From Bacillota bacterium (GTDB taxonomy: Bacteria > Bacillota > Negativicutes > Sporomusales > CTSoil-080), in NCBI GenBank assembly GCA_017889635.1, contig JAGGAC010000021.1, positions 1 to 64,000 of the forward strand: a stretch of DNA of 64,000 nt, given 5' to 3'. The notes under the pieces were generated by a model. It ran no database searches. It saw only the letters and a list, made by a program, of their open reading frames with translations, and had not been told where the DNA came from. Within the stretch, counting starts at the first letter, position 1. Every line of letters begins with the position of its first letter. The position numbers were made by a program, and so were the translations under genes. Below are positions 1 to 64,000 of this stretch, in pieces.

Positions 1-997
1 CTTCATATGCCTTATTGACAAGTTCAGCGTCAGCAATTGAACCTCTCGCTATTGAAACAATATCAGCTTTTCCTTCCGCCAATACCTGTTCAATAAGGCA
101 AGGATCTTGGAATGCCCCCAGAGTCAAAACAGGTATTTTTACACCGGCTTGTTTTACTGCACTCGCAAAATTCACATTGCAGCCAGGCTTAAGAAAGTTC
201 GTGGGATGCATTATCGTTTCCGTAAGCGGTATATTCATATTCCCTACAGATATATGGGCAATATCTATCTTTTCTTCAATCATTTGAACAAACTTGATAC
301 AATCTTCAATTTCAATCCCCCCTTCCGGCGCAAGTTCAGAACCGCTTACGCGATATTCGATAAGAATATTCCGTCCAACTCTTTCCCGAATTCTATCTAG
401 GATCATAATTGGAAACTTGGCCCGGTTTTCCAAACTTCCTCCATATTCATCATCTCTTGTGTTAAACAACGGCGAAATAAAATTACTTAGAAAAAGACCA
501 TGTCCGCCATGAATTAAAATCATATCAAAACCACACATAATTGCTTTTTCAGCCGCTTCCGCATGATCATCAGCAATGCGCGACATTTCTTGCACAGTAA
601 TCTTTCGCCCGTAAGTACCATCCGGGGATAAGGTTATAAGATTACCTCTATCATCATAGCCATGAAATTCGAAACCAAGAAGTTCCAGGGATGCCTTTGC
701 CCCATAAAAATGAATGGCACTTGTAAGCTGGTTCCAATATCTATGATACTGAGTTTTATATACATTTGTATTTGAATGTAGCAAATCTGGCGGCATAAGC
801 CTATCCATAACTTGGGCTCCAAAGGTAATACATGCAGAGCCGCCTTTGGCCTTATTACTGTAATATGCTATAACAGGTTCTGTTGGGTATTCCTCCTGTG
901 CTTGCAGTAAATGTGCCGTTGCCGGTGCCGAAAATATTCGATTTTTAAAGGTTACGTTTCCTATCTTTAATGGAGAAAATATGTGCGGATACTTCAT
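1..997 (-). CDS. Old Yellow Enzyme-family NADH:flavin oxidoreductase, partial (3' end outside window)
   Basis: FMN-dependent TIM-barrel ene-reductase; members reduce enoates, enones or dienoyl-CoA. The reading frame is open from an ATG at 997, preceded by GGGAGG, to the window edge (about 332 residues seen). Family marks are FSPLKIGNVTFKNRI at the N-terminus, the active-site HGGHG near residue 175 and the FMN-phosphate motif DEYGGSLENR. Whether it is a short OYE or a long form with a 4Fe-4S cluster and FAD/NAD domain cannot be seen. It lies downstream of a MarR regulator and MFS exporter genes on the same strand, a common setting for detoxification or catabolism of unsaturated acids. Substrate unknown. 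Confidence 0.85.
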   Translation of the reverse strand, partial: MKYPHIFSPLKIGNVTFKNRIFSAPATAHLLQAQEEYPTEPVIAYYSNKAKGGSACITFGAQVMDRLMPPDLLHSNTNVYKTQYHRYWNQLTSAIHFYGAKASLELLGFEFHGYDDRGNLITLSPDGTYGRKITVQEMSRIADDHAEAAEKAIMCGFDMILIHGGHGLFLSNFISPLFNTRDDEYGGSLENRAKFPIMILDRIRERVGRNILIEYRVSGSELAPEGGIEIEDCIKFVQMIEEKIDIAHISVGNMNIPLTETIMHPTNFLKPGCNVNFASAVKQAGVKIPVLTLGAFQDPCLIEQVLAEGKADIVSIARGSIADAELVNKAYE

Positions 998-1116
998 TAT
1001 CGTCCTACCTCCCAAAATACTTAAATGTTAAAAGACTTTTTCAGGAAAAACACTCATGTAATTTTCTTGTAGACTTTCCATGTTTCTTTTCCATTACAAA
1101 AATCAATTCTTTATAA

Positions 1117-1545
1117 TTAATTTATTTGACTAAGGATATTATTCCCCACCTTTTCAATTGAACTTAACAAGTTTTTTCGCTCTTGTTGTTCAAATTTATC
1201 GAGCATAATCTGATTCCAAGAATCCAAAATTGCAAACAATTCGTCTTTTATTGATTCAGCTTTATCAGTCGTATAGAGATTATAAGCACGTTTGTCACTC
1301 TCATTTACTTTCCTTATTACATAGTTTTCATTTATCAGTTTTGCTATAGCTCTGGCTGTTGTAGCTTTATCAAATTTAACGATATCCGAAAGTGTTTCCT
1401 GACTTATTCCGTTATTTTCAAATAAATTAATTAAAAAAATATATTGCCCGCTTCCTAAATTGTACTTTTTCAATTGTTCATTAAAAAAAATCTGACTATA
1501 TCGATAAATCAAAGATATGTGTTTTCCTAATCTGTCTTTATTCAA
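1117..1545 (-). CDS. MarR-family transcriptional regulator
   Basis: Winged-helix repressor of about 142 residues, the usual MarR length. The wHTH region is around residues 45-100, including SQETLSDIVKFDKATTAR and the basic wing NESDKRAYNLYTT. I chose a TTG start at 1545 because GGAGG lies 6-7 bases before it; the upstream in-frame ATG at 1569 has no ribosome-binding site and would place this GGAGG inside the gene. It sits between a DHA2 transporter and an Old Yellow Enzyme gene on the same strand and probably regulates them. The twin AGTTGC palindromes at 5672-5724 are of a type bound by MarR proteins, but the link to this protein is inference. Confidence 0.85.
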   Translation of the reverse strand: MNKDRLGKHISLIYRYSQIFFNEQLKKYNLGSGQYIFLINLFENNGISQETLSDIVKFDKATTARAIAKLINENYVIRKVNESDKRAYNLYTTDKAESIKDELFAILDSWNQIMLDKFEQQERKNLLSSIEKVGNNILSQIN

Positions 1546-1641
1546 AATCGATCCTCCAAAAAAATTCATAAAAATTCATTTATAACTACATTAAAATTAT
1601 ATAAATATATTTTGATAAAGTAAAGATAACTATATTTCACT

Positions 1642-3060
1642 CTATTTTTGCAAGTACTTTCTGCGATTAAATGATATAACCGCTCCGATGCCAGCAAGAC
1701 AAGCAGCAACAATAATAGCCGCATGGTAACCTGATATAAAAGCAGCAAGGTGTTCAGATCCCGCCGTCGTTGTTGACCCAAACATTTGCTGGCTACGACT
1801 TTCAAAGACAGCTACCGCTACGGCTACACCACTTACCATTCCCACATTACGGACTAAAGAATTAATTCCGCCTACTAATCCAACTTTCTCCTTCGACACG
1901 GAACTTAAAACACTATAATTATTTGGCGCTTGAAAGAGACCATTTCCAAGGCCCATTACTACTTGGCTAAATACGACATGCCAGACATTCGCATAATCGT
2001 TCAAGCTGGCCAGATAGACCAAACCGCCCATCATGATAAACAAGCCAGTTGCAGTTAATGTCGCCGGATTTATTTTTTCGGAAAGGTAGCCGCTGACAGG
2101 AGCTGTAATGGCAATAAGTAATGGTAAAGGAGTAATAATCATTCCAATTTGCATCGGAGTTGCGCATAAAACCCGCTCCAGGTAAAAAGGCAGCAGGATG
2201 TTATTGGAAAATAAAGCCATATAGGCAAGCATTGCCGAAATAGTTCCTGATAATAAAGAATCATTTTTAAATAATCCCATCTCAATCATAGGATATTCTA
2301 TATGAATTTCACACCATAAAAATAAACCCAAAGTAACCATTGCCACAAGAAACAAACTATAAATTAGAGACGAATTCCAGCCCCAATCCTGACCATGACT
2401 GATAACAAGCAATAAACTTGTCATAAATAATACAAACAAAACAGCCCCTATATAATCAAACGGGTTCGCTACTTTCTTCTCATCCCCCGGCAAAAGCATA
2501 TAGCCAAACAAAAGAGCAATTATACCAATTGGAATATTAATATAAAAAATCGATTGCCAAGTAAAATTGCCTATCAATATTCCGCCTAAGCTTGGCCCGG
2601 CAAGTGATCCCAAGGCGACAAAAGTGCTGTTTAACCCCATAGCTCGTCCGCGTTCAGGCCCTTGAAAGACAGTACTCACAATAGCCAATGCATTTGCCAT
2701 GAGCATAGAAGCTCCAACCGACTGAATAATACGGGAAATAATTAGATACCAAATAGCGGGAGATACGCAACATAGAAAAGATCCTAGTACAAATACTCCC
2801 ATTCCTGTCAAATAAATTTTTCGTCTTCCATAAATATCACTTACTTTTCCAAACAAAGGCAATAACCCAGATATCCCCAAAAGATATGCAGAAATTACCC
2901 ACTGTACTACAGAAAGTTCAACATTTAATTGTCGTGCAATAGCAGGTAGTGCAACATTGACAATCCCAGCGTCTAATGTAGCCATAAAAGTTGCTAATGC
3001 AGTAACCCCAAAAACCATCCATCGATAATGCTTATCTTCTTCAGTCATCTTTAACAGCAT
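1642..3060 (-). CDS. MFS transporter, DHA2 (EmrB/QacA) 14-TM family
   Basis: Proton-driven inner-membrane exporter of 472 residues with about 14 hydrophobic segments, the DHA2 length. Motif A-like loop GKVSDIYGRRKIYLTG lies near residues 71-86, motif C-like GSLAGPSLGG near 151-160, and the motif D1 region LDAGIVNVALPAI follows the first helix. The ATG is preceded by AGGAGAG. It is followed by the MarR gene after about 100 bases, typical of repressor-controlled drug or organic-acid exporters. Substrate cannot be read from sequence; a role in exporting aromatic or unsaturated acids handled by the neighbouring reductase and amidohydrolase is inference. Confidence 0.88.
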   Translation of the reverse strand: MLLKMTEEDKHYRWMVFGVTALATFMATLDAGIVNVALPAIARQLNVELSVVQWVISAYLLGISGLLPLFGKVSDIYGRRKIYLTGMGVFVLGSFLCCVSPAIWYLIISRIIQSVGASMLMANALAIVSTVFQGPERGRAMGLNSTFVALGSLAGPSLGGILIGNFTWQSIFYINIPIGIIALLFGYMLLPGDEKKVANPFDYIGAVLFVLFMTSLLLVISHGQDWGWNSSLIYSLFLVAMVTLGLFLWCEIHIEYPMIEMGLFKNDSLLSGTISAMLAYMALFSNNILLPFYLERVLCATPMQIGMIITPLPLLIAITAPVSGYLSEKINPATLTATGLFIMMGGLVYLASLNDYANVWHVVFSQVVMGLGNGLFQAPNNYSVLSSVSKEKVGLVGGINSLVRNVGMVSGVAVAVAVFESRSQQMFGSTTTAGSEHLAAFISGYHAAIIVAACLAGIGAVISFNRRKYLQK

Positions 3061-3144
3061 ACTTAATCTCTCCTGATAATTACTTTAGCTAAGGAATGAA
3101 TACTTGCTTAAGCTGTAAACTCGAAACTTGTTAAAACATAATTA

Positions 3145-3168
3145 AACGACAGGAAAAATCCTGTCGTT
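3145..3168 (-). terminator. Hairpin after the 3211-4410 transporter gene
   Basis: A perfect 10-bp stem, AACGACAGGA / TCCTGTCGTT, with an AAAA loop lies about 45 bases past the stop of the upstream MFS gene. The T-tract on the minus strand is weak (TTTAATTATG), so termination efficiency is uncertain. Confidence 0.55.
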
Positions 3169-3210
3169 CAGCAGAAGTCAGACTTAAAAAGGAATTCTTG
3201 CTTCGTGGCA

Positions 3211-4410
3211 TTAATCGGTAGATTTCTCAATCGCTAAATCAGCCTCTTTCTTGTTATTGCCTCTAGTCATATGTGTTATATAGAAAATACCAAAGGGTAT
3301 CACAACAATAAACCCGCTGATTAAGTACATTAGTCTAAGTCCGATATAGGTTGACACTTGTCCTAATATAGCAGCTCCAAGAGCAAACCCTAAATCAAAG
3401 GCCATCAAAAGGCTGCCATTAACCATCCCTCGTCTTGTTATATCAACTTGATTAATCGCCAATGCGAATGCCAAGGAGTAAATAATGCCGAAACCACCCC
3501 CCAATAATAGAGCAGCTAATATAAATAGGAAATAGCCATTAGCAAAAAACAGGCACAAATAAGTGGCAAATAACGCCCCAAAGCCAATACACATAATTCC
3601 TACCGGCCCTTTTTGGTCCAACCTTCTTCCAGCATATGGTCTGCTAATAATGACCGTTACTGCATTTGCCAGAAAGAATATCCCGGAATTTTCTACGTTG
3701 ATTTCTTTAGCAAACAGCACGATAAACGAAAGGATAGCACTATAGACTAAAGCCATAAAAAAGACAATTCCAGCATAAGAAAGTACTTTTCTCTCAATGA
3801 ACCCTTTCGGTTTCTGATGCATCGAAGCCAGCATCTCATGACCATTTAATCCCAATAAACATCCCAGAGAAAGAACTGCTAAGCCGGTTCCTACATAAAA
3901 CATAACAGAATAGTTAAATGCATGCAGCACTGTCAATCCCAATGAAGGACCAAAAAGCATAGCAACCGACATAGATAAACCAAAATATCCAATTCCTTCT
4001 CCGCGTTTTTTTACAGGAACGGCATCTGTTGCCAAAGTTGCAAGTGACGTTGTGGAAACTCCCCAGAAAACACCATGTGTAAAACGCAAAATAAAAAGAA
4101 AAAGCAAGCCAGTTACCCAATTATACAATAACATGGCTAAAAATAGACCAATCAGCGATATCCAAGCTATTTTCTTTCTCCCTATCGTATCCAGCAAATA
4201 ACCAGCAATCGGTCTTACAATAACTCCAGCGAGAGCAAAAATTCCAAACAAAAATCCTACGTCTCGCTTACTCCCAGCAAGAATTTCGGTAGTAAACAGC
4301 GGTAATGTTGACATAATGTAATACATTGATGTAAACGCAAAAAAGGTGGATAAACAACTAAATATAAACTTTTGGTTCCATAATTTTTCATTTTGTTGGC
4401 TTTCGTTCAT
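3211..4410 (-). CDS. MFS transporter, 12-TM
   Basis: 399-residue polytopic carrier with about 12 hydrophobic helices. Motif A appears as GYLLDTIGRKK near residues 69-79; a related loop, GRRLDQKGP, starts the second half, showing the internal duplication of MFS proteins. The start ATG is preceded by GGGAG at good spacing. It is encoded downstream of the amidohydrolase at 4589-5632 on the same strand with a 178-bp gap, so it may be the importer or exporter of that enzyme's substrate or product. Close to the general sugar/aromatic-acid and drug-resistance DHA1-like carriers; substrate unknown. Confidence 0.85.
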   Translation of the reverse strand: MNESQQNEKLWNQKFIFSCLSTFFAFTSMYYIMSTLPLFTTEILAGSKRDVGFLFGIFALAGVIVRPIAGYLLDTIGRKKIAWISLIGLFLAMLLYNWVTGLLFLFILRFTHGVFWGVSTTSLATLATDAVPVKKRGEGIGYFGLSMSVAMLFGPSLGLTVLHAFNYSVMFYVGTGLAVLSLGCLLGLNGHEMLASMHQKPKGFIERKVLSYAGIVFFMALVYSAILSFIVLFAKEINVENSGIFFLANAVTVIISRPYAGRRLDQKGPVGIMCIGFGALFATYLCLFFANGYFLFILAALLLGGGFGIIYSLAFALAINQVDITRRGMVNGSLLMAFDLGFALGAAILGQVSTYIGLRLMYLISGFIVVIPFGIFYITHMTRGNNKKEADLAIEKSTD

Positions 4411-4541
4411 AGCATCAGCTCCCTTATCTAATTGTCTATAGGGAAAAAGTTAGCCAGCTCACCTACATCGAGTAGCTTTTCACTGTCGCCTAAAATCCTA
4501 ATTATCAACTTTATAATCACCGCTGAATTGTGTTATAAGAT

Positions 4542-4573
4542 TAGCTGAGAGATTTCCAACAATCTCCCAGCTA
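4542..4573 (-). terminator. Imperfect hairpin after the amidohydrolase gene
   Basis: 13-bp stem with one mismatch (TAGCTGAGAGATT / AATCTCCCAGCTA), six-base loop, directly after the stop at 4589. No T-tract follows, so it may be an attenuating or RNA-stabilising hairpin instead. Confidence 0.35.
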
Positions 4574-4588
4574 TACCAGCTAAATACT

Positions 4589-5632
4589 CTATGCTTCAAT
4601 TTTAAAGAGACGGCAAGCATTTCCATTCATGATAAGCTTGCGTTCCTCTTCCGTAATATCCAGTGTTTTAACAAAGTCAACTCCATCTGACATCCAGCCG
4701 TAAAACACAGGAAACGAACTACCAAACAAGATATGGTCAGCCCCGCAAACTTTAATCGCACACTCTACTTCTTCTTTTCCCCAGGAAGCCGGATGAGTCA
4801 TATCAAAGAAAATATTATTTTGCAAATACCCAGAAATTTTTTCTGCCTCAGCAGTATTCAAACGTAACATGGCCTCTTTCTTTTTTGTCTTGTGAGGGGT
4901 AAGCAAGTGATAATTAGCAAACCAGTTGCCACCAAACATCGTATGAATAAATTTTAGGTTCGGAAATTCTTCAAATATGCCACTGAATAATTCGCGTCCT
5001 ACAGCAGTTGCCTGGTCGATAATACGTCCAAGTTCACGGCGCAAATTCGTATATTCATAGATAGATTGCCAGTATACCGGTAACGGGGTATGATGCACAA
5101 CAACCGGTACATTCACTTCGTTAAGAACTTTTAAATAAGGTTTAAAAGCTTCGTCATCCAGATAAAGCTGGCCGTAATGGCAAGCCAGTTGAACACCGAC
5201 CATGCCAAGATCCTTTATACAACGTTCAAGTTCATAAAGATTTTCTTTGCCTCCCCAAGGAGGAAGAACCGCATTTGCATAGAGACGTCCGCCAGACTTT
5301 TTGCACATTTCTGCCGCATTGTCATTTACAATTTTACAAGTTTCAAGTCTCAGCCACTCCTGCCAAACCGGTACGCGAAGTATCCCCTTATCAACACCAG
5401 CATCATCCATCGCCTGAAGTTTAGCCTCAAGCGAATAATCACCATCAACATAGTTAAGGTTCTGATACCCTTTTGGTTTTTCGAGAATAAGCTGACGTTT
5501 GCCGCTTTCCACTGTTCCTAAAGATGCGATCTCGCCAAATGAACGTGGAGCTGTACTCAAAAATCCATCTAGTACTTTCTCATTCGTAAACAAGTCTTCT
5601 GGAAGATGATGCATATTAATATCGATAATCAT
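4589..5632 (-). CDS. Amidohydrolase-2 family (ACMSD-like TIM-barrel) protein
   Basis: 347-residue metal-dependent hydrolase/decarboxylase fold (PF04909), the family of ACMSD, 5-carboxyvanillate and resorcylate decarboxylases. I start it at the ATG at 5632 because GGGGG stands 6 bases upstream; the longer frame to 5689 lacks such a site and would cover the operator region. Visible motifs are IDINMHHLP at the N-terminus, VVVHHTPLP near 180, a third His in FIHTMFGGNW near 230 and FGSSFPV near 300. In canonical members the first is HxH and the last FGSD; here Asn and Ser replace a metal-binding His and the catalytic Asp, so the activity may be changed. Expected role: decarboxylation or hydrolysis of an aromatic or cyclic acid. 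Confidence 0.8.
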   Translation of the reverse strand: MIIDINMHHLPEDLFTNEKVLDGFLSTAPRSFGEIASLGTVESGKRQLILEKPKGYQNLNYVDGDYSLEAKLQAMDDAGVDKGILRVPVWQEWLRLETCKIVNDNAAEMCKKSGGRLYANAVLPPWGGKENLYELERCIKDLGMVGVQLACHYGQLYLDDEAFKPYLKVLNEVNVPVVVHHTPLPVYWQSIYEYTNLRRELGRIIDQATAVGRELFSGIFEEFPNLKFIHTMFGGNWFANYHLLTPHKTKKKEAMLRLNTAEAEKISGYLQNNIFFDMTHPASWGKEEVECAIKVCGADHILFGSSFPVFYGWMSDGVDFVKTLDITEEERKLIMNGNACRLFKIEA

Positions 5633-5671
5633 CAAATAACCCCCTAATTGATTTTGTCTCATGATCACGAA

Positions 5672-5724
5672 ATATAGTTGCGTTAACAACTATATAATAG
5701 CATCATTTAGTTGCGTTCGCAACT
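5672..5724 (-). promoter_or_regulatory. Promoter with two MarR-type palindromic operators (amidohydrolase gene)
   Basis: On the minus strand a -35 TTGCGA (5717-5722) and a -10 TATTAT (5694-5699) are 17 bases apart. Two palindromes sharing AGTTGCG overlap them: AGTTGCGTTCGCAACT at 5709-5724 covers the -35, and TATAGTTG-N6-CAACTATA at 5673-5694 abuts the -10 and start point. This is a repressor-type layout. The rest of the 5633-5962 gap holds the upstream region of folD with no other clear site. Confidence 0.65.
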
Positions 5725-5962
5725 TTTTTTTAAAAAAATATATCTCATTTCAAAATAGCATGGCAAAGGCGCTTACACCTTGAGGCAGGTGAAATAAATA
5801 GTCGAATACACAACTTACACAGTCAAATCTATGCGTTGTATCGCTTCCCACATTTTTTTATCAATAGTTAGATATTTCCGCAATAAAAGAGGGTTTTTGC
5901 TTTACAAGAAAAATTAGTATAGACAGCGCATTTGTTATAACCGCTTTGAAGGAGATGATTAA

Positions 5963-6826
5963 GTGGCCAACCTGCTTGACGGCAAAAAAATTGCCGCTGA
6001 AATTCGCGAAGAAATAAAATCCGCAGTCGCCGTCCTGAAAACCCAAAACATTACCCCAAAACTCTCGGTTGTACTTATTGGCAGCGATCCGGCGTCAGTA
6101 GTATATGCCAAAGCCAAAGAAAAAGCGTGCGCCAACGTTGGTATGGATTATGAACTTCACGTCCTGCCGGAAACAACACCGGAAGACAAGACAATTGCCC
6201 TTATTGAAAAACTCAATACCGACAATAATGTTCATGGCATTCTTATCGAACTGCCCTTGCCGAAAGCGTTAAACAAAGAAAAAATCATGGCAGCCGTTTC
6301 GCCGCTTAAAGATGTAGATGGCGTACACCCCATTAACCGTGGCTACATCCTTAGCAATAGCAACGGCCTGTTTCCTGCTACTCCTCAAAGCTGCATCGAA
6401 ATATTATTGCGCCATAACATAGATCTTAAAGGTAAGGAAGTCGTCCTCGTAGGACGTGGCGACACGATCGGCAAACCCCTTGTTTTTATGCTTCTAAATC
6501 AAGACGCCACCGTTACCGTCTGCCACACCAAAACCACAAATCTCTCAGCTCATACCAGACAAGCCGATATTGTCATTGCCGCCGCCGGCAAAGCAAAAAT
6601 GATAACTGCGGACATGCTTAAACCAGGTGCTATCGTGGTCGACGCCGGCATTAACCAAAGCGAAGACGGCATCTGCGGCGATGTGGACTTCAAAGCAGCA
6701 GAAAAAGTGGCCGGAGCTATCTCGCCTGTCCCTGGCGGCGTTGGCAGCTTAACCACCGTTCTAATTCAAAGAAATGTGTTAAAAGCAATTGCCTTGCAAA
6801 AAAGGACTAACGGAGGCAACAAGTGA
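5963..6826 (+). CDS. folD: FolD-type methylene-THF dehydrogenase / methenyl-THF cyclohydrolase
   Basis: 287 residues, the normal FolD length, starting at GTG with AAGGAG upstream. FolD oxidises 5,10-methylene-THF to methenyl-THF and hydrolyses that to 10-formyl-THF in the cytoplasm. Seen: the catalytic Tyr48/Lys52 pair in YAKAK, KDVDGVHP near 116-123, the nucleotide loop VVLVGRGDTIGKP near 160-172 and PVPGGVGSLT near the C-terminus. The usual GILVQLPLP is GILIELPLP here, so Glu96 replaces the Gln known to matter for cyclohydrolase activity; GRGDTIGKP and GGVGSLT also differ from GRSxIVGxP and GGVGPMT. The gene overlaps fchA by 4 bases, suggesting that FchA supplies the cyclohydrolase step. 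Confidence 0.93.
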   Translation: MANLLDGKKIAAEIREEIKSAVAVLKTQNITPKLSVVLIGSDPASVVYAKAKEKACANVGMDYELHVLPETTPEDKTIALIEKLNTDNNVHGILIELPLPKALNKEKIMAAVSPLKDVDGVHPINRGYILSNSNGLFPATPQSCIEILLRHNIDLKGKEVVLVGRGDTIGKPLVFMLLNQDATVTVCHTKTTNLSAHTRQADIVIAAAGKAKMITADMLKPGAIVVDAGINQSEDGICGDVDFKAAEKVAGAISPVPGGVGSLTTVLIQRNVLKAIALQKRTNGGNK

Positions 6827-7452
6827 GTAGTTTTTTTAATAAAAGTTTTCGGGAAATACTTGAAATATCTAGTTCAAATTCGCCCACCCCGGGAGGCGGC
6901 AGCGTTTCAGCCATAGTCTGCTGCTTGGGGGCAGCCATGACAGCGATGGTTGCCAACCTGACAGTTGGGAATGATAAATATAAACCTGTCGAAAAAGAAG
7001 TACAGGCCCTCCTTGACACCACCACTGCTCTCATTAATAAACTCGAAGCCCTGACAGACGCCGACATGGAAGCATTCGACCAGCTGATGGCAGCCTACCG
7101 CTTACCCAAAAACACCGATGAGGAAAAAGCCGCTCGGGCCACCACTCTTCAGCAGGCGCTTAAAAACGCCTGTAACACACCGCTGGAAACCGCCAGAGTA
7201 TGCCTAAGCGTTCTCAAAACAACGGAAAACTTAGCCCCCATCGGCAATAAAATGGCCATCAGCGATGCCGGTGTTGCCGCTGCCATCGCCGAAGCTGCAC
7301 TAACTGGAGTTCTTCTTAGTGTTGATATTAATATCCCGTTGATTAAAGACCAAGCATACGTACATCAGGCCCTAAACGAAAAAGAAGCTCTTTTAGCCAA
7401 GGCCAAAGAAAGCAAAGATAAAACTTTAGCCATCGTCAAAGAGCGAATGTAA
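6823..7452 (+). CDS. fchA: FchA-type cyclodeaminase / methenyl-THF cyclohydrolase
   Basis: 209-residue cyclodeaminase/cyclohydrolase family protein (PF04961), the usual length. It carries the family N-terminus with SPTPGGGSVSAI and LGAAMTAMVANLT near residues 15-50. In purine-fermenting and acetogenic anaerobes FchA hydrolyses methenyl-THF or deaminates formimino-THF. The GTG start overlaps the folD stop codon by 4 bases, so the two are translationally coupled, and a strong bidirectional terminator follows directly. Together with FolD it interconverts methylene-, methenyl- and formyl-THF. Formimino-THF cyclodeaminase activity remains possible, but no formiminotransferase gene is present here. 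Confidence 0.88.
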   Translation: MSSFFNKSFREILEISSSNSPTPGGGSVSAIVCCLGAAMTAMVANLTVGNDKYKPVEKEVQALLDTTTALINKLEALTDADMEAFDQLMAAYRLPKNTDEEKAARATTLQQALKNACNTPLETARVCLSVLKTTENLAPIGNKMAISDAGVAAAIAEAALTGVLLSVDINIPLIKDQAYVHQALNEKEALLAKAKESKDKTLAIVKERM

Positions 7453-7454
7453 AA

Positions 7455-7495
7455 AACCCTCGTTTTGCAAGTATTACGCCTGCAAAACGAGGGTT
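7455..7495. terminator. Bidirectional terminator between fchA and the UroD-family gene
   Basis: A 15-bp perfect stem, AACCCTCGTTTTGCA / TGCAAAACGAGGGTT, with an 11-base loop. It is followed by CATTTTTTT on the plus strand and by a T6 run on the minus strand. It separates two convergent genes. Confidence 0.9.
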
Positions 7496-7538
7496 CATTT
7501 TTTTACCAACAACCTGCTAAAACTGCATTAGTTCCAAC

Positions 7539-8645
7539 CTATTTCCCACTGGCAGCAGCAATCATTGCCTTTACATTCTCAACCTTGGCATTAGGCGGTA
7601 TTGAACAGCCTGACGAAAGAATAAACCCCTGCCCCATATCACGAATTAGCTTAGTGCAGTAATCGTATACCTCATCAGGCGTACCAAGTGTCAGCTTAGT
7701 TGCCGGAACATCTCCCTTGATACACATGTGATCACCCAGCGCCGCTTTTATTTTATAGATGTCAGTAGTGCTGTCTGTTTCGAAAACGCACTTCCCTTTT
7801 GGCAGCGACCTAAAAAAATCAAGATCACGTTCCCAGTTGGCATCAATATGCAAATCAGCTACAGCACCCTCATCGATCACCGTTTCCGCCGTTTGTCTTA
7901 AATATTTCCAGACAAATCGTTCCCATAGCTTTGGTGTAAAAAATTCACTGGCCCCACGCGCAGGAGAGATAAATACAATCGGCGCTTTGGCGTGGCGGAT
8001 TTGGTTTCTTAACGATTCAAGACTTTCCTTTTGGATTACATCCAGTACCGCCTCGACCTTGTCCGGTATCTTATACAAGTCTCTTACGAACTTCGACATT
8101 GAACGCCCGCCGCCAAGATATTCATTAACAGTTATAGTTACGATACGTGCGTACACCATATAGCCTGCATCTTCAAAATTTTTGACCAAATGGGGTGCTT
8201 CGGCTACTTGGCCCATAAGCTCGTCAAGATCAACGCCAAGCCGTTTCGTCACAAACTCACGCATAAACGGGCGCCAGCCCTTGTCTAAAATGGTATCATA
8301 ATCCTCCGTAGTCATCCTTTCCTGTTCATCAAGTTGCCATAGCGCATTATCTGGCAGTTCGCGCCCAGGCAATTTAACTTTCGTCATAAAACTTAACGCA
8401 AATAGCTTACCAGCCGCAAAAGCACTATTTATACCATCAACATCGCCAAGTGCTTTCATTGAATTAAGCATTGTTTGATTAGAAATTTTAAAATCTGAAC
8501 AAAAATCTGCGAGCTTTACCCCCATATGGTTGGCACAAAATGAGTCAGCCATAAGAATTACCGGAGTCCGGTCAGGTTTCTCCAACCGAATAGCCTTCAT
8601 CACCCGTTCTTTACGTTCCCGCAAAAGCTCTTGAGCCTGCTTCAT
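7539..8645 (-). CDS. Uroporphyrinogen decarboxylase-family protein (corrinoid methyltransferase-like)
   Basis: 368-residue UroD/MtaA superfamily TIM-barrel. It begins with the family N-terminus ERKERVMKAIRLEKPDRTPV and an ATG preceded by GGGGGTG. In true UroD the N-terminus carries substrate arginines in a different context. In MtaA/MtbA/CmuA-type enzymes a His-x-Cys pair and a distal Cys bind zinc. Here DLHIDAN near residue 252 has the His but no paired Cys, while the distal Cys in SSGCSIPPNAK near 345 is present, as in many anaerobe UroD-like methyltransferases of unknown substrate. It is convergent with folD-fchA, which fits one-carbon metabolism, but no corrinoid protein is in the window. 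Not a haem gene by context. Confidence 0.8.
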   Translation of the reverse strand: MKQAQELLRERKERVMKAIRLEKPDRTPVILMADSFCANHMGVKLADFCSDFKISNQTMLNSMKALGDVDGINSAFAAGKLFALSFMTKVKLPGRELPDNALWQLDEQERMTTEDYDTILDKGWRPFMREFVTKRLGVDLDELMGQVAEAPHLVKNFEDAGYMVYARIVTITVNEYLGGGRSMSKFVRDLYKIPDKVEAVLDVIQKESLESLRNQIRHAKAPIVFISPARGASEFFTPKLWERFVWKYLRQTAETVIDEGAVADLHIDANWERDLDFFRSLPKGKCVFETDSTTDIYKIKAALGDHMCIKGDVPATKLTLGTPDEVYDYCTKLIRDMGQGFILSSGCSIPPNAKVENVKAMIAAASGK

Positions 8646-8793
8646 ATAAAATACACCCCCAAATGCCGATTACAACCTTAGCTAATATACAAAAATTTCT
8701 CTCTTATACCTCATAAACCCTGCATCGAGTTATGGTAAAATAGTTACAGAAACCTTTATCATGGAGCAAGTTTTAAAAAAGGAGTGTCGTATT

Positions 8794-9357
8794 TTGCGCA
8801 AATTAATGTTTTTAATAATTGTCATTAATTTCCTGCTGATTTTCATGCCGGAAATGCCTTCTTGCTATGCGGCCGATTCCAAACTTGAATTGGATTGGGA
8901 CCACTTGACTCCACACGAAAGAGAACGCGATCTTGATACCTTATCACTACATATCCTTGAGAAAATTTCGGAAACAAAAACTAGGTCTGTATATAGAGGC
9001 ATTACAATCACTCGACCGCGCGGAGATATAACGAACAAACAAAACCAGATTCTAGACAGCTCCGCAGCCGGTGTCGGGCCTGTTTATATGGTTCGCAATG
9101 AAAAATTTCACTCTGGAAAGCTATCATTAGCCATAGATATGAGTGGCGGGTTCATCATATATGACAAAAAATTTCCGACCGGAGGAGAATATTATAATTT
9201 TATGTGGCGAATCGGCCCTCAATGCCTTTATAAATTCAGCGAAAACGCTTCATTAAATATCGGCTATATGCTAATGCATGTTTCCAATGGGTTAAGAACT
9301 CATAATCCTTCCTATAATGCCCACGGAGTTACATTTGGCCTTGTGGCAAATTTTTAA
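8794..9357 (+). CDS. PagL-like lipid A deacylase (outer-membrane beta-barrel)
   Basis: 187-residue exported protein with signal peptide LMFLIIVINFLLIFMPEM ending SCYA. The TTG at 8794 is chosen because AAGGAG lies 9 bases before it. The C-terminal half alternates like an outer-membrane barrel, ends in a terminal Phe (VANF), and holds HVSNGLRTHNPSYNAHG, matching the PagL/acyloxyacyl hydrolase HxSN...NP signature. PagL removes the 3-O-linked acyl chain from lipid A. The Glu of the Pseudomonas His-Ser-Glu triad, expected about 12 residues after the Ser, is not seen. It supports an LPS-bearing diderm host. The N-terminal 60 residues of the mature protein are unlike PagL. Confidence 0.65.
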   Translation: MRKLMFLIIVINFLLIFMPEMPSCYAADSKLELDWDHLTPHERERDLDTLSLHILEKISETKTRSVYRGITITRPRGDITNKQNQILDSSAAGVGPVYMVRNEKFHSGKLSLAIDMSGGFIIYDKKFPTGGEYYNFMWRIGPQCLYKFSENASLNIGYMLMHVSNGLRTHNPSYNAHGVTFGLVANF

Positions 9358-9391
9358 TCGATGAATACCTACACGAATAAATAGTCTTACA

Positions 9392-9432
9392 TAAAGGTGC
9401 GCCCCCTTAGCAACAAGGTGGGCGCACCTTTA
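9392..9432 (+). terminator. Hairpin after the PagL-like gene
   Basis: 13-bp perfect stem TAAAGGTGCGCCC / GGGCGCACCTTTA, extended inward by CCTT/AAGG with one bulge. Only three T residues follow, so efficiency is uncertain. The rest of the gap up to 9562 should hold the ger promoter; I could not identify a convincing sigma-G element. Confidence 0.6.
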
Positions 9433-9562
9433 TGCGCCTATACTAAAACCTGAAATCAAATCTTTCAGTTATAGCACCGACTACTTATTCTACCCACGCA
9501 ATGCATATTATTTCCATGCTAGGCAACAATATTTATGGCGATTGTAGCTTTCCGGAGGATCT

Positions 9563-11302
9563 ATGTACAACTACATTTCAAAAGTCATTCGCTACCTTAA
9601 GGCAAATAGAACCAGTAATAAAACAAATAACATTAACCGGAATGATATTGTTTTATTACCTGATCTGGCAAGAAACCTTGCCAAATTAACAGATCATTTA
9701 AGTTCAATCAATAATATTATCTCCCAATATATTAACCTATACATAATGATTAACAAAAAAAACGATCCTTCTGAATTATTATCCGACATTGAAAACCTGA
9801 CTCAACAAGTTATTAGTAAAGAAATAAACGAAAATATAACCAAAGTCAGAATTGCTTTTGGCCATAGCAGCGATCTTACAATCCGTTATTCTAGTTTTAA
9901 TGACAATAAGAATATAGTTTACGCCTGTTTATATATTGCAAGCTTGGTAGATAGAAGCATGATCAACAATTTGTCATTAGAACTGATAAAATTGGATCAT
10001 CAATGCCAGGATGCGACCAATGGCATAAATGTAGATCAATTAACCAGCTATTTTTCCAGATTGACAGATCTAAAACAAAGCTCCGACTATGAGACGATCT
10101 ACAATAATTTATTATCAGGTAATACTGTGTTCTTAATTAATGGTTACAGCAATTTTTTTATCGTTGCCACAACTTCCTATGTTGGTAGGTCTGTTGAGGA
10201 GCCTACTTCCCAAACTGTAATCAGAGGACCTAAAGAAGGGTTTACAGAAAAATTAATTAACAATATTTTTCTTATTAGAAAAAGAATAAAAAGCAAGGAT
10301 TTACGAGTAGAAAACCTGACTATAGGCAGCGTAACCCAAACTAGAGTAAGCATAATGTATCTTCATAAAACAGCCATGGATGAAATTGTACAGGAAATAA
10401 GAGCCAGGCTTAGCAAAATAAAAATTGACGGTCTGTTGGAAAGTGGGTATATCGAAGAATTAATTAAAGATGACAGATATTCAATATTTCCCACTTTTCT
10501 TAGTTCTGAAAAACCTGATTCCGTGGCTGCAGCATTACTTGAGGGTAAAGTAGCAATTTTAGTCGATGGCACGCCTTATGTATTGACAGCGCCTGCGCTC
10601 ATGGTAGAGTTCCTTCAAGCAAGTGAAGACTACTATCATCACTTTATTATCTCTTCCATGATCCGCTTTACAAGATTTATATCGTTTTTCCTCACCCTTT
10701 TGGTCCCGGCAGTATATGTAGCGGTGACATCATTCCACCAGGAAATAATTCCTACATCGCTGCTTATCAGCATAGCGTCCCAGCGTGAAGGAGTTCCTTT
10801 TCCCGGTTTATTTGAAGCGTTTACCATGGAATTTACATTTGAAATATTAAGAGAGGCCGGTATTCGAATGCCCAGGGCTATAGGACCTGCCATTTCCATA
10901 GTAGGCGCACTAGTTATCGGTCAGGCAGCCGTAGAAGCCGGTATTATATCGGCGGCTATGGTCATCGTTGTTTCAATCACTGCTATATCAAGCTTTGCCG
11001 TACCTAATTATGAAATGTCAAACGCCATTAGGGCAATAAGGTTTGTATTGATGTTTCTGGCAGGAATCTTGGGTCTATATGGGGTATTTATGGGCTTAAT
11101 TATCCTGACGCTTCATTTGTGCAAAATAAAATCACTGGGAATTCCATACATGACACCTATTGCCCCCAAAATAAAAGGTGGCAACAGAGATACCATTTTC
11201 AGATTTCCGCTGTGGAAGCTAAAACTAAAACCGTCTGGCTTCCATGGAACAGATAGAGGAATAGAACAACGCTATCCCATAAGCTCAAATCAACAAAAAT
11301 AA
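9563..11302 (+). CDS. gerAA: Spore germinant receptor subunit A (GerAA/GerBA family)
   Basis: 579-residue A subunit of a GerA-type nutrient receptor of the spore inner membrane. The ATG has CGGAGG 7 bases upstream. Residues 1-350 form the large hydrophilic N-terminal region, including the conserved EEPTSQTVIRGPKEGF near 210-225. About five hydrophobic segments follow between 356 and 536, including the conserved IPTSLLISIASQREGVPFP and RMPRAIGPAISIVGALVIGQ. The N-terminal 100 residues are a longer-than-usual variable region. It is the first gene of an A-C-D-B operon. The germinant (amino acid, sugar or nucleoside) cannot be predicted. Confidence 0.95.
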   Translation: MYNYISKVIRYLKANRTSNKTNNINRNDIVLLPDLARNLAKLTDHLSSINNIISQYINLYIMINKKNDPSELLSDIENLTQQVISKEINENITKVRIAFGHSSDLTIRYSSFNDNKNIVYACLYIASLVDRSMINNLSLELIKLDHQCQDATNGINVDQLTSYFSRLTDLKQSSDYETIYNNLLSGNTVFLINGYSNFFIVATTSYVGRSVEEPTSQTVIRGPKEGFTEKLINNIFLIRKRIKSKDLRVENLTIGSVTQTRVSIMYLHKTAMDEIVQEIRARLSKIKIDGLLESGYIEELIKDDRYSIFPTFLSSEKPDSVAAALLEGKVAILVDGTPYVLTAPALMVEFLQASEDYYHHFIISSMIRFTRFISFFLTLLVPAVYVAVTSFHQEIIPTSLLISIASQREGVPFPGLFEAFTMEFTFEILREAGIRMPRAIGPAISIVGALVIGQAAVEAGIISAAMVIVVSITAISSFAVPNYEMSNAIRAIRFVLMFLAGILGLYGVFMGLIILTLHLCKIKSLGIPYMTPIAPKIKGGNRDTIFRFPLWKLKLKPSGFHGTDRGIEQRYPISSNQQK

Positions 11303-11320
11303 CAGTTAGTCAGGTAACAT

Positions 11321-12514
11321 ATGAACCATAAAATATTATTAGGCATTTTAATTTTACTGTTTCCCGTATTTTTAACCGGCTGCTGGAGCAGCCACGAAGT
11401 CAATACTCTAGCTATTGCTGTATGCATCGGTATTGATAAAACAGAAAACGGATATCTGGTTACCGAGCAAGTTATAAATCCAAAAGCTATAGCCTCTAAA
11501 AGAGCGACAAATGAGTCGCCGGTTGTTTTATATACGGCAGAAGGACAAAGTATTGGTGAAATAGTTCAGAGCCTTACTACACAATCCCCAAGAAGAATAT
11601 ACCATTCGCATTTGCGATTGGTTATCTTCGGGGAGGAGGTTGCAAAAGACGGAATTCAAGATATAATTGATTATTTTGCACGCGAACGCGAATACCGTAC
11701 AGACTTTTATTTTGCAGTAGCCAAAGGCACCACCGCTAAAGAAGTGCTAAGCATTTTAACTCCTTTAGAATCGATACCGGGAATCAGTATGTATTCTTCG
11801 CTGGAGACATCCGAAAGCTTTTGGGCACCAACAAAATCAATCAAAATTATTGAGTTAATAAATTTAATCACTGCGGACGGAAAAAATCTAGTACTTCCTG
11901 GGATTGAGATTTCCGGAGGGACAGTCACACCAAACTCAACAGATATATTGCACCAAAACAACAAACTTAAAAAACCGAAATACACCGGCCTAGGCATATT
12001 TAAAAAGGACAAGCTTATAGGTTGGTTGAATGAGGATGAAAGCAAGGGCTATAATTATATTACTGGTAACGTAAAAAAAACAGTAGGAAATATATACTAT
12101 GATAATAAAGTGAAAATTACAGTTGATGTTGCAAATGTAAAATCTGACATGGAAGCTTATCTGGTAAATGATAAACCAGCTATTGCTATAAATATCGATA
12201 TGACAGGAAAAATTAAAACTGCCGTTGGACCGTTAGATGTTTCCAAGGAAGAAAATAAAAATATTATAAATAAATTATCGGAAGACAGAGTCAAGTATTT
12301 TTGTGATAAGGCAATAGCTAAAGTACGAAAAGAATTTAAAAGCGATATTTTTGGTTTTGGAGAAGCAATCCATAGGGAATACCCGGAACTTTGGGACAAA
12401 ATTAAAGATAACTGGAATGACGAAATGGTAGACCTTCCGGTAAATATTACTGTCAAGTCAAAATTAACTCAACTGGGGCAAATTGCAACACCATTATTTT
12501 TAAAGGAAAAGTAA
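11321..12514 (+). CDS. gerAC: Spore germination lipoprotein subunit C (GerAC family)
   Basis: 397-residue C subunit, a lipoprotein anchored on the outer face of the spore inner membrane. Signal peptide with lipobox LTGC near residue 21, then CWSSHEVN, the family's typical mature start. The family region NESPVVLYTAEGQSIGEIVQ follows near 65-85, and the C-terminal Ger(x)C domain spans about 200-390. It lies 18 bases after gerAA and one base before the small gene that follows, so the operon is tight. C precedes B here, unlike the A-B-C order of Bacillus subtilis gerA. Confidence 0.93.
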   Translation: MNHKILLGILILLFPVFLTGCWSSHEVNTLAIAVCIGIDKTENGYLVTEQVINPKAIASKRATNESPVVLYTAEGQSIGEIVQSLTTQSPRRIYHSHLRLVIFGEEVAKDGIQDIIDYFAREREYRTDFYFAVAKGTTAKEVLSILTPLESIPGISMYSSLETSESFWAPTKSIKIIELINLITADGKNLVLPGIEISGGTVTPNSTDILHQNNKLKKPKYTGLGIFKKDKLIGWLNEDESKGYNYITGNVKKTVGNIYYDNKVKITVDVANVKSDMEAYLVNDKPAIAINIDMTGKIKTAVGPLDVSKEENKNIINKLSEDRVKYFCDKAIAKVRKEFKSDIFGFGEAIHREYPELWDKIKDNWNDEMVDLPVNITVKSKLTQLGQIATPLFLKEK

Positions 12515-12515
12515 A

Positions 12516-12755
12516 ATGGCAGGTGTAGGTATATTAACCGTATTACTATTCGCCACTGTATTAAGCATTATAGAAGTGCCTAAAATGCTGCAGGGCAAGC
12601 TTTATAAAGAGTTGTGGACATTTTCTATATTGACTACTTTAGGTACAGTGCTTGCAATACTGAAAATTCTTGATATCAGCATCCCCAACCCTTCGGATTG
12701 GATTGCCTGGGTGTATTCTCCAGTTAAAGATTTTATGAAAAGTTTATTAAAATGA
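12516..12755 (+). CDS. Small two-helix membrane protein of the ger operon (D-subunit-like)
   Basis: 79-residue protein with two predicted membrane helices (about residues 4-20 and 34-53) and a short amphipathic tail ending SPVKDFMKSLLK. It starts one base after the gerAC stop. Small two-helix 'D' proteins are encoded next to some GerA-type operons, for example GerKD in Bacillus, and modulate germination rate. Calling this one a D subunit rests on size, topology and operon position, not on a recognised motif. Probable site of action: spore inner membrane. Confidence 0.7.
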   Translation: MAGVGILTVLLFATVLSIIEVPKMLQGKLYKELWTFSILTTLGTVLAILKILDISIPNPSDWIAWVYSPVKDFMKSLLK

Positions 12756-12770
12756 GGTTTACCTATTAAT

Positions 12771-13895
12771 ATGAAAATTCCCAAAATTTCAAATCACCAA
12801 CTGTTTTCATTAACGGCATGCAACTCAATCGGAGTAGCCCTTATCGCAATTTCGGCCTTAATGGCAAGTATTGCAAAACAGGATGCTTGGATTTCCGCAC
12901 TAATCACTCCTGTTTTTGGCATGCTTGTGATGCTGATATATTGGTTGCTGGGCAGTAAGTATCCAAACATGTCCTTTGTTGATATAATTAAAACTATATT
13001 GGGAAAATGGTTAGGCTTACTTGTTGGAAGCCTTTATGTATTTTTTTATACTATAATCGGGTGTCATCTTCCCTGGTATATAGGCCAATTTACAACTATT
13101 TCAGCTCTGCCGGAGACTCCCCCCTATATTATCAGCTTATTATTTATGATAGCTGTTGTAATAGCCGAATTATATGGAATAGAAGCAATTGCACGTGCTT
13201 CCGAAATTTTTATAATACTCATATCGGTTCTATTTTTTTTAGCTATGCTTCTTGTTTCACCAAATGCTAAAATAGAGAATTTGAAACCGATATTTGAGCA
13301 TGGCATAACGCCAATCCTAAAGAGCTCAATCTTTTTGGCCTGTTTTACAACCTTTCATTTAATTACCTTGATGGGAATATATCCCTATAATATCGCTAAT
13401 ATATCTGAAGCCAAAAAATCAATTTTAAAAGGTTATTTATTTGGCGGCATCATTATTTTCGTAACAATTATTATGTCACTACTGGTGTTGGGAGAAAATA
13501 TAACTTCTAAAATACAGTATCCTACCTACGTACTTGCTAAAGAAATAAACATTGTTAAAATATTTACACGCCTTGAATTTCTAATTGCTCTTGTATGGAT
13601 TGTTGCCATATTCGTAATCGGCGTATTATTTTTTCATGCGGCTGTAATATCACTTTCAGAGGTGCTTGGTCTAAAAGACCACAGGAGGATAATCATTCCG
13701 CTAGGGCTTATTATGTTAGTGCTGTCAGAGGTTATTCTCCCAGATATTCCATATTACGCAAATTGGATTAATCTTGTATGGATACCTTACAGTATAACGA
13801 TTGGATTAATTATTCCAGTTTTATTGTTGCTGGTCTATTCGGTAAAGAAAAAGATTTTTAAAATTAACAAAGTTAAATCCAAACCATGCTTATGA
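12771..13895 (+). CDS. gerAB: Spore germination permease subunit B (GerAB family)
   Basis: 374-residue integral membrane protein of the APC-superfamily spore-germination permease family, with about ten hydrophobic segments, the usual length. The N-terminus KISNHQLFSLTACNSIGVAL matches the family start, where a glycine-rich first helix forms part of the germinant-binding pocket. It closes the operon 15 bases after the small protein gene. With GerAA and GerAC it makes the receptor that triggers ion release and core rehydration. No terminator is evident between it and anmK. Confidence 0.93.
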   Translation: MKIPKISNHQLFSLTACNSIGVALIAISALMASIAKQDAWISALITPVFGMLVMLIYWLLGSKYPNMSFVDIIKTILGKWLGLLVGSLYVFFYTIIGCHLPWYIGQFTTISALPETPPYIISLLFMIAVVIAELYGIEAIARASEIFIILISVLFFLAMLLVSPNAKIENLKPIFEHGITPILKSSIFLACFTTFHLITLMGIYPYNIANISEAKKSILKGYLFGGIIIFVTIIMSLLVLGENITSKIQYPTYVLAKEINIVKIFTRLEFLIALVWIVAIFVIGVLFFHAAVISLSEVLGLKDHRRIIIPLGLIMLVLSEVILPDIPYYANWINLVWIPYSITIGLIIPVLLLLVYSVKKKIFKINKVKSKPCL

Positions 13896-14004
13896 GCCAC
13901 CCAGCAGTTAAATTCCATCGGGATGCCGTTTTCCCCATCCCCGCCATACTTTTACTATAACCTTGCCCCCATTATTAAACCGACGAGACAGGAAGTGAGT
14001 TTAT

Positions 14005-15195
14005 TTGGCTTTAGCAGGCTCAGGAACTAATATAGAGCGGCTGCAGCAGCTAATTAATCAAAAGCAACGCTTGGTAGCCGGGCTGATGTCAGGCACATCG
14101 CTTGACGGCATTGATGTAGCTTTAGTAAAAATCACCGATAGCGGTATAGATACCCAGGTAGAACAGGTAGCGTTTAAGACCATTGCGTACCTACCGGATG
14201 TGCGCCAGGCCATTTTAGCGGCATGCCAACCAGAGGCATCAAGTGTCTCCAGCATATGCTCACTTAACTTTATTTTAGGACAATTGTTTGCTGATGCAGT
14301 TTGTCATGTGTGCCAAGAAAATGACATCGATATTAAAGAGCTAGATTTAATCGGTTCTCATGGTCAGACAATCTGGCATCAACCAGGTATCAGCACGCTG
14401 CAAATTGGCGAAGCAGCAGTAATTGCCGCACAAACAGGTGCGGTGGTAGTAGCCGATTTCAGGGTCCGTGATGTAGCTGTCGGTGGACAGGGTGCGCCGC
14501 TGGTGCCTTATACAGAGTATTTATTGTATCGTCACCCGGTTAAAACACGTCTGCTGCAAAACATCGGCGGTATTGCTAATGTCACCGTACTACCTAAAGG
14601 ATGCAGCCCTGAAGATATCATCGCTTTTGATACCGGTCCCGGAAATATGATGATCGATGCCTGCGTCCATAGGCTTACCAATGAACTGCAACAATACGAT
14701 AATAACGGGGAAATCGCTGCACGTGGAACCGTTTTTCGTCCGATGTTATCTGAGCTAATGGCACATCCTTTTTTTAAACAGCCGCCTCCCAGGACTACCG
14801 GACGGGAAGTATTCGGTAATACTTATACTAATGAACTGGTGACAAAATATCTGGCCCACGGCATAAATCCTGATGATATTGTGTCCACACTGACCTTTTT
14901 TACTGCGGCCAGTATTGCCGACAGTTACCGCCGTTTTATTCTCCCTCAGCAAACAATTGATGAAGTTATAATCGGCGGCGGCGGCAGTCATAATCCGACG
15001 CTGTTGGCGATGCTTCGCCGTGAATTGCCGTCTATCCCTATTTATACTCAGGAGTATTTAGGTTTTTCCAGTGATGCTAAAGAAGCTGTTGCTTTTGCCA
15101 TCCTAGCCAATGAAACTATTAGCGGCCGTACCAATAATTTGCCTGCCGTAACCGGTGCCAAGACACCGGTGATTATGGGAAAAATTTCGTTATAA
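14005..15195 (+). CDS. anmK: Anhydro-N-acetylmuramic acid kinase
   Basis: 396 residues. AnmK phosphorylates and hydrolyses 1,6-anhydro-MurNAc to MurNAc-6-phosphate during peptidoglycan recycling in the cytoplasm. Motifs: GLMSGTSLDGIDVAL near residues 28-42, SHGQTIWHQP near 114, the adenosine/phosphate loop FDTGPGNMMIDA near 209 and IIGGGGSHNP near 323. The start is TTG with AGGAAG upstream; the 25 residues before MSGTS are longer than in E. coli AnmK. It stands alone after the ger operon with its own terminator. No MurQ etherase is nearby. Confidence 0.95.
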   Translation: MALAGSGTNIERLQQLINQKQRLVAGLMSGTSLDGIDVALVKITDSGIDTQVEQVAFKTIAYLPDVRQAILAACQPEASSVSSICSLNFILGQLFADAVCHVCQENDIDIKELDLIGSHGQTIWHQPGISTLQIGEAAVIAAQTGAVVVADFRVRDVAVGGQGAPLVPYTEYLLYRHPVKTRLLQNIGGIANVTVLPKGCSPEDIIAFDTGPGNMMIDACVHRLTNELQQYDNNGEIAARGTVFRPMLSELMAHPFFKQPPPRTTGREVFGNTYTNELVTKYLAHGINPDDIVSTLTFFTAASIADSYRRFILPQQTIDEVIIGGGGSHNPTLLAMLRRELPSIPIYTQEYLGFSSDAKEAVAFAILANETISGRTNNLPAVTGAKTPVIMGKISL

Positions 15196-15245
15196 AAACA
15201 GATATGCTGAAGGCGTATGAATAACACCTTCAGCATATCTGTTTT
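15195..15245. terminator. Bidirectional hairpin between anmK and the EthD-like gene
   Basis: A 19-bp perfect stem (15195-15213 with 15227-15245), AAAACAGATATGCTGAAGG and its complement, 13-base loop. The stem ends in A4/T4, giving a short U-run in both directions. It separates two convergent genes. Confidence 0.85.
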
Positions 15246-15253
15246 CTATTAAA

Positions 15254-16090
15254 TTAGCGCATCGGAATAAAACCACGATACTGGGTATAGTTATCACTTT
15301 CAGCTATATCAGTTAAGAACAGGCTGGCAATTTCAAATTTTGGTTTTAAATATGGGAATTTATCACACAATGCCCAAACTGGTCTTTCAATAGTTGCCGC
15401 AGCCTCTACCGCTATTTTATACCATTCGTTCGGTCCGTCAAACCACATCTCCACCGTACGTTGGAACGGACAGCTGTTTACACTTTGAATTACCTTACTA
15501 GTAAGAATCCTAGTAACTTCCGGAGCCTTCTTAAAAACAGGTATTACTTTTTCGAAAAACCATTTATCTCCTTCTTGCAATGAAACACCTTCAGGATACT
15601 TGAGCATAAACTGCCACCGGTAATTCGGACCGTCTTCCATCGTGCGGCCACTTCCCTTTAAATCCTTTTCCCAGCTTATCGGAAGAAAAGCAAATATAAA
15701 CGGTGGCATTCCATTATCACCACCGGTAGAACGTGCGGAGTCTCCATCTAACATCTGTTTCTCCGACATATCTTCTGGAACAGTTCCCTGCCATTTTAAT
15801 ACATCAAGTGGAAAATACTCATGAAACGCTCTTATTGCAAGTTCTTTGCTCATTGGATTTACCAGCCAATAATGTTCTGTTAACTGCATTTTATAGCCGC
15901 CAAACCGCTCTCCTTCCGGTGGAACTGGAAGAGCCGGATAAAAGGCATACTTTGATACATATGCTTGAAATTGCGCAATACTTTCTGGAATATGGTGATA
16001 ATATAACCAGTGCTTTAATTTGTGTCGATACTGTTCTTTTATACAATCTACGTAAATCAAACTTCTCATCGGGTTAAATTCTAATCCCAT
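15254..16090 (-). CDS. Conserved hypothetical protein, tandem EthD/dimeric alpha-beta-barrel-like
   Basis: 278 residues; I do not recognise a named family with certainty. Each half has a beta-strand followed by a helix rich in His/Trp/Tyr: SLIYVDCIKEQYRHKLKHW...HHIPES near 10-40, and YRWQFMLKYPEGVSLQEGDKWF near 155-180. This recalls the EthD-type ferredoxin-like fold duplicated in one chain. The ATG at 16090 is preferred over the one at 16099 because AAAAGGA would be only one base from the latter. It lies 170 bases after the MFS gene on the same strand and both are divergent from a LysR gene, so it may be a catabolic enzyme or chaperone for the transported compound. Function unknown. Confidence 0.6.
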   Translation of the reverse strand: MGLEFNPMRSLIYVDCIKEQYRHKLKHWLYYHHIPESIAQFQAYVSKYAFYPALPVPPEGERFGGYKMQLTEHYWLVNPMSKELAIRAFHEYFPLDVLKWQGTVPEDMSEKQMLDGDSARSTGGDNGMPPFIFAFLPISWEKDLKGSGRTMEDGPNYRWQFMLKYPEGVSLQEGDKWFFEKVIPVFKKAPEVTRILTSKVIQSVNSCPFQRTVEMWFDGPNEWYKIAVEAAATIERPVWALCDKFPYLKPKFEIASLFLTDIAESDNYTQYRGFIPMR

Positions 16091-16261
16091 GGTTATCATA
16101 TCCTTTTCATTTCATTTTTTCTGCACGGGAGATGTAATATGTTCTTCAGTAGACTCAATTCCTTTCTGACTAGCAATATTTTTGCAGCTCTTTAGATTAT
16201 CTTCAAAAAAACATTTTCAATCAATTAATGGCGCTACTTTTTTCTAAACCAATAGGTATAA

Positions 16262-17518
16262 TTATTTACCTACAAAGAGTTTAGGCGGGTTTAACCATAA
16301 GGAAAGAACAACGCCTATAATTGCAACTGCTGCAACAATATTAATAGATACACTATATTGTCCTGTTGTATGTAATGCTAATGCACCAACTATAACACCT
16401 GGCGTTCCTCCAAACATACCTAACCCCTGTGTCAATCCGCCTACTTTACCGGTTATATGATTTGGATAATTATTAGCGACAAAAGCCAGAACCTGAGGAT
16501 TGATCATCGACATAAAAAGCCCCACTAAAATCAGCGAACCCTGAAATAATAATGTATTTGTAAATACTGCAGAAAACTGAATTGAGCATGAAAATAACGC
16601 TGTAAAAATAAACCCACTAAAAATAACGAACTTAGATCTACCTTTAAAAATTTTTATTGCTACAACACCGCTCAGTACCGAACCAATTATATAGGCCAAT
16701 TGGTAAATCATCATCATCTTTCCTGCTTCCAGTGGCCCTAGACCAACACCTACCGGCGAATCAATTGCAATGTATGCAGGGGTTAAATCATTAAAGGCTT
16801 GCATAGACCATGAGCACAAAAATATGAGAAGAATATTTAGCCAGGTAGCCGGTTGCTTAAGGGCTAATTTAAAATCGCTGCTATTTACATCTACATCCCC
16901 AAATGTTGAACAAGTATTATCACTAATAGGAGGTTTTGGCCCAAACATAACTATAAACGTTAATATTAAACTGATAATACAGAATATAGATACGCCTGCC
17001 ATTGACATTTGCCAACTAGAAGTAACCTGATAAATGGCCGGACCGACGACAAACCCCACTGCTATCCCAAGTCCCATTGCCATTCCTTGAATACCAGTAA
17101 CAATCGAACGCTCTTTCACCGGGAACCATTGCGCTGCTATTGTAGCAACAGCCCCCATTATTGGTCCAGTTCCAATTCCCTCTAAAGCGCGAAGAATAAT
17201 TAACGCTACAATATTATTTCCTATTAGCAAAGTTAGAAACTCACATATCATTATTAAAATAAGCGATCCAGCATAAACTTGCGGCACTCCGATACGATCT
17301 ATTACTGCACCGCCGATAATACACGAAATTGCGACCATTAACGTAAACGGTAACATCGTCGCACCAGTAGCTTCACCTAAACTAACACCTAGTTCTTTTG
17401 AAATTTCGCCAATTACAGGAGACGGTGCAATCAGTGCTACAGCCGTAGCCATTGTAGCAACGAACATAGTCAAAGCCACAAACCAACGATACTGTGAATT
17501 AGCCTTTCGGTTACCCAT
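16262..17518 (-). CDS. MFS transporter, 12-TM (organic-anion type)
   Basis: 418-residue carrier with about 12 hydrophobic helices. Motif A-like GGAVIDRIGVPQVY follows helix 2 near residues 70-83 and RALEGIGTGPIMGAVATIAA resembles motif B/C near 110-130. The second ATG (17518) is used because AAGGAGG directly abuts the first one but is six bases from the second. It is divergent from a LysR gene at 17861, which is probably its regulator, and is followed by the EthD-like gene. The overall pattern resembles nitrate/cyanate or oxalate/formate-type carriers; the substrate is likely an organic anion, unproven. Confidence 0.85.
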   Translation of the reverse strand: MGNRKANSQYRWFVALTMFVATMATAVALIAPSPVIGEISKELGVSLGEATGATMLPFTLMVAISCIIGGAVIDRIGVPQVYAGSLILIMICEFLTLLIGNNIVALIILRALEGIGTGPIMGAVATIAAQWFPVKERSIVTGIQGMAMGLGIAVGFVVGPAIYQVTSSWQMSMAGVSIFCIISLILTFIVMFGPKPPISDNTCSTFGDVDVNSSDFKLALKQPATWLNILLIFLCSWSMQAFNDLTPAYIAIDSPVGVGLGPLEAGKMMMIYQLAYIIGSVLSGVVAIKIFKGRSKFVIFSGFIFTALFSCSIQFSAVFTNTLLFQGSLILVGLFMSMINPQVLAFVANNYPNHITGKVGGLTQGLGMFGGTPGVIVGALALHTTGQYSVSINIVAAVAIIGVVLSLWLNPPKLFVGK

Positions 17519-17860
17519 GTTCATCCTCCTTAATACTTTATTTAAATAAAAACATTATACCCATGTTTGAATTCAGTAATTTTTCAGACAAATCATTGGA
17601 TTAATAGTTAGTGCAAAGCTTAGTAATGCGATTTTCCTAGTAACCAAAGTCCTGTCATTGAGAGAGTTTTAATTTAGTTTTTGCTGGAATATTAACTTAA
17701 TTAGGCTAATTAAAAGTTTAGCATGGATACATTTTTTTCTGAAATGCCGAATCTGATTATCAATAATGTTTAAATTGTTTGGAAATAATATACTTATGAT
17801 ATAATAGGGCCAGTTATTGCAGAATTTAAATTAAGTTCCAAAAAAAGCAGAGGCATAAAA
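17519..17860. promoter_or_regulatory. Divergent intergenic region, MFS carrier / LysR gene
   Basis: This AT-rich 342-bp gap should hold both promoters and the LysR operator. For the LysR gene I see TTTGGA (17778-17783), 16 bases, TATAAT (17800-17805). No strong palindrome was recognised; several T-N11-A candidates exist but such motifs are too frequent in AT-rich DNA to call. Confidence 0.5.
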
Positions 17861-18754
17861 ATGACTATTTATCAATTAGAATTATTTGTTACATTAGCCC
17901 ATGCATTAAATTTCACAAAGGCATCGCGATTAATGCATATAACGCAACCTGCATTTAGCCGTCATATCTCAAGTTTGGAAGAAGAGTTAGGAATTATTTT
18001 ATTCGATAGAAATAAAAGATCGGTAGAATTAACTGCGCCAGGCAAGGTTTTTTTATCAGAAACCAAGAAACTACTTAGACACTATAATAAAGGAATTATG
18101 CTGGCACAGCAGGCAAACACAGGTCAATCCGGCAACTTATCATTAGGGTTTCTTGAAAGTACATCAAGCTTCTTTATGCCGAATTTTATTCGCGGATTTC
18201 ATGATACTTATCCTAAAATTCACTTAAAATTTGACGAGTTTAATCATATAGATTTAAACGAAGCCTTATCTACCAATGAGGTAGATGTTGCTTTTACTAC
18301 CGCCACAGGGATTGATTTAATTCCCCATATAGCCAAAAAACTGCTCTTTGAAGATTATCATTATATAGCAATGCACCGTGATCATCCCTTGGCAAGTAAA
18401 GATAGTATTAACTTATCCCTTCTGGAAAAAGAGCCGTTTGTCATAATGCATCCCCACCATTCTGATCAAGGATATTATTTTGCCATGCAAATCTGTATCA
18501 CGCATGGTTTTACACCAATGATAGCAGCTGAAGCACGATTTATTAACAGTTTATTGTTTTTAATTGATTGTAAAATTGGTATCGGCTTGCTTCCTAAACA
18601 CTTACAGCACTTTGCTTCACCTAACCTTCGCTTCATCCCCATCGAAAATCATACTGATCCAATTGAAGTTGTTGTTGCATGGAAAAACAATAATTCTAAT
18701 CCCTGCTTAGTCCACTTTATTAAGGAATTGGAAAACTATTTATCAAATCAATAG
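17861..18754 (+). CDS. LysR-family transcriptional regulator
   Basis: 297 residues, the standard LysR length. The N-terminal wHTH covers MTIYQLELFVTLAHALNFTKASR through LFDRNKRSVELTAPG (1-62), with QPAFSRHISSLEEELG as recognition region, followed by a linker helix and a two-lobed effector-binding domain from about 90. It is divergent from the MFS transporter at 16262-17518 and is likely its effector-responsive activator. A hairpin terminator follows the gene. Effector unknown. Confidence 0.92.
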   Translation: MTIYQLELFVTLAHALNFTKASRLMHITQPAFSRHISSLEEELGIILFDRNKRSVELTAPGKVFLSETKKLLRHYNKGIMLAQQANTGQSGNLSLGFLESTSSFFMPNFIRGFHDTYPKIHLKFDEFNHIDLNEALSTNEVDVAFTTATGIDLIPHIAKKLLFEDYHYIAMHRDHPLASKDSINLSLLEKEPFVIMHPHHSDQGYYFAMQICITHGFTPMIAAEARFINSLLFLIDCKIGIGLLPKHLQHFASPNLRFIPIENHTDPIEVVVAWKNNNSNPCLVHFIKELENYLSNQ

Positions 18755-18820
18755 CTTTGACTCTAAATAACTATTTTTTCACTCCAACCGGCTTTATCTT
18801 ATAATGTGTCTCAAAATAAA

Positions 18821-18855
18821 AAAACCACTTTATATTAACACCATAAAGTGGTTTT
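18821..18855 (+). terminator. Terminator after the LysR gene
   Basis: 13-bp perfect stem AAAACCACTTTAT / ATAAAGTGGTTTT, 9-base loop. It ends in T4 on the plus strand and lies 67 bases after the stop codon. Confidence 0.75.
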
Positions 18856-18976
18856 CATACTAATTTATAAGACTTAATCCATATTATACCTTCCACGACT
18901 TTATTTTAATGAAACGACTATGTTATAAGAAGCTATGTTATAATGCATAAGTGGACAGTATAAGGAGGATGGAAAT

Positions 18977-19807
18977 TTGAACGTACCAAGACAAAAACGA
19001 ATGGCTGTTGTTAACGATATAACTGGTTTCGGGCGCTGTTCCGTAGCAGTTGCCCTGCCGATTATATCAGCCATGAAGATACAATGCTGCCCATTGCCTA
19101 CTGCCATCTTATCCGCTCATACAGGTTTTTCAAAGTTTTTCTTGGATGATTATACAATGCGTATGCGAGACTACATGCGCAATTGGGAAGAACTAGGTAT
19201 AGATTTTGATGGTATTTGTACTGGTTTTTTAGGTTCAGCTAAACAAATCGATATTGTCATTGAGTTCTTGGAAAAATTCACAAGTAACCATACAACAATT
19301 ATTGTAGACCCGGTTATGGGCGATTATGGAAAACTGTATTCCTCCTACACCCAGGAAATGTGTCAGGAAATGAAACGTCTGCTTAATTATGCCCATGTTT
19401 TAACCCCCAATCTTACCGAAGCTTGCAGATTATTGGATATTCCATATCCGGATCGGGTCTTGACAGCCCAGGAACTCGAACATATTGCACAAAACCTTTG
19501 TACATATGGGCCGCGTAAAGTTGTCATCACTGGTCTGTCAGACGGAAATAATATGCGGAATTTTGTTTATGAACAGGGAAAACCATATAAGATAATTAGC
19601 ATGCCAAAGATTGGCGAAGATCGTTCCGGTACAGGCGATGTATTTGTATCCATTGTAGCTGCTAATTTAGTAAATGGTATTGACTTTGCTGTAGCAGTAG
19701 AAAAGGCGGCAAATTTTATCAGTAAGACAATTGCCTATACCGTTAAGCAGAATATTCCCGTAAAGTATGGAATTTGTTTTGAAGAATACTTAACAGACCT
19801 CAAATAA
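18977..19807 (+). CDS. pdxY: Pyridoxamine/pyridoxal kinase, PdxY-like
   Basis: 276-residue ribokinase-fold kinase that phosphorylates B6 vitamers in salvage to pyridoxal phosphate. Motifs: GRCSVAVALPIISAM near the N-terminus, the magnesium/phosphate region VDPVMGD near 112-118, LTPNLTEA near 140, and the catalytic anion-hole DRSGTGDVF near 215 with Asp as base. The start is TTG, preceded by AAGGAGG at good spacing. A radical-SAM gene follows 23 bases later and is probably co-transcribed, though the functional link is not obvious. Confidence 0.9.
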   Translation: MNVPRQKRMAVVNDITGFGRCSVAVALPIISAMKIQCCPLPTAILSAHTGFSKFFLDDYTMRMRDYMRNWEELGIDFDGICTGFLGSAKQIDIVIEFLEKFTSNHTTIIVDPVMGDYGKLYSSYTQEMCQEMKRLLNYAHVLTPNLTEACRLLDIPYPDRVLTAQELEHIAQNLCTYGPRKVVITGLSDGNNMRNFVYEQGKPYKIISMPKIGEDRSGTGDVFVSIVAANLVNGIDFAVAVEKAANFISKTIAYTVKQNIPVKYGICFEEYLTDLK

Positions 19808-19830
19808 TTATAATAAAAGGATGTAATTCT

Positions 19831-20478
19831 ATGTTACTTTATACCGCCAATAATGGCGATTATGAAAACTTGGCAGATCGGATGCAGCGGGAGCCTTTGC
19901 GTAAAACAAATGTTTATGTGAATCTTACTAATCAGTGTACCTGCGCCTGTACTTTCTGCCTACGCAATACGAAGGAAATGAGGGAATCTAATTCGCTATG
20001 GCTGAAGCGGGAGCCTTCAGCGCAGGAAGTAATAGCCGAATTTGCAAAATATGATATGAAGAATTTTAAGGAAATCATTTTCTGCGGCTTTGGCGAACCG
20101 ACGATGCGCTTGGATATTTTAATTGAAATAGCCAGCTATCTAAAACAGCGTAATAAAAATATATCGCTGCGTATTAATACCAACGGTCTTTGTGACCTTC
20201 AAGCAGGCAAAGAAATCGCCCCTTTATTTCAAGGACTCATTGATACAGTGTCGATCAGCTTGAATGCTTCTACTGCTGCAGAATATTTGCGTCTGACACG
20301 CAGTAAGTTTGGTATTCAGTCGTTTGATGCTATGCTGGCATTCGCTGTTAGCTGTAAAAAATATGTTCCTCATGTTGTACTAACAGTTGTTGATTGTATT
20401 GGCGAAACAGAAATTATAGCCTGCCAATCGCTTGCTGATAAACTTGGTCTGACATTGCGCGTGCGTTCCTTTGAATAA
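19831..20478 (+). CDS. Radical SAM protein, TatD-associated type
   Basis: 215 residues, a minimal radical-SAM domain. The 4Fe-4S cluster motif CTCACTFC (CxxxCxxC) lies near residues 36-43, the GGE-like segment is FCGFGEPTMR near 84-93, and a strand with RINTNGL follows near 116. Length and the NLTNQCTCACTFC context match the small radical-SAM family often found next to TatD-like nucleases, although here it follows a pyridoxal kinase gene. The chemistry catalysed is unknown. A long bidirectional hairpin closes the unit. Confidence 0.8.
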   Translation: MLLYTANNGDYENLADRMQREPLRKTNVYVNLTNQCTCACTFCLRNTKEMRESNSLWLKREPSAQEVIAEFAKYDMKNFKEIIFCGFGEPTMRLDILIEIASYLKQRNKNISLRINTNGLCDLQAGKEIAPLFQGLIDTVSISLNASTAAEYLRLTRSKFGIQSFDAMLAFAVSCKKYVPHVVLTVVDCIGETEIIACQSLADKLGLTLRVRSFE

Positions 20479-20529
20479 CAAGGCCTCCGCTAGTAATAGG
20501 TCATAACGTACCCTTGCTCAGAAGCTAAA

Positions 20530-20583
20530 ATACGCAAAAAAAAACGGCAATCTTTTTCTAAGACTGCCGTTTTTCTTGCGTAT
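20530..20583. terminator. Bidirectional terminator, radical-SAM gene / flavoprotein pseudogene
   Basis: The outer stem is ATACGCA/TGCGTAT and the inner stem AAAAACGGCA/TGCCGTTTTT. Flanking A and T runs allow termination from both convergent genes. Confidence 0.85.
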
Positions 20584-20588
20584 TTTTC

Positions 20589-22212
20589 TTATTTTGCTCT
20601 TCTTGGTTTTATTGGATATTTTTCAATAGGTACATTCTCCGTACCAAACGTCATTTCACCGTTTACATCTTTAACGGTTATCCACTTTAACCAATTTTCA
20701 TTATCTGTAGCCGGATAATCTTCTCGCAAAAACCATCCTCTGGATTCTTTTCTCAGTAATGCAGCTTTAAAGAACATCTCTGCCGAAAGCACCATTGCTT
20801 CTGCCTCATGGCAGGACAGCAAATAATGATAGTCTTCCGCTTTTAACTCTGAAACTTTAGCCTTTACCTTATCCAGCTTTCTTAGCGCAATCTTTAAGCG
20901 CTGTTCAGTCATATAGATGCTATTTTCTACCGGCGCAATAATGGCCTGCAATTCTTGGATTACTTCCTTAGCCGTAAAACCTGCCTTTCGATTAAGGGGC
21001 GCAAAGGCTCTTTCCTGGCAGGCCTTTACTTGCTCTTCTAATACAGCCGAGCCTTCCGTTTTCGCATAATTAGCAGACTTTTCGCCTGCAATCATTCCGG
21101 CAAATACGGCATTAAGAATTCCTGACCCCCGGTTTCTTCCCGGAGGAGCCGGAACGGCTCCGGCTACTGTCGATCCCCCATAACTCACATCACCAATAGC
21201 AAACAACTTGCCAACCGTTGTTTCCATATCATGATTAACCTTAACCGGTGACTGTTCGCCTAAAAATCCCGGTGCCACTTCATTATCCGTATCTACGCTG
21301 TGGCACTTCTCATAAATGGTCTTCCATAACTTTAATCCGTACGGCCTTGACCATATGGCATCTGTTGTAAACAGGATTTCATCATCTTGAGTCATAGGGC
21401 TTTCTTCCGGACGCATATAAATAGGTCCTCTTCCCGCCGCCATCTGATTATACCACTCGGCTATCGCCGTGGAATTAATATCGGCTTCAATAAACCACCG
21501 GAAGTTCTTCGTTATATTCTCATCCCATGCATTGTACAAAACATTCTCGTTGAAAACCAGTTCATGATGGCTTCGCCGCAATCCCATCGCCGCGGCCGTT
21601 GCTCCACATATTGATAACCCGGTAATTTTGGCTTCCTGTAGCTAATATTACCGACTTCGCTTTAATTACATAAAATGTTCCATCTAACAGGCTATACCCG
21701 GTAGCGCCCACGATTTCATTATTATTGGTTAAAAGATCCGACACAGTTACCTTATCGATAATCTTTACACCCTTCTTTTCAGCTGTCCGACGTACTTGAA
21801 GGGTAATATCAAGGTCAACCCCAATCATCCCAGTCATTGGGCCTGTCGGTATAATCTTTAAAGTACCGTCTTCATTAAAAGGTACTTTAACTCCCCACTC
21901 GATCAGCTTATCTATCATCTGGTTATTCATCTTTACATATCTAAGCATCTGTTCCTGATCGCCTAAGAAACAGCCAACTGCATTGGCATGATAACCAACA
22001 AACTCCATGGGGTCTACTCTGTTAAAATCAAAATACTGCAGTACCCCGCCACCCCGGTTTGCCTTTCCGCTATAGCCGGTCGTTTGTTTTTCGACAATCA
22101 GCACATCCGTATTCGAATCCGTTTCTTTTATCGTAACAGCAGCAGCAAGACCAGCTATGCCTCCGCCAATAACAAGGACGTCCGTCGATAATACTTGTTG
22201 CTTATTATTCAT
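20589..22212 (-). pseudogene. FAD-dependent fumarate reductase/AprA-like flavoprotein, frameshifted
   Basis: Two overlapping frames encode one flavoprotein. 22212-21562 has the Rossmann motif VLVIGGGIAGLAAAV and the family segment MWSNGRGDGIAA, then runs into KPS and a stop. 21587-20589 continues with RRSHHELVFNENVLYNAW, AAGRGPIYMRPEESP and the FAD-binding C-terminal AIGDVSYGGSTVAGAVP. In this family GDGIAA is normally followed by a stretch like AYRAGAEMRN before the next block. That piece, roughly 15-20 residues, is missing, so the lesion looks like a small deletion that also shifts the frame. ATG 22212 has GGGGGAAG upstream. It is clustered with a 2x4Fe-4S ferredoxin and a PhlG-like hydrolase. 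If real, the enzyme is inactive; a sequencing error is the alternative. Confidence 0.8.
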
Positions 22213-22235
22213 TTCTCTTCCCCCTTTTTTTCCGT

Positions 22236-22478
22236 CTATTTATACTTATCAAAAGTCTGATGTAACCGTTCCCCTTTAAAATCAGGCACAACCTTTATAC
22301 AACCTTTTGCGCACACCACTTCGCAATAATTACAATGTACACAGTCTTCTACATATTTAAAAACCGGTTTCTTTGTTTCCTCATCCCAGCGTATGACATC
22401 AACGAAACAGGATTTATAGCACAACTTGCAGCCTACACATTTATCTTTATCAAACTCAATAACATTGTTCATATTCAT
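22236..22478 (-). CDS. Ferredoxin-type 2x[4Fe-4S] electron-transfer subunit
   Basis: 80 residues with two complete CxxCxxCxxxC motifs: CVGCKLCYKSC near 16-26 and CVHCNYCEVVC near 46-56. This is the layout of bacterial ferredoxins and AprB-like subunits. AAGGAGG precedes the ATG by 8 bases. It is encoded directly upstream of the broken flavoprotein and downstream of the DAPG-hydrolase-like gene, so it most likely hands electrons to that flavoprotein. Confidence 0.9.
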   Translation of the reverse strand: MNMNNVIEFDKDKCVGCKLCYKSCFVDVIRWDEETKKPVFKYVEDCVHCNYCEVVCAKGCIKVVPDFKGERLHQTFDKYK

Positions 22479-22501
22479 ACCGGCATCCTCCTTATGTAAA
22501 A

Positions 22502-23320
22502 TTAAAAGTTTTCCTTTTCTTCGGCAAAAACTTGCGGGAGTATATTCGCTAAATGAGTAAATTCCTTAATATTGTGCAGCAGCAGACTCATCGGCCCAAA
22601 CTCCGGCATCCTTATACCATCCGGCAAAACCTTCACAGGTTTCCCGCTTACAATCTTCCATCCCATCCAAAAACGGGTTCTAAGCTCAATTCCACCTTCC
22701 ACTTCCCGCACAAAATGCGTCATAACCGCCGGTGCCGAACCAACTGGCGGCTGAGCCGCACCATATCCATTCGCACAAACTATGGTACTGCAGGCCGAGG
22801 TACCAATTTTACTTGTGTCATACCCCAAATCACCCGGATATTTAAAATTGATATATACACCTTCAGGACCAAAACCAATATCTTCAAGAACCTGGTGCGT
22901 AGTATTCCAGTACCGTTCTTTATATGATAAATCCTTATCCTTCGTATGTTCCCTCTGCATCGTTTCCGCTTTATAATGGTCCTCAGGATTCCATATTGTA
23001 TACCTGAGGTTATCCAGCCCGTGCCAAGCAAACCACCAATCAAACATTTCGGTTGTAACCCCCGGCATCGGTGTCAAGTTAGCTAAAAAGCCGGTTCCAT
23101 CCTCCATAATACAGTAACCAACTTCCGTGTCCAAATAACCAGGTTTAAATAAGTCATTCCGATCATGAATTCTCAAAGCCTTGCTCGGATCAATTGGACC
23201 GCGCAGTACCATTTCATACTTTTCTTTCGGCGCCGGTGTCATCTCCAAATTATAGTACTTAAAATAACTTTTCGCCTTGTCCTCTGCTGTAACAGGCACC
23301 CTTGCTTTTTTCTGTCCCAT
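22502..23320 (-). CDS. DAPG/phloretin hydrolase (PhlG/Phy)-family C-C hydrolase
   Basis: 272 residues. The family cleaves a C-C bond between an acyl group and a phloroglucinol-type ring (2,4-diacetylphloroglucinol hydrolase, phloretin hydrolase) using zinc. Characteristic segments are EVGYCIMEDGTGFLANLTPM near 65-85, WWFAWHGLDNLRYTIWNPEDHY near 95-115, and a C-terminal LLLHNIKEFTHLANILP. I start at 23320 because GAGG lies upstream of this ATG; the ORF start at 23356 has no such site. First gene of a three-gene unit with ferredoxin and flavoprotein, divergent from a LysR gene. The true substrate is not known. Confidence 0.8.
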   Translation of the reverse strand: MGQKKARVPVTAEDKAKSYFKYYNLEMTPAPKEKYEMVLRGPIDPSKALRIHDRNDLFKPGYLDTEVGYCIMEDGTGFLANLTPMPGVTTEMFDWWFAWHGLDNLRYTIWNPEDHYKAETMQREHTKDKDLSYKERYWNTTHQVLEDIGFGPEGVYINFKYPGDLGYDTSKIGTSACSTIVCANGYGAAQPPVGSAPAVMTHFVREVEGGIELRTRFWMGWKIVSGKPVKVLPDGIRMPEFGPMSLLLHNIKEFTHLANILPQVFAEEKENF

Positions 23321-23723
23321 ACTTGCACCATCCTCACATTCTATAATGTTGAGCATAACCTTTTCACCATACGAAACTTTAACTTATCTCTTCGTCTCGT
23401 CACTTTTGATTTAGTCAGTCAATATGTGCACTTTATCACATATTCCTTCCATATATAGATTAATTCGAAAAGTCGCAGAAATCTAACATAAAAAGTGAGT
23501 ATATTAATAAGCAAAACTTCTTAATTAACCCTAACAACAGAAGTCTAAACAAAGCTACAAAAGCCCAAAAATATCCTCGGCCTAGCCGAAAGTATTTCTT
23601 GAACAGCCACTAGCCCTTATTACTAGCAACACTTAAAAGATCATCACAAACATAAAAATAAGGTATAATGATAAGTAAAGCTTCTTGCTGCGACCTGTTC
23701 AGAGAACGTGAGGAGGTAACACC
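23321..23723. promoter_or_regulatory. Divergent intergenic region, PhlG-like operon / LysR gene
   Basis: 403 bp without a gene. It should contain the operon promoter on the minus strand and the LysR promoter on the plus strand. TAAGGTATAATGATAAG near 23660-23676 contains a good -10 (TATAAT) for the LysR gene. I see no strong palindrome. Confidence 0.45.
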
Positions 23724-24647
23724 ATGGATATCCGCCAATTGCAATATTTCATCTCAGTCGCAGAGCACCTCAGTTTTACCGTTGCTGCAAAACACCATTT
23801 TATCGCTCAAACGGCAATAAGCCAGCAAATTCAAGCCATGGAGAAAAAGCTGGGAGTCCGGCTGTTTACCCGCAATAGCCGCTCAGTGCAACTGACACCT
23901 GCCGGAACAGTATTTCTCAAAGAGGCTAAACTTCTGGTAAGTATCGCAACTGATGCAATAAAAAAAACGCAGAATGCTGCTTCGGATTCCATAGGCAGCC
24001 TAAAAATTGGCTTTTTGGGACCGAATGAAAAATACTTTTTACCTGAACTAATTCACACCATTCGCCGTAAATATCCCGGCATTGATTTAACCTTCACCCA
24101 AAATACGGCAGATACAATCAACGAATACCTTGCGCGCGGGTTATTAGATCTTGCCTTTTCCGAATGTTACGATCAAATAGAACAACCAGGAGATTTTGAG
24201 TGGAAAACCATCTCCAGTCATCCCATTTGTGCCACCCTACATGTTGACCATCCTTTGGCCACTCAATCCAAAATCGATTTACTGGCTTTGGCTAAAGAAC
24301 CCTTCGTCGCCATTGACTCACTGGATTATCACGCCGCCTACGAACACTTGGTTGCGTTTTGTGCCCGGCAGGGAGGTTTCATCCCAAAAATTGTCAGTCA
24401 GCACCGCACTCCGGAAACAGTACTGCTAATGATCGAAGCGCGGGTTGGCATATCCCTGCTTCCGCAATTTCTTGCCTTTTCCGGCAATCCTAATCTGCGT
24501 TTCATTGAACTTACCGGCGAAAGAGCTTGGGTTCACTCCACTTTGGTCTGGAGAAAAAATAATAACAATCAGCTAATTCCTTTATTGTGGCACGAACTTC
24601 AGAATGTCCTAAGTTGCAGCCCAGACAACCTTGCCAATGGTTTGTGA
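23724..24647 (+). CDS. LysR-family transcriptional regulator
   Basis: 307 residues. The N-terminal wHTH begins MDIRQLQYFISVAEHLSFTV with recognition segment QTAISQQIQAMEKKLGVRLF and the wing FTRNSRSVQLTPAG; the effector domain runs from about 90 to 290. AGGAGG lies at good spacing before the ATG. It is divergent from the PhlG-like/ferredoxin/flavoprotein unit and presumably controls it. Effector unknown, probably the phenolic substrate or a breakdown product. Confidence 0.92.
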   Translation: MDIRQLQYFISVAEHLSFTVAAKHHFIAQTAISQQIQAMEKKLGVRLFTRNSRSVQLTPAGTVFLKEAKLLVSIATDAIKKTQNAASDSIGSLKIGFLGPNEKYFLPELIHTIRRKYPGIDLTFTQNTADTINEYLARGLLDLAFSECYDQIEQPGDFEWKTISSHPICATLHVDHPLATQSKIDLLALAKEPFVAIDSLDYHAAYEHLVAFCARQGGFIPKIVSQHRTPETVLLMIEARVGISLLPQFLAFSGNPNLRFIELTGERAWVHSTLVWRKNNNNQLIPLLWHELQNVLSCSPDNLANGL

Positions 24648-24684
24648 CACTCTCTAAATGACTCACCGCACCTAAACTATTTCT

Positions 24685-24736
24685 ATAGATAACAAACTGA
24701 CTCAGCGATTTTGCGCTGAGTCAGTTTGTTATCTAT
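24685..24736. terminator. 23-bp perfect hairpin between convergent genes
   Basis: Left arm 24685-24707 and right arm 24714-24736 are exact complements with a six-base ATTTTG loop. There is no T-tract, but the position between convergent LysR and esterase genes fits transcription termination or RNA end protection. Confidence 0.7.
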
Positions 24737-24823
24737 AATCTCTATCTGCTTTACTCGGCTGAACCTTCGGAAAAGGCGCTTATCGAAATTATCGATAAGG
24801 AACCGATATATTCTGAGTCTTAA

Positions 24824-25777
24824 TTATTTTAAAATCGGATCTAAGAACGAAAAAACTCTTGCTATATTTTCAGGCGTCTCAAATCCTGAACCGCCATGCG
24901 GTTCCCCCAGTAAAATGTCTAATTTCACTTTATCTTTACCTAAAACCTTATATAAATCAGTTGCCAATTGTACGCTTTGAGTAACAGGAACAAGAGTATC
25001 GCTGCTTCCATGCTGGATTAAGAACGGCGGATCATCTTTAGTAATATATTTCTTAACATCAGCCGCTCCCTTTAATTCCGTTGGAGTATCTTTAAATAAT
25101 TTCTTTAATTCCCGGCTGTCTTGTATAGATGTTAAATCAAATGCGCCAAACCAAGTAACGACTGCATTCACACGACTAGACTGATTTTGGTTTCCCATCT
25201 TTAAATCTTCCAGCTTAGCTACGCCGCCTGAAGTACCGGCTAATGCCGCCAAATGTCCGCCGGCCGAATTTCCCCAAATGCCGATTTTTTCTGGATTCAG
25301 TGAATATTTAGCTGCATTAGCTCTTAAAAATCTTATCGCAGCCTTAACATCGTAAATTTGCGCTGGAAAACTAGCTTCACCACTTAAACGGTAATTAACG
25401 GACGCAACCGCATAGCCTCTTTTAACCGCACTTTTGATAATCGTAATAACTTGTGAATCTGATTTATCGCCCAACTCCCAGCCGCCGCCATGAACAACAA
25501 CAAGTACCGGAAATGGCCCTGCTTTTTTCTCTGGCAAATAAATATCTAACACCTGACTTTTTGAACCTTTTGCATAAGCAACATCAAGCCACTTTCTAGA
25601 GAATTGTTCCTTATTAAGCACCTTATTGTTTATGGCAAATTCCGGCGGCGGTCCGCCATGTCCAATTGATGGATCAGCAGCATTATCAGCAGCTGATTTT
25701 GCTAAGGACACATTAGCGCCAATAAGAATTACAGCGGCAATAAATAAACCACAGCAGCCTTTCAAATTTAATTTCAT
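24824..25777 (-). CDS. Exported alpha/beta-hydrolase (BD-FAE/acetyl-esterase type)
   Basis: 317 residues with a signal peptide (CCGLFIAAVILIGANVSLA). The esterase domain shows the oxyanion motif HGGGWELGDKS near 95, the nucleophile elbow GNSAGGH near 168, an acid region QHGSSDTLVPV near 255 and the catalytic His in GEPHGGSGF near 292. This matches the hormone-sensitive-lipase/BD-FAE group, which deacetylates or hydrolyses small esters of sugars and phenolics. GGAGG precedes the ATG. It is divergent from a LysR gene with paired palindromes between them. It is probably periplasmic. Confidence 0.88.
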   Translation of the reverse strand: MKLNLKGCCGLFIAAVILIGANVSLAKSAADNAADPSIGHGGPPPEFAINNKVLNKEQFSRKWLDVAYAKGSKSQVLDIYLPEKKAGPFPVLVVVHGGGWELGDKSDSQVITIIKSAVKRGYAVASVNYRLSGEASFPAQIYDVKAAIRFLRANAAKYSLNPEKIGIWGNSAGGHLAALAGTSGGVAKLEDLKMGNQNQSSRVNAVVTWFGAFDLTSIQDSRELKKLFKDTPTELKGAADVKKYITKDDPPFLIQHGSSDTLVPVTQSVQLATDLYKVLGKDKVKLDILLGEPHGGSGFETPENIARVFSFLDPILK

Positions 25778-25834
25778 AACCAGACCTCCGATTTAATTTC
25801 AAATATTCTTATAGCTAGGGTTCTACCATCTATG

Positions 25835-25877
25835 TTATGTATTATACATACACCAATTCATAATGTATAATACATAA
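25835..25877. promoter_or_regulatory. Paired palindromic operators between esterase and LysR genes
   Basis: Two 13-bp palindromes, ATGTATTATACAT (25837-25849) and ATGTATAATACAT (25863-25875), are themselves arms of a 15-bp inverted repeat. Their centres are 26 bp apart. They sit in the 148-bp divergent gap and are the best candidate binding sites for the LysR protein encoded at 25926. Confidence 0.6.
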
Positions 25878-25925
25878 TAAGCTATAATATATATATCCTC
25901 AAACCTATATAAAGAGAGGCTTCTT

Positions 25926-26810
25926 ATGGAATTATTACAACTAAAATATTTTCAATTAGTCGCTAAACACGAAAATATATCCAAAGTTGCGGAACAATTA
26001 AACATATCTCAGCCTTCTTTAAGCAAAACCATAGCCTTACTGGAAAAAGAATTAGGAACTAACTTATTTGATCGTTGTGGTCGTAATATTATTCTCAACG
26101 ATAATGGTAGGGATTTCCTCTCATATATCGACAACGCACTTATGAATATCGAAAACGGAATTAATAGAATAAAAGATGAAAATAAAATGATTCAATGCGA
26201 TATGAAAATTTTAATTTTAACGGGAGTACCTCAAATTACTCCCATAATTACAACCTTTATTAAAAGATACCAAAATGTTGATTTTAAAATAAAACATTAT
26301 AATATCGGTCACAATGACGATGATTTTGATATTTGCTTAACTTCTCCTCCAATTGAAGAAAATAGATATAATATAGTTCATTTGTTGACCGAGCCTATAG
26401 GAATAGCTATTCCTAAAAGTCACCAACTAGCTAATAAACCTAAAATCACTTTATCGGATTTAAAATATGAAAAATTCATCTGCTTAAATCCTAACAAAGC
26501 CTTAAGTAAAATTATGGGCGATGTTAGTTTTACGTTTAATTTTGCTCAGAATAATATCCTGGAAACCGACGACCCAAATATCGCCAAAGAATTTATTGAT
26601 AATGGCTTAGGAATAGCCTTTATGCCAATGATTACTATAAATAAAGAATTGATGAACTCAAACATTATTATACGTTCTGTTGAGGATCTGCAAAAAGAAA
26701 TATCTACAATATTGTTAACCAGAAAAGATAAATATGAATCATTAATAATTCGTTTATTTAAGCAGCATGTAATAAATCATTTTAATTCTTTAATAGCAGG
26801 CAAAATTTGA
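25926..26810 (+). CDS. LysR-family transcriptional regulator
   Basis: 294 residues. The N-terminal wHTH starts MELLQLKYFQLVAKHENISKVAEQLNI with recognition helix QPSLSKTIALLEKELG and wing LFDRCGRNIILNDNG. The effector domain from about 95 is AT-rich in codon use and weakly conserved. It is divergent from the exported esterase and probably regulates it through the paired ATGTAT palindromes. Closest in style to YybE/GltR-like Firmicute LysR proteins; effector unknown. Confidence 0.9.
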   Translation: MELLQLKYFQLVAKHENISKVAEQLNISQPSLSKTIALLEKELGTNLFDRCGRNIILNDNGRDFLSYIDNALMNIENGINRIKDENKMIQCDMKILILTGVPQITPIITTFIKRYQNVDFKIKHYNIGHNDDDFDICLTSPPIEENRYNIVHLLTEPIGIAIPKSHQLANKPKITLSDLKYEKFICLNPNKALSKIMGDVSFTFNFAQNNILETDDPNIAKEFIDNGLGIAFMPMITINKELMNSNIIIRSVEDLQKEISTILLTRKDKYESLIIRLFKQHVINHFNSLIAGKI

Positions 26811-26870
26811 ATTGTCTGCTGAGTAACCACATGGTAAAGTCTCAGCGGATAATGACTCTCAATAAAGTTA

Positions 26871-26902
26871 AGGCACAAACCCCATAATGAAGGCTTGTGC
26901 CT
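26871..26902. terminator. Short hairpin between LysR and DUF3343 genes
   Basis: 8-bp stem AGGCACAA / TTGTGCCT with a 16-base loop in a convergent gap. No clear T-tract, so this is tentative. Confidence 0.4.
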
Positions 26903-26923
26903 GGCATATAATCATGCTAGTTG

Positions 26924-27196
26924 TTAATCGTCATTTTCGATATATAACTCATAGGTGTCCGCCGAGATATTTCGTATAAACAACTTTGACCACCGTATAT
27001 TTTTTTCTTGCAATAGCGTAAGTATTTGCTCCTGCTTTTCTGCCTGAAACAACATACATTGCCCGCAATGTATGCCAAGCTTGCGCGGCGTGGGCACAAG
27101 CGCCCCCGGAATACCTAGCCGCTGCATAACCTCCTCAGCGAGCAGCGCATGACGGACTGAGCAAAAGGACAGCAACCTGTTCAAATCATCGTACAT
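26924..27196 (-). CDS. DUF3343 protein, putative Se/S carrier-like
   Basis: 90 residues. The pattern of a short alpha/beta domain with LGIPGALVPTPRKLG and a following HCGQCML (CxxC) matches the DUF3343 'putative Se/S carrier-like' family (PF11823). It is encoded 9 bases after yedF in an operon with selD, which supports a role in handling activated selenium or sulfur in the cytoplasm. The two Cys of HCGQC are candidate carrier residues. No direct biochemical evidence is implied by the sequence. Confidence 0.8.
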   Translation of the reverse strand: MYDDLNRLLSFCSVRHALLAEEVMQRLGIPGALVPTPRKLGIHCGQCMLFQAEKQEQILTLLQEKNIRWSKLFIRNISADTYELYIENDD

Positions 27197-27205
27197 AAAC
27201 GTCTC

Positions 27206-27793
27206 TCAAAGCGTAATGGCTTTATTGGCCGCAGACATTTCTTCCACAATCGTGTACATGTTAGTAATGCCGCCAACTGCCAGCTTATCCTTTAATTCAT
27301 AATAATCAAGGCAGGTACCACACGAAAGAATCTGAACCCCGCGCTGTGCAAGCTCCTGGAGATGCTCGGTTACTGGAGAGTTCTCGCTTGTCAGGTAAAC
27401 GCCGCTGTTCATAAACAACAGCAGCCGCGGCAGCGGTTCCTTTTCCAGCAAAGCATAGAAAAAAGACTTGATAAGAACGGTGCCTAGTTCTTTACTGCCA
27501 TGACCTAACGTATCGTGCGTAATCAAAAACACAGTATTTTCGGTAACGGTTTCAATGGTCTGGGCTTTTTCAACGCCTTGTCCCTTATGAATCGTAATTG
27601 AATATATCCCGTCCTGTTCCTGAAATTCTGCGGCGCATTGGTTGGCTGCCGCAAATTTTAACACATTCTCTTTTGCGGCAAAGTTATCCACCTGGATAGC
27701 TATAACGCCGTCTATTACTTTTTCCAACGCCTTTTTAACGGCAATAACGGGTTGGGGACAAGCCATACCGCGCGCGTCAATCTTAATAGACAT
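27206..27793 (-). CDS. yedF: YedF-type sulfurtransferase-like selenium metabolism protein
   Basis: 195 residues from the ATG at 27793; the longer frame to 27829 would run into selD without a ribosome-binding site. The N-terminal 70 residues are a TusA/SirA-like domain with the CPxP motif (DARGMACPQPVIAVKKAL). The C-terminal half is a DsrE-like domain with VFLITHDTLGHGSKELG and SCGTCLDYYEL. This fusion is the YedF family found in selenium-using bacteria. It overlaps the selD end by 11 bases and precedes the DUF3343 gene. Likely role: delivery of selenium to SelD. Confidence 0.9.
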   Translation of the reverse strand: MSIKIDARGMACPQPVIAVKKALEKVIDGVIAIQVDNFAAKENVLKFAAANQCAAEFQEQDGIYSITIHKGQGVEKAQTIETVTENTVFLITHDTLGHGSKELGTVLIKSFFYALLEKEPLPRLLLFMNSGVYLTSENSPVTEHLQELAQRGVQILSCGTCLDYYELKDKLAVGGITNMYTIVEEMSAANKAITL

Positions 27794-28811
27794 AAATAGT
27801 TCCTGCTCCTTTACCCGTAATTCTGCCAATAATCGAAGCCTCGTCCACGCCTGCGGCGCGAAGGCTTGCTAAAAGCCGCTCGGCGTCTGTTGCTGCTACG
27901 CTCAGCAGCAATCCTCCCGATGTCTGCGGATCAAAGCACAAATCCTGTAGGACATCCGCTACATTTGACGCAAACGTTACGTTTTTTAGATACTCACGCG
28001 TATGATAAGCGCCTTCCGGCACTAACCCCATCGCTGCCGCATTCTGCGCCTCCGGCAAAAACGGCAAATCCTTAGTATATATTTCGGCGGCAACATGACT
28101 GGCGGTTACCATCTCCGACAAATGTCCCAACAGGCCAAATCCCGTCACGTCAGTGCAGGCATGAATAGTAAACCCGGACATGACCTCTGCCGCAGTCTTA
28201 TTTAGCTGTCTCATGCTGTCAATCGCCGCGCGCACGCCTTCTTCAAACATGTCCGCCCTGGCGGCCATAGTTAATACACCAGTTCCAATGGCCTTCGTCA
28301 ACAAAAGAACGTCGCCAGGTTGGGCGCCCGCATTTGTCAGTATAGCATCAGGATGAGCCACACCGGTAACACTTAAGCCGTATTTAGGCTCATTATCCTG
28401 TATGGAATGCCCGCCAACCAATACAGCCCCCGCCTCGGTCACCTTTTCCAGCCCGCCGCGCAATATATCCGAAAGCACTGCCGCATCCAGCTTGCACACA
28501 GGAAAAGCCACAATGTTCATCGCCGTAAGCGGTTTTCCTCCCATGGCATATATATCACTAAGGCTGTTCGCTGCGGCAATCTGCCCAAATACATACGGCT
28601 CATCGACAATCGGCGTAAAAAAATCCACTGTCTGAATAAGTGCCGTCGTTGCGTCGAGCTTATACACCCCTGCATCATCCGATGTATCAAGACCGACCAT
28701 CAGCTGTGGATGTGTCATTTGAGGAAGACTGCAAAGTATTCCTGATAAATGACCTGGTCCGATTTTGGCCGCGCAGCCACCGCTTTTACTGTATTCTGTA
28801 AGTTTAATCAT
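27783..28811 (-). CDS. selD: Selenide, water dikinase (selenophosphate synthetase)
   Basis: 342 residues from the ATG at 28811, which has GGAAGG upstream (the ORF itself runs to 28829). SelD makes selenophosphate from selenide and ATP for selenocysteine and selenouridine. The active-site segment is YSKSGGCAAKIGPG with Cys at the position that is Sec in some SelD proteins and Lys four residues on. Further marks are VGGHSIQDNEPKYGLSVTG near 150 and DVTGFGLLGHL near 225. The product feeds MnmH encoded 170 bp downstream and any selenoproteins elsewhere. A good promoter lies upstream at 28922-28950. Confidence 0.95.
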   Translation of the reverse strand: MIKLTEYSKSGGCAAKIGPGHLSGILCSLPQMTHPQLMVGLDTSDDAGVYKLDATTALIQTVDFFTPIVDEPYVFGQIAAANSLSDIYAMGGKPLTAMNIVAFPVCKLDAAVLSDILRGGLEKVTEAGAVLVGGHSIQDNEPKYGLSVTGVAHPDAILTNAGAQPGDVLLLTKAIGTGVLTMAARADMFEEGVRAAIDSMRQLNKTAAEVMSGFTIHACTDVTGFGLLGHLSEMVTASHVAAEIYTKDLPFLPEAQNAAAMGLVPEGAYHTREYLKNVTFASNVADVLQDLCFDPQTSGGLLLSVAATDAERLLASLRAAGVDEASIIGRITGKGAGTIYVY

Positions 28812-28921
28812 ATTCGACCTTCCTATCATACTATTACTAGAAAATCGCCCAAATGAAACCTTCCATTAATGCCTCCGCAAACCATCGCTTCATCTGCAGC
28901 CGCGTCATTAAGCATAGATAT

Positions 28922-28950
28922 AGTATATAACTTAGACCTATTCTCATCAA
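28922..28950 (-). promoter_or_regulatory. Promoter of the selD-yedF-DUF3343 operon
   Basis: -35 TTGATG (minus strand, 28945-28950), 17-base spacer, -10 TATACT (28922-28927). It lies about 110 bases before the selD start in the gap after mnmH. Confidence 0.6.
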
Positions 28951-28981
28951 GGCAGTTAAGGTCTGCCGCCCAGCCTCTCTT

Positions 28982-30031
28982 TTACCATCCTGTGTACCGC
29001 CGTTTTAAATAGGTATCAAGTTCGGCTGTCGCATATTCTAAGTTTTCAGCATTGATAATCGCTTCATACTGCGCATTCTTGGAATTATCATAGCCATATA
29101 AAGGATCATAGTAATCGACAAGCAAACTCGAAACCAAAAGTTCAATTTGGTTATTGGCAAGGCACTGCAAAAGGAAGTCGGTTTTCTTCCGGCCTAAATA
29201 TTTACCAATAGCCTTAATACAGTGTGCTATTTTTTCTGCATCAATAGCTCGGGGGCTGCTATACTCGTCAATGATTCGCTGCACTCTTGTTGAAACACTG
29301 GCCTGAACCAGAATCTTCTTGCCTATACTCATTCCATCCCGGAGCACCTTTGGGATATAGACATTGCCAATTTGCGAACTTTCACACTCCACTATAATGT
29401 AAGGCTTGTCTTGATATTTTTCTAAAAACTCCAAAACAGCCGCTTCAAACATAGGCATTGTTGTACTTTTACCCAGGCCAATTTGTCCAAATACTGAACC
29501 CCGGTGATTTGCAAGGCCTTCTAAATCAATTGTGGGGTGCCCTTTTGCGGCTAGTTCTTTAAGTATTGTTGTTTTCCCAACTCCTGTTGATCCAGCAAGT
29601 ACTACAATCTCTGATCTTAACTTATATGTTTCTAAGCCATCGAGAATATAGCGTCGATATGATTTATAGCCGCCAATTAATTGCCGAGCAGCAATGTCTA
29701 GCGTATCCAAAAGAGCTACAATCGATTTGGACCGCATTCCGCCGCGCCAACAATAAATAACAATTTGATAGCCTTGTTTTGCATAATCACTTATGCTTTG
29801 TATTATGGCAGGAAGTTTGGATGAGACAAATTCTAGTCCCCGCTGCTTAGCGGCATCGACACTGACCTGCTTATACAGAGTACCAACAATAGCTCTTTCT
29901 TCATTTGAAAATATGGGGATATTTATAGCGCCAGGCAAGTGACCCTGAGCAAATTCCTGAGGTGTACGGACATCAATAAATAAACGATTTGGCATTTTTA
30001 ATGAATCTTGGATAGAAACAATTTTGTCCAA
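28982..30031 (-). CDS. mnmH: tRNA 2-selenouridine synthase
   Basis: MnmH/SelU (349 residues) replaces sulfur by selenium at 2-thiouridine in the wobble position of tRNAs, using selenophosphate. The rhodanese domain spans about 1-115 with the catalytic Cys in YCWRGGMRSKS, and the P-loop domain has GSTGVGKT near 140. A frame open to 30136 exists, but its start would lie inside the terminator at 30126-30165. I therefore use the TTG at 30031, which gives the family N-terminus just before LFIDVRTPQEF. A weak promoter (TGTAAA, 17 bases, TATAAT at 30069-30074) lies upstream. Confidence 0.9.
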   Translation of the reverse strand: MDKIVSIQDSLKMPNRLFIDVRTPQEFAQGHLPGAINIPIFSNEERAIVGTLYKQVSVDAAKQRGLEFVSSKLPAIIQSISDYAKQGYQIVIYCWRGGMRSKSIVALLDTLDIAARQLIGGYKSYRRYILDGLETYKLRSEIVVLAGSTGVGKTTILKELAAKGHPTIDLEGLANHRGSVFGQIGLGKSTTMPMFEAAVLEFLEKYQDKPYIIVECESSQIGNVYIPKVLRDGMSIGKKILVQASVSTRVQRIIDEYSSPRAIDAEKIAHCIKAIGKYLGRKKTDFLLQCLANNQIELLVSSLLVDYYDPLYGYDNSKNAQYEAIINAENLEYATAELDTYLKRRYTGW

Positions 30032-30125
30032 TGCTTCTTCGACCTTTCCTTGTACATCATTTATGCTGATTATATCAAATCCATAAATTTTACACCAGAA
30101 CCCCGCCATGCCGACCGCGGCAAAA

Positions 30126-30165
30126 AACCCTGCCAAGAAAAGCCAGAGGCTTTCTTAGCAGGGTT
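30126..30165 (-). terminator. Terminator after the aconitase gene
   Basis: Near-perfect stem AACCCTGCTAAGAAAGCC with its partner (one G-T or mismatch pair and one bulge), followed on the minus strand by T6. It lies 58 bases after the stop of the aconitase gene and ends the sigma-54 driven operon. Confidence 0.85.
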
Positions 30166-30223
30166 CAGCAATTTATTCACTTGTAAATATTGAATTATGG
30201 ATAGCAAAACTGTCTTCTTGTGC

Positions 30224-32164
30224 TTATTTTAATTTATTCCTTAAGTAGTTTAAGGCTCCGCCTTCTTTTAACACCCGTTTGTCAAAATCAGAAACTTCTA
30301 AAATAGTTTTAATCGCAATATTCTTATTTACCACTTTTATTGTTACTTCACCTTTATCAACTTGTGCATATACATCATTAATTGCAAAAACATCATCCAT
30401 ATCAATTTTTTCATAATCGGTCTTGTTCTTAAACACCAGCGGAAGTATTCCGTAATTTATCAAGTTTTCTTTATGAATCCTGGCAAAAGATTTTGCAACT
30501 ACTGCCTCAACACCAAAAAACATTGGGATTAGTGCCGCATGTTCCCGGCTTGATCCTTGTCCATAGTTTTCTCCGCCGATGATTACTGAGTTTTTTAACT
30601 TCTTAATTCTTGGGACAAAAGTTTCATCAGTATAACAAAAAGTATATTCCGCAAACTTAGGAATGTTGGCAATATATTTTAAGATATCGGTATTAGCCGG
30701 AATAATATCGTCTGTTGTAATATTATCGCCTAATTTAATTACTGTCGTTGCTTCGATATCAGCTCTTAACACACCTCTTTCCGGCAACGGTACGATATTT
30801 TCCCCTCTAATGATGTCAACCTTCTTATTATCCTTTACTTCAGCGGGAGAAATGATCAGACAATCGTCTATTTTATAAGACGTCGGCTCAGCGCATTCCT
30901 TTAAAATATTTACATCTACAATATCCCGCGGATCAGTAATTTTTCCAGTAATTGCTGTTGCAGCTGCCGTTTCCGGACTAACCAAATATACAGAAGCATC
31001 ATTCGTCCCACTTCTTCCCTTGAAGTTACGATTTGATGTTCTAACAGCAATTCCGTTTACACAAGGAACTTGGCCTATTCCAATGCATGGCCCGCAAGCG
31101 CACTCAAGAATTCTTGCTCCCGCCTCTACCAAATCTGCTAATACACCATCTTGAATGAGCTGCTCTAACACTTGTCTTGAGCCAGGTCCAACAGTCAAGT
31201 CAATGTCTTTATGAACCTTTTTACCTTTTAATATTTTTGAAGCTTTTAATATATCGGAGTAAGAAGCATTTGTACAGCTACCAATAAAAACCGAATTTGC
31301 TTTAACTTCGCCAACTTCTCTTGCCTTTGCAACTAAGTCAGGCATATGCGGTTTTGCTACCAAAGGTTCAAGTTCATTAAGATTGATTTCAATCGCTTTC
31401 TCATATTCAGCATCGTCGTCAGGTAATAACTCTACCCAATCTTGCTCGCGTCCCTGCCCTTTTAAGAAATCACGGGTAACTTGGTCGCTAGGAAATATAC
31501 CTGTTGTAGCACCCAATTCAATACTCATATTTGCTAACGTCGCTCTTTGAGGTACTGAAAGACACTCTATTCCTTCGCCGGTAAATTCAATAATATAGCC
31601 GATTCCTCCTTTTACACTTAACACTCTTAGGGCTTCTAAAGCAATGTCTTTTGCGGATACACCAAGTTGAAGGTTGCCGGTTAAATTAATGTTTAACACT
31701 TTTGGTGTCGTAAGTTTAAAGCCTTCGCCCACCATACTCTTTGCAACACTTAGCCCTCCGCTGCCAATCGCAATCATCCCCAATGCTCCTGAGGTCGGAG
31801 TGTGACTATCTGCCCCCAGCATTACTTTTCCCGGTTTAGCAAATCTTTGGCAGTGCAAAAAGTGACAGATACCATTGCCAGGTTTTGAGAAATACACGCC
31901 AAATCTTTGGGCTGCTGTTTTAAGATACATATGATCATCGGCGTTTTCAGACGAAGTCGCCAATGTATTATGATCGCAATAAAAAACCGATGTCTCGGTA
32001 CTAACCTTATCAACCTGAACACTTTCCAGCATTTGAGCTGCCATGATGCCTGTCAAATCATGCCCTAGTGTTTGATCTACTTTTATTGTAATTTGTTCAT
32101 TCGGCAGCATATTTCCATCCAATAGATGGCTGCTAATAATTTTTTTTGTAACGCTTAAACCCAT
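30224..32164 (-). CDS. Aconitate hydratase-family enzyme
   Basis: 646-residue single-chain aconitase of the type found in clostridia. The 4Fe-4S ligands are in GSCTN near 285 and ACGPC near 355. Substrate residues appear in ADSHTPTSGALG near 118, RTSNRNFKGRSG near 375 and the swivelling-domain motif GENYGQGSSREHAAL near 535. AGAGGAGG precedes the ATG. It normally interconverts citrate and isocitrate through cis-aconitate. It is the last gene of a unit with LeuB-, LeuD- and LeuC-like genes behind a sigma-54 promoter, so it may act on a methylated or other tricarboxylate; citrate remains the default. Confidence 0.9.
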   Translation of the reverse strand: MGLSVTKKIISSHLLDGNMLPNEQITIKVDQTLGHDLTGIMAAQMLESVQVDKVSTETSVFYCDHNTLATSSENADDHMYLKTAAQRFGVYFSKPGNGICHFLHCQRFAKPGKVMLGADSHTPTSGALGMIAIGSGGLSVAKSMVGEGFKLTTPKVLNINLTGNLQLGVSAKDIALEALRVLSVKGGIGYIIEFTGEGIECLSVPQRATLANMSIELGATTGIFPSDQVTRDFLKGQGREQDWVELLPDDDAEYEKAIEINLNELEPLVAKPHMPDLVAKAREVGEVKANSVFIGSCTNASYSDILKASKILKGKKVHKDIDLTVGPGSRQVLEQLIQDGVLADLVEAGARILECACGPCIGIGQVPCVNGIAVRTSNRNFKGRSGTNDASVYLVSPETAAATAITGKITDPRDIVDVNILKECAEPTSYKIDDCLIISPAEVKDNKKVDIIRGENIVPLPERGVLRADIEATTVIKLGDNITTDDIIPANTDILKYIANIPKFAEYTFCYTDETFVPRIKKLKNSVIIGGENYGQGSSREHAALIPMFFGVEAVVAKSFARIHKENLINYGILPLVFKNKTDYEKIDMDDVFAINDVYAQVDKGEVTIKVVNKNIAIKTILEVSDFDKRVLKEGGALNYLRNKLK

Positions 32165-32192
32165 AAATGCGCCTCCTCTAAATTCATTTTAA

Positions 32193-33266
32193 TTATGAAA
32201 TTTTCGCAGCAGTTAATGTCCCCATTTCTATTGTTGTTACCTTTTTCGTTCCTTCGGTATAAATATCCGGAGTTCTGTATCCTTCGCTAAGCACTTGTTT
32301 AATAGCGCGGTCAATTGCTGCCGCTTCCTTCGGAAGATTTAAAGCAATCTCCAGCATCATTGCTACTGAAACTATTGTTGCCAAAGGATTTGCAATCCCT
32401 TTTCCGGCTATATCAGGCGCAGTACCATGGATCGGTTCATAGAGACCAAAATTATTTTCATTCAAGCTTGCTGATGCCAGCATACCTACAGAACCGGTAG
32501 TTACGCCTGCTTCATCAGACAAAATATCGCCGAATATGCTGGTTGTTAAAATAACATCGAATATACTTGGATTACAGGCTAACTCCATTGCTGCTTTATC
32601 AACCAACATATGTTTTAGTTCTACTTCCGGATATTCTTTAGCTACCTCGGTAACCGTATCACGCCAAATTTTAGAACTTTCTAATGCATTAGATTTGTCG
32701 ACACTGATAACTCTTTTCTTTCGTTGCAGCGCAAGTTCAAAAGCTTTTTTAGCTACTCTTGTTACTTCCATAACGCTATAGCATTCAACGTCATATGCTT
32801 CCAATCCATACTTTCCTTCGCGGCGGCCTTTTTCGTTAAAATAAATCCCGCCTGTTAAATCTCTAATAAGCATTATATCGATACCTTTTTCGATAATGCT
32901 ATTCTTTAACGGCGACTTATCTTTAAGGTCTTCATATATTTTAGCTGGTCTCAAATTTGCAAACAGGTTAAACTCCCGCCTTAATCTAGCTAAACCTCGT
33001 TCCGGTCTCTGCTCTCTAGGCAGCGCATCCCATTTGGGGCCACCCACCGCGCCAAAAAGAATAGCATCACAGCTTTTACATTTTTCGATTGATTCATCCA
33101 TTATAGGTGTGCCATGCTTATCAATACAGCAACCGCCAACTAACATATGTTCATACTTAAAATTGTGTCCGTATACCTCACCGATACGCTCCAGAACTTT
33201 AACACCTTCGCTTACGACGTCTACCCCAATTCCGTCTCCAGGAATAATTGCAATTTTAAAGTCCAT
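32193..33266 (-). CDS. Isopropylmalate dehydrogenase-family beta-decarboxylating dehydrogenase
   Basis: 357 residues from the ATG at 33266, chosen because AAGGAGC stands 9 bases before it. NAD(P)-dependent oxidative decarboxylation of a (2R,3S)-hydroxyacid such as 3-isopropylmalate, 3-methylmalate, isocitrate or tartrate. Motifs: AIIPGDGIG at the N-terminus, the arginine triad region RLRREFNLFANLRPAK near 95-110, RDLTGGIYF near 134, the metal aspartates in SIFGDILSDEA near 240 and the nucleotide segment EPIHGTAPDIAGKG near 270. Closest to LeuB. No leuA is nearby and the operon is sigma-54 controlled, so a catabolic role is likely. Confidence 0.85.
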   Translation of the reverse strand: MDFKIAIIPGDGIGVDVVSEGVKVLERIGEVYGHNFKYEHMLVGGCCIDKHGTPIMDESIEKCKSCDAILFGAVGGPKWDALPREQRPERGLARLRREFNLFANLRPAKIYEDLKDKSPLKNSIIEKGIDIMLIRDLTGGIYFNEKGRREGKYGLEAYDVECYSVMEVTRVAKKAFELALQRKKRVISVDKSNALESSKIWRDTVTEVAKEYPEVELKHMLVDKAAMELACNPSIFDVILTTSIFGDILSDEAGVTTGSVGMLASASLNENNFGLYEPIHGTAPDIAGKGIANPLATIVSVAMMLEIALNLPKEAAAIDRAIKQVLSEGYRTPDIYTEGTKKVTTIEMGTLTAAKIS

Positions 33267-33313
33267 ACTTATTGCTCCTTCATAAGTATTATCCAATCAA
33301 AAACTAGCACTTA

Positions 33314-33823
33314 TTAGTCTCTTTTTGCTAAAGCTTGCTTGCGCATCATCGGTTTAATTCCGCCTTCTTTGTACATACCCATAATAAAATCACTAGGAGC
33401 TTCACCTTTGTGTATCACCCCGGTTGCAACTTCACAGATAGTTCCTGCCGCAAGATCGATTTCGACCTCAGCACCTTCCTTAATCGATTCTGGTAAGGTT
33501 GGGCAAAACAGCACCGGCAGACCTAAATTCACCGCATTACGATACCAGATGCGCGCTGCTGATTTAACAATTACTGCTTGCACTCCCGATTCTTTAAGCA
33601 CTATAACCGCAAACTCGCGGCTCGATCCGCAGCCGAAATTGCTGCCTGCAACAAAAATATTTCCAACCGTTCTGAACCGTTGACGCAGCGTCCTATCTGC
33701 CCCTTCTAAAGCATGTTCAGCCATTTCCTTCATATCTTGGATATATCCGTATGGTCCGGGAATGATTTGATCAGTACTAATATTATCGTGGTTATAAACG
33801 ACTACCTTGCCTGAAATTTTCAT
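33314..33823 (-). CDS. LeuD-like small subunit of an isopropylmalate/homoaconitate-type hydratase
   Basis: 169-residue swivelling-domain subunit, normal LeuD length, ATG preceded by GGGAGGAG. GSNFGCGSSREFA near residues 60-72 is the conserved substrate-carboxylate loop. The specificity loop after STDQIIP normally reads A-R-Y-L in leucine and lysine pathway enzymes; here it is GPYGYIQDM, without the usual Arg. It pairs with the LeuC-like subunit encoded 16 bases upstream. Together they isomerise or dehydrate a 2-hydroxy diacid. The odd loop argues against simple isopropylmalate isomerase and for another substrate. Confidence 0.88.
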   Translation of the reverse strand: MKISGKVVVYNHDNISTDQIIPGPYGYIQDMKEMAEHALEGADRTLRQRFRTVGNIFVAGSNFGCGSSREFAVIVLKESGVQAVIVKSAARIWYRNAVNLGLPVLFCPTLPESIKEGAEVEIDLAAGTICEVATGVIHKGEAPSDFIMGMYKEGGIKPMMRKQALAKRD

Positions 33824-33839
33824 ATTCGTCTCCTCCCAT

Positions 33840-35099
33840 TTATAGCTTGTTATAACTGATTAATTTGCCAGTCAAAGCCGTAGCCGCTGCAGTCAGAGGA
33901 GAAGTAAGATAAACCTCTGCTTCAACACTACCGCCCATCCGCCCGGGGAAATTGCGGTTAGCTGTAGAAACGCACCTTTCCTTCGCCGCGATAATGCCAC
34001 CCAAAAGACCGGAACAAGCACCGCAGCCAGGTGAATTTATCGTAGCGCCAGCATCAACCAAAATTTGATAATAACCTTTTTCTATTGACTCTTTTAAAAC
34101 ATCTTTGGTTGCCATAGTTACTACAAGGCGTGTATTAGGAGCAATCTTCTTGCCTTCTAGCGCTTTAGCAACTACTTCAATATCATAACGCTTGCCACCG
34201 GTACAGGAACCGACGAAAACCTGGTTAATGGGAATACCCTCAACAGCATCAACATCACGAGCGTTCTCAACACTGTGAGGAACAGCTACCTGTGATTTTA
34301 AATTTGTCAAGTCAAACACATATTCTTCGGCATATTTGAAGTCAGGATCAGTTTCATGAACAACAAAAGGTGCATCAGTATGTCTCCGAATATCATCGAT
34401 AGTTGTTTTGTCAGGTTTTATATAAGTTGACTTAGCCCCCATCTCGGTAGCCATAACAGTAAGTACAGTCCGTTCCTCCATTGAAAGCGCTTCAACAACT
34501 GATCCGGAAAACTCAATTACTTTATACGTTCCAAACTCCGAACCAAGTTGCCCCAACACGTATAATGCTGCATCTTTAGCCATAACGCCATCTTGCAGTT
34601 TACCGTCTAGCCGGACATTAATTACATCTGGCACTCGAAACCAAGTAGAACCATTTATCAATACTGCAGCCATATCGGTAGCACCAAGTCCGGCAGCAAA
34701 AGCGCCATACGCACCATGAATAGGAGTGTGAGAATCAGTAATCACAATAATATTACCCGGTCTTACCAGCCCCCGTTCAGGCAAAAGATTATGCCCGATC
34801 CCTTCATTAATATCATCAATATGGCAGCCCTGCTCTTCAGCAAATTCACGGAAAGCCTTATGAGCTTCAGCCACTTTTAAATCCGAAGCAGGTGCATTGT
34901 GATCAAGAAAAATATGAACTTTATCAACATCCCATACTTTCTCGCCTAGCATTTCTTTAAAAGACCTCACAACAATTAAGTAGACATCATTAATTCCAGC
35001 TAAGTCAATTTTCGCAGTAATAACTTCACCCGGGCGTACTTCAGTTTTGTCAGCTGCCGCAGCTAACATTTTGTGTACGGCGTGCATAGCCAAATCCAT
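33840..35099 (-). CDS. LeuC-like large subunit (4Fe-4S hydratase)
   Basis: 419 residues from the ATG at 35099 (GAGGAG just upstream). The frame continues to 35309 but that would cover the sigma-54 promoter and enhancer. Cluster ligands are in GSCTGGKRYDI near 293 and PGCGACSG near 350. DSHTPIHGAYGAFAAGLGATD near 110 and TANRNFPGRMGG near 375 bind substrate. This compact form is the LeuC2/homoaconitase type of clostridia and archaea. First gene of the operon LeuC-LeuD-LeuB-aconitase. The likely inducer is sensed by the divergent PrpR_N regulator. Confidence 0.9.
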   Translation of the reverse strand: MDLAMHAVHKMLAAAADKTEVRPGEVITAKIDLAGINDVYLIVVRSFKEMLGEKVWDVDKVHIFLDHNAPASDLKVAEAHKAFREFAEEQGCHIDDINEGIGHNLLPERGLVRPGNIIVITDSHTPIHGAYGAFAAGLGATDMAAVLINGSTWFRVPDVINVRLDGKLQDGVMAKDAALYVLGQLGSEFGTYKVIEFSGSVVEALSMEERTVLTVMATEMGAKSTYIKPDKTTIDDIRRHTDAPFVVHETDPDFKYAEEYVFDLTNLKSQVAVPHSVENARDVDAVEGIPINQVFVGSCTGGKRYDIEVVAKALEGKKIAPNTRLVVTMATKDVLKESIEKGYYQILVDAGATINSPGCGACSGLLGGIIAAKERCVSTANRNFPGRMGGSVEAEVYLTSPLTAAATALTGKLISYNKL

Positions 35100-35144
35100 C
35101 TCTCCTCTACATTTACAGATTATTGTGGTCACATTATAATTAAA

Positions 35145-35159
35145 GCAAATTCTGTGCCA
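35145..35159 (-). promoter_or_regulatory. Sigma-54 (-24/-12) promoter of the LeuC-like operon
   Basis: Minus strand TTGGCAC, five bases, TTGCT: the -24 TGGCAC is at 35154-35159 and the -12 TTGC at 35145-35148, with exactly 10 bases between the GG and GC dinucleotides. It matches the RpoN consensus almost perfectly and lies about 46 bases before the LeuC start. Confidence 0.9.
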
Positions 35160-35202
35160 AACTAGAAAACCGCTAAATTGAGCTGTATTTTTCGAATACT
35201 TT

Positions 35203-35269
35203 GTTGCAACCGTTGCAATTATATCGGATATGTTGCATACTTGTAGCATAATGGTTGCAGTTCGTTGCA
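35203..35269. promoter_or_regulatory. Enhancer (UAS) array for the PrpR_N-type activator
   Basis: GTTGCA occurs five times on the plus strand (35203, 35212, 35232, 35254, 35264). The first two form the 15-bp palindrome TTGCAACCGTTGCAA (35204-35218). The array sits about 60-125 bases upstream of the sigma-54 promoter and immediately before the divergent activator gene, the expected place for its binding sites and for autoregulation. Confidence 0.7.
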
Positions 35270-35281
35270 GGAGTGTTGCGT

Positions 35282-37147
35282 ATGAATAAAATTGCTTTTT
35301 TGGTCCCACACGCCCCTATGATTGCCATTATTAAAGAGGTTTTGGCATCAGATAACCAAATTTGCGTACAATACTGCCAGCTTAATGACAGGATTAATTC
35401 AGCAGAAAAATTGGTTGAACAGGGCTATGAAATTATCATAACCAGGGCCGGTACAGCCGCGAGAATCAAAAATTCAACTCTAAACGTTACTGTTGTCGAA
35501 CTGCCGGTAACCGCCTTTGACATCATTCGTGCCGTAACAACAGCTAAAACTTATGGCTCAAACATCGCTGTTGTCGCCTATGCCTCAATGGTCAGAGAAA
35601 TCGACGCTCTCACCCCCCTACTAGATGTCTCTCTAAAACAATATTTGACCGAAAGCGGCGATGCCGAAATTCAAAACATGGTCCTCGAAGCCGCTCGTGA
35701 CGGCGCAGATGTGGTTGTTGGCGGCGGACTTTGTTGTCAGGCAGCACAGAAGTTCGGACTCCCCTCTGTATTCATCGACAGCGGTAAAGAAGCTATCCTC
35801 CAGGCAATCGAAGAAGCGCGGCGAATTCAGCAGGCCATCGAAGCGGAAAAAATCAAACTAAGCTTGTTTACAGCGGTTTTGGACTATGTCCATGATGGCA
35901 TCATCACCGTTGACTGCCAACAAAAAATTACCAGCATTAATATGCGGGCTCAACAAGTATTCAAAACATCATCAGCAAAAGCCCTAGGCCAAAATATCGG
36001 TAATTTCTGGCCCGGGCTCGATCTATCCGGGTTAATTAAAACCAACCAAGAAGAAATCAATAAGCTTTTACAAATTAAGGGTCTTAAGGTCATTTGCAAC
36101 AAGGTTCCAATCGTAGTAAATAGCAACCTAACCGGAGCACTGGTGACCTTCCAGGAAATATCCAAAATCCAACAAGCCGAGGCCCATATTCGCAAAGAAA
36201 TTTATAATAAAGGCCATATTGCAAAAAAGCATTTTGCTGACATATGCGGAACAAGCAACGCCATCACGCAAGCAGTCACATTAGCCAAAGAGTTTGCCTC
36301 CACTACTTCCAACATCTTAATTGTCGGCGAAACAGGCACAGGTAAAGAAGTATTTGCCCAGAGCATCCATAATCACAGTTCCCGTGCACGCGGCCCATTT
36401 GTAGCTGTAAACTGCGCGGCACTACCCGCTCAAATTCTTGAAAGCGAACTTTTTGGTTATGTCAGCGGGGCCTTTACCGGCGCAAACAAAGAAGGTAAAC
36501 CAGGCCTATTCGAACTGGCTCACGGCGGCACAATTTTCCTTGATGAAATTGCCGAAATGGACTACACCAATCAGAGCCGTCTCTTACGCGTACTGCAAGA
36601 AAGGTCAGTTATGCGTCTCGGCAGCGACCGGGTCATCTCAGTTGACGTTCGGGTTATCGCCGCAACCAACAAAGACCTTAAAACGCTGATTCGCACCAAT
36701 CTGTTTCGCGAAGACCTTTTCTTTCGTCTTAATGTACTAAAACTTGAATTGCCCCCGCTTCGCGAACGCTATCAAGACATCCGAAGCATGACGGAATACT
36801 TTATTAATAATCATGCGTCATCAAACCGCAGCTTCTCCATTGATCCACTGGGAATGAAAGCCTTGGAAAGCTATAGTTGGCCAGGCAACATCCGCGAGTT
36901 AGAAAACGCCGTTGAACGCCTTATGGCCTTGTGTCAAACCGGAACAGCCAGCCAATCCGATATTGCAGCAGTATTAGAAAAGTGGCACGAACCTCCGGTC
37001 AAAGCTTCGTTTTATGATGAGCAGGTCCGTGAAATAACCGATGCATTGAACAAAGCCAAAGGAGTTCAAAGTACAGCCGCAAAAATCCTTGGTATCGATA
37101 GGACTACCCTCTGGCGTAGAATGCGTAAACTTGGCATTCATATATAA
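35282..37147 (+). CDS. Sigma-54-dependent activator with PrpR_N sensor domain
   Basis: 621 residues from the ATG at 35282 (GCAGGAG upstream); the frame opens at 35255. Domains: PrpR_N-type sensor about 1-190 ([10 protein letters not shown] and [11 protein letters not shown]), PAS about 200-310, AAA+ about 325-560 with Walker A GETGTGKE, the sigma-54 contact loop GAFTGA and Walker [10 protein letters not shown], and a Fis-type HTH at the end ([18 protein letters not shown]). PrpR of Salmonella senses 2-methylcitrate through this domain type. Divergent from the LeuC-like operon, which it should activate with RpoN. The ligand is probably a substrate or intermediate of that pathway. Confidence 0.92.
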
Positions 37148-37183
37148 CAAGACGGGACTACGCAAAAGCGTAGCCCCGTCTTG
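37148..37183 (+). terminator. Terminator after the activator gene
   Basis: 16-bp stem with one mismatch, CAAGACGGGACTACGC / GCGTAGCCCCGTCTTG, AAAA loop. It begins one base after the stop codon; the following region is T-rich but interrupted. Confidence 0.75.
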
Positions 37184-37230
37184 CTATATTATTTTATATT
37201 TTCCTCTTAATCACAGTGTTTTAGGCAATT

Positions 37231-39255
37231 TTAAACCTTGAATTTCGCCACCGCAGCCTGTAGGTCGCTTGCTAGTGTGGCCAAACTCTGACTAGAAGAG
37301 GCTATCTCCTGCATCGACGCCGACTGTTCTTCAGTTGCCGCCGATACTGTCTGTGCTTCAGCGGCATTAGTTTTACTTATCGTATCAATTTCATTAATTG
37401 AAGTTACCAACGCTCGACTTCCACTTGTCATATGATTGATAGCCTCAGATATTTCCTTAATCTGTTCTGAAAGCCCTTGTATCGAACAAACAATTTTCTC
37501 AAACATATCGCCAGCAGAAGCGACAACCGCAATTCCCGTCCGAACTCCTTCAGCCCCTGTTTGAGTCACAGCAACAACTTGCTCCATATTCGTTTGATTT
37601 TTATGGATTAACCCCCCGATCTGTTTAGCTGCTTGATTAGACTCTTCCGCCAATTTCCTTACTTCTTCCGCCACCACTGCGAAACCGCGCCCATGTTCAC
37701 CAGCCCTGGCAGCTTCAATCGCAGCATTTAGCGCCAAAAGGTTGGTCTGGCCAGCAATAGAAGAAATAAGATTGACGATTTCGTTGATTTCACGTGATCC
37801 TGTCATTAATTCGCCAATTGCAGCCTGCACCGCTTCTGACCCCTGTCCGATCTCTTGCATTTTGCTCACAGCCTGCTCTACTGTTCGTCTCCCTGCGTCT
37901 GCCTCACATGATGTATTTTGTGCAATCTCCGCCACTCCCTGTGCCACAACCGAAACCTGTTCTATATTACCAGCCATTTTTTCCGCGACAGTACTAATTT
38001 GGTTAACTGCCGCAGCCTGTTTATCTGACCCTAGCGCGATTTCAGTAATCGAGCCAGCAACCTGGTTAGCTGCTTCTGCTGACTGTTCTGAGCTTGCAGT
38101 AAGTTCTTCACTTGAAGCCGCTACTTGCTCAGCTTGGATCTGCACATGTTTGACTAAATCCCGCAAAGCGGCTCGCATTCTCCGAAAGCCTTGCGCCAGT
38201 TGTCCAATTTCATCTTCCGAATCAACCTTCGCCGTCTGCTCCCGAAGATCGCCATCAACAAGCAATTCGCATTCATCCCGAATCAGCAATATCGGCTTAA
38301 CAAAACGCTTGCTAAGTACAGTTAAAAATACTATGGCAATAATAATAAATGCCAATGATATCCCAACCATTGTTCGCGACAGCATAACCGCTTCTTTATT
38401 AACCTCTGCCTCCGGCGCCTCGATTATCATAACCCAACGTACATCACCAGGCAAATCGACTGGTGTAAGAACAGCAAATCTCGTTCCTTCGTGAACATTG
38501 TACATTCCTTGAAGTTGTCCGCCTTTTTCAACAACAGCTTTAAACAAGGTAATTAAACGATCATCCTGTTCAAGGTTTTGCGTTTTTAATTCAGGGTTCT
38601 TTTTCTCGGTAAGGTTAAAGTTATTAATCAGCTCTTGATTTGGATGGGCAATAATTTTACCGGACCGTTCCGCCAAATATCCGAAGCCATTCTCCTTGAA
38701 TTTTAACGCCTGAATGGTTTCTGATAACCTGCCTAATGAATATACCGCATTGAGTACACCTTTTAACTGACCATCCCGGATAATCGGCACAGCAAGAATA
38801 ACTACCATCTTACCTGTTACCTTCGATACCATCGGATCAGATACATTAGCTTTTTGAGTTATCATTACCTTCTTATAATTAGCATCGTTAATATAGTTAG
38901 CTCTACTTCCATCAGCGCGAAGCCCCGTCCCGTCAGCAAAAATTAATACTAAATTATCAAAATCCTTAAGCCGTTTTTTAGTCGCAACCAGCGCGTCTTG
39001 TATTTGCTGTTCGTCACTGTCGCCACTAACCTGCAACTGGCAGGCCACTTCCTCAAGACGAACTATCTTTTCACGTATATCTGCTTTAACCTGGTTTGAG
39101 TAATCAACACCAAGCGCCCTCGCTGTTTCGCCAGTACTGTTTGCCAAAGAATGATTTGATAAATAATAACTAATACCTGATAATACTACGAAAGATAGTA
39201 TAAAAAAAGGTACTAAAAGAACAAGAAGCTTGGTTCGCAAACTTTTTACTTTCAT
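37231..39255 (-). CDS. Methyl-accepting chemotaxis protein with Cache sensor
   Basis: 674 residues. A transmembrane helix near 10-30, an extracytoplasmic dCache-type sensor about 35-280 (with [20 protein letters not shown] and IAHPNQELI), a second helix near 290-310, HAMP about 310-365, and the signalling domain with the hairpin tip [29 protein letters not shown] split near 505-530. GGAGGAGGGGG precedes the ATG. It passes ligand signals to CheA. Placed between the aconitase/LeuCD region and the porin, it may sense the same organic acids, which is inference. Confidence 0.93.
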
Positions 39256-39342
39256 CGTTTCCCCCTCCTCCGAAGTTTACTTTTGTCCGACACTTTTCAA
39301 CGCATTACACTTTTTATGCATATTCTATTTGCCTGGGCAAAA

Positions 39343-39390
39343 AAGTAATAACCAGGCTACTGCAAAACGCCGAAATCCTGATTATTACTT
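39343..39390 (-). terminator. Terminator after the OmpM-type porin gene
   Basis: 14-bp stem with one mismatch (39343-39356 / 39377-39390), followed on the minus strand by ACTTTTTTG. It lies about 95 bases past the porin stop. Confidence 0.7.
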
Positions 39391-39483
39391 AATATACCGG
39401 TTACTTAAAACCTTATTATAGTTTCAGAAATTATTTCTTCCTCCAGCTCATGACCAAAGGAACTGTTTATGTAATTATGTTGC

Positions 39484-40791
39484 CTAGAACCAGAAAGCGA
39501 CATAAGCTTGCATAAATGGGTTGTAATCAGTGGAAGATGATCCAGTTCCCTTAAATTTGTCATATTCAAGATTCAGCACCGCATTTTTGGCAATTGCGAA
39601 ATCATAGCCAACACCGATACCCTTAACGTCGCCCGCTAATTTGTTAAGCGTCATAGGAAGCGCGGTTGTAGCAGCATGCCAATCAACAGCTTTAGCACCA
39701 ACCTTTGCATATCTCATATACAAATCATTAGAACCAGGTTTGGCCTTATCAGCTTTACCATACTGCAGAGTTGTAAACCAGGCGGTTTTATTAGCAGATG
39801 AATTTGCAGAATACGTAGAATCAGTATTTTTTGTATATTCGCCAAACACAGTAAATTTCTCTGTAATGTTAGAACTAAAACCTAAATCATAGTTCTTATA
39901 ATGAGCATTATAGCTTGTATTCTTCATAGCCCCTGCATATAAAGTAGTCGACCCGCTAACCGCACCTTGCAGACCAAAAACAACCGCGCTCAAATTACCT
40001 GTAGTCACCTCATAATTGGCCGCAGCTACAGGACCAGGCATATAGCTATAGTCACCATACGCGACAAAACCACTCAACTTATTACCAAAAGTTAGTTTAG
40101 CGCCATCAAAATAGTCGCCGCCAAACATTAAGCCATTACTTACTTTAACGTTCTGACGGCCAACAGTAAAGTCTGAACCCGCCACAACATTTTTGAAGAT
40201 AACATTCAACCTGGCAAACTCCAAATAACCATTACGGGTAGTATCGCCATTATTAGCATCAGAAGTCTGTATGCGCGCTTGCAGCATACCGTCAAAAAGC
40301 ATACTATCGTTAATCTTAGCACTCAACATCAAGCGACCATCATTAGTAAACCGCGATGCGCTAGCCGTGCCATTTTTTCTACCTTGCAGCGCATCATTCT
40401 GTTGGAACCGGACACGATCATAGCCAGCAATTTTGATAGTGCCGGAGTTCTTCTCCAGAGCTGCAACCCGAACTCCAAGGCTGTTCAACTCGGCAGCAAA
40501 TTCATTGCCAAGCTTGTCAATTACAGCTTTTTGCTGCGGATCAGCTTTATCCTTTTTAGTAAGAGCGTTGGCTACAATTTGAGCCATTTCGTAGCGGGTT
40601 AACGTTCTGTCGCCCCGGAAATTTTTGTCGTCAACTGCTGTAATAATCCCCTCTTTAGCTAGCTTGCTTACCACAGCATAGGCCCAGTGGTTCGCAGGAA
40701 CATCGACGAATTGATCACCAGAAGCAGCCATAACTGTGCTAAAAGTACTAAATACAAAAATTCCAACCAAAACAACAGCTAACTTTTTCAT
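39484..40791 (-). CDS. OmpM-type outer-membrane porin with N-terminal SLH domain
   Basis: 435 residues. Signal peptide MKKLAVVLVGIFVFSTFSTVMA, one SLH domain about 24-80 (QFVDVPANHWAYAVVSKLAKEG), a short coiled coil about 85-112 (VIDKLGNEFAAELNSLGVRV), then a beta-barrel of alternating amphipathic strands ending in a terminal aromatic (VAFWF). In Negativicutes such proteins bind pyruvylated or polyaminated peptidoglycan through SLH and form porins that tether the outer membrane. GGGGG precedes the ATG. It is strong evidence for a diderm Firmicute. The neighbouring MFS gene suggests joint uptake, unproven. Confidence 0.93.
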   Translation of the reverse strand: MKKLAVVLVGIFVFSTFSTVMAASGDQFVDVPANHWAYAVVSKLAKEGIITAVDDKNFRGDRTLTRYEMAQIVANALTKKDKADPQQKAVIDKLGNEFAAELNSLGVRVAALEKNSGTIKIAGYDRVRFQQNDALQGRKNGTASASRFTNDGRLMLSAKINDSMLFDGMLQARIQTSDANNGDTTRNGYLEFARLNVIFKNVVAGSDFTVGRQNVKVSNGLMFGGDYFDGAKLTFGNKLSGFVAYGDYSYMPGPVAAANYEVTTGNLSAVVFGLQGAVSGSTTLYAGAMKNTSYNAHYKNYDLGFSSNITEKFTVFGEYTKNTDSTYSANSSANKTAWFTTLQYGKADKAKPGSNDLYMRYAKVGAKAVDWHAATTALPMTLNKLAGDVKGIGVGYDFAIAKNAVLNLEYDKFKGTGSSSTDYNPFMQAYVAFWF

Positions 40792-40974
40792 CAGTTTTCC
40801 CCCTAATTTTTAATTACTGCACTGAGCCTTAGAAGGGAGCTTGAGTTTACTTGTTGCCTCAATATTTCCCTTATCTAAAACCTTATATCTATCACCCGTG
40901 CCAACTGCCTCCGGGAACAAAATAATCCCCCCTCCCGTTCCCGGAAGTATACACAAGCGTCTAGATCCGCTCTT

Positions 40975-42312
40975 TTATTTTCCCCGTACCACTGGTTCAT
41001 CTACCGGCTCAACAAGCGTTAAGACAATCAAGAAACATATGATACAACCGCCCGCCAGTGCGGTGAATACCATATCCCAATTGTACTTATCCAAAATCAT
41101 TCCTATAGCCAGAGGGGCACAGAATCCGCCTAACTGACCCAAAGTATTAGTTATCGATGTAGCAATCGGGAATTTTTCTTTTGTCGCCAATCCCATGGGA
41201 TAAACCGTAAAGCCAGAGAAACCTAATGAAAGTATCAGTCCGGATACAAAAAGCAAACCACCTAGTAAATATGGATCTTCAGGCGAATATTTCAGTGAAT
41301 ACATCGCAATAGATGTCGCCAAAGCAGTAACCAGCATCAGCGGTTTACGCCGTTTGCCAAAGACATTATCTGATAACCACCCGCCAATCATGTTCCCAAG
41401 CACAGTCCCAGCAAAGGGGGCTGACGAAGCAAAGGCCATCTTCATAATTGCAAATTTCTTAACCGTAACAAGGTAGGTCGGAATCCAAGTCATCATGGTG
41501 GTAGTAATGGCAACCATAAAGAAGTAGCCCAGTGCACTGCCAACCATATTCCAGGAAAGAAATAACTTAGCATTAGTATCAAGGCGGTCGATTTTTTTAG
41601 CACGAATTATTTTATCCAACCACCAAAGTTTGTACTGTTTTACTTCCACGGTCTTTTGATTATTAACCACAACATCATTAGCAATATATTGAGCTTCCGC
41701 CAGTGAACAAAACGGACTCTTCGACGGTTGATTAGCTACCACAAAGTACCATACCAGACCCAGAATTATACCCGGGACGGCAAATATAAAGAATATCTCG
41801 CGCCAACCCCACTGTTGAATAATAAGCGCGCAAATCAGCGGCACCACCAGCGGGCCAAACTTGGATGAGGCAATAAAAATTCCGGTCGCCAGCCCCTTTT
41901 CTTTAGCAGGGAACCAGTTGTTAATAGTAGTAGGCATTCCGACAGCCATCGGCCCTTCCGTAAGACCTACTGCAAGGCGGCAAGCCTTAAGTTGAAAAAT
42001 TGACCCCGCGAAACCTATAAGTCCGGTAAAAACAGAGAGTAAAACCATAAAAATTGAAAATACCCGGCGCACTCCAAGTTTCTCACACAAATATCCGCCC
42101 GGGAGCATCGCCAAAGCGTAACCAAGGAAAAACAAACTTATAAAACCACCGGCCTCAGTATTGGTCATAACAAACTCTTTACGTATATAAGGCAGCGCAA
42201 TACCGAGGTTAGCACGGTCAGCAGTAGCAACAGTGTAAATCAAAAAGATTAACCCCAACACAACCCAGCGAAACTTTGTCATCTTTGCCACAGCACCTGT
42301 AGTTTGAGACAT
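40975..42312 (-). CDS. MFS transporter, anion:cation symporter (ACS) family
   Basis: 445 residues with about 12 helices. The N-terminal ATADRANLGIALPYIRKEF and GGYLCEKLGVRRVF (motif A) match the ACS family, which imports hexuronates, glucarate, phthalate, tartrate or other organic anions with H+ or Na+. GTGGAGG stands before the ATG. A sigma-54 promoter lies about 240 bases upstream at 42550-42564, with enhancer-like repeats behind it, so expression should depend on RpoN and on the PrpR_N-type activator encoded just upstream. Likely importer for the acid degraded by the CoA-transferase/lyase pair. Confidence 0.9.
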   Translation of the reverse strand: MSQTTGAVAKMTKFRWVVLGLIFLIYTVATADRANLGIALPYIRKEFVMTNTEAGGFISLFFLGYALAMLPGGYLCEKLGVRRVFSIFMVLLSVFTGLIGFAGSIFQLKACRLAVGLTEGPMAVGMPTTINNWFPAKEKGLATGIFIASSKFGPLVVPLICALIIQQWGWREIFFIFAVPGIILGLVWYFVVANQPSKSPFCSLAEAQYIANDVVVNNQKTVEVKQYKLWWLDKIIRAKKIDRLDTNAKLFLSWNMVGSALGYFFMVAITTTMMTWIPTYLVTVKKFAIMKMAFASSAPFAGTVLGNMIGGWLSDNVFGKRRKPLMLVTALATSIAMYSLKYSPEDPYLLGGLLFVSGLILSLGFSGFTVYPMGLATKEKFPIATSITNTLGQLGGFCAPLAIGMILDKYNWDMVFTALAGGCIICFLIVLTLVEPVDEPVVRGK

Positions 42313-42549
42313 TCTTTTCCCTCCACTCCTAAATATATTGCAATTAAATCAAACACGTACAAAGATATTTAGTAACCTTAATTTAGATGATTCTGCCTCA
42401 TAAAATACCTATCCGTTAAACCAGCTTTTACACTTATCGATAATTGATTATTTGGAATATTTTACCATTTCAGACATATCACTATCCTCCCTCCATTAAG
42501 CCAATTGCTTATTTGCAAAACTAGTATTTTATTTCACTAACTTATAATC

Positions 42550-42564
42550 GCAATTTTCATGCCA
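42550..42564 (-). promoter_or_regulatory. Sigma-54 promoter of the ACS-family transporter (module A)
   Basis: Minus strand TGGCAT (42559-42564), GAAAA, TTGC (42550-42553), with 10 bases between GG and GC. The same 13-base core, TCGCAATTTTCAT on the plus strand, occurs in module B upstream of the CoA-transferase gene. The rest of the 42313-42691 gap holds a long 5' leader and the terminator/enhancer hairpin. Confidence 0.8.
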
Positions 42565-42618
42565 TGCTATTCTGTTTCCCCAAAGCCTTGCTATTTCGCA
42601 ATCTTCCTCCTTACAAAA

Positions 42619-42672
42619 AAACAGGTAGTTTCACAAGCGAAACTTTCATTCCACTTGTGAAACTACCTGTTT
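42619..42672 (-). terminator. Terminator of the second activator gene, containing an enhancer-like repeat
   Basis: A perfect 19-bp stem (42619-42637 / 42654-42672) followed by T7 on the minus strand terminates the activator gene. Its left part carries GTTTCACAAGCGAAAC (42628-42643), nearly the same as the motif at 47378-47393, 86 bases upstream of the -12 element of module A. It may thus double as the activator's binding site. Confidence 0.75.
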
Positions 42673-42691
42673 AAAAATTCTGACCAGTCCA

Positions 42692-44596
42692 CTATTCTCG
42701 TTCCCGCATTTTTTGCATCTTGCGCCACAATGTTGTCTTGCCAATCCCTAACTGCGCCGCAGCCTCGGCAATAGTCGTACTTTTATCTAAAACCTTAGTT
42801 ATTAAAGCTTCCTCTTGTGACGCTATCTGTTCACGCAAACTCCCTTGTTCCATTGTTTCGGTATAACTTTGGAAAATAATCGGCGCAATATTTTTCAATA
42901 GTTCAACCCCATTGTCATCTGCATTCATATCATCTAAGAAAAACGAAAGCCGTTGCGTAAAATTCAATAATTCACGCACATTACCCGGCCAAGAGTATTT
43001 CATTAGATATGGCATCATATCCTTTATCAACGGGCCAGCAGTCTCCCGCTTGTTTTCAGGCAAAAACTCCTGACAAAGCAAAGGAATATCTTCTTTGCGC
43101 ATACTTAGCGACGGAATCTCCAAATATAAAACATTCAAACGATAAAAAAGATCCTCTCTAATTATACCGTTTGACAACATTTTATGCGGCGATACATTAG
43201 AAGCAGCAACAATCCGAATATCTACCGGAATAATTCTATCGGCGCCAATGCGTAACACCTCACGTTCCTGCAACACCCTCAAAAGTCGCCCTTGCATCTC
43301 AATTGGCATCGCATTAATTTCATCAAGAAAAATCGTGCCACCATGAGCCAATTCAAATAAGCCAGCCTTACCCTTGCGTTTTGCTCCCGTAAAAGCACCT
43401 TCCGCATAGCCAAACAACTCGCTCTCTAATAGCGATTGCGGCAACGCGCCGCAGTTAATTGCTACAAATGGACCCGTTGACCTTTTGCTCGCATGATGAA
43501 TCCCTTGTGCAAAAAGTTCCTTTCCTGTACCTGATGGTCCGTAGATGAAAACAGTAAAGTCAGAACCAGCAAACTTTTTTGCTAAATCTTTTTTTTGCTT
43601 AATAATCGCCGACTGTCCCAAGATGTCTGCAAAAGTAAGTTTAGCGCGAAAGTTCTGCTCAACAATTTCTTTACGTATTCTATTTTCTATCTGAACAATT
43701 CGAGACGCTTCCTGAAATGTTGCGATAGCCCCCACAATCCGATCACCATTATTAATTGGAATGCGATTAGTTACAATTCTTACTTCCCCAACATCTTGAA
43801 ACTCATTGACATGCGACTGTCCATCATCAAGCACTTCGTGGATATGGGTGTTTGGAATTACCTTTTTAATCTTTTTCCCAATTACATCCCGGGCTTTAAT
43901 TCCAAGAATTCTTTCTGCTGCACAATTGAAAATATCAATTTGCCCCTGCGCATCAACAGCAATAATCCCTTCATAGGAACAATCAAGAATAGCCTGAAGC
44001 CGATTAGCCCGGCGTTTCTCTTCATAGTGTAGATCAGCCAGCTCTTTCGCCCGCAATAGTGCTTCCCGGATTGTGTCACGGCTAGTATGCAAAAATACAT
44101 TAGGAATACCATACTTATTAGCGTAGTTAATCGACTGCCCGCCGCCAACCACACAATAATTACCTTCTTCCGCCAGTTTAGCGATCTGCGTTTCGAGCTC
44201 AGGAAGGCTGGTAATAACAAGTTCGGTAATTGTCACCGACAAAACATCTTCAACTAAATTTAACCCAACCAAAGGCTTAAAAGATGTAATCAGTATATTG
44301 GAACTATGCTCTTTTGCCTGTTTGCAACATTCAATAATATCAAATAATCCAGTATTTATTGTTACAACCGGACAACTAAGAGCACGCGCCAAATAAAATG
44401 CCGTCCCACCACGACTAACAATCACATCTGTCGAAGAAGCAGCCAGCTTAGTCTTAAGCTGAGCTGCATCTCCCACCCAGCCGCCAGCCCCCATAATTCC
44501 TTCGACGATTTCAATATCTATATCCATTTCACCAGCAACAGACTGAGTCAATAATGATATATCACGGTATGGAGAAACAAAAGTTATTTTACTCAT
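42692..44596 (-). CDS. Sigma-54-dependent activator with PrpR_N sensor domain (second copy)
   Basis: 634 residues, ATG preceded by TTGGAGG. PrpR_N-type sensor about 1-195 (VIVSRGGTAFYLARAL, CVVGGGQSINYANKYG), PAS about 205-315 (LDCSYEGIIAVDAQGQI), AAA+ domain with Walker A GPSGTGKE near 360, GAFTGA near 415 and Walker [10 protein letters not shown], and a C-terminal HTH AEAAAQLGIGKTTLWRKM. It is a paralogue of the 35282-37147 protein but with a different DNA-reading helix. It lies between the CoA-transferase/lyase operon and the ACS transporter, both of which have matching sigma-54 modules, and should activate both. Confidence 0.92.
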   Translation of the reverse strand: MSKITFVSPYRDISLLTQSVAGEMDIDIEIVEGIMGAGGWVGDAAQLKTKLAASSTDVIVSRGGTAFYLARALSCPVVTINTGLFDIIECCKQAKEHSSNILITSFKPLVGLNLVEDVLSVTITELVITSLPELETQIAKLAEEGNYCVVGGGQSINYANKYGIPNVFLHTSRDTIREALLRAKELADLHYEEKRRANRLQAILDCSYEGIIAVDAQGQIDIFNCAAERILGIKARDVIGKKIKKVIPNTHIHEVLDDGQSHVNEFQDVGEVRIVTNRIPINNGDRIVGAIATFQEASRIVQIENRIRKEIVEQNFRAKLTFADILGQSAIIKQKKDLAKKFAGSDFTVFIYGPSGTGKELFAQGIHHASKRSTGPFVAINCGALPQSLLESELFGYAEGAFTGAKRKGKAGLFELAHGGTIFLDEINAMPIEMQGRLLRVLQEREVLRIGADRIIPVDIRIVAASNVSPHKMLSNGIIREDLFYRLNVLYLEIPSLSMRKEDIPLLCQEFLPENKRETAGPLIKDMMPYLMKYSWPGNVRELLNFTQRLSFFLDDMNADDNGVELLKNIAPIIFQSYTETMEQGSLREQIASQEEALITKVLDKSTTIAEAAAQLGIGKTTLWRKMQKMRERE

Positions 44597-44789
44597 CGCA
44601 AACCTCCAAGAATGTTAAGGTTATTTTTATAGCTCATCCGTTATATATTCTGTGTTTCAATATGTGAGTATACAAAACTTTGCAACCCAAATGCTTGCTT
44701 ACTCTATTTAATCCGCGTTAGTCAGACTTATATTGTTTATTAATATTAGGGTCTTAATTTCATCTAGAGTTTATCATAAATCACTTTAA

Positions 44790-44846
44790 GCAACTATATA
44801 AAACTGAAACCCGCAAAATTTGCGGGTTTCAGTTTTATATAGTTGC
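44790..44846 (-). terminator. 28-bp perfect inverted repeat (long hairpin)
   Basis: Arms 44790-44817 and 44819-44846 are exact complements around a single central base; the AT-rich centre would open as a small loop. It lies about 215 bases after the lyase stop and overlaps the end of the IorA remnant. It probably served as the terminator of the lost gene. It is followed on the minus strand by CTTAAAGTG, so there is no T-run. Confidence 0.6.
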
Positions 44847-45047
44847 CATCATCAGCGCAATGTTACAAACTAGCCATTCCCGCTTCGCATAGTCTTTTAC
44901 GTTTACATGCTCCATTCCGGCCTCCATAGCCACTTTTCCATTCGGCGCTCATTCTGAACAGATTTCCTTATAACTACTAACTTTTTCTAAGATTTGAGTA
45001 CTTGGAGTTCCAGGATAAGCGGATGCAAAAGCTACGCCCTGATGCCG
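44838..45047 (-). pseudogene. Remnant of indolepyruvate:ferredoxin oxidoreductase alpha subunit (iorA)
   Basis: No open reading frame remains, but the minus-strand frame reads GVAFASAYPGTPSTQILEKV, SSYKEICSE, stop, APNGKVAMEAGM. This matches the TPP-enzyme N-terminus of IorA: an AYPGTPSTEIL motif, then YKEI.EW.PNEKVALE. The stop (TGA at 44949-44951) stands where IorA has a conserved Trp, a TGG to TGA change. A second stop lies just upstream (in the frame before RHQ), and similarity fades after about 55 codons. The rest of the gene is absent. It shows that a 2-oxoacid oxidoreductase gene once followed the lyase. Confidence 0.6.
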
Positions 45048-45060
45048 TTATATCCATGAC

Positions 45061-45966
45061 TTACTGATTACACGCGCCAACTTTCGCCATACATGTATTG
45101 ATATCTGCTTCTATGCCTTCACCCATTTCCAAAGCTGTTGCTATAACCTGATTTAAGTCGTAACCCGTTTCATAACCCATGGCATGAAGCAGGTTAACTA
45201 AATCCTCGGTAGGAATATTACCTTTTGCCCGCGGTACAAATGGGCAGCCACCCATACCGCCGAGAGAAGACTCGACACTTCGAATACCTTCTTCTACCGC
45301 AACAAACGCATTCGTGAGACCCATTCCACGTGAATCATGCAAATGTACGGAGAAAGAATCCAAATCAAACGTTTCTTTCAAAGCCCGTATTACTTTCCTG
45401 GTGTGAGTGGGGCTACTAATACCCGCCGTATCGCCCAGGCCAATGTCTTTTACGCCAAGGTCAAAGGCCGTTTGGCAAAGCATTTTGATACGGCCTATCG
45501 GTACTTCATCGCCGAAAGGAGAACCAAAGGCACAGGCCAAGCCTAGCGTAAGCTTTACACCCTTAACCTCGCTTGCCATCGCTTTAAAATCTTCCAGCGA
45601 TTTTTCAATAGAGCAGCGCGAATTTCTCATATTGTGTTCTTCACTGGCCGATAAAACAAATTGAATACTTTTCGTTCCAGCCTCAAGAGCATCATCTACT
45701 CCACGCTTGTTCAAAGTAAGAGCCATGAGTTCCACTTCCAGCTTCTTCTCATCTGCATACGCATTGAGCGTTTCTATCAGCTCTTTTGCTCCCGCCATCT
45801 GTGGCACGCGTTTTGCATTTACGAAAGAGGTTACATCCATTTTTCGCGCACCGTAAGCAATCATTTTTTTAATATATTTCAGTTTTGTTTCCAAAGGAAT
45901 AAGAACTTTGTGATTCTGCCAACCATCGCGCGGACAAACTTCGACTACACTCACTTTTTTATCCAT
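45061..45966 (-). CDS. HMG-CoA lyase-family enzyme
   Basis: 301 residues, normal HMGL length, ATG with GGGAG 7 bases upstream. The DRE-TIM metallolyase motif EVCPRDGWQN is at the N-terminus, SFVNAKRVPQMA near 47-58, the metal His pair in VHLHDSRGMGLTNA near 205 and the catalytic-loop Cys in GGMGGCPFVPRAKGN near 236-250. The family cleaves 3-hydroxy-3-methylglutaryl-CoA to acetyl-CoA and acetoacetate; some homologues act on citramalyl-CoA-like substrates. It is encoded 17 bases after a CaiB-family CoA-transferase, which would make the acyl-CoA substrate from the free acid. Confidence 0.9.
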   Translation of the reverse strand: MDKKVSVVEVCPRDGWQNHKVLIPLETKLKYIKKMIAYGARKMDVTSFVNAKRVPQMAGAKELIETLNAYADEKKLEVELMALTLNKRGVDDALEAGTKSIQFVLSASEEHNMRNSRCSIEKSLEDFKAMASEVKGVKLTLGLACAFGSPFGDEVPIGRIKMLCQTAFDLGVKDIGLGDTAGISSPTHTRKVIRALKETFDLDSFSVHLHDSRGMGLTNAFVAVEEGIRSVESSLGGMGGCPFVPRAKGNIPTEDLVNLLHAMGYETGYDLNQVIATALEMGEGIEADINTCMAKVGACNQ

Positions 45967-45983
45967 TATAAAAATCTCCCATA

Positions 45984-47132
45984 TTAGTTAATTGAGCCAT
46001 TATCTTTAAATTTCGCAATTTCCGCTTCGCTAAAGCCAATTTCTTTTAATATTTCAGCATTATGTTGTCCTAGATCCGGTGCTGCCATCTTGTATTCACA
46101 AGGATATTCACTCATTTTGATTGGATTTCCCATCACCGTTAACTCTCCGGCTTCCGGATGCTGTACTTTTACAAACATCTCTCTGGTTTCACGGATATTT
46201 TTATCTTCATATACTTCTTTGACTGTATAAATCGGGCCAGCCGGCACTTCGACCCCTAAAATAATATCTACACATTCCAAAACAGTTTTATCGCTTGCCC
46301 ACTTATTTATAATTGCTTTTAACGGATCCGCATTTTTCTTTCTTGCCTCGGTATTAATATAAAGCGGATCACTAGCCAGTTCCGGCATTCCCATCGCTGC
46401 CGACAAGGCTACAAAATGCTTGTCCGTTCCGCTGGCAATTACAAAGCCGGTTTTTTCCGGTGCTTTACCTTCGTAAACATATTGCATGGCTTTTGCTTCC
46501 AGCCCTGATACGATAGTATCAACAAGCGCTATATCAATCTGTTGCCCCTTGCCGGTTTCCTGGCGTTTAATAATTGATGCCAGTATACCAATAGCCGCAT
46601 TCATTCCTGCCATAATATCTCCAATGGCCATTCCAGCACGAGTTGGTTCTTGTCCCGGCCAGCCGGTAATACTCATCGATCCGCCCATCGCCTGGGCAAT
46701 CAGGTCATAACCCGGCCGGCTGGAATACTCTCCATATTGACCAAACCCTGAGATTGATGTAAAAATAATCCTTGGATTCAAACTCTTACATACTTCATAA
46801 CTGAAACCTAATTTTCCGATAACACCTGGTTTCATATTTTCAATCAGCACATCAGCCGATTTAATTAATTCAGCAAAGATTTTTTTGCCTTCTTCTGATT
46901 TTAGATTTAAACTTACACCTCGTTTGTTACGGTTTAAATTTTGGAAATACATGCTCCGCCCTGTTTTCTTTTCTCTCGGCATAGCGTTACGAACAAATTC
47001 ACCTTTTGTCATAAGATTTTCAACTTTTATTACATCTGCTCCCATATCTGCTAAAAACATGCCACAATAAGGACCAGCTAAGAACTGGGTAAAATCTAAA
47101 ACTCGAATTCCTTTTAATAAACTATTATTCAT
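45984..47132 (-). CDS. CaiB/BaiF family III CoA-transferase, apparently with an internal deletion
   Basis: 382 residues. Family III transferases move CoA between carboxylic acids through an aspartyl-CoA anhydride. Seen: LKGIRVLDFTQFLAGPYCGM at the N-terminus, MGADVIKVE near 30, NLNRNKRGVSLNL near 68 and the catalytic Asp in MAIGDIMAGMNAAIG near 168. After EGKAPEKTG (about 212-220) the chain jumps straight to FVIASGTDKHF. Relatives have about 18-20 more residues there, of the type N-R-x-P...PYDSFKAKDGY. This may be an in-frame deletion that impairs substrate binding. First gene of the operon with the lyase; its sigma-54 promoter is at 47289-47303. Confidence 0.85.
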   Translation of the reverse strand: MNNSLLKGIRVLDFTQFLAGPYCGMFLADMGADVIKVENLMTKGEFVRNAMPREKKTGRSMYFQNLNRNKRGVSLNLKSEEGKKIFAELIKSADVLIENMKPGVIGKLGFSYEVCKSLNPRIIFTSISGFGQYGEYSSRPGYDLIAQAMGGSMSITGWPGQEPTRAGMAIGDIMAGMNAAIGILASIIKRQETGKGQQIDIALVDTIVSGLEAKAMQYVYEGKAPEKTGFVIASGTDKHFVALSAAMGMPELASDPLYINTEARKKNADPLKAIINKWASDKTVLECVDIILGVEVPAGPIYTVKEVYEDKNIRETREMFVKVQHPEAGELTVMGNPIKMSEYPCEYKMAAPDLGQHNAEILKEIGFSEAEIAKFKDNGSIN

Positions 47133-47288
47133 ACAAATATACCTACTTTCTCCATAGTTATTACAAATTGAACATCAGTTTTTGAACCATTTCTTCTTGT
47201 TTAAAAATTAAATTACTCACCTCCAAGTAATACTAATCTTACATATAGAAAAGTAACACCCAGTACTAATTTCACTTTATTAATACTC

Positions 47289-47303
47289 GCAATTTTCATA
47301 CCA
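47289..47303 (-). promoter_or_regulatory. Sigma-54 promoter of the CoA-transferase/lyase operon (module B)
   Basis: Minus strand TTGGTAT (TGGTAT at 47298-47303), GAAAA, TTGC (47289-47292), GG and GC 10 bases apart. It shares TCGCAATTTTCAT and, 35 bases from the -12 element, GCCTTGCT with module A at the same spacing. The start codon is about 145 bases downstream. Confidence 0.75.
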
Positions 47304-47377
47304 ACATCTTTCACGGCAAAAATGCCTTGCTTTTCTTAGTAATTTCGGCTTTGCCGATTTCGATAAATTCAAACGAT

Positions 47378-47407
47378 ATTTCACAAATGAAACTTCTGTT
47401 TCATTTG
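47378..47407. promoter_or_regulatory. Enhancer-like inverted repeats of module B
   Basis: ATTTCACAAATGAAAC (47378-47393) matches GTTTCACAAGCGAAAC of module A. It overlaps a 10-bp inverted repeat CAAATGAAAC-TTCT-GTTTCATTTG (47384-47407). The centre is about 96 bases upstream of the -12 element, one helical turn further than in module A. Probable binding site of the 42692-44596 activator. Confidence 0.65.
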
Positions 47408-47476
47408 TTGAATTTTCTGTTATTACTCTTTGAAACAAAATTGGCTTTTTTTTTTGTAAAAATAGTATTATCAAAA

Positions 47477-47517
47477 AAGGGAGTGGGCTAAAACAAAAAG
47501 TTCTAGCCCACTCCCTT
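47477..47517 (-). terminator. Terminator after the permease remnant
   Basis: 14-bp perfect stem AAGGGAGTGGGCTA / TAGCCCACTCCCTT, 13-base loop, followed on the minus strand by T6. The remnant kept its terminator, which now isolates module B from upstream transcription. Confidence 0.9.
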
Positions 47518-47535
47518 GAATTTTAAAAGCCTGCA

Positions 47536-47886
47536 CTAGCTGACAGCCTCTTTCTCATCAGCTACGCCTAACATCAATAGTATTCCCGAACCAATAAATG
47601 CAGCGGCTCCGATATCTACTTTGAAAAGCAATATCAATGAAAGAGCACCCGCTATAACACACAATGTTTGTATCTGCTTGGTATTAAACTTCTCCGGTTT
47701 TTTTAATTCTACATCCGTATTTTTTTTAATCTTAAGACCCCCAAGCAAAAAGTACGCTATGACAGCTTCCGATAATATCCCAGACAAAGTTGCAAACCAT
47801 ATCGGAAGATAATTAGTTGCCCCTTCTTTGGCGGCCAATCCCGCAGATTCTATTGCGTTAACGATATTTTGGGGTTCATAATTATT
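47536..47886 (-). pseudogene. Fragment of a MatC/SLC13-type dicarboxylate permease
   Basis: About 117 codons are open. EGATNYLPIWFATL, a helix with YFLLGGLKI, then QIQTLCVIAGALSLILLFKVDIGAAAFIG and MLGVADEKEAVS resemble the middle of MatC_N/SLC13-type dicarboxylate carriers, which are normally around 400-450 residues. The 5' part is missing: an in-frame stop stands at 47887 next to the MCP gene end. The 3' half is also missing. No start codon with a ribosome-binding site is seen. It suggests that a dicarboxylate carrier was once part of this cluster. Confidence 0.65.
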
Positions 47887-47896
47887 CTATAAGTAT

Positions 47897-49897
47897 CTAT
47901 ATACGAAATTTATTCAGATTTTCTTTTAAATCATTTGCCAAATTTGCTAACGCATCACTTGAAGCGGCAATTTGCTGCATTGCTGCCGATTGCTCTTCCG
48001 TTGCCGCAGAAACTGTTTGTGTATGTACTGCGGTCTCATTCATAACGTGATTAATTTCATTCGAAGCGTCTTCCACAGTATGACCATTAGCAAGTAACGT
48101 ATCTACTCGTGACAATACCTGTGAAGTTTTTTGCTGTACATTTTGGATTAAATCCGAAATCTCCATGAAATGTGCTTCCGCTTCATTAACATGTTTCATT
48201 CCTGAAGAAACATCGTCAGTCGATTGATCAACTGCCGCCACAGTCTCACTCACACCTTGCTTGATTTCTTCTATCAGCACAATAATTTGACTTGCCGAAT
48301 GCTGCGATTGTTCCGCAAGTTTCCGAACTTCATCAGCAACCACAGAAAATCCTCGTCCTTGTTCACCTGCCCGCGCCGCCTCAATCGCAGCATTTAGCGC
48401 CAATAAATTGGTCTGAGCAGCAATACTAGAAATCATATTAACAATCTCACTAATCTTCGTTGTTCCACCCGATAATTTAATAATGGCCTCACTCACATTT
48501 TTCGTACTTGCATTGATATTTTCCATCTGCATTCTAGCAGCTTGAGCCATTTCAGTCCCCTTCGCAGTACGTTCCACCGCAAGATTTGCCGAAACATTAA
48601 CAGCTTCTGTATCACTCTTCATTGTATTAATGTCTTGCATGAAATCATCAAACGTCGTACGCACCTTATCCATAGCCGCTTGTCCATTTACTGTTTCTGA
48701 CGCTACTTTGGTAACCGCTTCTGCCACTTGCGTTGCACTCTGTGCCGACTGATTTGCGCCTTCTTTCAACTGCAAAGATGAACTTGCGGTATGACTCGCT
48801 GATTCACTAACCTGGCTAATCAAAGACCATAACTTTTCCCGCATTTGAAGCATAGCCATATGCAAAATGCCCACTTCGTCCTTTGATTGATAATTGGAAC
48901 AATCGATTCTTTCCAATGTAGACTTGGTCAAATCACCCCGAGCAATTGCGCTGGCATATTCTGACATTTCCCTTATTGGCCGTACAATACGCCTTGCAAG
49001 GATATTTACAATAAAACCAGCTAATCCTAAACCGATAAAGAAGAGCACAACAAACAGCCACGCAAGCCGTTTTACTGGTGCAAATTCCTGTGCAGTTGGA
49101 GCAACCGTAAATACCCCCCATTTATCCTGGGTAGGAACAAATGCCACAATTGACTCAGTACCATCAATTTTGGTAATAATATATCCCCCACGCCCCTGCT
49201 GGATACTCTCCAACGCCTGTGCTAACTGTTCATTACCCAAATCTTTAATATTACTTTTCATAATAAGTTCTTCTTGGGGATGACTAACAATCATTCCATC
49301 AGGAGCTGCTAACATACAATAGCCAGCTTGCCCAATCCTTGTTTCACTAAATCCTTTGGTAAATTCATCAAGCGGAATACCGCCGACTACGGCGCCAATA
49401 ACACGATTATTCACCGATACTGGAGCAGCACCTACCACAATTGTTTGGCCTGTAGTCACAGATACAATCGGATTATCCATAAAGGTCTTTCCTTCAGGAA
49501 GTCTTTTTACATACGATAAACTGGATGCATCTACTAATTTCCCCGCACTTGTCGCCACATTCTTACCAGATAAGTCAGGCAAAAAACTAACCGGATTCCA
49601 TTGGGAATAATCGTCATGCATTCGTTTTGTAAACCCAAACTGCAACTGTACATCGGACTGCAAATTATTAAATTGCGCCGCGCCTTGCTTTCCAAAAGAA
49701 TCCATAATTGTTTTTTCGCGTTGCATCCTTATATCAAAAGTATTTGCCAATTCTTGAGTCTGAATCTGAAAGCGCTCTTCTAAATTTGTCTGAAGTATTT
49801 TTGATGTGTTCCAATATGAAATTGCCATTACACAAAGCAAAATGACAGCAATAGTGCTAATGATTGATACTAATAATTGCATACGCAAGCTCTTCAT
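47897..49897 (-). CDS. Methyl-accepting chemotaxis protein with Cache sensor
   Basis: 666 residues from the ATG at 49897, seven bases after GGGGG. N-terminal helix about 8-28, Cache-type periplasmic domain about 35-275 ([31 protein letters not shown]), second helix about 280-300, HAMP about 300-355 and the signalling hairpin with [20 protein letters not shown] near 490-510. It is a paralogue of the 37231-39255 receptor but not a recent copy. It lies directly upstream of the dicarboxylate-carrier remnant, consistent with sensing organic acids; the ligand is unknown. Confidence 0.92.
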
Positions 49898-49985
49898 ACA
49901 CAAACCCCCTCGTAACCCTGTGCCAAGTTCACCAGAATAGCACCCGTAAAAAAGTAATCTGTTAACGAAATGAAATGATAAAGTT

Positions 49986-50019
49986 GTGGTTGGTCTTTAT
50001 GTCACTAAAGACCAACCAC
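49986..50019 (-). terminator. Hairpin after the acetolactate decarboxylase gene
   Basis: 13-bp perfect stem GTGGTTGGTCTTT / AAAGACCAACCAC with an 8-base loop. It starts ten bases after the stop at 50029; the T-tract is short (AACTTTATC). Confidence 0.7.
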
Positions 50020-50028
50020 TTCCCCCAA

Positions 50029-50817
50029 CTAATTCGATTTTTCAACCCCATTTAATTCTTTGCTGTAATCTTTATTTAATGCCGCTTGCTGAAATGCTGA
50101 ACTGCTAGGTAAAGCCATTCTAAAATCGGTAATACGTTCAAATTCAACTTTACCTGATTTTACACCGCCGCTTAAAATATGACCGCCGAATTTACGATCA
50201 TCGGAAATAAAATGCAGATGATAACCAGTTACATTAACTCCATTGACATATTCCGGGCACCAAAAGCCAACAATTGTCCCTTTCATATTTTGAATATCAA
50301 ATACAGATTGTGTTTTTGCAGCCTCTGTTAATGATGGGTACGGTTTGCTTTTTCCAGGAATACTGCGGGTCTTTCCGGTAAATACGCCATCAATACGGAT
50401 AGCATAAATATAATTTTTATCTTTAATCATATTGTCCAAAGCTTTTTCCAGTTCATTAAAATTCTGTATATCATGAATTTCGCCCGTCCGTTCCGGATAA
50501 AAATTCATCACCGTTGCAAAAGGTGTTTTTACCTGATTATTAACTAAAACAACCTCTCCAGTAGATTTCACCTGATAAAAATTACCGTCTAAAGCAATCA
50601 TCTCTCCATCTAATCTTTCTAGTGTACCAATGCCAAAACCACCATGCTGCTTTAATTCTTTAATTGTAACTTCTCCATCATATACTCCTTGCAACAAAGC
50701 ATTTATTGTTGAAACTTGATACAATGAATTTTGCGGTTGCGCACTGGCAATGACAGTAAAAAACAATAATCCCACAACAAAAATAGCACTACGATTAAAC
50801 GACTTCATTTTATTCAT
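50029..50817 (-). CDS. Alpha-acetolactate decarboxylase, exported form
   Basis: About 262 residues. It converts 2-acetolactate to acetoin with a zinc ion. The HxH...H ligand set is visible in GYHLHFISDDRKFGGH near 190-205, with an upstream IYAIRIDGVF and a conserved Glu in the C-terminal half. The N-terminus (FNRSAIFVVGLLFFTVIASA, then Q) is a signal peptide, unlike cytoplasmic BudA/AlsD, so the enzyme is probably periplasmic or secreted as in Brevibacillus. The start is uncertain: ATGs at 50817 and 50808 share the GGAG at 50818-50821. No acetolactate synthase is nearby. Confidence 0.88.
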   Translation of the reverse strand: MNKMKSFNRSAIFVVGLLFFTVIASAQPQNSLYQVSTINALLQGVYDGEVTIKELKQHGGFGIGTLERLDGEMIALDGNFYQVKSTGEVVLVNNQVKTPFATVMNFYPERTGEIHDIQNFNELEKALDNMIKDKNYIYAIRIDGVFTGKTRSIPGKSKPYPSLTEAAKTQSVFDIQNMKGTIVGFWCPEYVNGVNVTGYHLHFISDDRKFGGHILSGGVKSGKVEFERITDFRMALPSSSAFQQAALNKDYSKELNGVEKSN

Positions 50818-50885
50818 CATCTCCATTTAATATTTGACTTAAAATCATTTTTAAATTAAACACCCATCGCCTCCGCTTTCTACAT

Positions 50886-50939
50886 AAAAAACACAGAAAA
50901 AGCAAATTAAAACATAATTTTACTTTTTCTGTGTTTTTT
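50886..50939. terminator. A/T-flanked hairpin upstream of the acetolactate decarboxylase gene
   Basis: Stem AAAAAACACAGAAAAAG / CTTTTTCTGTGTTTTTT with a 20-base loop and long U-runs possible on both strands. It could end transcripts of the MATE region. Nothing else is evident in 50940-51175. Confidence 0.7.
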
Positions 50940-51175
50940 TGTTAAATCCTCTTTATTCAATGTTACGTTTTATTTAAAATGTCAAACCAACCTCAGAACA
51001 AACCTGCCTGAAATTTCTCCGTTTCGTCCGCAGCCTGAGCCTCCCCCAATATGCATACTTCATACAGTGCGTACGTTTCTGCCGGAACTGGCAAAAGATC
51101 TTTCATTATTCCTTTAATATGGATACATATGTCTGTAACTTATCCATCAATCGCATTTGATATAGGAGGTAAAAT

Positions 51176-51337
51176 ATGGCCTTAGGAATTAGCCTTATTA
51201 TAGTTTCGCTTATAGGTTTAATCTATGGAATAATAAAAAAAAGCAAAGCATTAATAATATCATCAGTAATTATATTGTTTATCATTGCAATTATAGGGAT
51301 AGTATATTCGTATCTATATTCGCTAACTCCTTACTAA
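51176..51337 (+). CDS. Small two-helix membrane protein, 53 residues
   Basis: ATG at 51176 with an ideal ribosome-binding site (ATAGGAGGTAAAAT) and a TAA stop at 51335-51337. The product has two hydrophobic helices: ALGISLIIVSLIGLIYGI, then a lysine-rich turn IKKSKA, then LIISSVIILFIIAIIGIVYS. I recognise no family. The strong start signal and helical pattern support a real gene. It is transcribed towards the MATE pseudogene on the opposite strand. Confidence 0.55.
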   Translation: MALGISLIIVSLIGLIYGIIKKSKALIISSVIILFIIAIIGIVYSYLYSLTPY

Positions 51338-51365
51338 CGAATTTTATACGACAATTGCCGCATGC

Positions 51366-52699
51366 TCAATTATAGCGAAAATGCTTATACATCAACCCCC
51401 CAGACAACATAACTGTAACAAACTCTGCGATCGGCACCGTAAGCCAGATGCCATGAACGCCAAACAAAACCGGCAATACAGCAATTCCCGCCGCGACCCA
51501 TACGATCCCTTTGCTTAAAGCGACCAATACCGCTTGCCGCGGAATGCCAATAGCAGTAAAATACCCGGCTACCACAATGTTTAACCCATTAACCAGAAAA
51601 GCAAATGCATACAGCTTCGCACCATATACGGCAAACGCCAACACTGCTTCATTACCAGCATTCAAGAATAGCGCAATAACATCTTCCCCGAAAGTAAAAA
51701 TCGCAATAAAAAATCCCATACCAATCAAAACAGCACTAGCAGTAACTAACTGCAAGGCCTTTTTCACACGCTCCATCTGACGACTTCCATAGTTGTAGCT
51801 GATGATGGCCCCTACACCATCGGATAGCCCAAGCAGTACATTGTTGCAACAAAGGCTAAATAACTAATAATGGTAAAAGCCGCCACACCGACTTCTCCCA
51901 CATAACGCATCAACGTAATATTAAATAGAAAAGTAGTAAGGCCGATGCCCAGCTCACTTACCCCTTCGGATGCACCGCTATAAAGAATGCTGCGAGCTGC
52001 ATTTTTATCAAACCTTCCAGCAAACGCCCTCAGAACTGTCCTCTTAACAAAAAATGGCAAAGCCGCCACAGTAAAGGCAATAGCAAAACCAATTCCCGTA
52101 GCTAAAGCCGCTCCTTTAAGGCCTAACGCCAGCTTTACAATAAGCAGCCAATTAAACAGCATATGACTTCCGACGGCAATCACCAAGGCCACCATGGCAT
52201 AAACAGGCATCGCCACCGTTTTCAACGCATAATCCAGCACCATCATAAGCGCCAAAAAGGGCAAAAACATTCCCAAATAACGAATATAAACAGCAACCTG
52301 AGGCAATAAATGTTCATTGGCACCTAACAAATGCGCAATTTGAACAGGGAAAAGCACAGCAACTACCGTAAACAGCACGCCCATTCCACTAGCTAACACC
52401 ACCGCTGTTGTAAAACCGGCATTGGCCGCCTCAATACATCCCGCTCCTAACTTCCTGCCAATCAAGCTCTGCGCCCCTATTCCAATGACAATGCTGAAAG
52501 CAAACAGAAAACTGCTAAACGGCATTGCTATATTCACTGAAGCCAACGCGTCAGCGCCAATGTAGCGGCCTACAAACAATCCATCTACAATTGTATTCAA
52601 ACCTAGAAACAGCATAGCTGCAATTGTCGGAATGCTATATTGCCAAAACAACTTGCGAATACATTCCGTACCCAAGATATTTTCTTTAATAGATCTCAC
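51366..52699 (-). pseudogene. MATE-family efflux pump, single-base frameshift
   Basis: 52699-51812 encodes the first 295 residues (ECIRKLFWQYSIPTIAAML, NTIVDGLFVGRYIGADAL) and stops after MYCLGYPMV. The next frame supplies LSDGVGAIISYNYGSRQ and then the frame 51776-51366 to the C-terminus. Restoring one base at about 51839-51841 (an ATGG read as ATG) gives ATMVLLGLSDGVGA, the normal MATE sequence, so one nucleotide is missing. The intact protein would have about 445 residues and 12 helices (MepA-like Na+ or H+ drug antiport). It is controlled by the MerR-type promoter just upstream. The start GTG at 52699 is provisional. Either a recent mutation or a sequencing error. Confidence 0.88.
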
Positions 52700-52709
52700 C
52701 CCCTATAAA

Positions 52710-52740
52710 AGAATAAACCTTGGAGTAACTCCAAGGTCAA
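52710..52740 (-). promoter_or_regulatory. MerR-type promoter of the MATE gene
   Basis: Minus strand TTGACC (-35, 52735-52740), a 19-base spacer and TATTCT (-10, 52710-52715). The spacer holds the palindrome ACCTTGGAGT-T-ACTCCAAGGT. A stretched spacer with such a dyad is the hallmark of MerR-regulated promoters. The -35 overlaps the stop codon of the merR-like gene. Confidence 0.9.
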
Positions 52741-53543
52741 GTTGAAAGTAGCCCAAGCCAAATTTCGTAGTAATCAAACCCCTCTTTATGCGAACTTGCC
52801 AGGTATCGGCCGAGCAACGGACCTTCTGCTTGCCTGCCGCACTCCGTCAACCACACTGAGGCCTGAATTAGAACATCATGTTCCCGGTTCGAATAGTCCG
52901 TGCCTAACACCGTATATAGGCAATCTTTTTTCGGCAAAGATGAAAACTCCTGCTGCTCATAAAAATCAAACTTGCTTATAATCTCATCCGCAAAACTGAT
53001 CCCCATTTGCGCCACATCAAAACTCCGCTTATTAAACCAATCCTCAGGTGACAACAGCAAAGTATAGCGGATATTTTGCATCCAGCATTGATCTAATTTA
53101 TAACGGCGGATGACCTGAAACATTTCTTCCACCTCTATCCCAAGGAACTTAGACTTAAAGCTAGGTGCCGGTACAATTGAAAATTTTCCAAGCTGCTCTT
53201 CACATACTTCATGCTGCACAATAATCTGTGCAAGCTGTGCACGCTGCCTGGTTAGCGCCTCGATTTTCTTCTCAATAAGATGGTCATTGTGCTTTAATAT
53301 ATCCTTGATTTCACCAAGTTTCTTGGTTGTAACCAGAGGCTGAATTTCCTTGACAGCTACTCCGAGACTGCGGAATAGCAAGATGTCCATAAATACAAAC
53401 AGATCATCATAAGAATAATAGCGGTAGCCATTCTCGCTGTTTCTATCGGAATGAAGCAGCCCTTCTTTCTCATAATAACGCAATGTATCTGTTGATACGT
53501 CGAATAGTTTTGCCATCTCACCAATAGTCCATGTCTGTTTCAT
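52737..53543 (-). CDS. MerR-family transcriptional regulator
   Basis: 268 residues. The N-terminal wHTH shows WTIGEMAKLFDVSTDTLRYYEKEGLL and ENGYRYYSYDDL, followed by a long coiled coil about 75-125 and a C-terminal ligand domain about 130-265 with DYYEIWLGL at the end. The layout matches multidrug-binding MerR regulators (BmrR/TipA style). It stands immediately upstream of the MATE pump and its stop codon overlaps the pump's -35 box, so it controls that pump. The effector is probably a hydrophobic drug-like molecule. Confidence 0.92.
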   Translation of the reverse strand: MKQTWTIGEMAKLFDVSTDTLRYYEKEGLLHSDRNSENGYRYYSYDDLFVFMDILLFRSLGVAVKEIQPLVTTKKLGEIKDILKHNDHLIEKKIEALTRQRAQLAQIIVQHEVCEEQLGKFSIVPAPSFKSKFLGIEVEEMFQVIRRYKLDQCWMQNIRYTLLLSPEDWFNKRSFDVAQMGISFADEIISKFDFYEQQEFSSLPKKDCLYTVLGTDYSNREHDVLIQASVWLTECGRQAEGPLLGRYLASSHKEGFDYYEIWLGLLST

Positions 53544-53597
53544 ATCCTCTTCCCACCTAATAGGGCTTCTGCATTAGCAATGCTTTCGGCAATCGTG

Positions 53598-54608
53598 CTA
53601 ATTCCCCAGCGTGTTTTGATCAAAGGCAAACAAAGCCTCGTTGATTTCGAAAATATTGTAATTGCCATCTTCGATAAAATACTGAATGATAACATCAAAT
53701 TTGCTGCTATTAGAAAGGGCAAAGCCGGCCTTAAACAGCAAACCCCTAGTTTCATCAAGATTTAGCCTGAGTGCTATCGCAAAGGCAATAGCGGTAGGTT
53801 TGCTTGGTTTATAATATAAGTCATTCCGGATTTTTGAAAACAGTTTTCGGTCAATATTCGCCTTTTTATAAGTTTCCGCATCGGTCATGCCATTTTCGTC
53901 AATCAAGCGCAACAACATCTGAGAAAAAGTTTCATCCATCTGCTTTACTACATCATCAAGACTACATTTACGTTTTACAACCGGAACAGGTGCTCCGAAA
54001 GGCGAAAGCATAGGCTCTTCCAGGCAATCTTCTTTCAACAGACGCCTTTCTTCAACCCTGTAGGAATTGGCCGGATGTTCTTCTACATAATTATCGTCAA
54101 TATATTGCGCAATTGATGCAAATAATCTTTCGGACAATACAAAAGACGCCTTGTCAAACATCACCAGATAAACCGTCATTTCATTGTTCAGAAGGAAATC
54201 GCCAATTACAGAAATTGCTACTTTCAACGCTCCATCCTTGGGATACCTAAAAGCGCCCGAAGATATCAATGGAAAGGCAATACTCTCAAGCTTATGTTCT
54301 TTCGCTAACGCCAGCGAGTTCATATAGCAATCAGCCAGCAACTGCTCCTCGTTATTCTTACCACCGTGCCAAACCGGACCAACCGTGTGTATTACATACT
54401 TGGCAGGCAGATTATATCCCTTTGTTATTTTAGCCTCTCCAACCTTACACCCGCCAAGAGTACGGCATTCTGCAAGTAATTCCGGTCCTGCGGCTCGATG
54501 TATTGCTCCGTCAACCCCTCCGCCGCCAAGCAAAGACGAATTTGCCGCATTGACAATAGCATCAACGTCAACTTTCGTTATATCGTTCCGGATTATTTCA
54601 AGTGGCAT
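53598..54608 (-). CDS. Macro-domain protein with C-terminal helical/HTH-like domain
   Basis: 336 residues. The macro domain, about 1-170, has [35 protein letters not shown] and [14 protein letters not shown], the ADP-ribose-binding signature of YmdB/MacroD-type O-acetyl-ADP-ribose deacetylases and ADP-ribosyl hydrolases. The C-terminal ~110 residues ([38 protein letters not shown]) resemble an XRE-like helical bundle seen fused to macro domains in many Firmicutes. AAGGAGG lies upstream of the ATG. Function of the fusion unknown; ADP-ribose signalling or NAD metabolism is likely. Confidence 0.88.
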
Positions 54609-54810
54609 TGCTCCACCCTCCTTTTTTTAAATCCGCCCCTTCAACCCAAGCGGCCGTTCCAATTCCAGCATTAAATCCATTATATAATTCGGACAAACAA
54701 TTATCTATAAAATCTTCCTTATTATTGTGCAAAAACCGCTCTAATAGAATATCCTTTCTCCAATATAAGTAAGTCTTGTGTTTATAGGGATTATTGCCGA
54801 CTAAACACAA
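54598..54810 (-). other. Possible small ORF preceding the macro-domain gene (doubtful)
   Basis: 70 codons, ending 11 bases inside the macro-domain gene. It has some protein-like character (LERFLHNNKEDFIDNCLSEL) but no recognised family. It starts inside the hairpin at 54761-54825 and has no clear ribosome-binding site. It may be a remnant or chance ORF in the 328-bp gap. Confidence 0.2.
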
Positions 54811-54825
54811 GACTCACTTATATTG
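54761..54825. terminator. 24-bp imperfect hairpin downstream of the arginine-deiminase-like gene
   Basis: Arms 54761-54784 and 54802-54825 pair over 24 bases with one mismatch around a 17-base loop. It lies about 110 bases past the stop at 54937. There is no T-tract on the minus strand. Terminator or a small mobile-repeat remnant. Confidence 0.5.
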
Positions 54826-54936
54826 AAGTTTTTGTATTGTTTATCAGTGACCGGTTCAAACCATTCTGCGGGGCCGTTCTTTACATTTGAATATTAAGCT
54901 GTAACACCCCATAAGCTTATCGAACCAGCGCGAGTA

Positions 54937-55869
54937 TTAATCTCTAAGCAACATGAGCGTCAAACAGCGCAGACTCCCGCCGCCTGCCAGAAGTGCATGA
55001 GGATGAAACTCTATGATCTCTATCCCCTTGCTGTATAGCTGCTTTTTTGTCTGTGCCTTTAGGGCAATATCATAATGGAACATAGTTTTAGCATCAAGCG
55101 GTATAAACGAACAAGCCCACTGCTGCTGTTCCTCAGGCGATACCGAAATAAGTTCCATTTGTCGCTCAAACATAAACTGCCTGAAATCCGCAATATCCTG
55201 TCTGCCGTTTTGAGTAATAAGCTGAGCCTTCAAAAAGGCTGGCATATATACAAGTGCCAAGTTATCATTGACTTTCCCGAACAGCATGTCGGCATGCATA
55301 TAGCGTCTGGCTTTCACAACATCAACATAAATGATTTCCGGAAATAGCGTCAGCGCATAGGAAATAAACTTTTCCACCGATTCCATGCGATGCCGCTCAG
55401 TACAGGCAATAAATGCGGTCCTAGGCGACAATATTAAAAATCCTTCAAATTGATCAGCTTCTGAAAACTCATAACATATGGGCACACCCAGGTTTGTCAG
55501 AGCTTCTTTAACAACAATCTCTTCACCAGCTCGCCCGTATCCCATTTTAGACAATACGGCTCCATTCCGGGTAATAACCGAGCTGTCATTTAGATAAGTT
55601 AAACTGGCTAATATATTCATTTTATCCTTATTCCTCTGAACAAACTCAGCCAGTTCATACACTTCAATCTGATGTTGCAACAGTAAAGATTTATAGCGCT
55701 CATGTTCAGCTGCGTACTGCTCGGCATCAGGCACTTGATCAAACATATAATACCCGGCAGTAACAGCATTTATATCAGTTATAGATACCACAGGCTTATG
55801 TATCATGACTGCTCTAAGCCGGCCAGAACTCTCAGCACCAAAAGCAACTAAAGGCAATTTAACTGCCAT
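54937..55869 (-). CDS. Arginine deiminase/amidinotransferase-fold protein, divergent
   Basis: 310 residues, ATG preceded by GGAGGAGGGGG. The pentein fold is indicated by FGAESSGRLRAVMIHKP at the N-terminus, YGRAGEEIVV near 110, a catalytic-type His in YMHADMLFGKVND near 190 and the nucleophile Cys in GGGSLRCLTLML at the C-terminus. The guanidine-binding segment, normally EGGDVL, reads EGFLIL, so a key Asp is lost. TRDP is replaced by LNDS. The protein keeps Cys and His but probably acts on a substrate other than arginine, or is a DDAH-like or inactive relative. No arcB/arcC genes nearby. Confidence 0.8.
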   Translation of the reverse strand: MAVKLPLVAFGAESSGRLRAVMIHKPVVSITDINAVTAGYYMFDQVPDAEQYAAEHERYKSLLLQHQIEVYELAEFVQRNKDKMNILASLTYLNDSSVITRNGAVLSKMGYGRAGEEIVVKEALTNLGVPICYEFSEADQFEGFLILSPRTAFIACTERHRMESVEKFISYALTLFPEIIYVDVVKARRYMHADMLFGKVNDNLALVYMPAFLKAQLITQNGRQDIADFRQFMFERQMELISVSPEEQQQWACSFIPLDAKTMFHYDIALKAQTKKQLYSKGIEIIEFHPHALLAGGGSLRCLTLMLLRD

Positions 55870-56002
55870 ACAGCCCCCTCCTCCATTTAGTTACTTTAGT
55901 TTGTCAAGTTCAGCTCTGGTTAACCCCCAATAATTAACAAAATAATTTAATGGTCTATCTCCACACGCCACCAAGCTATTCTTTCACGATCAAAACCGCT
56001 CC

Positions 56003-56851
56003 TCACTCTAATACTATCTTACCAGTAAAAACATCATCTGCAATAATTCTTAAAACTTTTTCATTTTCGTTAGGATTTAACACTCTAACATATACTTCCG
56101 GTGAACCTTTCGGAGGAATTTTCACCGCCCATACCGCCATTGTCCTAACTTTGGTTGCTGTGCTTCCAATTCTGAAGATGCTGTTATCAGGTCCTGCATT
56201 CCGGTCATTACTAAACGAGATTAAAGTGTCGAAATCATAAGGTTTTTTCGTTATGCTTAATAGCTGTCCGATACGATCATATCGTTTCTGGCTGCTCTCA
56301 CCGATCGTACGGTTAAAATCTAACATCCCTTCATACACATAATGATTCGTATGATAGGCGACAGAGTTTTCATGTGATTCAACGTGAAAATTGCCTTCCG
56401 GTCCTATTTCAATTGTTGCCACTTTATTTTTATCAGCTAACATCAAAATTTCCGGACCTAAAAATAAGTCAGTTCTAGCTAGTGCCTCATCTACACTACC
56501 GCATTCTTTTAATAATTTTACCAACACCCCACCAGTATGCGGCATTGCCCTTCTCTCTTCTGCAGGAATACTCCCCACCGTTGCACTTACTGCAACCAAT
56601 CCCTTTTTATTTATACCGGCCTTCATTCCTGAGTACTTTCCCTCCGCATAGAGACCAAAATAGCTATACCCTGTTTTAGGAGATACCAATTTTAAAAGTT
56701 CGTATTGGTTCGGCATCCAATCACGATTTTTCACTATCATACTGCCCCCGCCATTAACTAAGCTTCCATTTGCCGCCCATAACGTACAAGCCTGGCCGGA
56801 TACTGGAACAAACAATATAAACAACGTTAAATAAGCTATCCATCGTTTCAT
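56003..56851 (-). CDS. Exported Ntn-hydrolase (choloylglycine hydrolase / C45 acyltransferase-like)
   Basis: 282 residues from the ATG at 56851, with GGGGG about 9 bases before it. The signal peptide RWIAYLTLFILFVPVSGQA is followed directly by CTLWAANGS, so signal cleavage would expose the Cys that serves as N-terminal nucleophile in linear-amide C-N hydrolases. Further family segments are NRDWMPNQ near 45, KAGINKKGLVAVSATVG near 80 and a conserved Asn in YHTNHYVYEGM near 170. It is probably a periplasmic amide hydrolase acting on N-acyl compounds; bile-salt or penicillin substrates are possible but not indicated. Confidence 0.82.
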   Translation of the reverse strand: MKRWIAYLTLFILFVPVSGQACTLWAANGSLVNGGGSMIVKNRDWMPNQYELLKLVSPKTGYSYFGLYAEGKYSGMKAGINKKGLVAVSATVGSIPAEERRAMPHTGGVLVKLLKECGSVDEALARTDLFLGPEILMLADKNKVATIEIGPEGNFHVESHENSVAYHTNHYVYEGMLDFNRTIGESSQKRYDRIGQLLSITKKPYDFDTLISFSNDRNAGPDNSIFRIGSTATKVRTMAVWAVKIPPKGSPEVYVRVLNPNENEKVLRIIADDVFTGKIVLE

Positions 56852-57035
56852 GCCTGTCATCCCCCTTTTACATACCATGCCGATTTTTAGCTCTTTCAAA
56901 TGCGTTGCAGGTAAATATCACTTTGCATATCTACAGAATGTTATATTTTGTCTCAAGCAATAGAGTGCTACATATAAATTAGCGTTCTTTCAAACTTTTC
57001 CTCTCTCATCATTATAGCTGGTGCTCTTTACAAAA

Positions 57036-57074
57036 AACCACCGGATGTTTTTTGAGAACAAACATCCGGTGGTT
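57036..57074 (-). terminator. Terminator of the VOR-butyrate kinase operon
   Basis: 15-bp perfect stem AACCACCGGATGTTT / AAACATCCGGTGGTT, 9-base loop, T6 run on the minus strand, 34 bases past the last stop codon. Confidence 0.92.
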
Positions 57075-57107
57075 GAGTCACTTTATTGGGTTAGTAACAT
57101 CTTAGAG

Positions 57108-57815
57108 TCATTTTTTTATTGGCATGGACACAGGCTGCCATGGATATGTTAAATATAGCTTTATGGGCAGCAACGGCATGCTTAATTCCCGCGCTACTTG
57201 GCTGTAAAGCTCGTCGTGCACACAGGAAAAAAGAATACTTGCATAAGGCGCAATAGCTTTTTCAAGCTGTTTTGTGCCTTCGAGAAACTCTTCGGCTGTA
57301 GTCTGCGGCCCATTATTAGAGTTATTCACCATATGGAGCTTTTCCATCTTAATATGAGATACGCCAAGGATTTTTCCCATGGTTTCATCAATGTGCTCAA
57401 TATCGTAGCTCCATGGGCGAAATGCATTGAGCACATAATAGATCGCCGTATCCTCCCGGTTCAACTCCTGCTGAAAGCCACCGATGGAACGGGCACCAAT
57501 ATAATCACCGCCAACATCCAAAACAGTGAAAATTTCTTGGTCTTTAAGCAAGAGACGCACACCGCCCACAACTGTCGGAGCATCATAAAACTGCTCCTGA
57601 TAATGGACATGAATGCCTGTCGCAGTCAGGCTTTCCTCCACGTCGCGGGAGCGAAACAGCGGTTTGGTCATATCCATATCAAAAAAATGAACTGGCTTCT
57701 CACCTAAAGCGTGGAGCTCGGCGGCAAAATTTAAGGCTATCTCACTTTTGCCGCTGCCCGCCTCACCAATAAATACAAAATTTTTCTGTGTGCCAATCAG
57801 TGACTTTAAATCCAT
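57108..57815 (-). CDS. P-loop ATPase of unknown role in the VOR operon
   Basis: 235 residues. Walker A GEAGSGKSE near 17-25, DMDMTKPLFRSRD near 45-57 and Walker B-like FTVLDVGGDYIGARS near 95-108. The style is that of SIMIBI-class/MinD-like or nucleotide-kinase-like proteins, without a named family I can assign. GAGGT precedes the ATG. It is the last gene of the operon Fd-alpha-beta-gamma-butyrate kinase-ATPase, 20 bases after the kinase, so it may assist assembly or regulation of that system. Confidence 0.65.
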   Translation of the reverse strand: MDLKSLIGTQKNFVFIGEAGSGKSEIALNFAAELHALGEKPVHFFDMDMTKPLFRSRDVEESLTATGIHVHYQEQFYDAPTVVGGVRLLLKDQEIFTVLDVGGDYIGARSIGGFQQELNREDTAIYYVLNAFRPWSYDIEHIDETMGKILGVSHIKMEKLHMVNNSNNGPQTTAEEFLEGTKQLEKAIAPYASILFSCVHDELYSQVARELSMPLLPIKLYLTYPWQPVSMPIKK

Positions 57816-57835
57816 CTTTACCTCATTCTTTCAGG

Positions 57836-58915
57836 TTAAACTATTACCTTGGTGAATGTGTGAGCAGTCTCTTCTCCCCGCAGTACACGTAAGCCGCCTT
57901 CGGCCAGAGATTGCATTTCATTTTCTCCGGCATAAATATGCACAGGAGCAAGGAATGATAGCCGTTCTTTAATCATGCCGGTAAACTTTTCGGAGTATGC
58001 TATCCCGCCGGTTAGGAGAATGGCCTCTACGTCACCGGACACAATCGGAAATTCGCGGGCGATATTGCGGGAAATATTCATCGCCATAGCTTTATACACC
58101 ATATCGGCATATTCATCGCCTTCGGCAATCATTTTTTCTACCACGCGGCTGTCGTTGGTACCGAGGTGAGAGGTTAAACCGCCCTGAGACTTAAGTTGTT
58201 TAAGGGTAGTTTTTTCGTCCCAGCCCTCTTTGAAAATCTTCCGCACAAACGGCCCCATCGGCAGTGCGCCAGCCCGCTCCGGTGTGAAACTGCCGTCTTC
58301 GTCATTAACAATATCGGCAATTCTTCCTTTATAATGGAGGCTGACACTGCAGCCGCCGCCTAAGTGAGCAACAACTACACTGATATCCTTGTAGGACTTG
58401 CCGTTTTCCTTGGCATAGCGGATAGCAGTAGCGCGCATGTTCAGGTTATGTCCGTGACCAAGCCGCTCAATGTCCTTCCACCCGGTAATCTTGTTCATCT
58501 GCGGCATTTCATCAACTGCCACCGCATCGTAAATGTACGCCGGAATGCCCAGGGGTTTGGCAATCTCGTATGCAATCATCCCCCCCAGATTAGAAGCGTG
58601 CTCAAATACCGGCGCATACCTTAGCTGCCAGACCATATCCTCATTAACTTCGTAGGCTCCGGCCTGAATCGGCGGCAGAATGCCACCCCGGCCAACCACG
58701 CAGGCAAAAGTACGAATATCGTACCCTTTGTCTGCCAAAGTTTTCAGCACCAAATCCTTACGAAAATCATATTGGTCGCCGACCGAACCATACTTGGAAA
58801 TCTCCTCAGTCGAATGGGAAATACTTTCCCCAAAAACCTGCTTATCACCCTCATACACCGCAATCTTGGTGGAGGTCGAGCCTGGATTAATAATTAATAG
58901 TTTTTCCATAACCAT
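57836..58915 (-). CDS. buk: Butyrate kinase / branched-chain acyl kinase
   Basis: 359 residues of the acetate-kinase superfamily. Motifs: LIINPGSTSTKIAVYE near 6-21, GRGGILPP near 77, VVAHLGGGCSV near 182 and LLTGGIAYSE near 300. It makes ATP from butyryl- or isobutyryl/isovaleryl-phosphate. The ATG is at 58915, with a second in-frame ATG two codons on; either is possible. It follows the gamma subunit of the oxidoreductase by one base. The operon would turn branched 2-oxoacids into acyl-CoA and then acids, but a phosphotransacylase gene is not present here. Confidence 0.92.
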   Translation of the reverse strand: MVMEKLLIINPGSTSTKIAVYEGDKQVFGESISHSTEEISKYGSVGDQYDFRKDLVLKTLADKGYDIRTFACVVGRGGILPPIQAGAYEVNEDMVWQLRYAPVFEHASNLGGMIAYEIAKPLGIPAYIYDAVAVDEMPQMNKITGWKDIERLGHGHNLNMRATAIRYAKENGKSYKDISVVVAHLGGGCSVSLHYKGRIADIVNDEDGSFTPERAGALPMGPFVRKIFKEGWDEKTTLKQLKSQGGLTSHLGTNDSRVVEKMIAEGDEYADMVYKAMAMNISRNIAREFPIVSGDVEAILLTGGIAYSEKFTGMIKERLSFLAPVHIYAGENEMQSLAEGGLRVLRGEETAHTFTKVIV

Positions 58916-58916
58916 T

Positions 58917-59465
58917 TCACTTTCTGGCAGCTGCGCCGATGCTCAGGCCCTTTTCAAAGGCTTGACGGTTAAGCGGCAGCAGTTTAGGCTTGCTGCCCAG
59001 TTTATGTTCAATAGTATCCCAGATTATCTCTGGCTTAATAATTCCAGTGTAACCTACATAAACGCCCAGCATAACGATGTTTAATACCTTGGCATTGCCC
59101 ATTTCCAGTGCAAGCTCGGTGACAGGTGCTTCCACGACAGTCACATCGTCACGAGCAATGTCTTTGGATACAATGGAGCTGTTAATAAACAGTGTTCCAC
59201 CCGGCTTTAAAGTCTTCAAAAATTTGTCCATCGACGGCTGGTTCATAACCATCAGGTCGTCCATTTTATCCGCTACAGGAGCACCAATAGTCTCGTCGGA
59301 GATGACCACGAAGCAGTTAGCAGTACCGCCGCGCTGTTCGGCGCCGTATGACGGGAAAAAGGTGACGTTCAGGTCAGTGGAATCACAAGTTGCCTGGCTC
59401 AGGAACTTGCCCAAGGTCATAACGCCCTGCCCGCCGAAGCCAGCAACACATAAATTTCTTTCCAT
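58917..59465 (-). CDS. 2-oxoacid:ferredoxin oxidoreductase, gamma subunit
   Basis: 182 residues, the pyruvate/ketoisovalerate oxidoreductase catalytic (gamma) domain. FGGQGVMTLGKFLSQA near 10-25, SYGAEQRGGTANCFVVIS near 38-55 and MVMNQPSMDKF near 72 match PF01558. AAGGAGG precedes the ATG. With the alpha, beta and ferredoxin-like subunits it forms the cytoplasmic complex that oxidises 2-oxoacids to acyl-CoA and reduces ferredoxin. Confidence 0.92.
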   Translation of the reverse strand: MERNLCVAGFGGQGVMTLGKFLSQATCDSTDLNVTFFPSYGAEQRGGTANCFVVISDETIGAPVADKMDDLMVMNQPSMDKFLKTLKPGGTLFINSSIVSKDIARDDVTVVEAPVTELALEMGNAKVLNIVMLGVYVGYTGIIKPEIIWDTIEHKLGSKPKLLPLNRQAFEKGLSIGAAARK

Positions 59466-59479
59466 GCTCTTTCGCCTCC

Positions 59480-60220
59480 TTAACCGTTATCCCGAATCAC
59501 GCCAAGCGGATATTCGGTCAACATTTTTTCGTTGAGAAACTCCAGGCTCTTCAGAGGATCAAGTCCCCAGTTAGTCGGGCAGTTAGTGACAACTTCCACC
59601 ATGCTGAAGCCCTTACCGTCTAACTGATTCTGGAAGGCCTTCTTAATAGCCTTGCGAGTCTTTAAAGTATTCTGCGGCGTGTTGCAGCTGGTTCGTTCCA
59701 GATAGCAGGGAGCGGTCAGCTGGTTGAGAATTTCGCACATATGCATCGGATAGCCGTGCTCTTCGGCAATACGTCCTTTAGGAGCAGTAGACGCCTTCAT
59801 GCCTAACAGGGTGGTCGGAGCCAGCTGGCCGCCGGTCATGCCGTAGATACCGTTGTTGATAAAGATGACGCTGATATTTTCGCCACGGTTAGCAGCGGAA
59901 ACACTTTCAGCAAGGCCGATTGAAGCAAAGTCACCGTCGCCTTGATAGGTGTAAACCAGGCTGTCAGGATTAGACCGTTTTATACCAGTAGCTACCGCGC
60001 AGGCCCGGCCGTGCGGTGAGGTGATGTTGTCATAGCTCATGTATTCCATTTTAAGACCACAGCAGCCGATACCCAGCACAGCAACTGTTTTGTCAATTAT
60101 ATTCATTTCTTCAAGCACTTCGCCAATCAGTTTAATAACTGTCGAATGCATACAGCCGGGGCAAAAGCCACTGACCACGTCAGGACGAATACCCTTGGTT
60201 CTTGCGTAAATCTTCTCCAT
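59480..60220 (-). CDS. 2-oxoacid:ferredoxin oxidoreductase, beta (TPP) subunit
   Basis: 246 residues. The thiamine-diphosphate motif is YQGDGDFASIGLAESVSAANRG followed by INNGIYGMTGGQ (near 90-135). GFCPGCMHS near the N-terminus and GIGCCGLKMEYM near 47 carry cysteines that may contact an iron-sulfur cluster. AAGGAGG precedes the ATG. Its sequence style is that of the 2-ketoisovalerate (VorA-like) or 2-oxoglutarate enzymes; the butyrate kinase neighbour favours branched-chain oxoacids. Confidence 0.92.
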   Translation of the reverse strand: MEKIYARTKGIRPDVVSGFCPGCMHSTVIKLIGEVLEEMNIIDKTVAVLGIGCCGLKMEYMSYDNITSPHGRACAVATGIKRSNPDSLVYTYQGDGDFASIGLAESVSAANRGENISVIFINNGIYGMTGGQLAPTTLLGMKASTAPKGRIAEEHGYPMHMCEILNQLTAPCYLERTSCNTPQNTLKTRKAIKKAFQNQLDGKGFSMVEVVTNCPTNWGLDPLKSLEFLNEKMLTEYPLGVIRDNG

Positions 60221-60234
60221 TTAATTCGCCCTCC

Positions 60235-61308
60235 TTAAATCAGCTTGGCCACGGCGTCCATGACCTGCTCTTTTTTCATAAGATTGCCGCCGGAACACAG
60301 GCAGGTCTCAATTGGGCAGCGCCCTTTGACCGCCAAAGATACGTCCTCCAGCATCTGGGCGGGAATACTCATTTCCACATCCAGAATAGCCTTGACCTGA
60401 TTATAATTCAAGTTCTCAATAGCCTTATACGGGAAAGGATAAACGGTAATCGGACGGATTAAACCAACCTTCTTGCCGTCGGCGCGGTACTTGTCGACAA
60501 CAGTCTTGGCAATCCGGGCGGAAATACCGTAAGCCACCATAACCAGCTCAGCGTCCTCTACCTGATAATGCTCGACCTGTACGTCGTTTTTCTGCCAATT
60601 TTCATACATAACAGCAGCTTCTTCGTTGCCCTGCTGCATAATAGCAGTTGACCAGTTGCCCGGCTGAATCCAGCCACGGTTTGCATAATCCACTTTATGG
60701 CCGATAGCCGCCCACTTTTTAGAATTCTTGATGGCGGCAACTTCCTCATCACTCTTCATTTCCGGCAAAACAACCGGCTCCATCATCGTGCCGATAACAC
60801 CGTCACAGAGGATAAGAACAGGGTTGCGGTCCCGGTCAGCGTAATCGAAAGCCGCAAAGGTCATATCAACTGCTTCCTGCACCGTGGAAGGAGCAAGCAC
60901 CATCATTTTGAAGCCGCCGTTGCCACTGGCCTTTGTCGCCTGCATATAATCCATTTGAGCAGGCTGGATAGAACCTACACCAGGGCCGCCGCGCGATATG
61001 TTGGCGTAAACCATAGGAATCCTTGCAGCTGCACAATAGCTGATACCTTCGCTCTTCAGACTGATACCAGGGCTGGAGCTTGAAGTCATAGAACGGGTAC
61101 CAGCAGACGCCGCGCCGTAGACCATGCTGATTGACGCAACCTCGCTTTCGCCTTGAATAAATACGCCGCCCACCTCAGGCAAACGACGGGAAAAATACTC
61201 AGGAATCTCGTTTTGCGGAGTAATCGGATAGCCTGCGAAAAAGCGGCATCCGGCTCTTACAGCTGCCTCGGCAATAGCCTCGCAGCCCTTCATAAAAACA
61301 CGTTTCAC
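60235..61308 (-). CDS. 2-oxoacid:ferredoxin oxidoreductase, alpha subunit (VorB-type)
   Basis: 357 residues, GTG start with GGAGG 9 bases upstream. It carries the pyrimidine-binding domain of TPP with FAGYPITPQNEIPEYFSR near 24-40 and SSSPGISLKSEGISY near 76-90. The C-terminal transketolase-like domain has VAYGISARIAKTVVD near 260. Length and motifs are those of 3-methyl-2-oxobutanoate dehydrogenase subunit VorB. It acts with the three neighbouring subunits on branched or similar 2-oxoacids from amino-acid breakdown. Confidence 0.92.
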   Translation of the reverse strand: MKRVFMKGCEAIAEAAVRAGCRFFAGYPITPQNEIPEYFSRRLPEVGGVFIQGESEVASISMVYGAASAGTRSMTSSSSPGISLKSEGISYCAAARIPMVYANISRGGPGVGSIQPAQMDYMQATKASGNGGFKMMVLAPSTVQEAVDMTFAAFDYADRDRNPVLILCDGVIGTMMEPVVLPEMKSDEEVAAIKNSKKWAAIGHKVDYANRGWIQPGNWSTAIMQQGNEEAAVMYENWQKNDVQVEHYQVEDAELVMVAYGISARIAKTVVDKYRADGKKVGLIRPITVYPFPYKAIENLNYNQVKAILDVEMSIPAQMLEDVSLAVKGRCPIETCLCSGGNLMKKEQVMDAVAKLI

Positions 61309-61322
61309 TTTCGTAAACCTCC

Positions 61323-61526
61323 TTATTTATAAACTTCAATAGCCGCATCAGGACAAATTACGCCGCACATTTTGCAGCCGATACAAGCCTCTGGCTTGGC
61401 GACTTTAGCATACTCATAACCCTTGCTGTTAACCTTGTCACCGATGGCAAGCACCTGTTTGGGACAAAACTTGACACAATAGCCACAGCTCTTGCAGCTC
61501 TCGCTGCGGATTTCCACTTTTGGCAT
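61323..61526 (-). CDS. 2-oxoacid:ferredoxin oxidoreductase, delta (2x4Fe-4S) subunit
   Basis: 67 residues with CKSCGYCVKFCP near 11-22 and CIGCKMCGVICP near 47-58, two complete cluster motifs. It is the first gene of the operon, 14 bases before the alpha-subunit gene. It passes electrons from the TPP site to ferredoxin. Confidence 0.92.
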   Translation of the reverse strand: MPKVEIRSESCKSCGYCVKFCPKQVLAIGDKVNSKGYEYAKVAKPEACIGCKMCGVICPDAAIEVYK

Positions 61527-61894
61527 GTTAGTTTCCTCGCTTTCTTGTAATTCAACTGCCGCTTACCGCGCTGGCAAACACGATGGATAGGCACTTTTCC
61601 TACGAGCCGCTGCAACAGCTACAATCACATGTTTTATACTGCTTTGAGACTTGACTTTCGCAATAAATTCGTCAAAGTTTTTGATTGCCATACTATTGCG
61701 GCTCTTTTTTATATTTTATATGTTGCAAGATCTAGTCTAGCACGTTTGGCTGTTAGAAACAAGATGTATATAAAGATTTAGAATATTTTTTAAAATAAGG
61801 CGAAAGTGCTTGCAGGTACTTGCTTTTCCAGGAAAAACCTGATAAGATAAGTATCTCATATCTTGCAAGAAAAAAGAAATTGGTGAAGAAATTT
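61527..61894. promoter_or_regulatory. Divergent control region, VOR operon / GntR gene
   Basis: 368 bp without a gene. Two inverted copies of TTGCAAGAT occur at 61723-61731 (plus) and 61860-61868 (as ATCTTGCAA), each containing CTTGCAAG-like dyads. They are candidate operators for the GntR protein. GCTTGCAGGTACTTGC near 61809 is a further direct-repeat-like element. No clear -35/-10 pair was singled out. Confidence 0.45.
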
Positions 61895-62545
61895 ATGGCT
61901 ATAATCAAAAAAACATCCCTGGTTGATCAGGTGTATGAAAGGCTCAGAAAAGATATTATTTCCCTTCAGCTTCCGCTGGGAAGCAAGCTTAATGTCAACG
62001 AGCTGCAAACCAAGCTTGGCGTGAGCTGCACGCCCATTCGCGAGGCGGTAAACCGCCTGCAACTGGAGGGTCTGGTAGAATATGAGGTCAATGTGGGAGC
62101 GCATGTGCTTACCCTGAACGAACACGACGTAGAAGAAATTCAACTGTTGGCAATGACCCTTCATAAGGCGGCTATCTGTTTGGCTATGAAGGATGGAGAC
62201 AAGTCGAAAATCGCGGCTGATTTTAAAAAGCATCTGAAAGAGTACCAAGCGGCGAAAAGCATTCAAAGTGAGGTAACCGCAATCAACATGATGGTTGGCA
62301 CCTTTTACAAAAACTGTGGCAACAAACGCTTGGACAAAAGCATGATTTCCATTCAAGGGCAGCAGCTTTTACTGCGCTATGCCTATGCCAACTGCAGGGA
62401 AACCCGTGGCGCCGATGCGGCCAACTTTGCCCAGATACTGCTGGGCATACAGGCTGGGAACGTTCAGACGGTTTGCCAGGCACTGGAGGAACATGCGGAG
62501 CAGATGACTTGGGAACTAAAAAAATTATTTAATTCCCAAAACTAG
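61895..62545 (+). CDS. GntR-family (FCD/FadR-type) transcriptional regulator
   Basis: 216 residues from the ATG at 61895, with GGTGAAG upstream; the frame opens at 61820. The wHTH covers VDQVYERLRKDIISLQLPLG and SCTPIREAVNRLQLEGLVE (about 10-65). An all-helical FCD-like ligand domain follows to about 210 with an H-rich segment LEEHAEQMTWELKKLF at the end. It is divergent from the VOR-butyrate kinase operon and is its likely repressor. The ligand may be a 2-oxoacid or acyl-CoA. Confidence 0.9.
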   Translation: MAIIKKTSLVDQVYERLRKDIISLQLPLGSKLNVNELQTKLGVSCTPIREAVNRLQLEGLVEYEVNVGAHVLTLNEHDVEEIQLLAMTLHKAAICLAMKDGDKSKIAADFKKHLKEYQAAKSIQSEVTAINMMVGTFYKNCGNKRLDKSMISIQGQQLLLRYAYANCRETRGADAANFAQILLGIQAGNVQTVCQALEEHAEQMTWELKKLFNSQN

Positions 62546-62598
62546 TGAGAATCTTTCTAATGCTGCGAAACAGTACAAACCATATCTAAGCAAGCCTC

Positions 62599-62646
62599 AA
62601 AAAGAAGCATAAGCTGGCCTAAATTGGCACGCTTATGCTTCTTTTT
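62599..62646. terminator. Bidirectional terminator between GntR and the 62645-63166 gene
   Basis: 16-bp perfect stem AAAAAGAAGCATAAGC / GCTTATGCTTCTTTTT, with U-runs in both directions. Its right arm overlaps the stop codon of the convergent gene by two bases. Confidence 0.92.
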
Positions 62647-63166
62647 ACCCATAAAGCTCAATTGCTTTTTGTCTTGCAATATCATTTAGTGAATCAGTAT
62701 TATGTACTTCTATTGAAATTTCTCTGCTAATAATTTCAAGACATGAATCATGGAAATAAAAGATATAATGCTTACCATCCATGAAGCGTGTTTTATCATG
62801 ATATTGATGAACACTATTGCCTTTTTCTAATTCAGCAAGCCAATCAGAGTTTTCCACCTCGTAAATTCTATATGGTAATAGTCCTAACCTATGATATCTA
62901 TGGCCAGCTATCACCTCATCATTCGGCCAACCATATTTCACCTGAGTATAATGACTAAATTGAACACAAGCGACTCCCCTATCATCATTATTATCCCTAA
63001 CATAAACAGAAGTGCCATCCCAGGTTGGAACAGGGCTATATAAATTAAATATAAGGATAACTTTGTGTTCATCAGATAAAATCACAGGACATGGAGCGCC
63101 ACTATCTATTTTTATACCTAAATCAAGTTCTTTTAAAATTTGATTTCTATTGGGAAACAATTCCAT
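62645..63166 (-). CDS. Conserved hypothetical protein
   Basis: 173 residues, ATG preceded by AAGAGGAGG. No named domain recognised. Conserved-looking blocks are TSVYVRDNNDDRGVACVQF near 52-70, GWPNDEVIAGHRYHRLGLLPY near 79-99, ENSDWLAELEKGNSVHQYHD near 104-123 and HYIFYFHDSCLEII near 132-145. The many His, Asp and Trp residues suggest an enzyme or metal-binding immunity-type protein. It is soluble, without signal peptide, and lies 25 bases after the M50 protease gene, so the two may be co-transcribed. Confidence 0.7.
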   Translation of the reverse strand: MELFPNRNQILKELDLGIKIDSGAPCPVILSDEHKVILIFNLYSPVPTWDGTSVYVRDNNDDRGVACVQFSHYTQVKYGWPNDEVIAGHRYHRLGLLPYRIYEVENSDWLAELEKGNSVHQYHDKTRFMDGKHYIFYFHDSCLEIISREISIEVHNTDSLNDIARQKAIELYG

Positions 63167-63191
63167 ATTGCCTCCTCTTATGGAAATTGAC

Positions 63192-64000
63192 CTATATACG
63201 CGGCCTCAATGCCTCAGCCGTAAGATGTGCTTCATAAGTTAATACCCCACTCAATATCATCAAAACAAGATAGGCAACACCTATTTTTAGGCGAAAAACA
63301 GTATCGATATCATAATACTCATCATTCCGCTGTTTCCAAAACCCCCATGCACGATGAACGGCGGCAAACAAAACCAAAATTAAGATCGGACTAAAACTAA
63401 ACCAGATGAGAACCCCAATCAGTGGAATACCTATAAACCAACTATAAGGAGAAACCGCCCCGGCAATTCGCCCACCATCAAGTGGCGATGCCGGAATCAG
63501 ATTAAAAATTGTAAGAAAATATCCCGTAAAAGCTAAAGAAAAAAGCAGCGGAGAATGTAGTACATAGGCAGCTAGATGAACACCAACTGCCGCGAGCAAC
63601 CCGAAAAGCGGACCGCCGTAAGCAATTATACTTTCCGTTGCCACATCTTTAGGCGATTCCTTGATGCCAATCAAAGCCCCTATGAAAGGAATAAAAACTG
63701 GAGCAGTTACCGGGATACCCTGTTGTTTGGCAGCAACTATATGTCCAAATTCGTGAACCGCAATCAGCAACACAAAACCAACAGCCCACCATATACCATA
63801 AATCCAGGCATATACAACAATCGTGGCTATCATAGATAATGTAGTAGCCCCGAACTTACTAAACTTGAAGATCAATAGTAATCCCTGAATAAAACTTAAA
63901 ACACTCTTCCACTTCGCTAAAGCAACCAAGGCAGCAAATGCCCCGCCCAATCCCATTCTCTTATACCAGGGCTGTCGTTGTGGTGTTTGGGGATTATCCA
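63192..64000 (-). CDS. Site-2 protease (M50) family membrane metalloprotease, 5' end outside window
   Basis: Zinc metalloprotease in the membrane. The HExxH motif is in LLIAVHEFGHIVAAK and the second ligand motif in FNLIPASPLDGGRI; about six hydrophobic segments are present. The frame stays open upstream of the ATG at 63956 to the window end (NPQTPQRQPWYKRMGLGG) and that ATG lacks a ribosome-binding site, so the true start probably lies beyond 64000. Such proteases cut membrane-bound anti-sigma factors or process signal peptides; the substrate is unknown. Confidence 0.85.
   Translation of the reverse strand, partial: DNPQTPQRQPWYKRMGLGGAFAALVALAKWKSVLSFIQGLLLIFKFSKFGATTLSMIATIVVYAWIYGIWWAVGFVLLIAVHEFGHIVAAKQQGIPVTAPVFIPFIGALIGIKESPKDVATESIIAYGGPLFGLLAAVGVHLAAYVLHSPLLFSLAFTGYFLTIFNLIPASPLDGGRIAGAVSPYSWFIGIPLIGVLIWFSFSPILILVLFAAVHRAWGFWKQRNDEYYDIDTVFRLKIGVAYLVLMILSGVLTYEAHLTAEALRPRI

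Follow-up and report, generated by a model that had tools for sequence, protein, structure and literature searches.

The FolD protein encoded in the window (the whole stretch of 64,000 nucleotides that was analyzed) is probably a dehydrogenase that leaves cyclohydrolysis to FchA, the product of the next gene in a two-gene operon that is likely translationally coupled. This division of labor had been proposed in an earlier sequence-only reading, and it now appears well supported by the co-occurrence of the two genes, their arrangement in an operon, the concerted disappearance of Lys and Glu, and published Gln mutants. The same reading implied a peculiarity of the active-site Glu, which does not hold: Glu is the hallmark of a widespread clade, and a monofunctional FolD combined with FchA is an established arrangement. 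The principle is already known, and the Lys-Glu variant of it seems plausible on broad comparative data. The folD-fchA pairing recurs in many anaerobes and looks like a real, understandable division of labor. New to us are a widespread clade of Lys-Glu FolDs associated with fchA and the way in which Lys and Glu share the same fate inside it; among the matches listed in a literature search, no paper dealt with a Glu98 FolD clade. The locus comprises the following features:

5950..5954, + strand: Shine-Dalgarno-like AGGAG before the folD GTG (read from the sequence)
5963..6826, + strand: folD, methylene-THF dehydrogenase, 287 aa, GTG start, Glu96 variant with Lys52 (ORF list, Pfam, alignment)
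6104..6118, + strand: YxxxK codons 48-52, Tyr48...Lys52 corresponding to E. coli Tyr50...Lys54, intact (sequence, alignment)
6248..6250, + strand: codon 96, GAA, Glu at the E. coli Gln98 position (sequence, alignment)
6452..6478, + strand: GRGDTIGKP (residue 164; GRSNIVGKP in ordinary FolDs), hallmark of the Glu clade (motif comparison)
6734..6754, + strand: GGVGSLT (residue 258; GGVGPMT or similar in ordinary FolDs), hallmark of the Glu clade (motif comparison)
6812..6816, + strand: Shine-Dalgarno-like GGAGG for fchA, within the folD 3' end (read from the sequence)
6823..7452, + strand: fchA, methenyl-THF cyclohydrolase-like protein, 209 aa, GTG start, FTCD_C domain (ORF list, Pfam PF04961, 4.3e-65)
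6823..6826, + strand: GTGA overlap, fchA start and folD stop (sequence)
7454..7496, no strand assigned: hairpin of 18 pairs with T-runs, separating fchA from the convergent gene (terminator scan, called on the - strand; sequence)

The four-base overlap of folD and fchA, which the sequence-only reading had pointed out, is indeed present as GTGA at 6823-6826. Translational coupling of both genes is likely, since AGGAG precedes folD and GGAGG lies inside the folD 3' end before fchA. The hairpin at 7454-7496 is likely a terminator. In the region around folD and fchA, neither terminator-like nor promoter-like sites outnumbered those expected by chance. An amidohydrolase gene (4589-5689, - strand; Pfam/NCBIfam) is divergent from folD, and a gene for a URO-D/MtaA-like methyltransferase (7539-8645, - strand; Pfam/NCBIfam) is convergent with fchA.

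The window FolD contains two full-length Pfam domains, PF00763 (THF_DHG_CYH, residues 5-119) and PF02882 (THF_DHG_CYH_C, residues 122-277), both far over the cut-off. It shares this organization with the bifunctional FolD/MTHFD enzymes (E. coli FolD, DC domain of human MTHFD1), as well as the Tyr-xxx-Lys motif, the DVDG motif and the PVPGGVG loop. When aligned with E. coli FolD (1b0a), Tyr50, Lys54 and Gln98 correspond to residues 48, 52 and 96, respectively. The catalytic Lys is thus present (Lys52) and the DVDG motif is intact, whereas the Gln that positions this Lys (Gln98 in E. coli, Gln100 in human) is missing and Glu96 stands instead. Further differences from the bifunctional enzymes are GRGDTIGKP, GGVGSLT and the overlap of folD by a cyclohydrolase-like gene. 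The Glu in place of the LVQLPLP Gln and the two deviating motifs had been noticed from the letters alone, and the comparison agrees: codon 96 is GAA and aligns with E. coli Gln98, and ordinary FolDs have GRSNIVGKP and GGVGPMT. Codon 96 is unlikely to be a sequencing mistake or a mutation of this strain alone; both were ruled out, as Glu is common to two genomes of the same family and to the clade described below. The protein search found a single FolD in the genome of the window and no second, Gln-type FolD; two other PF02882 stretches are weak, one being sub-threshold and the other exceeding the threshold only together with a neighboring frame. The NCBIfam FolD models scored below their cut-offs (top model PRK14191, 322 of 423 bits): none of the 25 best of 31 matching models reached its own cut-off, and all 25 bear the bifunctional name. 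FolD genes of the window type thus tend toward a bifunctional label.

Among 60 related genomes (that of the window and 59 others), FolD was readable in 57, the exceptions being G016, G020 and G058. Glu with Lys kept was found only in the family of the window (three genomes), each time with folD followed by fchA. Most other relatives have an ordinary FolD with Lys and Gln, or one that has lost both (Leu, Ala or Met at position 54, Met or Phe at position 98). At a threshold of 1e-15, an FchA-like gene is present in all 26 relatives without a Gln-type FolD (10 of them close Sporomusa-like kin) versus 9 of the 28 with a Gln-type FolD only (Fisher 4e-8, relatedness ignored). Three relatives with one FolD of each type were kept outside this test; all three carry an FchA-like gene. 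Gln is kept in all 19 relatives without an FchA-like gene at this threshold, although eight of these do give a weaker hit (1e-15 to 1e-4); 18 read Lys and Gln, and in the remaining one (G045) the Lys lies in another frame. One genome of the same order (G013, locus L062) has the reverse loss, with Gln98 kept, a Gln in the place of Lys54 and FchA-like genes present; it was counted among the nine Gln-only genomes with FchA.

All three deviations of the window FolD (Glu, GRGDTIGKP and GGVGSLT) are common to one clade, found in Bacillota, Desulfarculaceae and others. A strict scan for the Glu motif in 84,980 species genomes gave 86 stretches, from Desulfarculaceae, Adiutrix, Heliobacteriaceae, Peptococcaceae, Desulfotomaculum, Methylomirabilis and others, two of which (L073, L098) contain no recognizable FolD. 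These 86 understate the clade and are biased toward Glu, because the strict motif misses the common HGIM form. Glu together with GRG[DE] occurs in 62 FolDs from the scan and the relatives, with the Lys kept in 61 and unreadable in one; fchA lies directly downstream in 50 of these, and 8 of the other 12 end at most 350 bases from an edge. The clade was defined by at least 50% identity to the window FolD or by GRG[DE], many members having been found by the Glu search; L221, a Gln row with 50.7% identity and ordinary motifs, was set aside. So defined, it holds 94 different sequences, of which 89 have Lys-Glu, three Leu-Met and two Leu-Leu, and fchA is directly downstream in 77 of the 85 for which 700 bases or more were available. 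Clade members L193, L194 (L262, L263) and L254 show GWG or GCG motifs, and their folD is not followed by fchA; their genomes carry an FchA-like gene elsewhere. Genes near the clade loci (lower bounds of 94, since flanks vary; clusters named by a family search with one member each) include xseA-like genes (25), NADPH-dependent glutamate synthase-like genes (17), ispA-like genes (11) and nusB-like genes (6). Since some of these neighbors are usual beside a housekeeping folD, fchA was probably inserted behind the housekeeping folD at such loci.

When genomes are sampled without regard to Glu, the presence of FchA goes along with the loss of Gln. A similarity sample of the Heliobacterium phylum gave a close FolD in 35 of 249 genomes (30 Lys-Glu, three Leu-Met, two Leu-Leu), with fchA downstream in 30. 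An FchA-like gene is present in 34 of these 35 genomes versus 103 of the 214 others, and in the sole clade genome without one, folD lies 53 bases from a contig end. In the same sample, an FchA-like gene was found in 37 of 108 genomes with the Gln motif only versus 98 of 139 without the Gln motif, the latter including genomes whose FolD went unread. In the similarity sample of the Desulfocarbo phylum, 23 of 247 genomes gave close matches: 17 clade members, all with Glu and all with fchA downstream, and six ordinary Gln FolDs, none of which has fchA beside it.

A FolD tree in which both residues were masked (128 of 200 rows, after thinning and removal of six long rows) supports the core clade with an SH-aLRT of 99, compared with 84 in a first tree of 135 rows that included long odd rows; L141 belongs to the 94 but is placed outside the core by the second tree. 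The five Leu-Leu and Leu-Met rows form one branch (100) nested inside the core clade. The well-supported branches force at least four changes (gains or losses) of the Glu label, which means that Glu either arose more than once or disappeared repeatedly. A phylogenetically paired test yielded two usable pairs (four with weak branches), too few for significance, and fchA adjacency did not differ within these pairs. Independent events are few, which weakens the comparative case. In Ligilactobacillus (26 genomes), Lys and Gln are kept in all 21 genomes without FTCD_C; of the five with FTCD_C, three have only a FolD without both residues, and two have an ordinary FolD with Glu in addition to such a FolD. 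This Gln-to-Glu change is probably one event, as both Glu FolDs stand together on the tree. The same five genomes contain an fchA-folD pair (loci L157, L158, L247-L251) whose FolD lacks both residues.

The sequence-only reading had also raised the question of whether Glu is common in genomes lacking fchA. Inside the clade it is not, as the 34 of 35 genomes above indicate; beyond the core, no FTCD_C was found in 12 of 22 Glu-bearing genomes, by which a strict confinement of Glu to FchA genomes is ruled out. The FTCD_C search covered all 24 of these Glu records except L114 and L137; L128 and L141, which are counted among the 22, also meet the loose clade rule. Four of the 12 have a second FolD (G074, G075, G079, G081). 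In the remaining eight, small assemblies of 0.7-1.5 Mb, the Glu FolD is the only one: two Caldisericum (Lys changed to Ile), two archaea of the Argoarchaeum/GoM-Arc1 type, three Yanofskybacteria and one more archaeon.

With regard to mechanism, the window FolD would use NAD(P) to oxidize methylene-THF, yielding methenyl-THF, or catalyze the reverse reaction, and FchA would interconvert methenyl-THF and 10-formyl-THF. Glu96 takes the place of the Gln by which the catalytic Lys is positioned and activated; its carboxylate could pair with Lys52 and keep it protonated in an ion pair, so that Lys52 would be unavailable as a base for cyclohydrolysis, with hydride transfer continuing. The sequence, the gene overlap, the association of Glu, Lys and fchA across the clade and the co-occurrence counts are observations, whereas the translational coupling, both activities, the ion pair and the direction of flux are inferred. 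The Lys serves the cyclohydrolase as general acid/base and is positioned by the Gln (PMC3338484; for the Gln also PMC3368264). In E. coli, Q98H retains about 8% of the dehydrogenase and an estimated 1% or so of the cyclohydrolase activity, and K54N about 19% of the dehydrogenase with undetectable cyclohydrolase (PMC5688156). PMC10132981 gives an activity comparable to wild type for human Q100A, the inhibition assay described there using NADP+. The dehydrogenase of the window FolD could also suffer, because Lys together with Gln prepares the dehydrogenase step as well (PMC3368264). Among the matches listed, we found no activity reported for a natural Gln-to-Glu FolD. The active site may not be dead, because Lys52 is kept in 89 of the 94 clade members though other FchA-associated FolDs lose this Lys. 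Sundararajan and MacKenzie (2002) reportedly described human Gln100 mutants without cyclohydrolase but with dehydrogenase activity.

Several other explanations have to be weighed against this division of labor, and the first concerns the partner protein. The window FchA matches FTCD_C (PF04961) over residues 9-187 of 209 aa with 219 bits. It might be a cyclodeaminase and not a methenyl-THF cyclohydrolase, in which case it would say nothing about FolD: cyclodeaminases also fall within FTCD_C, and the protein scores 209 bits with the NCBIfam FchA equivalog NF045657, under its cut-off of 275. We consider this highly improbable: the top solved structure is 7vg4, a methenyl-THF cyclohydrolase, with a near full-length match of 152 bits versus 96 for FTCD and 78 for a cyclodeaminase, such genes lie directly behind folD across phyla, and FolD covaries with the FchA encoded next to it (78 pairs, r 0.83, a value raised by common descent; top of 1000 permutations 0.11). 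The FchAs beside Glu-type FolDs are not one clade; this was ruled out by a tree of 83 of 111 rows (Glu-adjacent rows thinned to 46 of 74), which needs five changes, at least three of them forced by well-supported branches. It is also improbable, if less so, that Glu96 mainly tunes cofactor choice, direction or folate affinity, with any effect on the cyclohydrolase being incidental. The Rossmann motif GRG[DE]T[VI]G[KR]P does differ along with Glu in the clade, and NADPH-dependent glutamate synthase-like genes lie upstream at 17 of 94 clade loci, but both changes are separable because some FolDs combine Glu with a GRS motif (Ligilactobacillus, Caldisericum, Bipolaricaulota). Moreover, neither Tyr50 nor Lys54 contacts the cofactor, and it is this Lys that the Gln positions (PMC3338484).

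A FolD that is still bifunctional, with a Lys-Glu pair that supports the cyclohydrolase and an FchA that only adds capacity for heavy one-carbon flux, would fit the retention of both residues together in 89 of 94 clade members. The combination of a Gln FolD with an FchA-like gene, in 9 of 28 relatives and 37 of 108 genomes of the larger sample, likewise counts against the division of labor. The eight small assemblies keep this rival alive, and in the archaeal ones (G066, G067, G080) neither FchA nor Fhs was found in addition to the Glu FolD; the Fhs search covered the archaeal assemblies and not the three Yanofskybacteria. These archaea prove little, however, because archaea may make purines without 10-formyl-THF. 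We regard a bifunctional enzyme as unlikely, given the FchA-like gene in nearly all sampled clade genomes, the fchA downstream of folD in four of five members of the sub-branch without both residues, and the loss of about 99% of cyclohydrolase activity in E. coli Q98H (PMC5688156). Somewhat less doubtful, if still tentative, is that the Lys-Glu pair is a second, selected active-site state and not decay, in which a closed Glu-Lys ion pair would exclude water and methenyl-THF would be passed unhydrolyzed to FchA, perhaps inside a FolD-FchA complex, with the methylene-/formyl-THF flux controllable via the FchA level. In its favor, Lys and Glu are either kept together (89) or lost together (5) among the 94 sequences; against it, four Caldisericota FolDs outside the clade have Glu without Lys, and many clade rows stem from the Glu search.

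Compared with known systems, the predicted division of labor follows the same principle as in Clostridium perfringens, whose FolD is reportedly monofunctional with the cyclohydrolase provided by FchA (Aluri et al. 2016). Clostridium FolDs are reported to have lost the Lys and kept the Gln, which is the reverse of the window FolD. The FchA-associated FolDs of types AF, LM, MM and LF resemble the window FolD in the loss of Gln and in the presence of an FchA-like gene in the genome, which is adjacent in type AF as in the window. They have lost the Lys too, however, and form separate tree branches, and where both genes are adjacent their order is fchA-folD, unlike the folD-fchA order of the window.

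If residue 98 and Lys54 together report the ability to carry out the second step, sequence data could serve to correct models of metabolism in anaerobes and acetogens, and pathway builders would know when FchA must accompany FolD. The clade, its sub-branch with the double loss and the separate Gln-to-Glu change in Ligilactobacillus provide natural mutants for studying how one site serves two reactions.

The genome of the window encodes one Fhs, and in the vicinity of its fhs gene are genes whose products are a corrinoid protein, a protein like methyl-THF methyltransferases and one like corrinoid activators. These neighbors and the URO-D/MtaA-like gene after fchA fit catabolic one-carbon traffic. 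Other contigs of the same genome contain two more FTCD_C proteins or pieces, at L063 1558-2205 (- strand) and L064 2-445 (+ strand). By eye, one adjoins a gene whose end resembles an S1 domain, and the other is cut by the contig start with a formate-dehydrogenase-like gene farther along. Elsewhere in the window, three successive genes at 9563-13895 (+ strand) resemble, by eye, a GerA-type spore germination operon.
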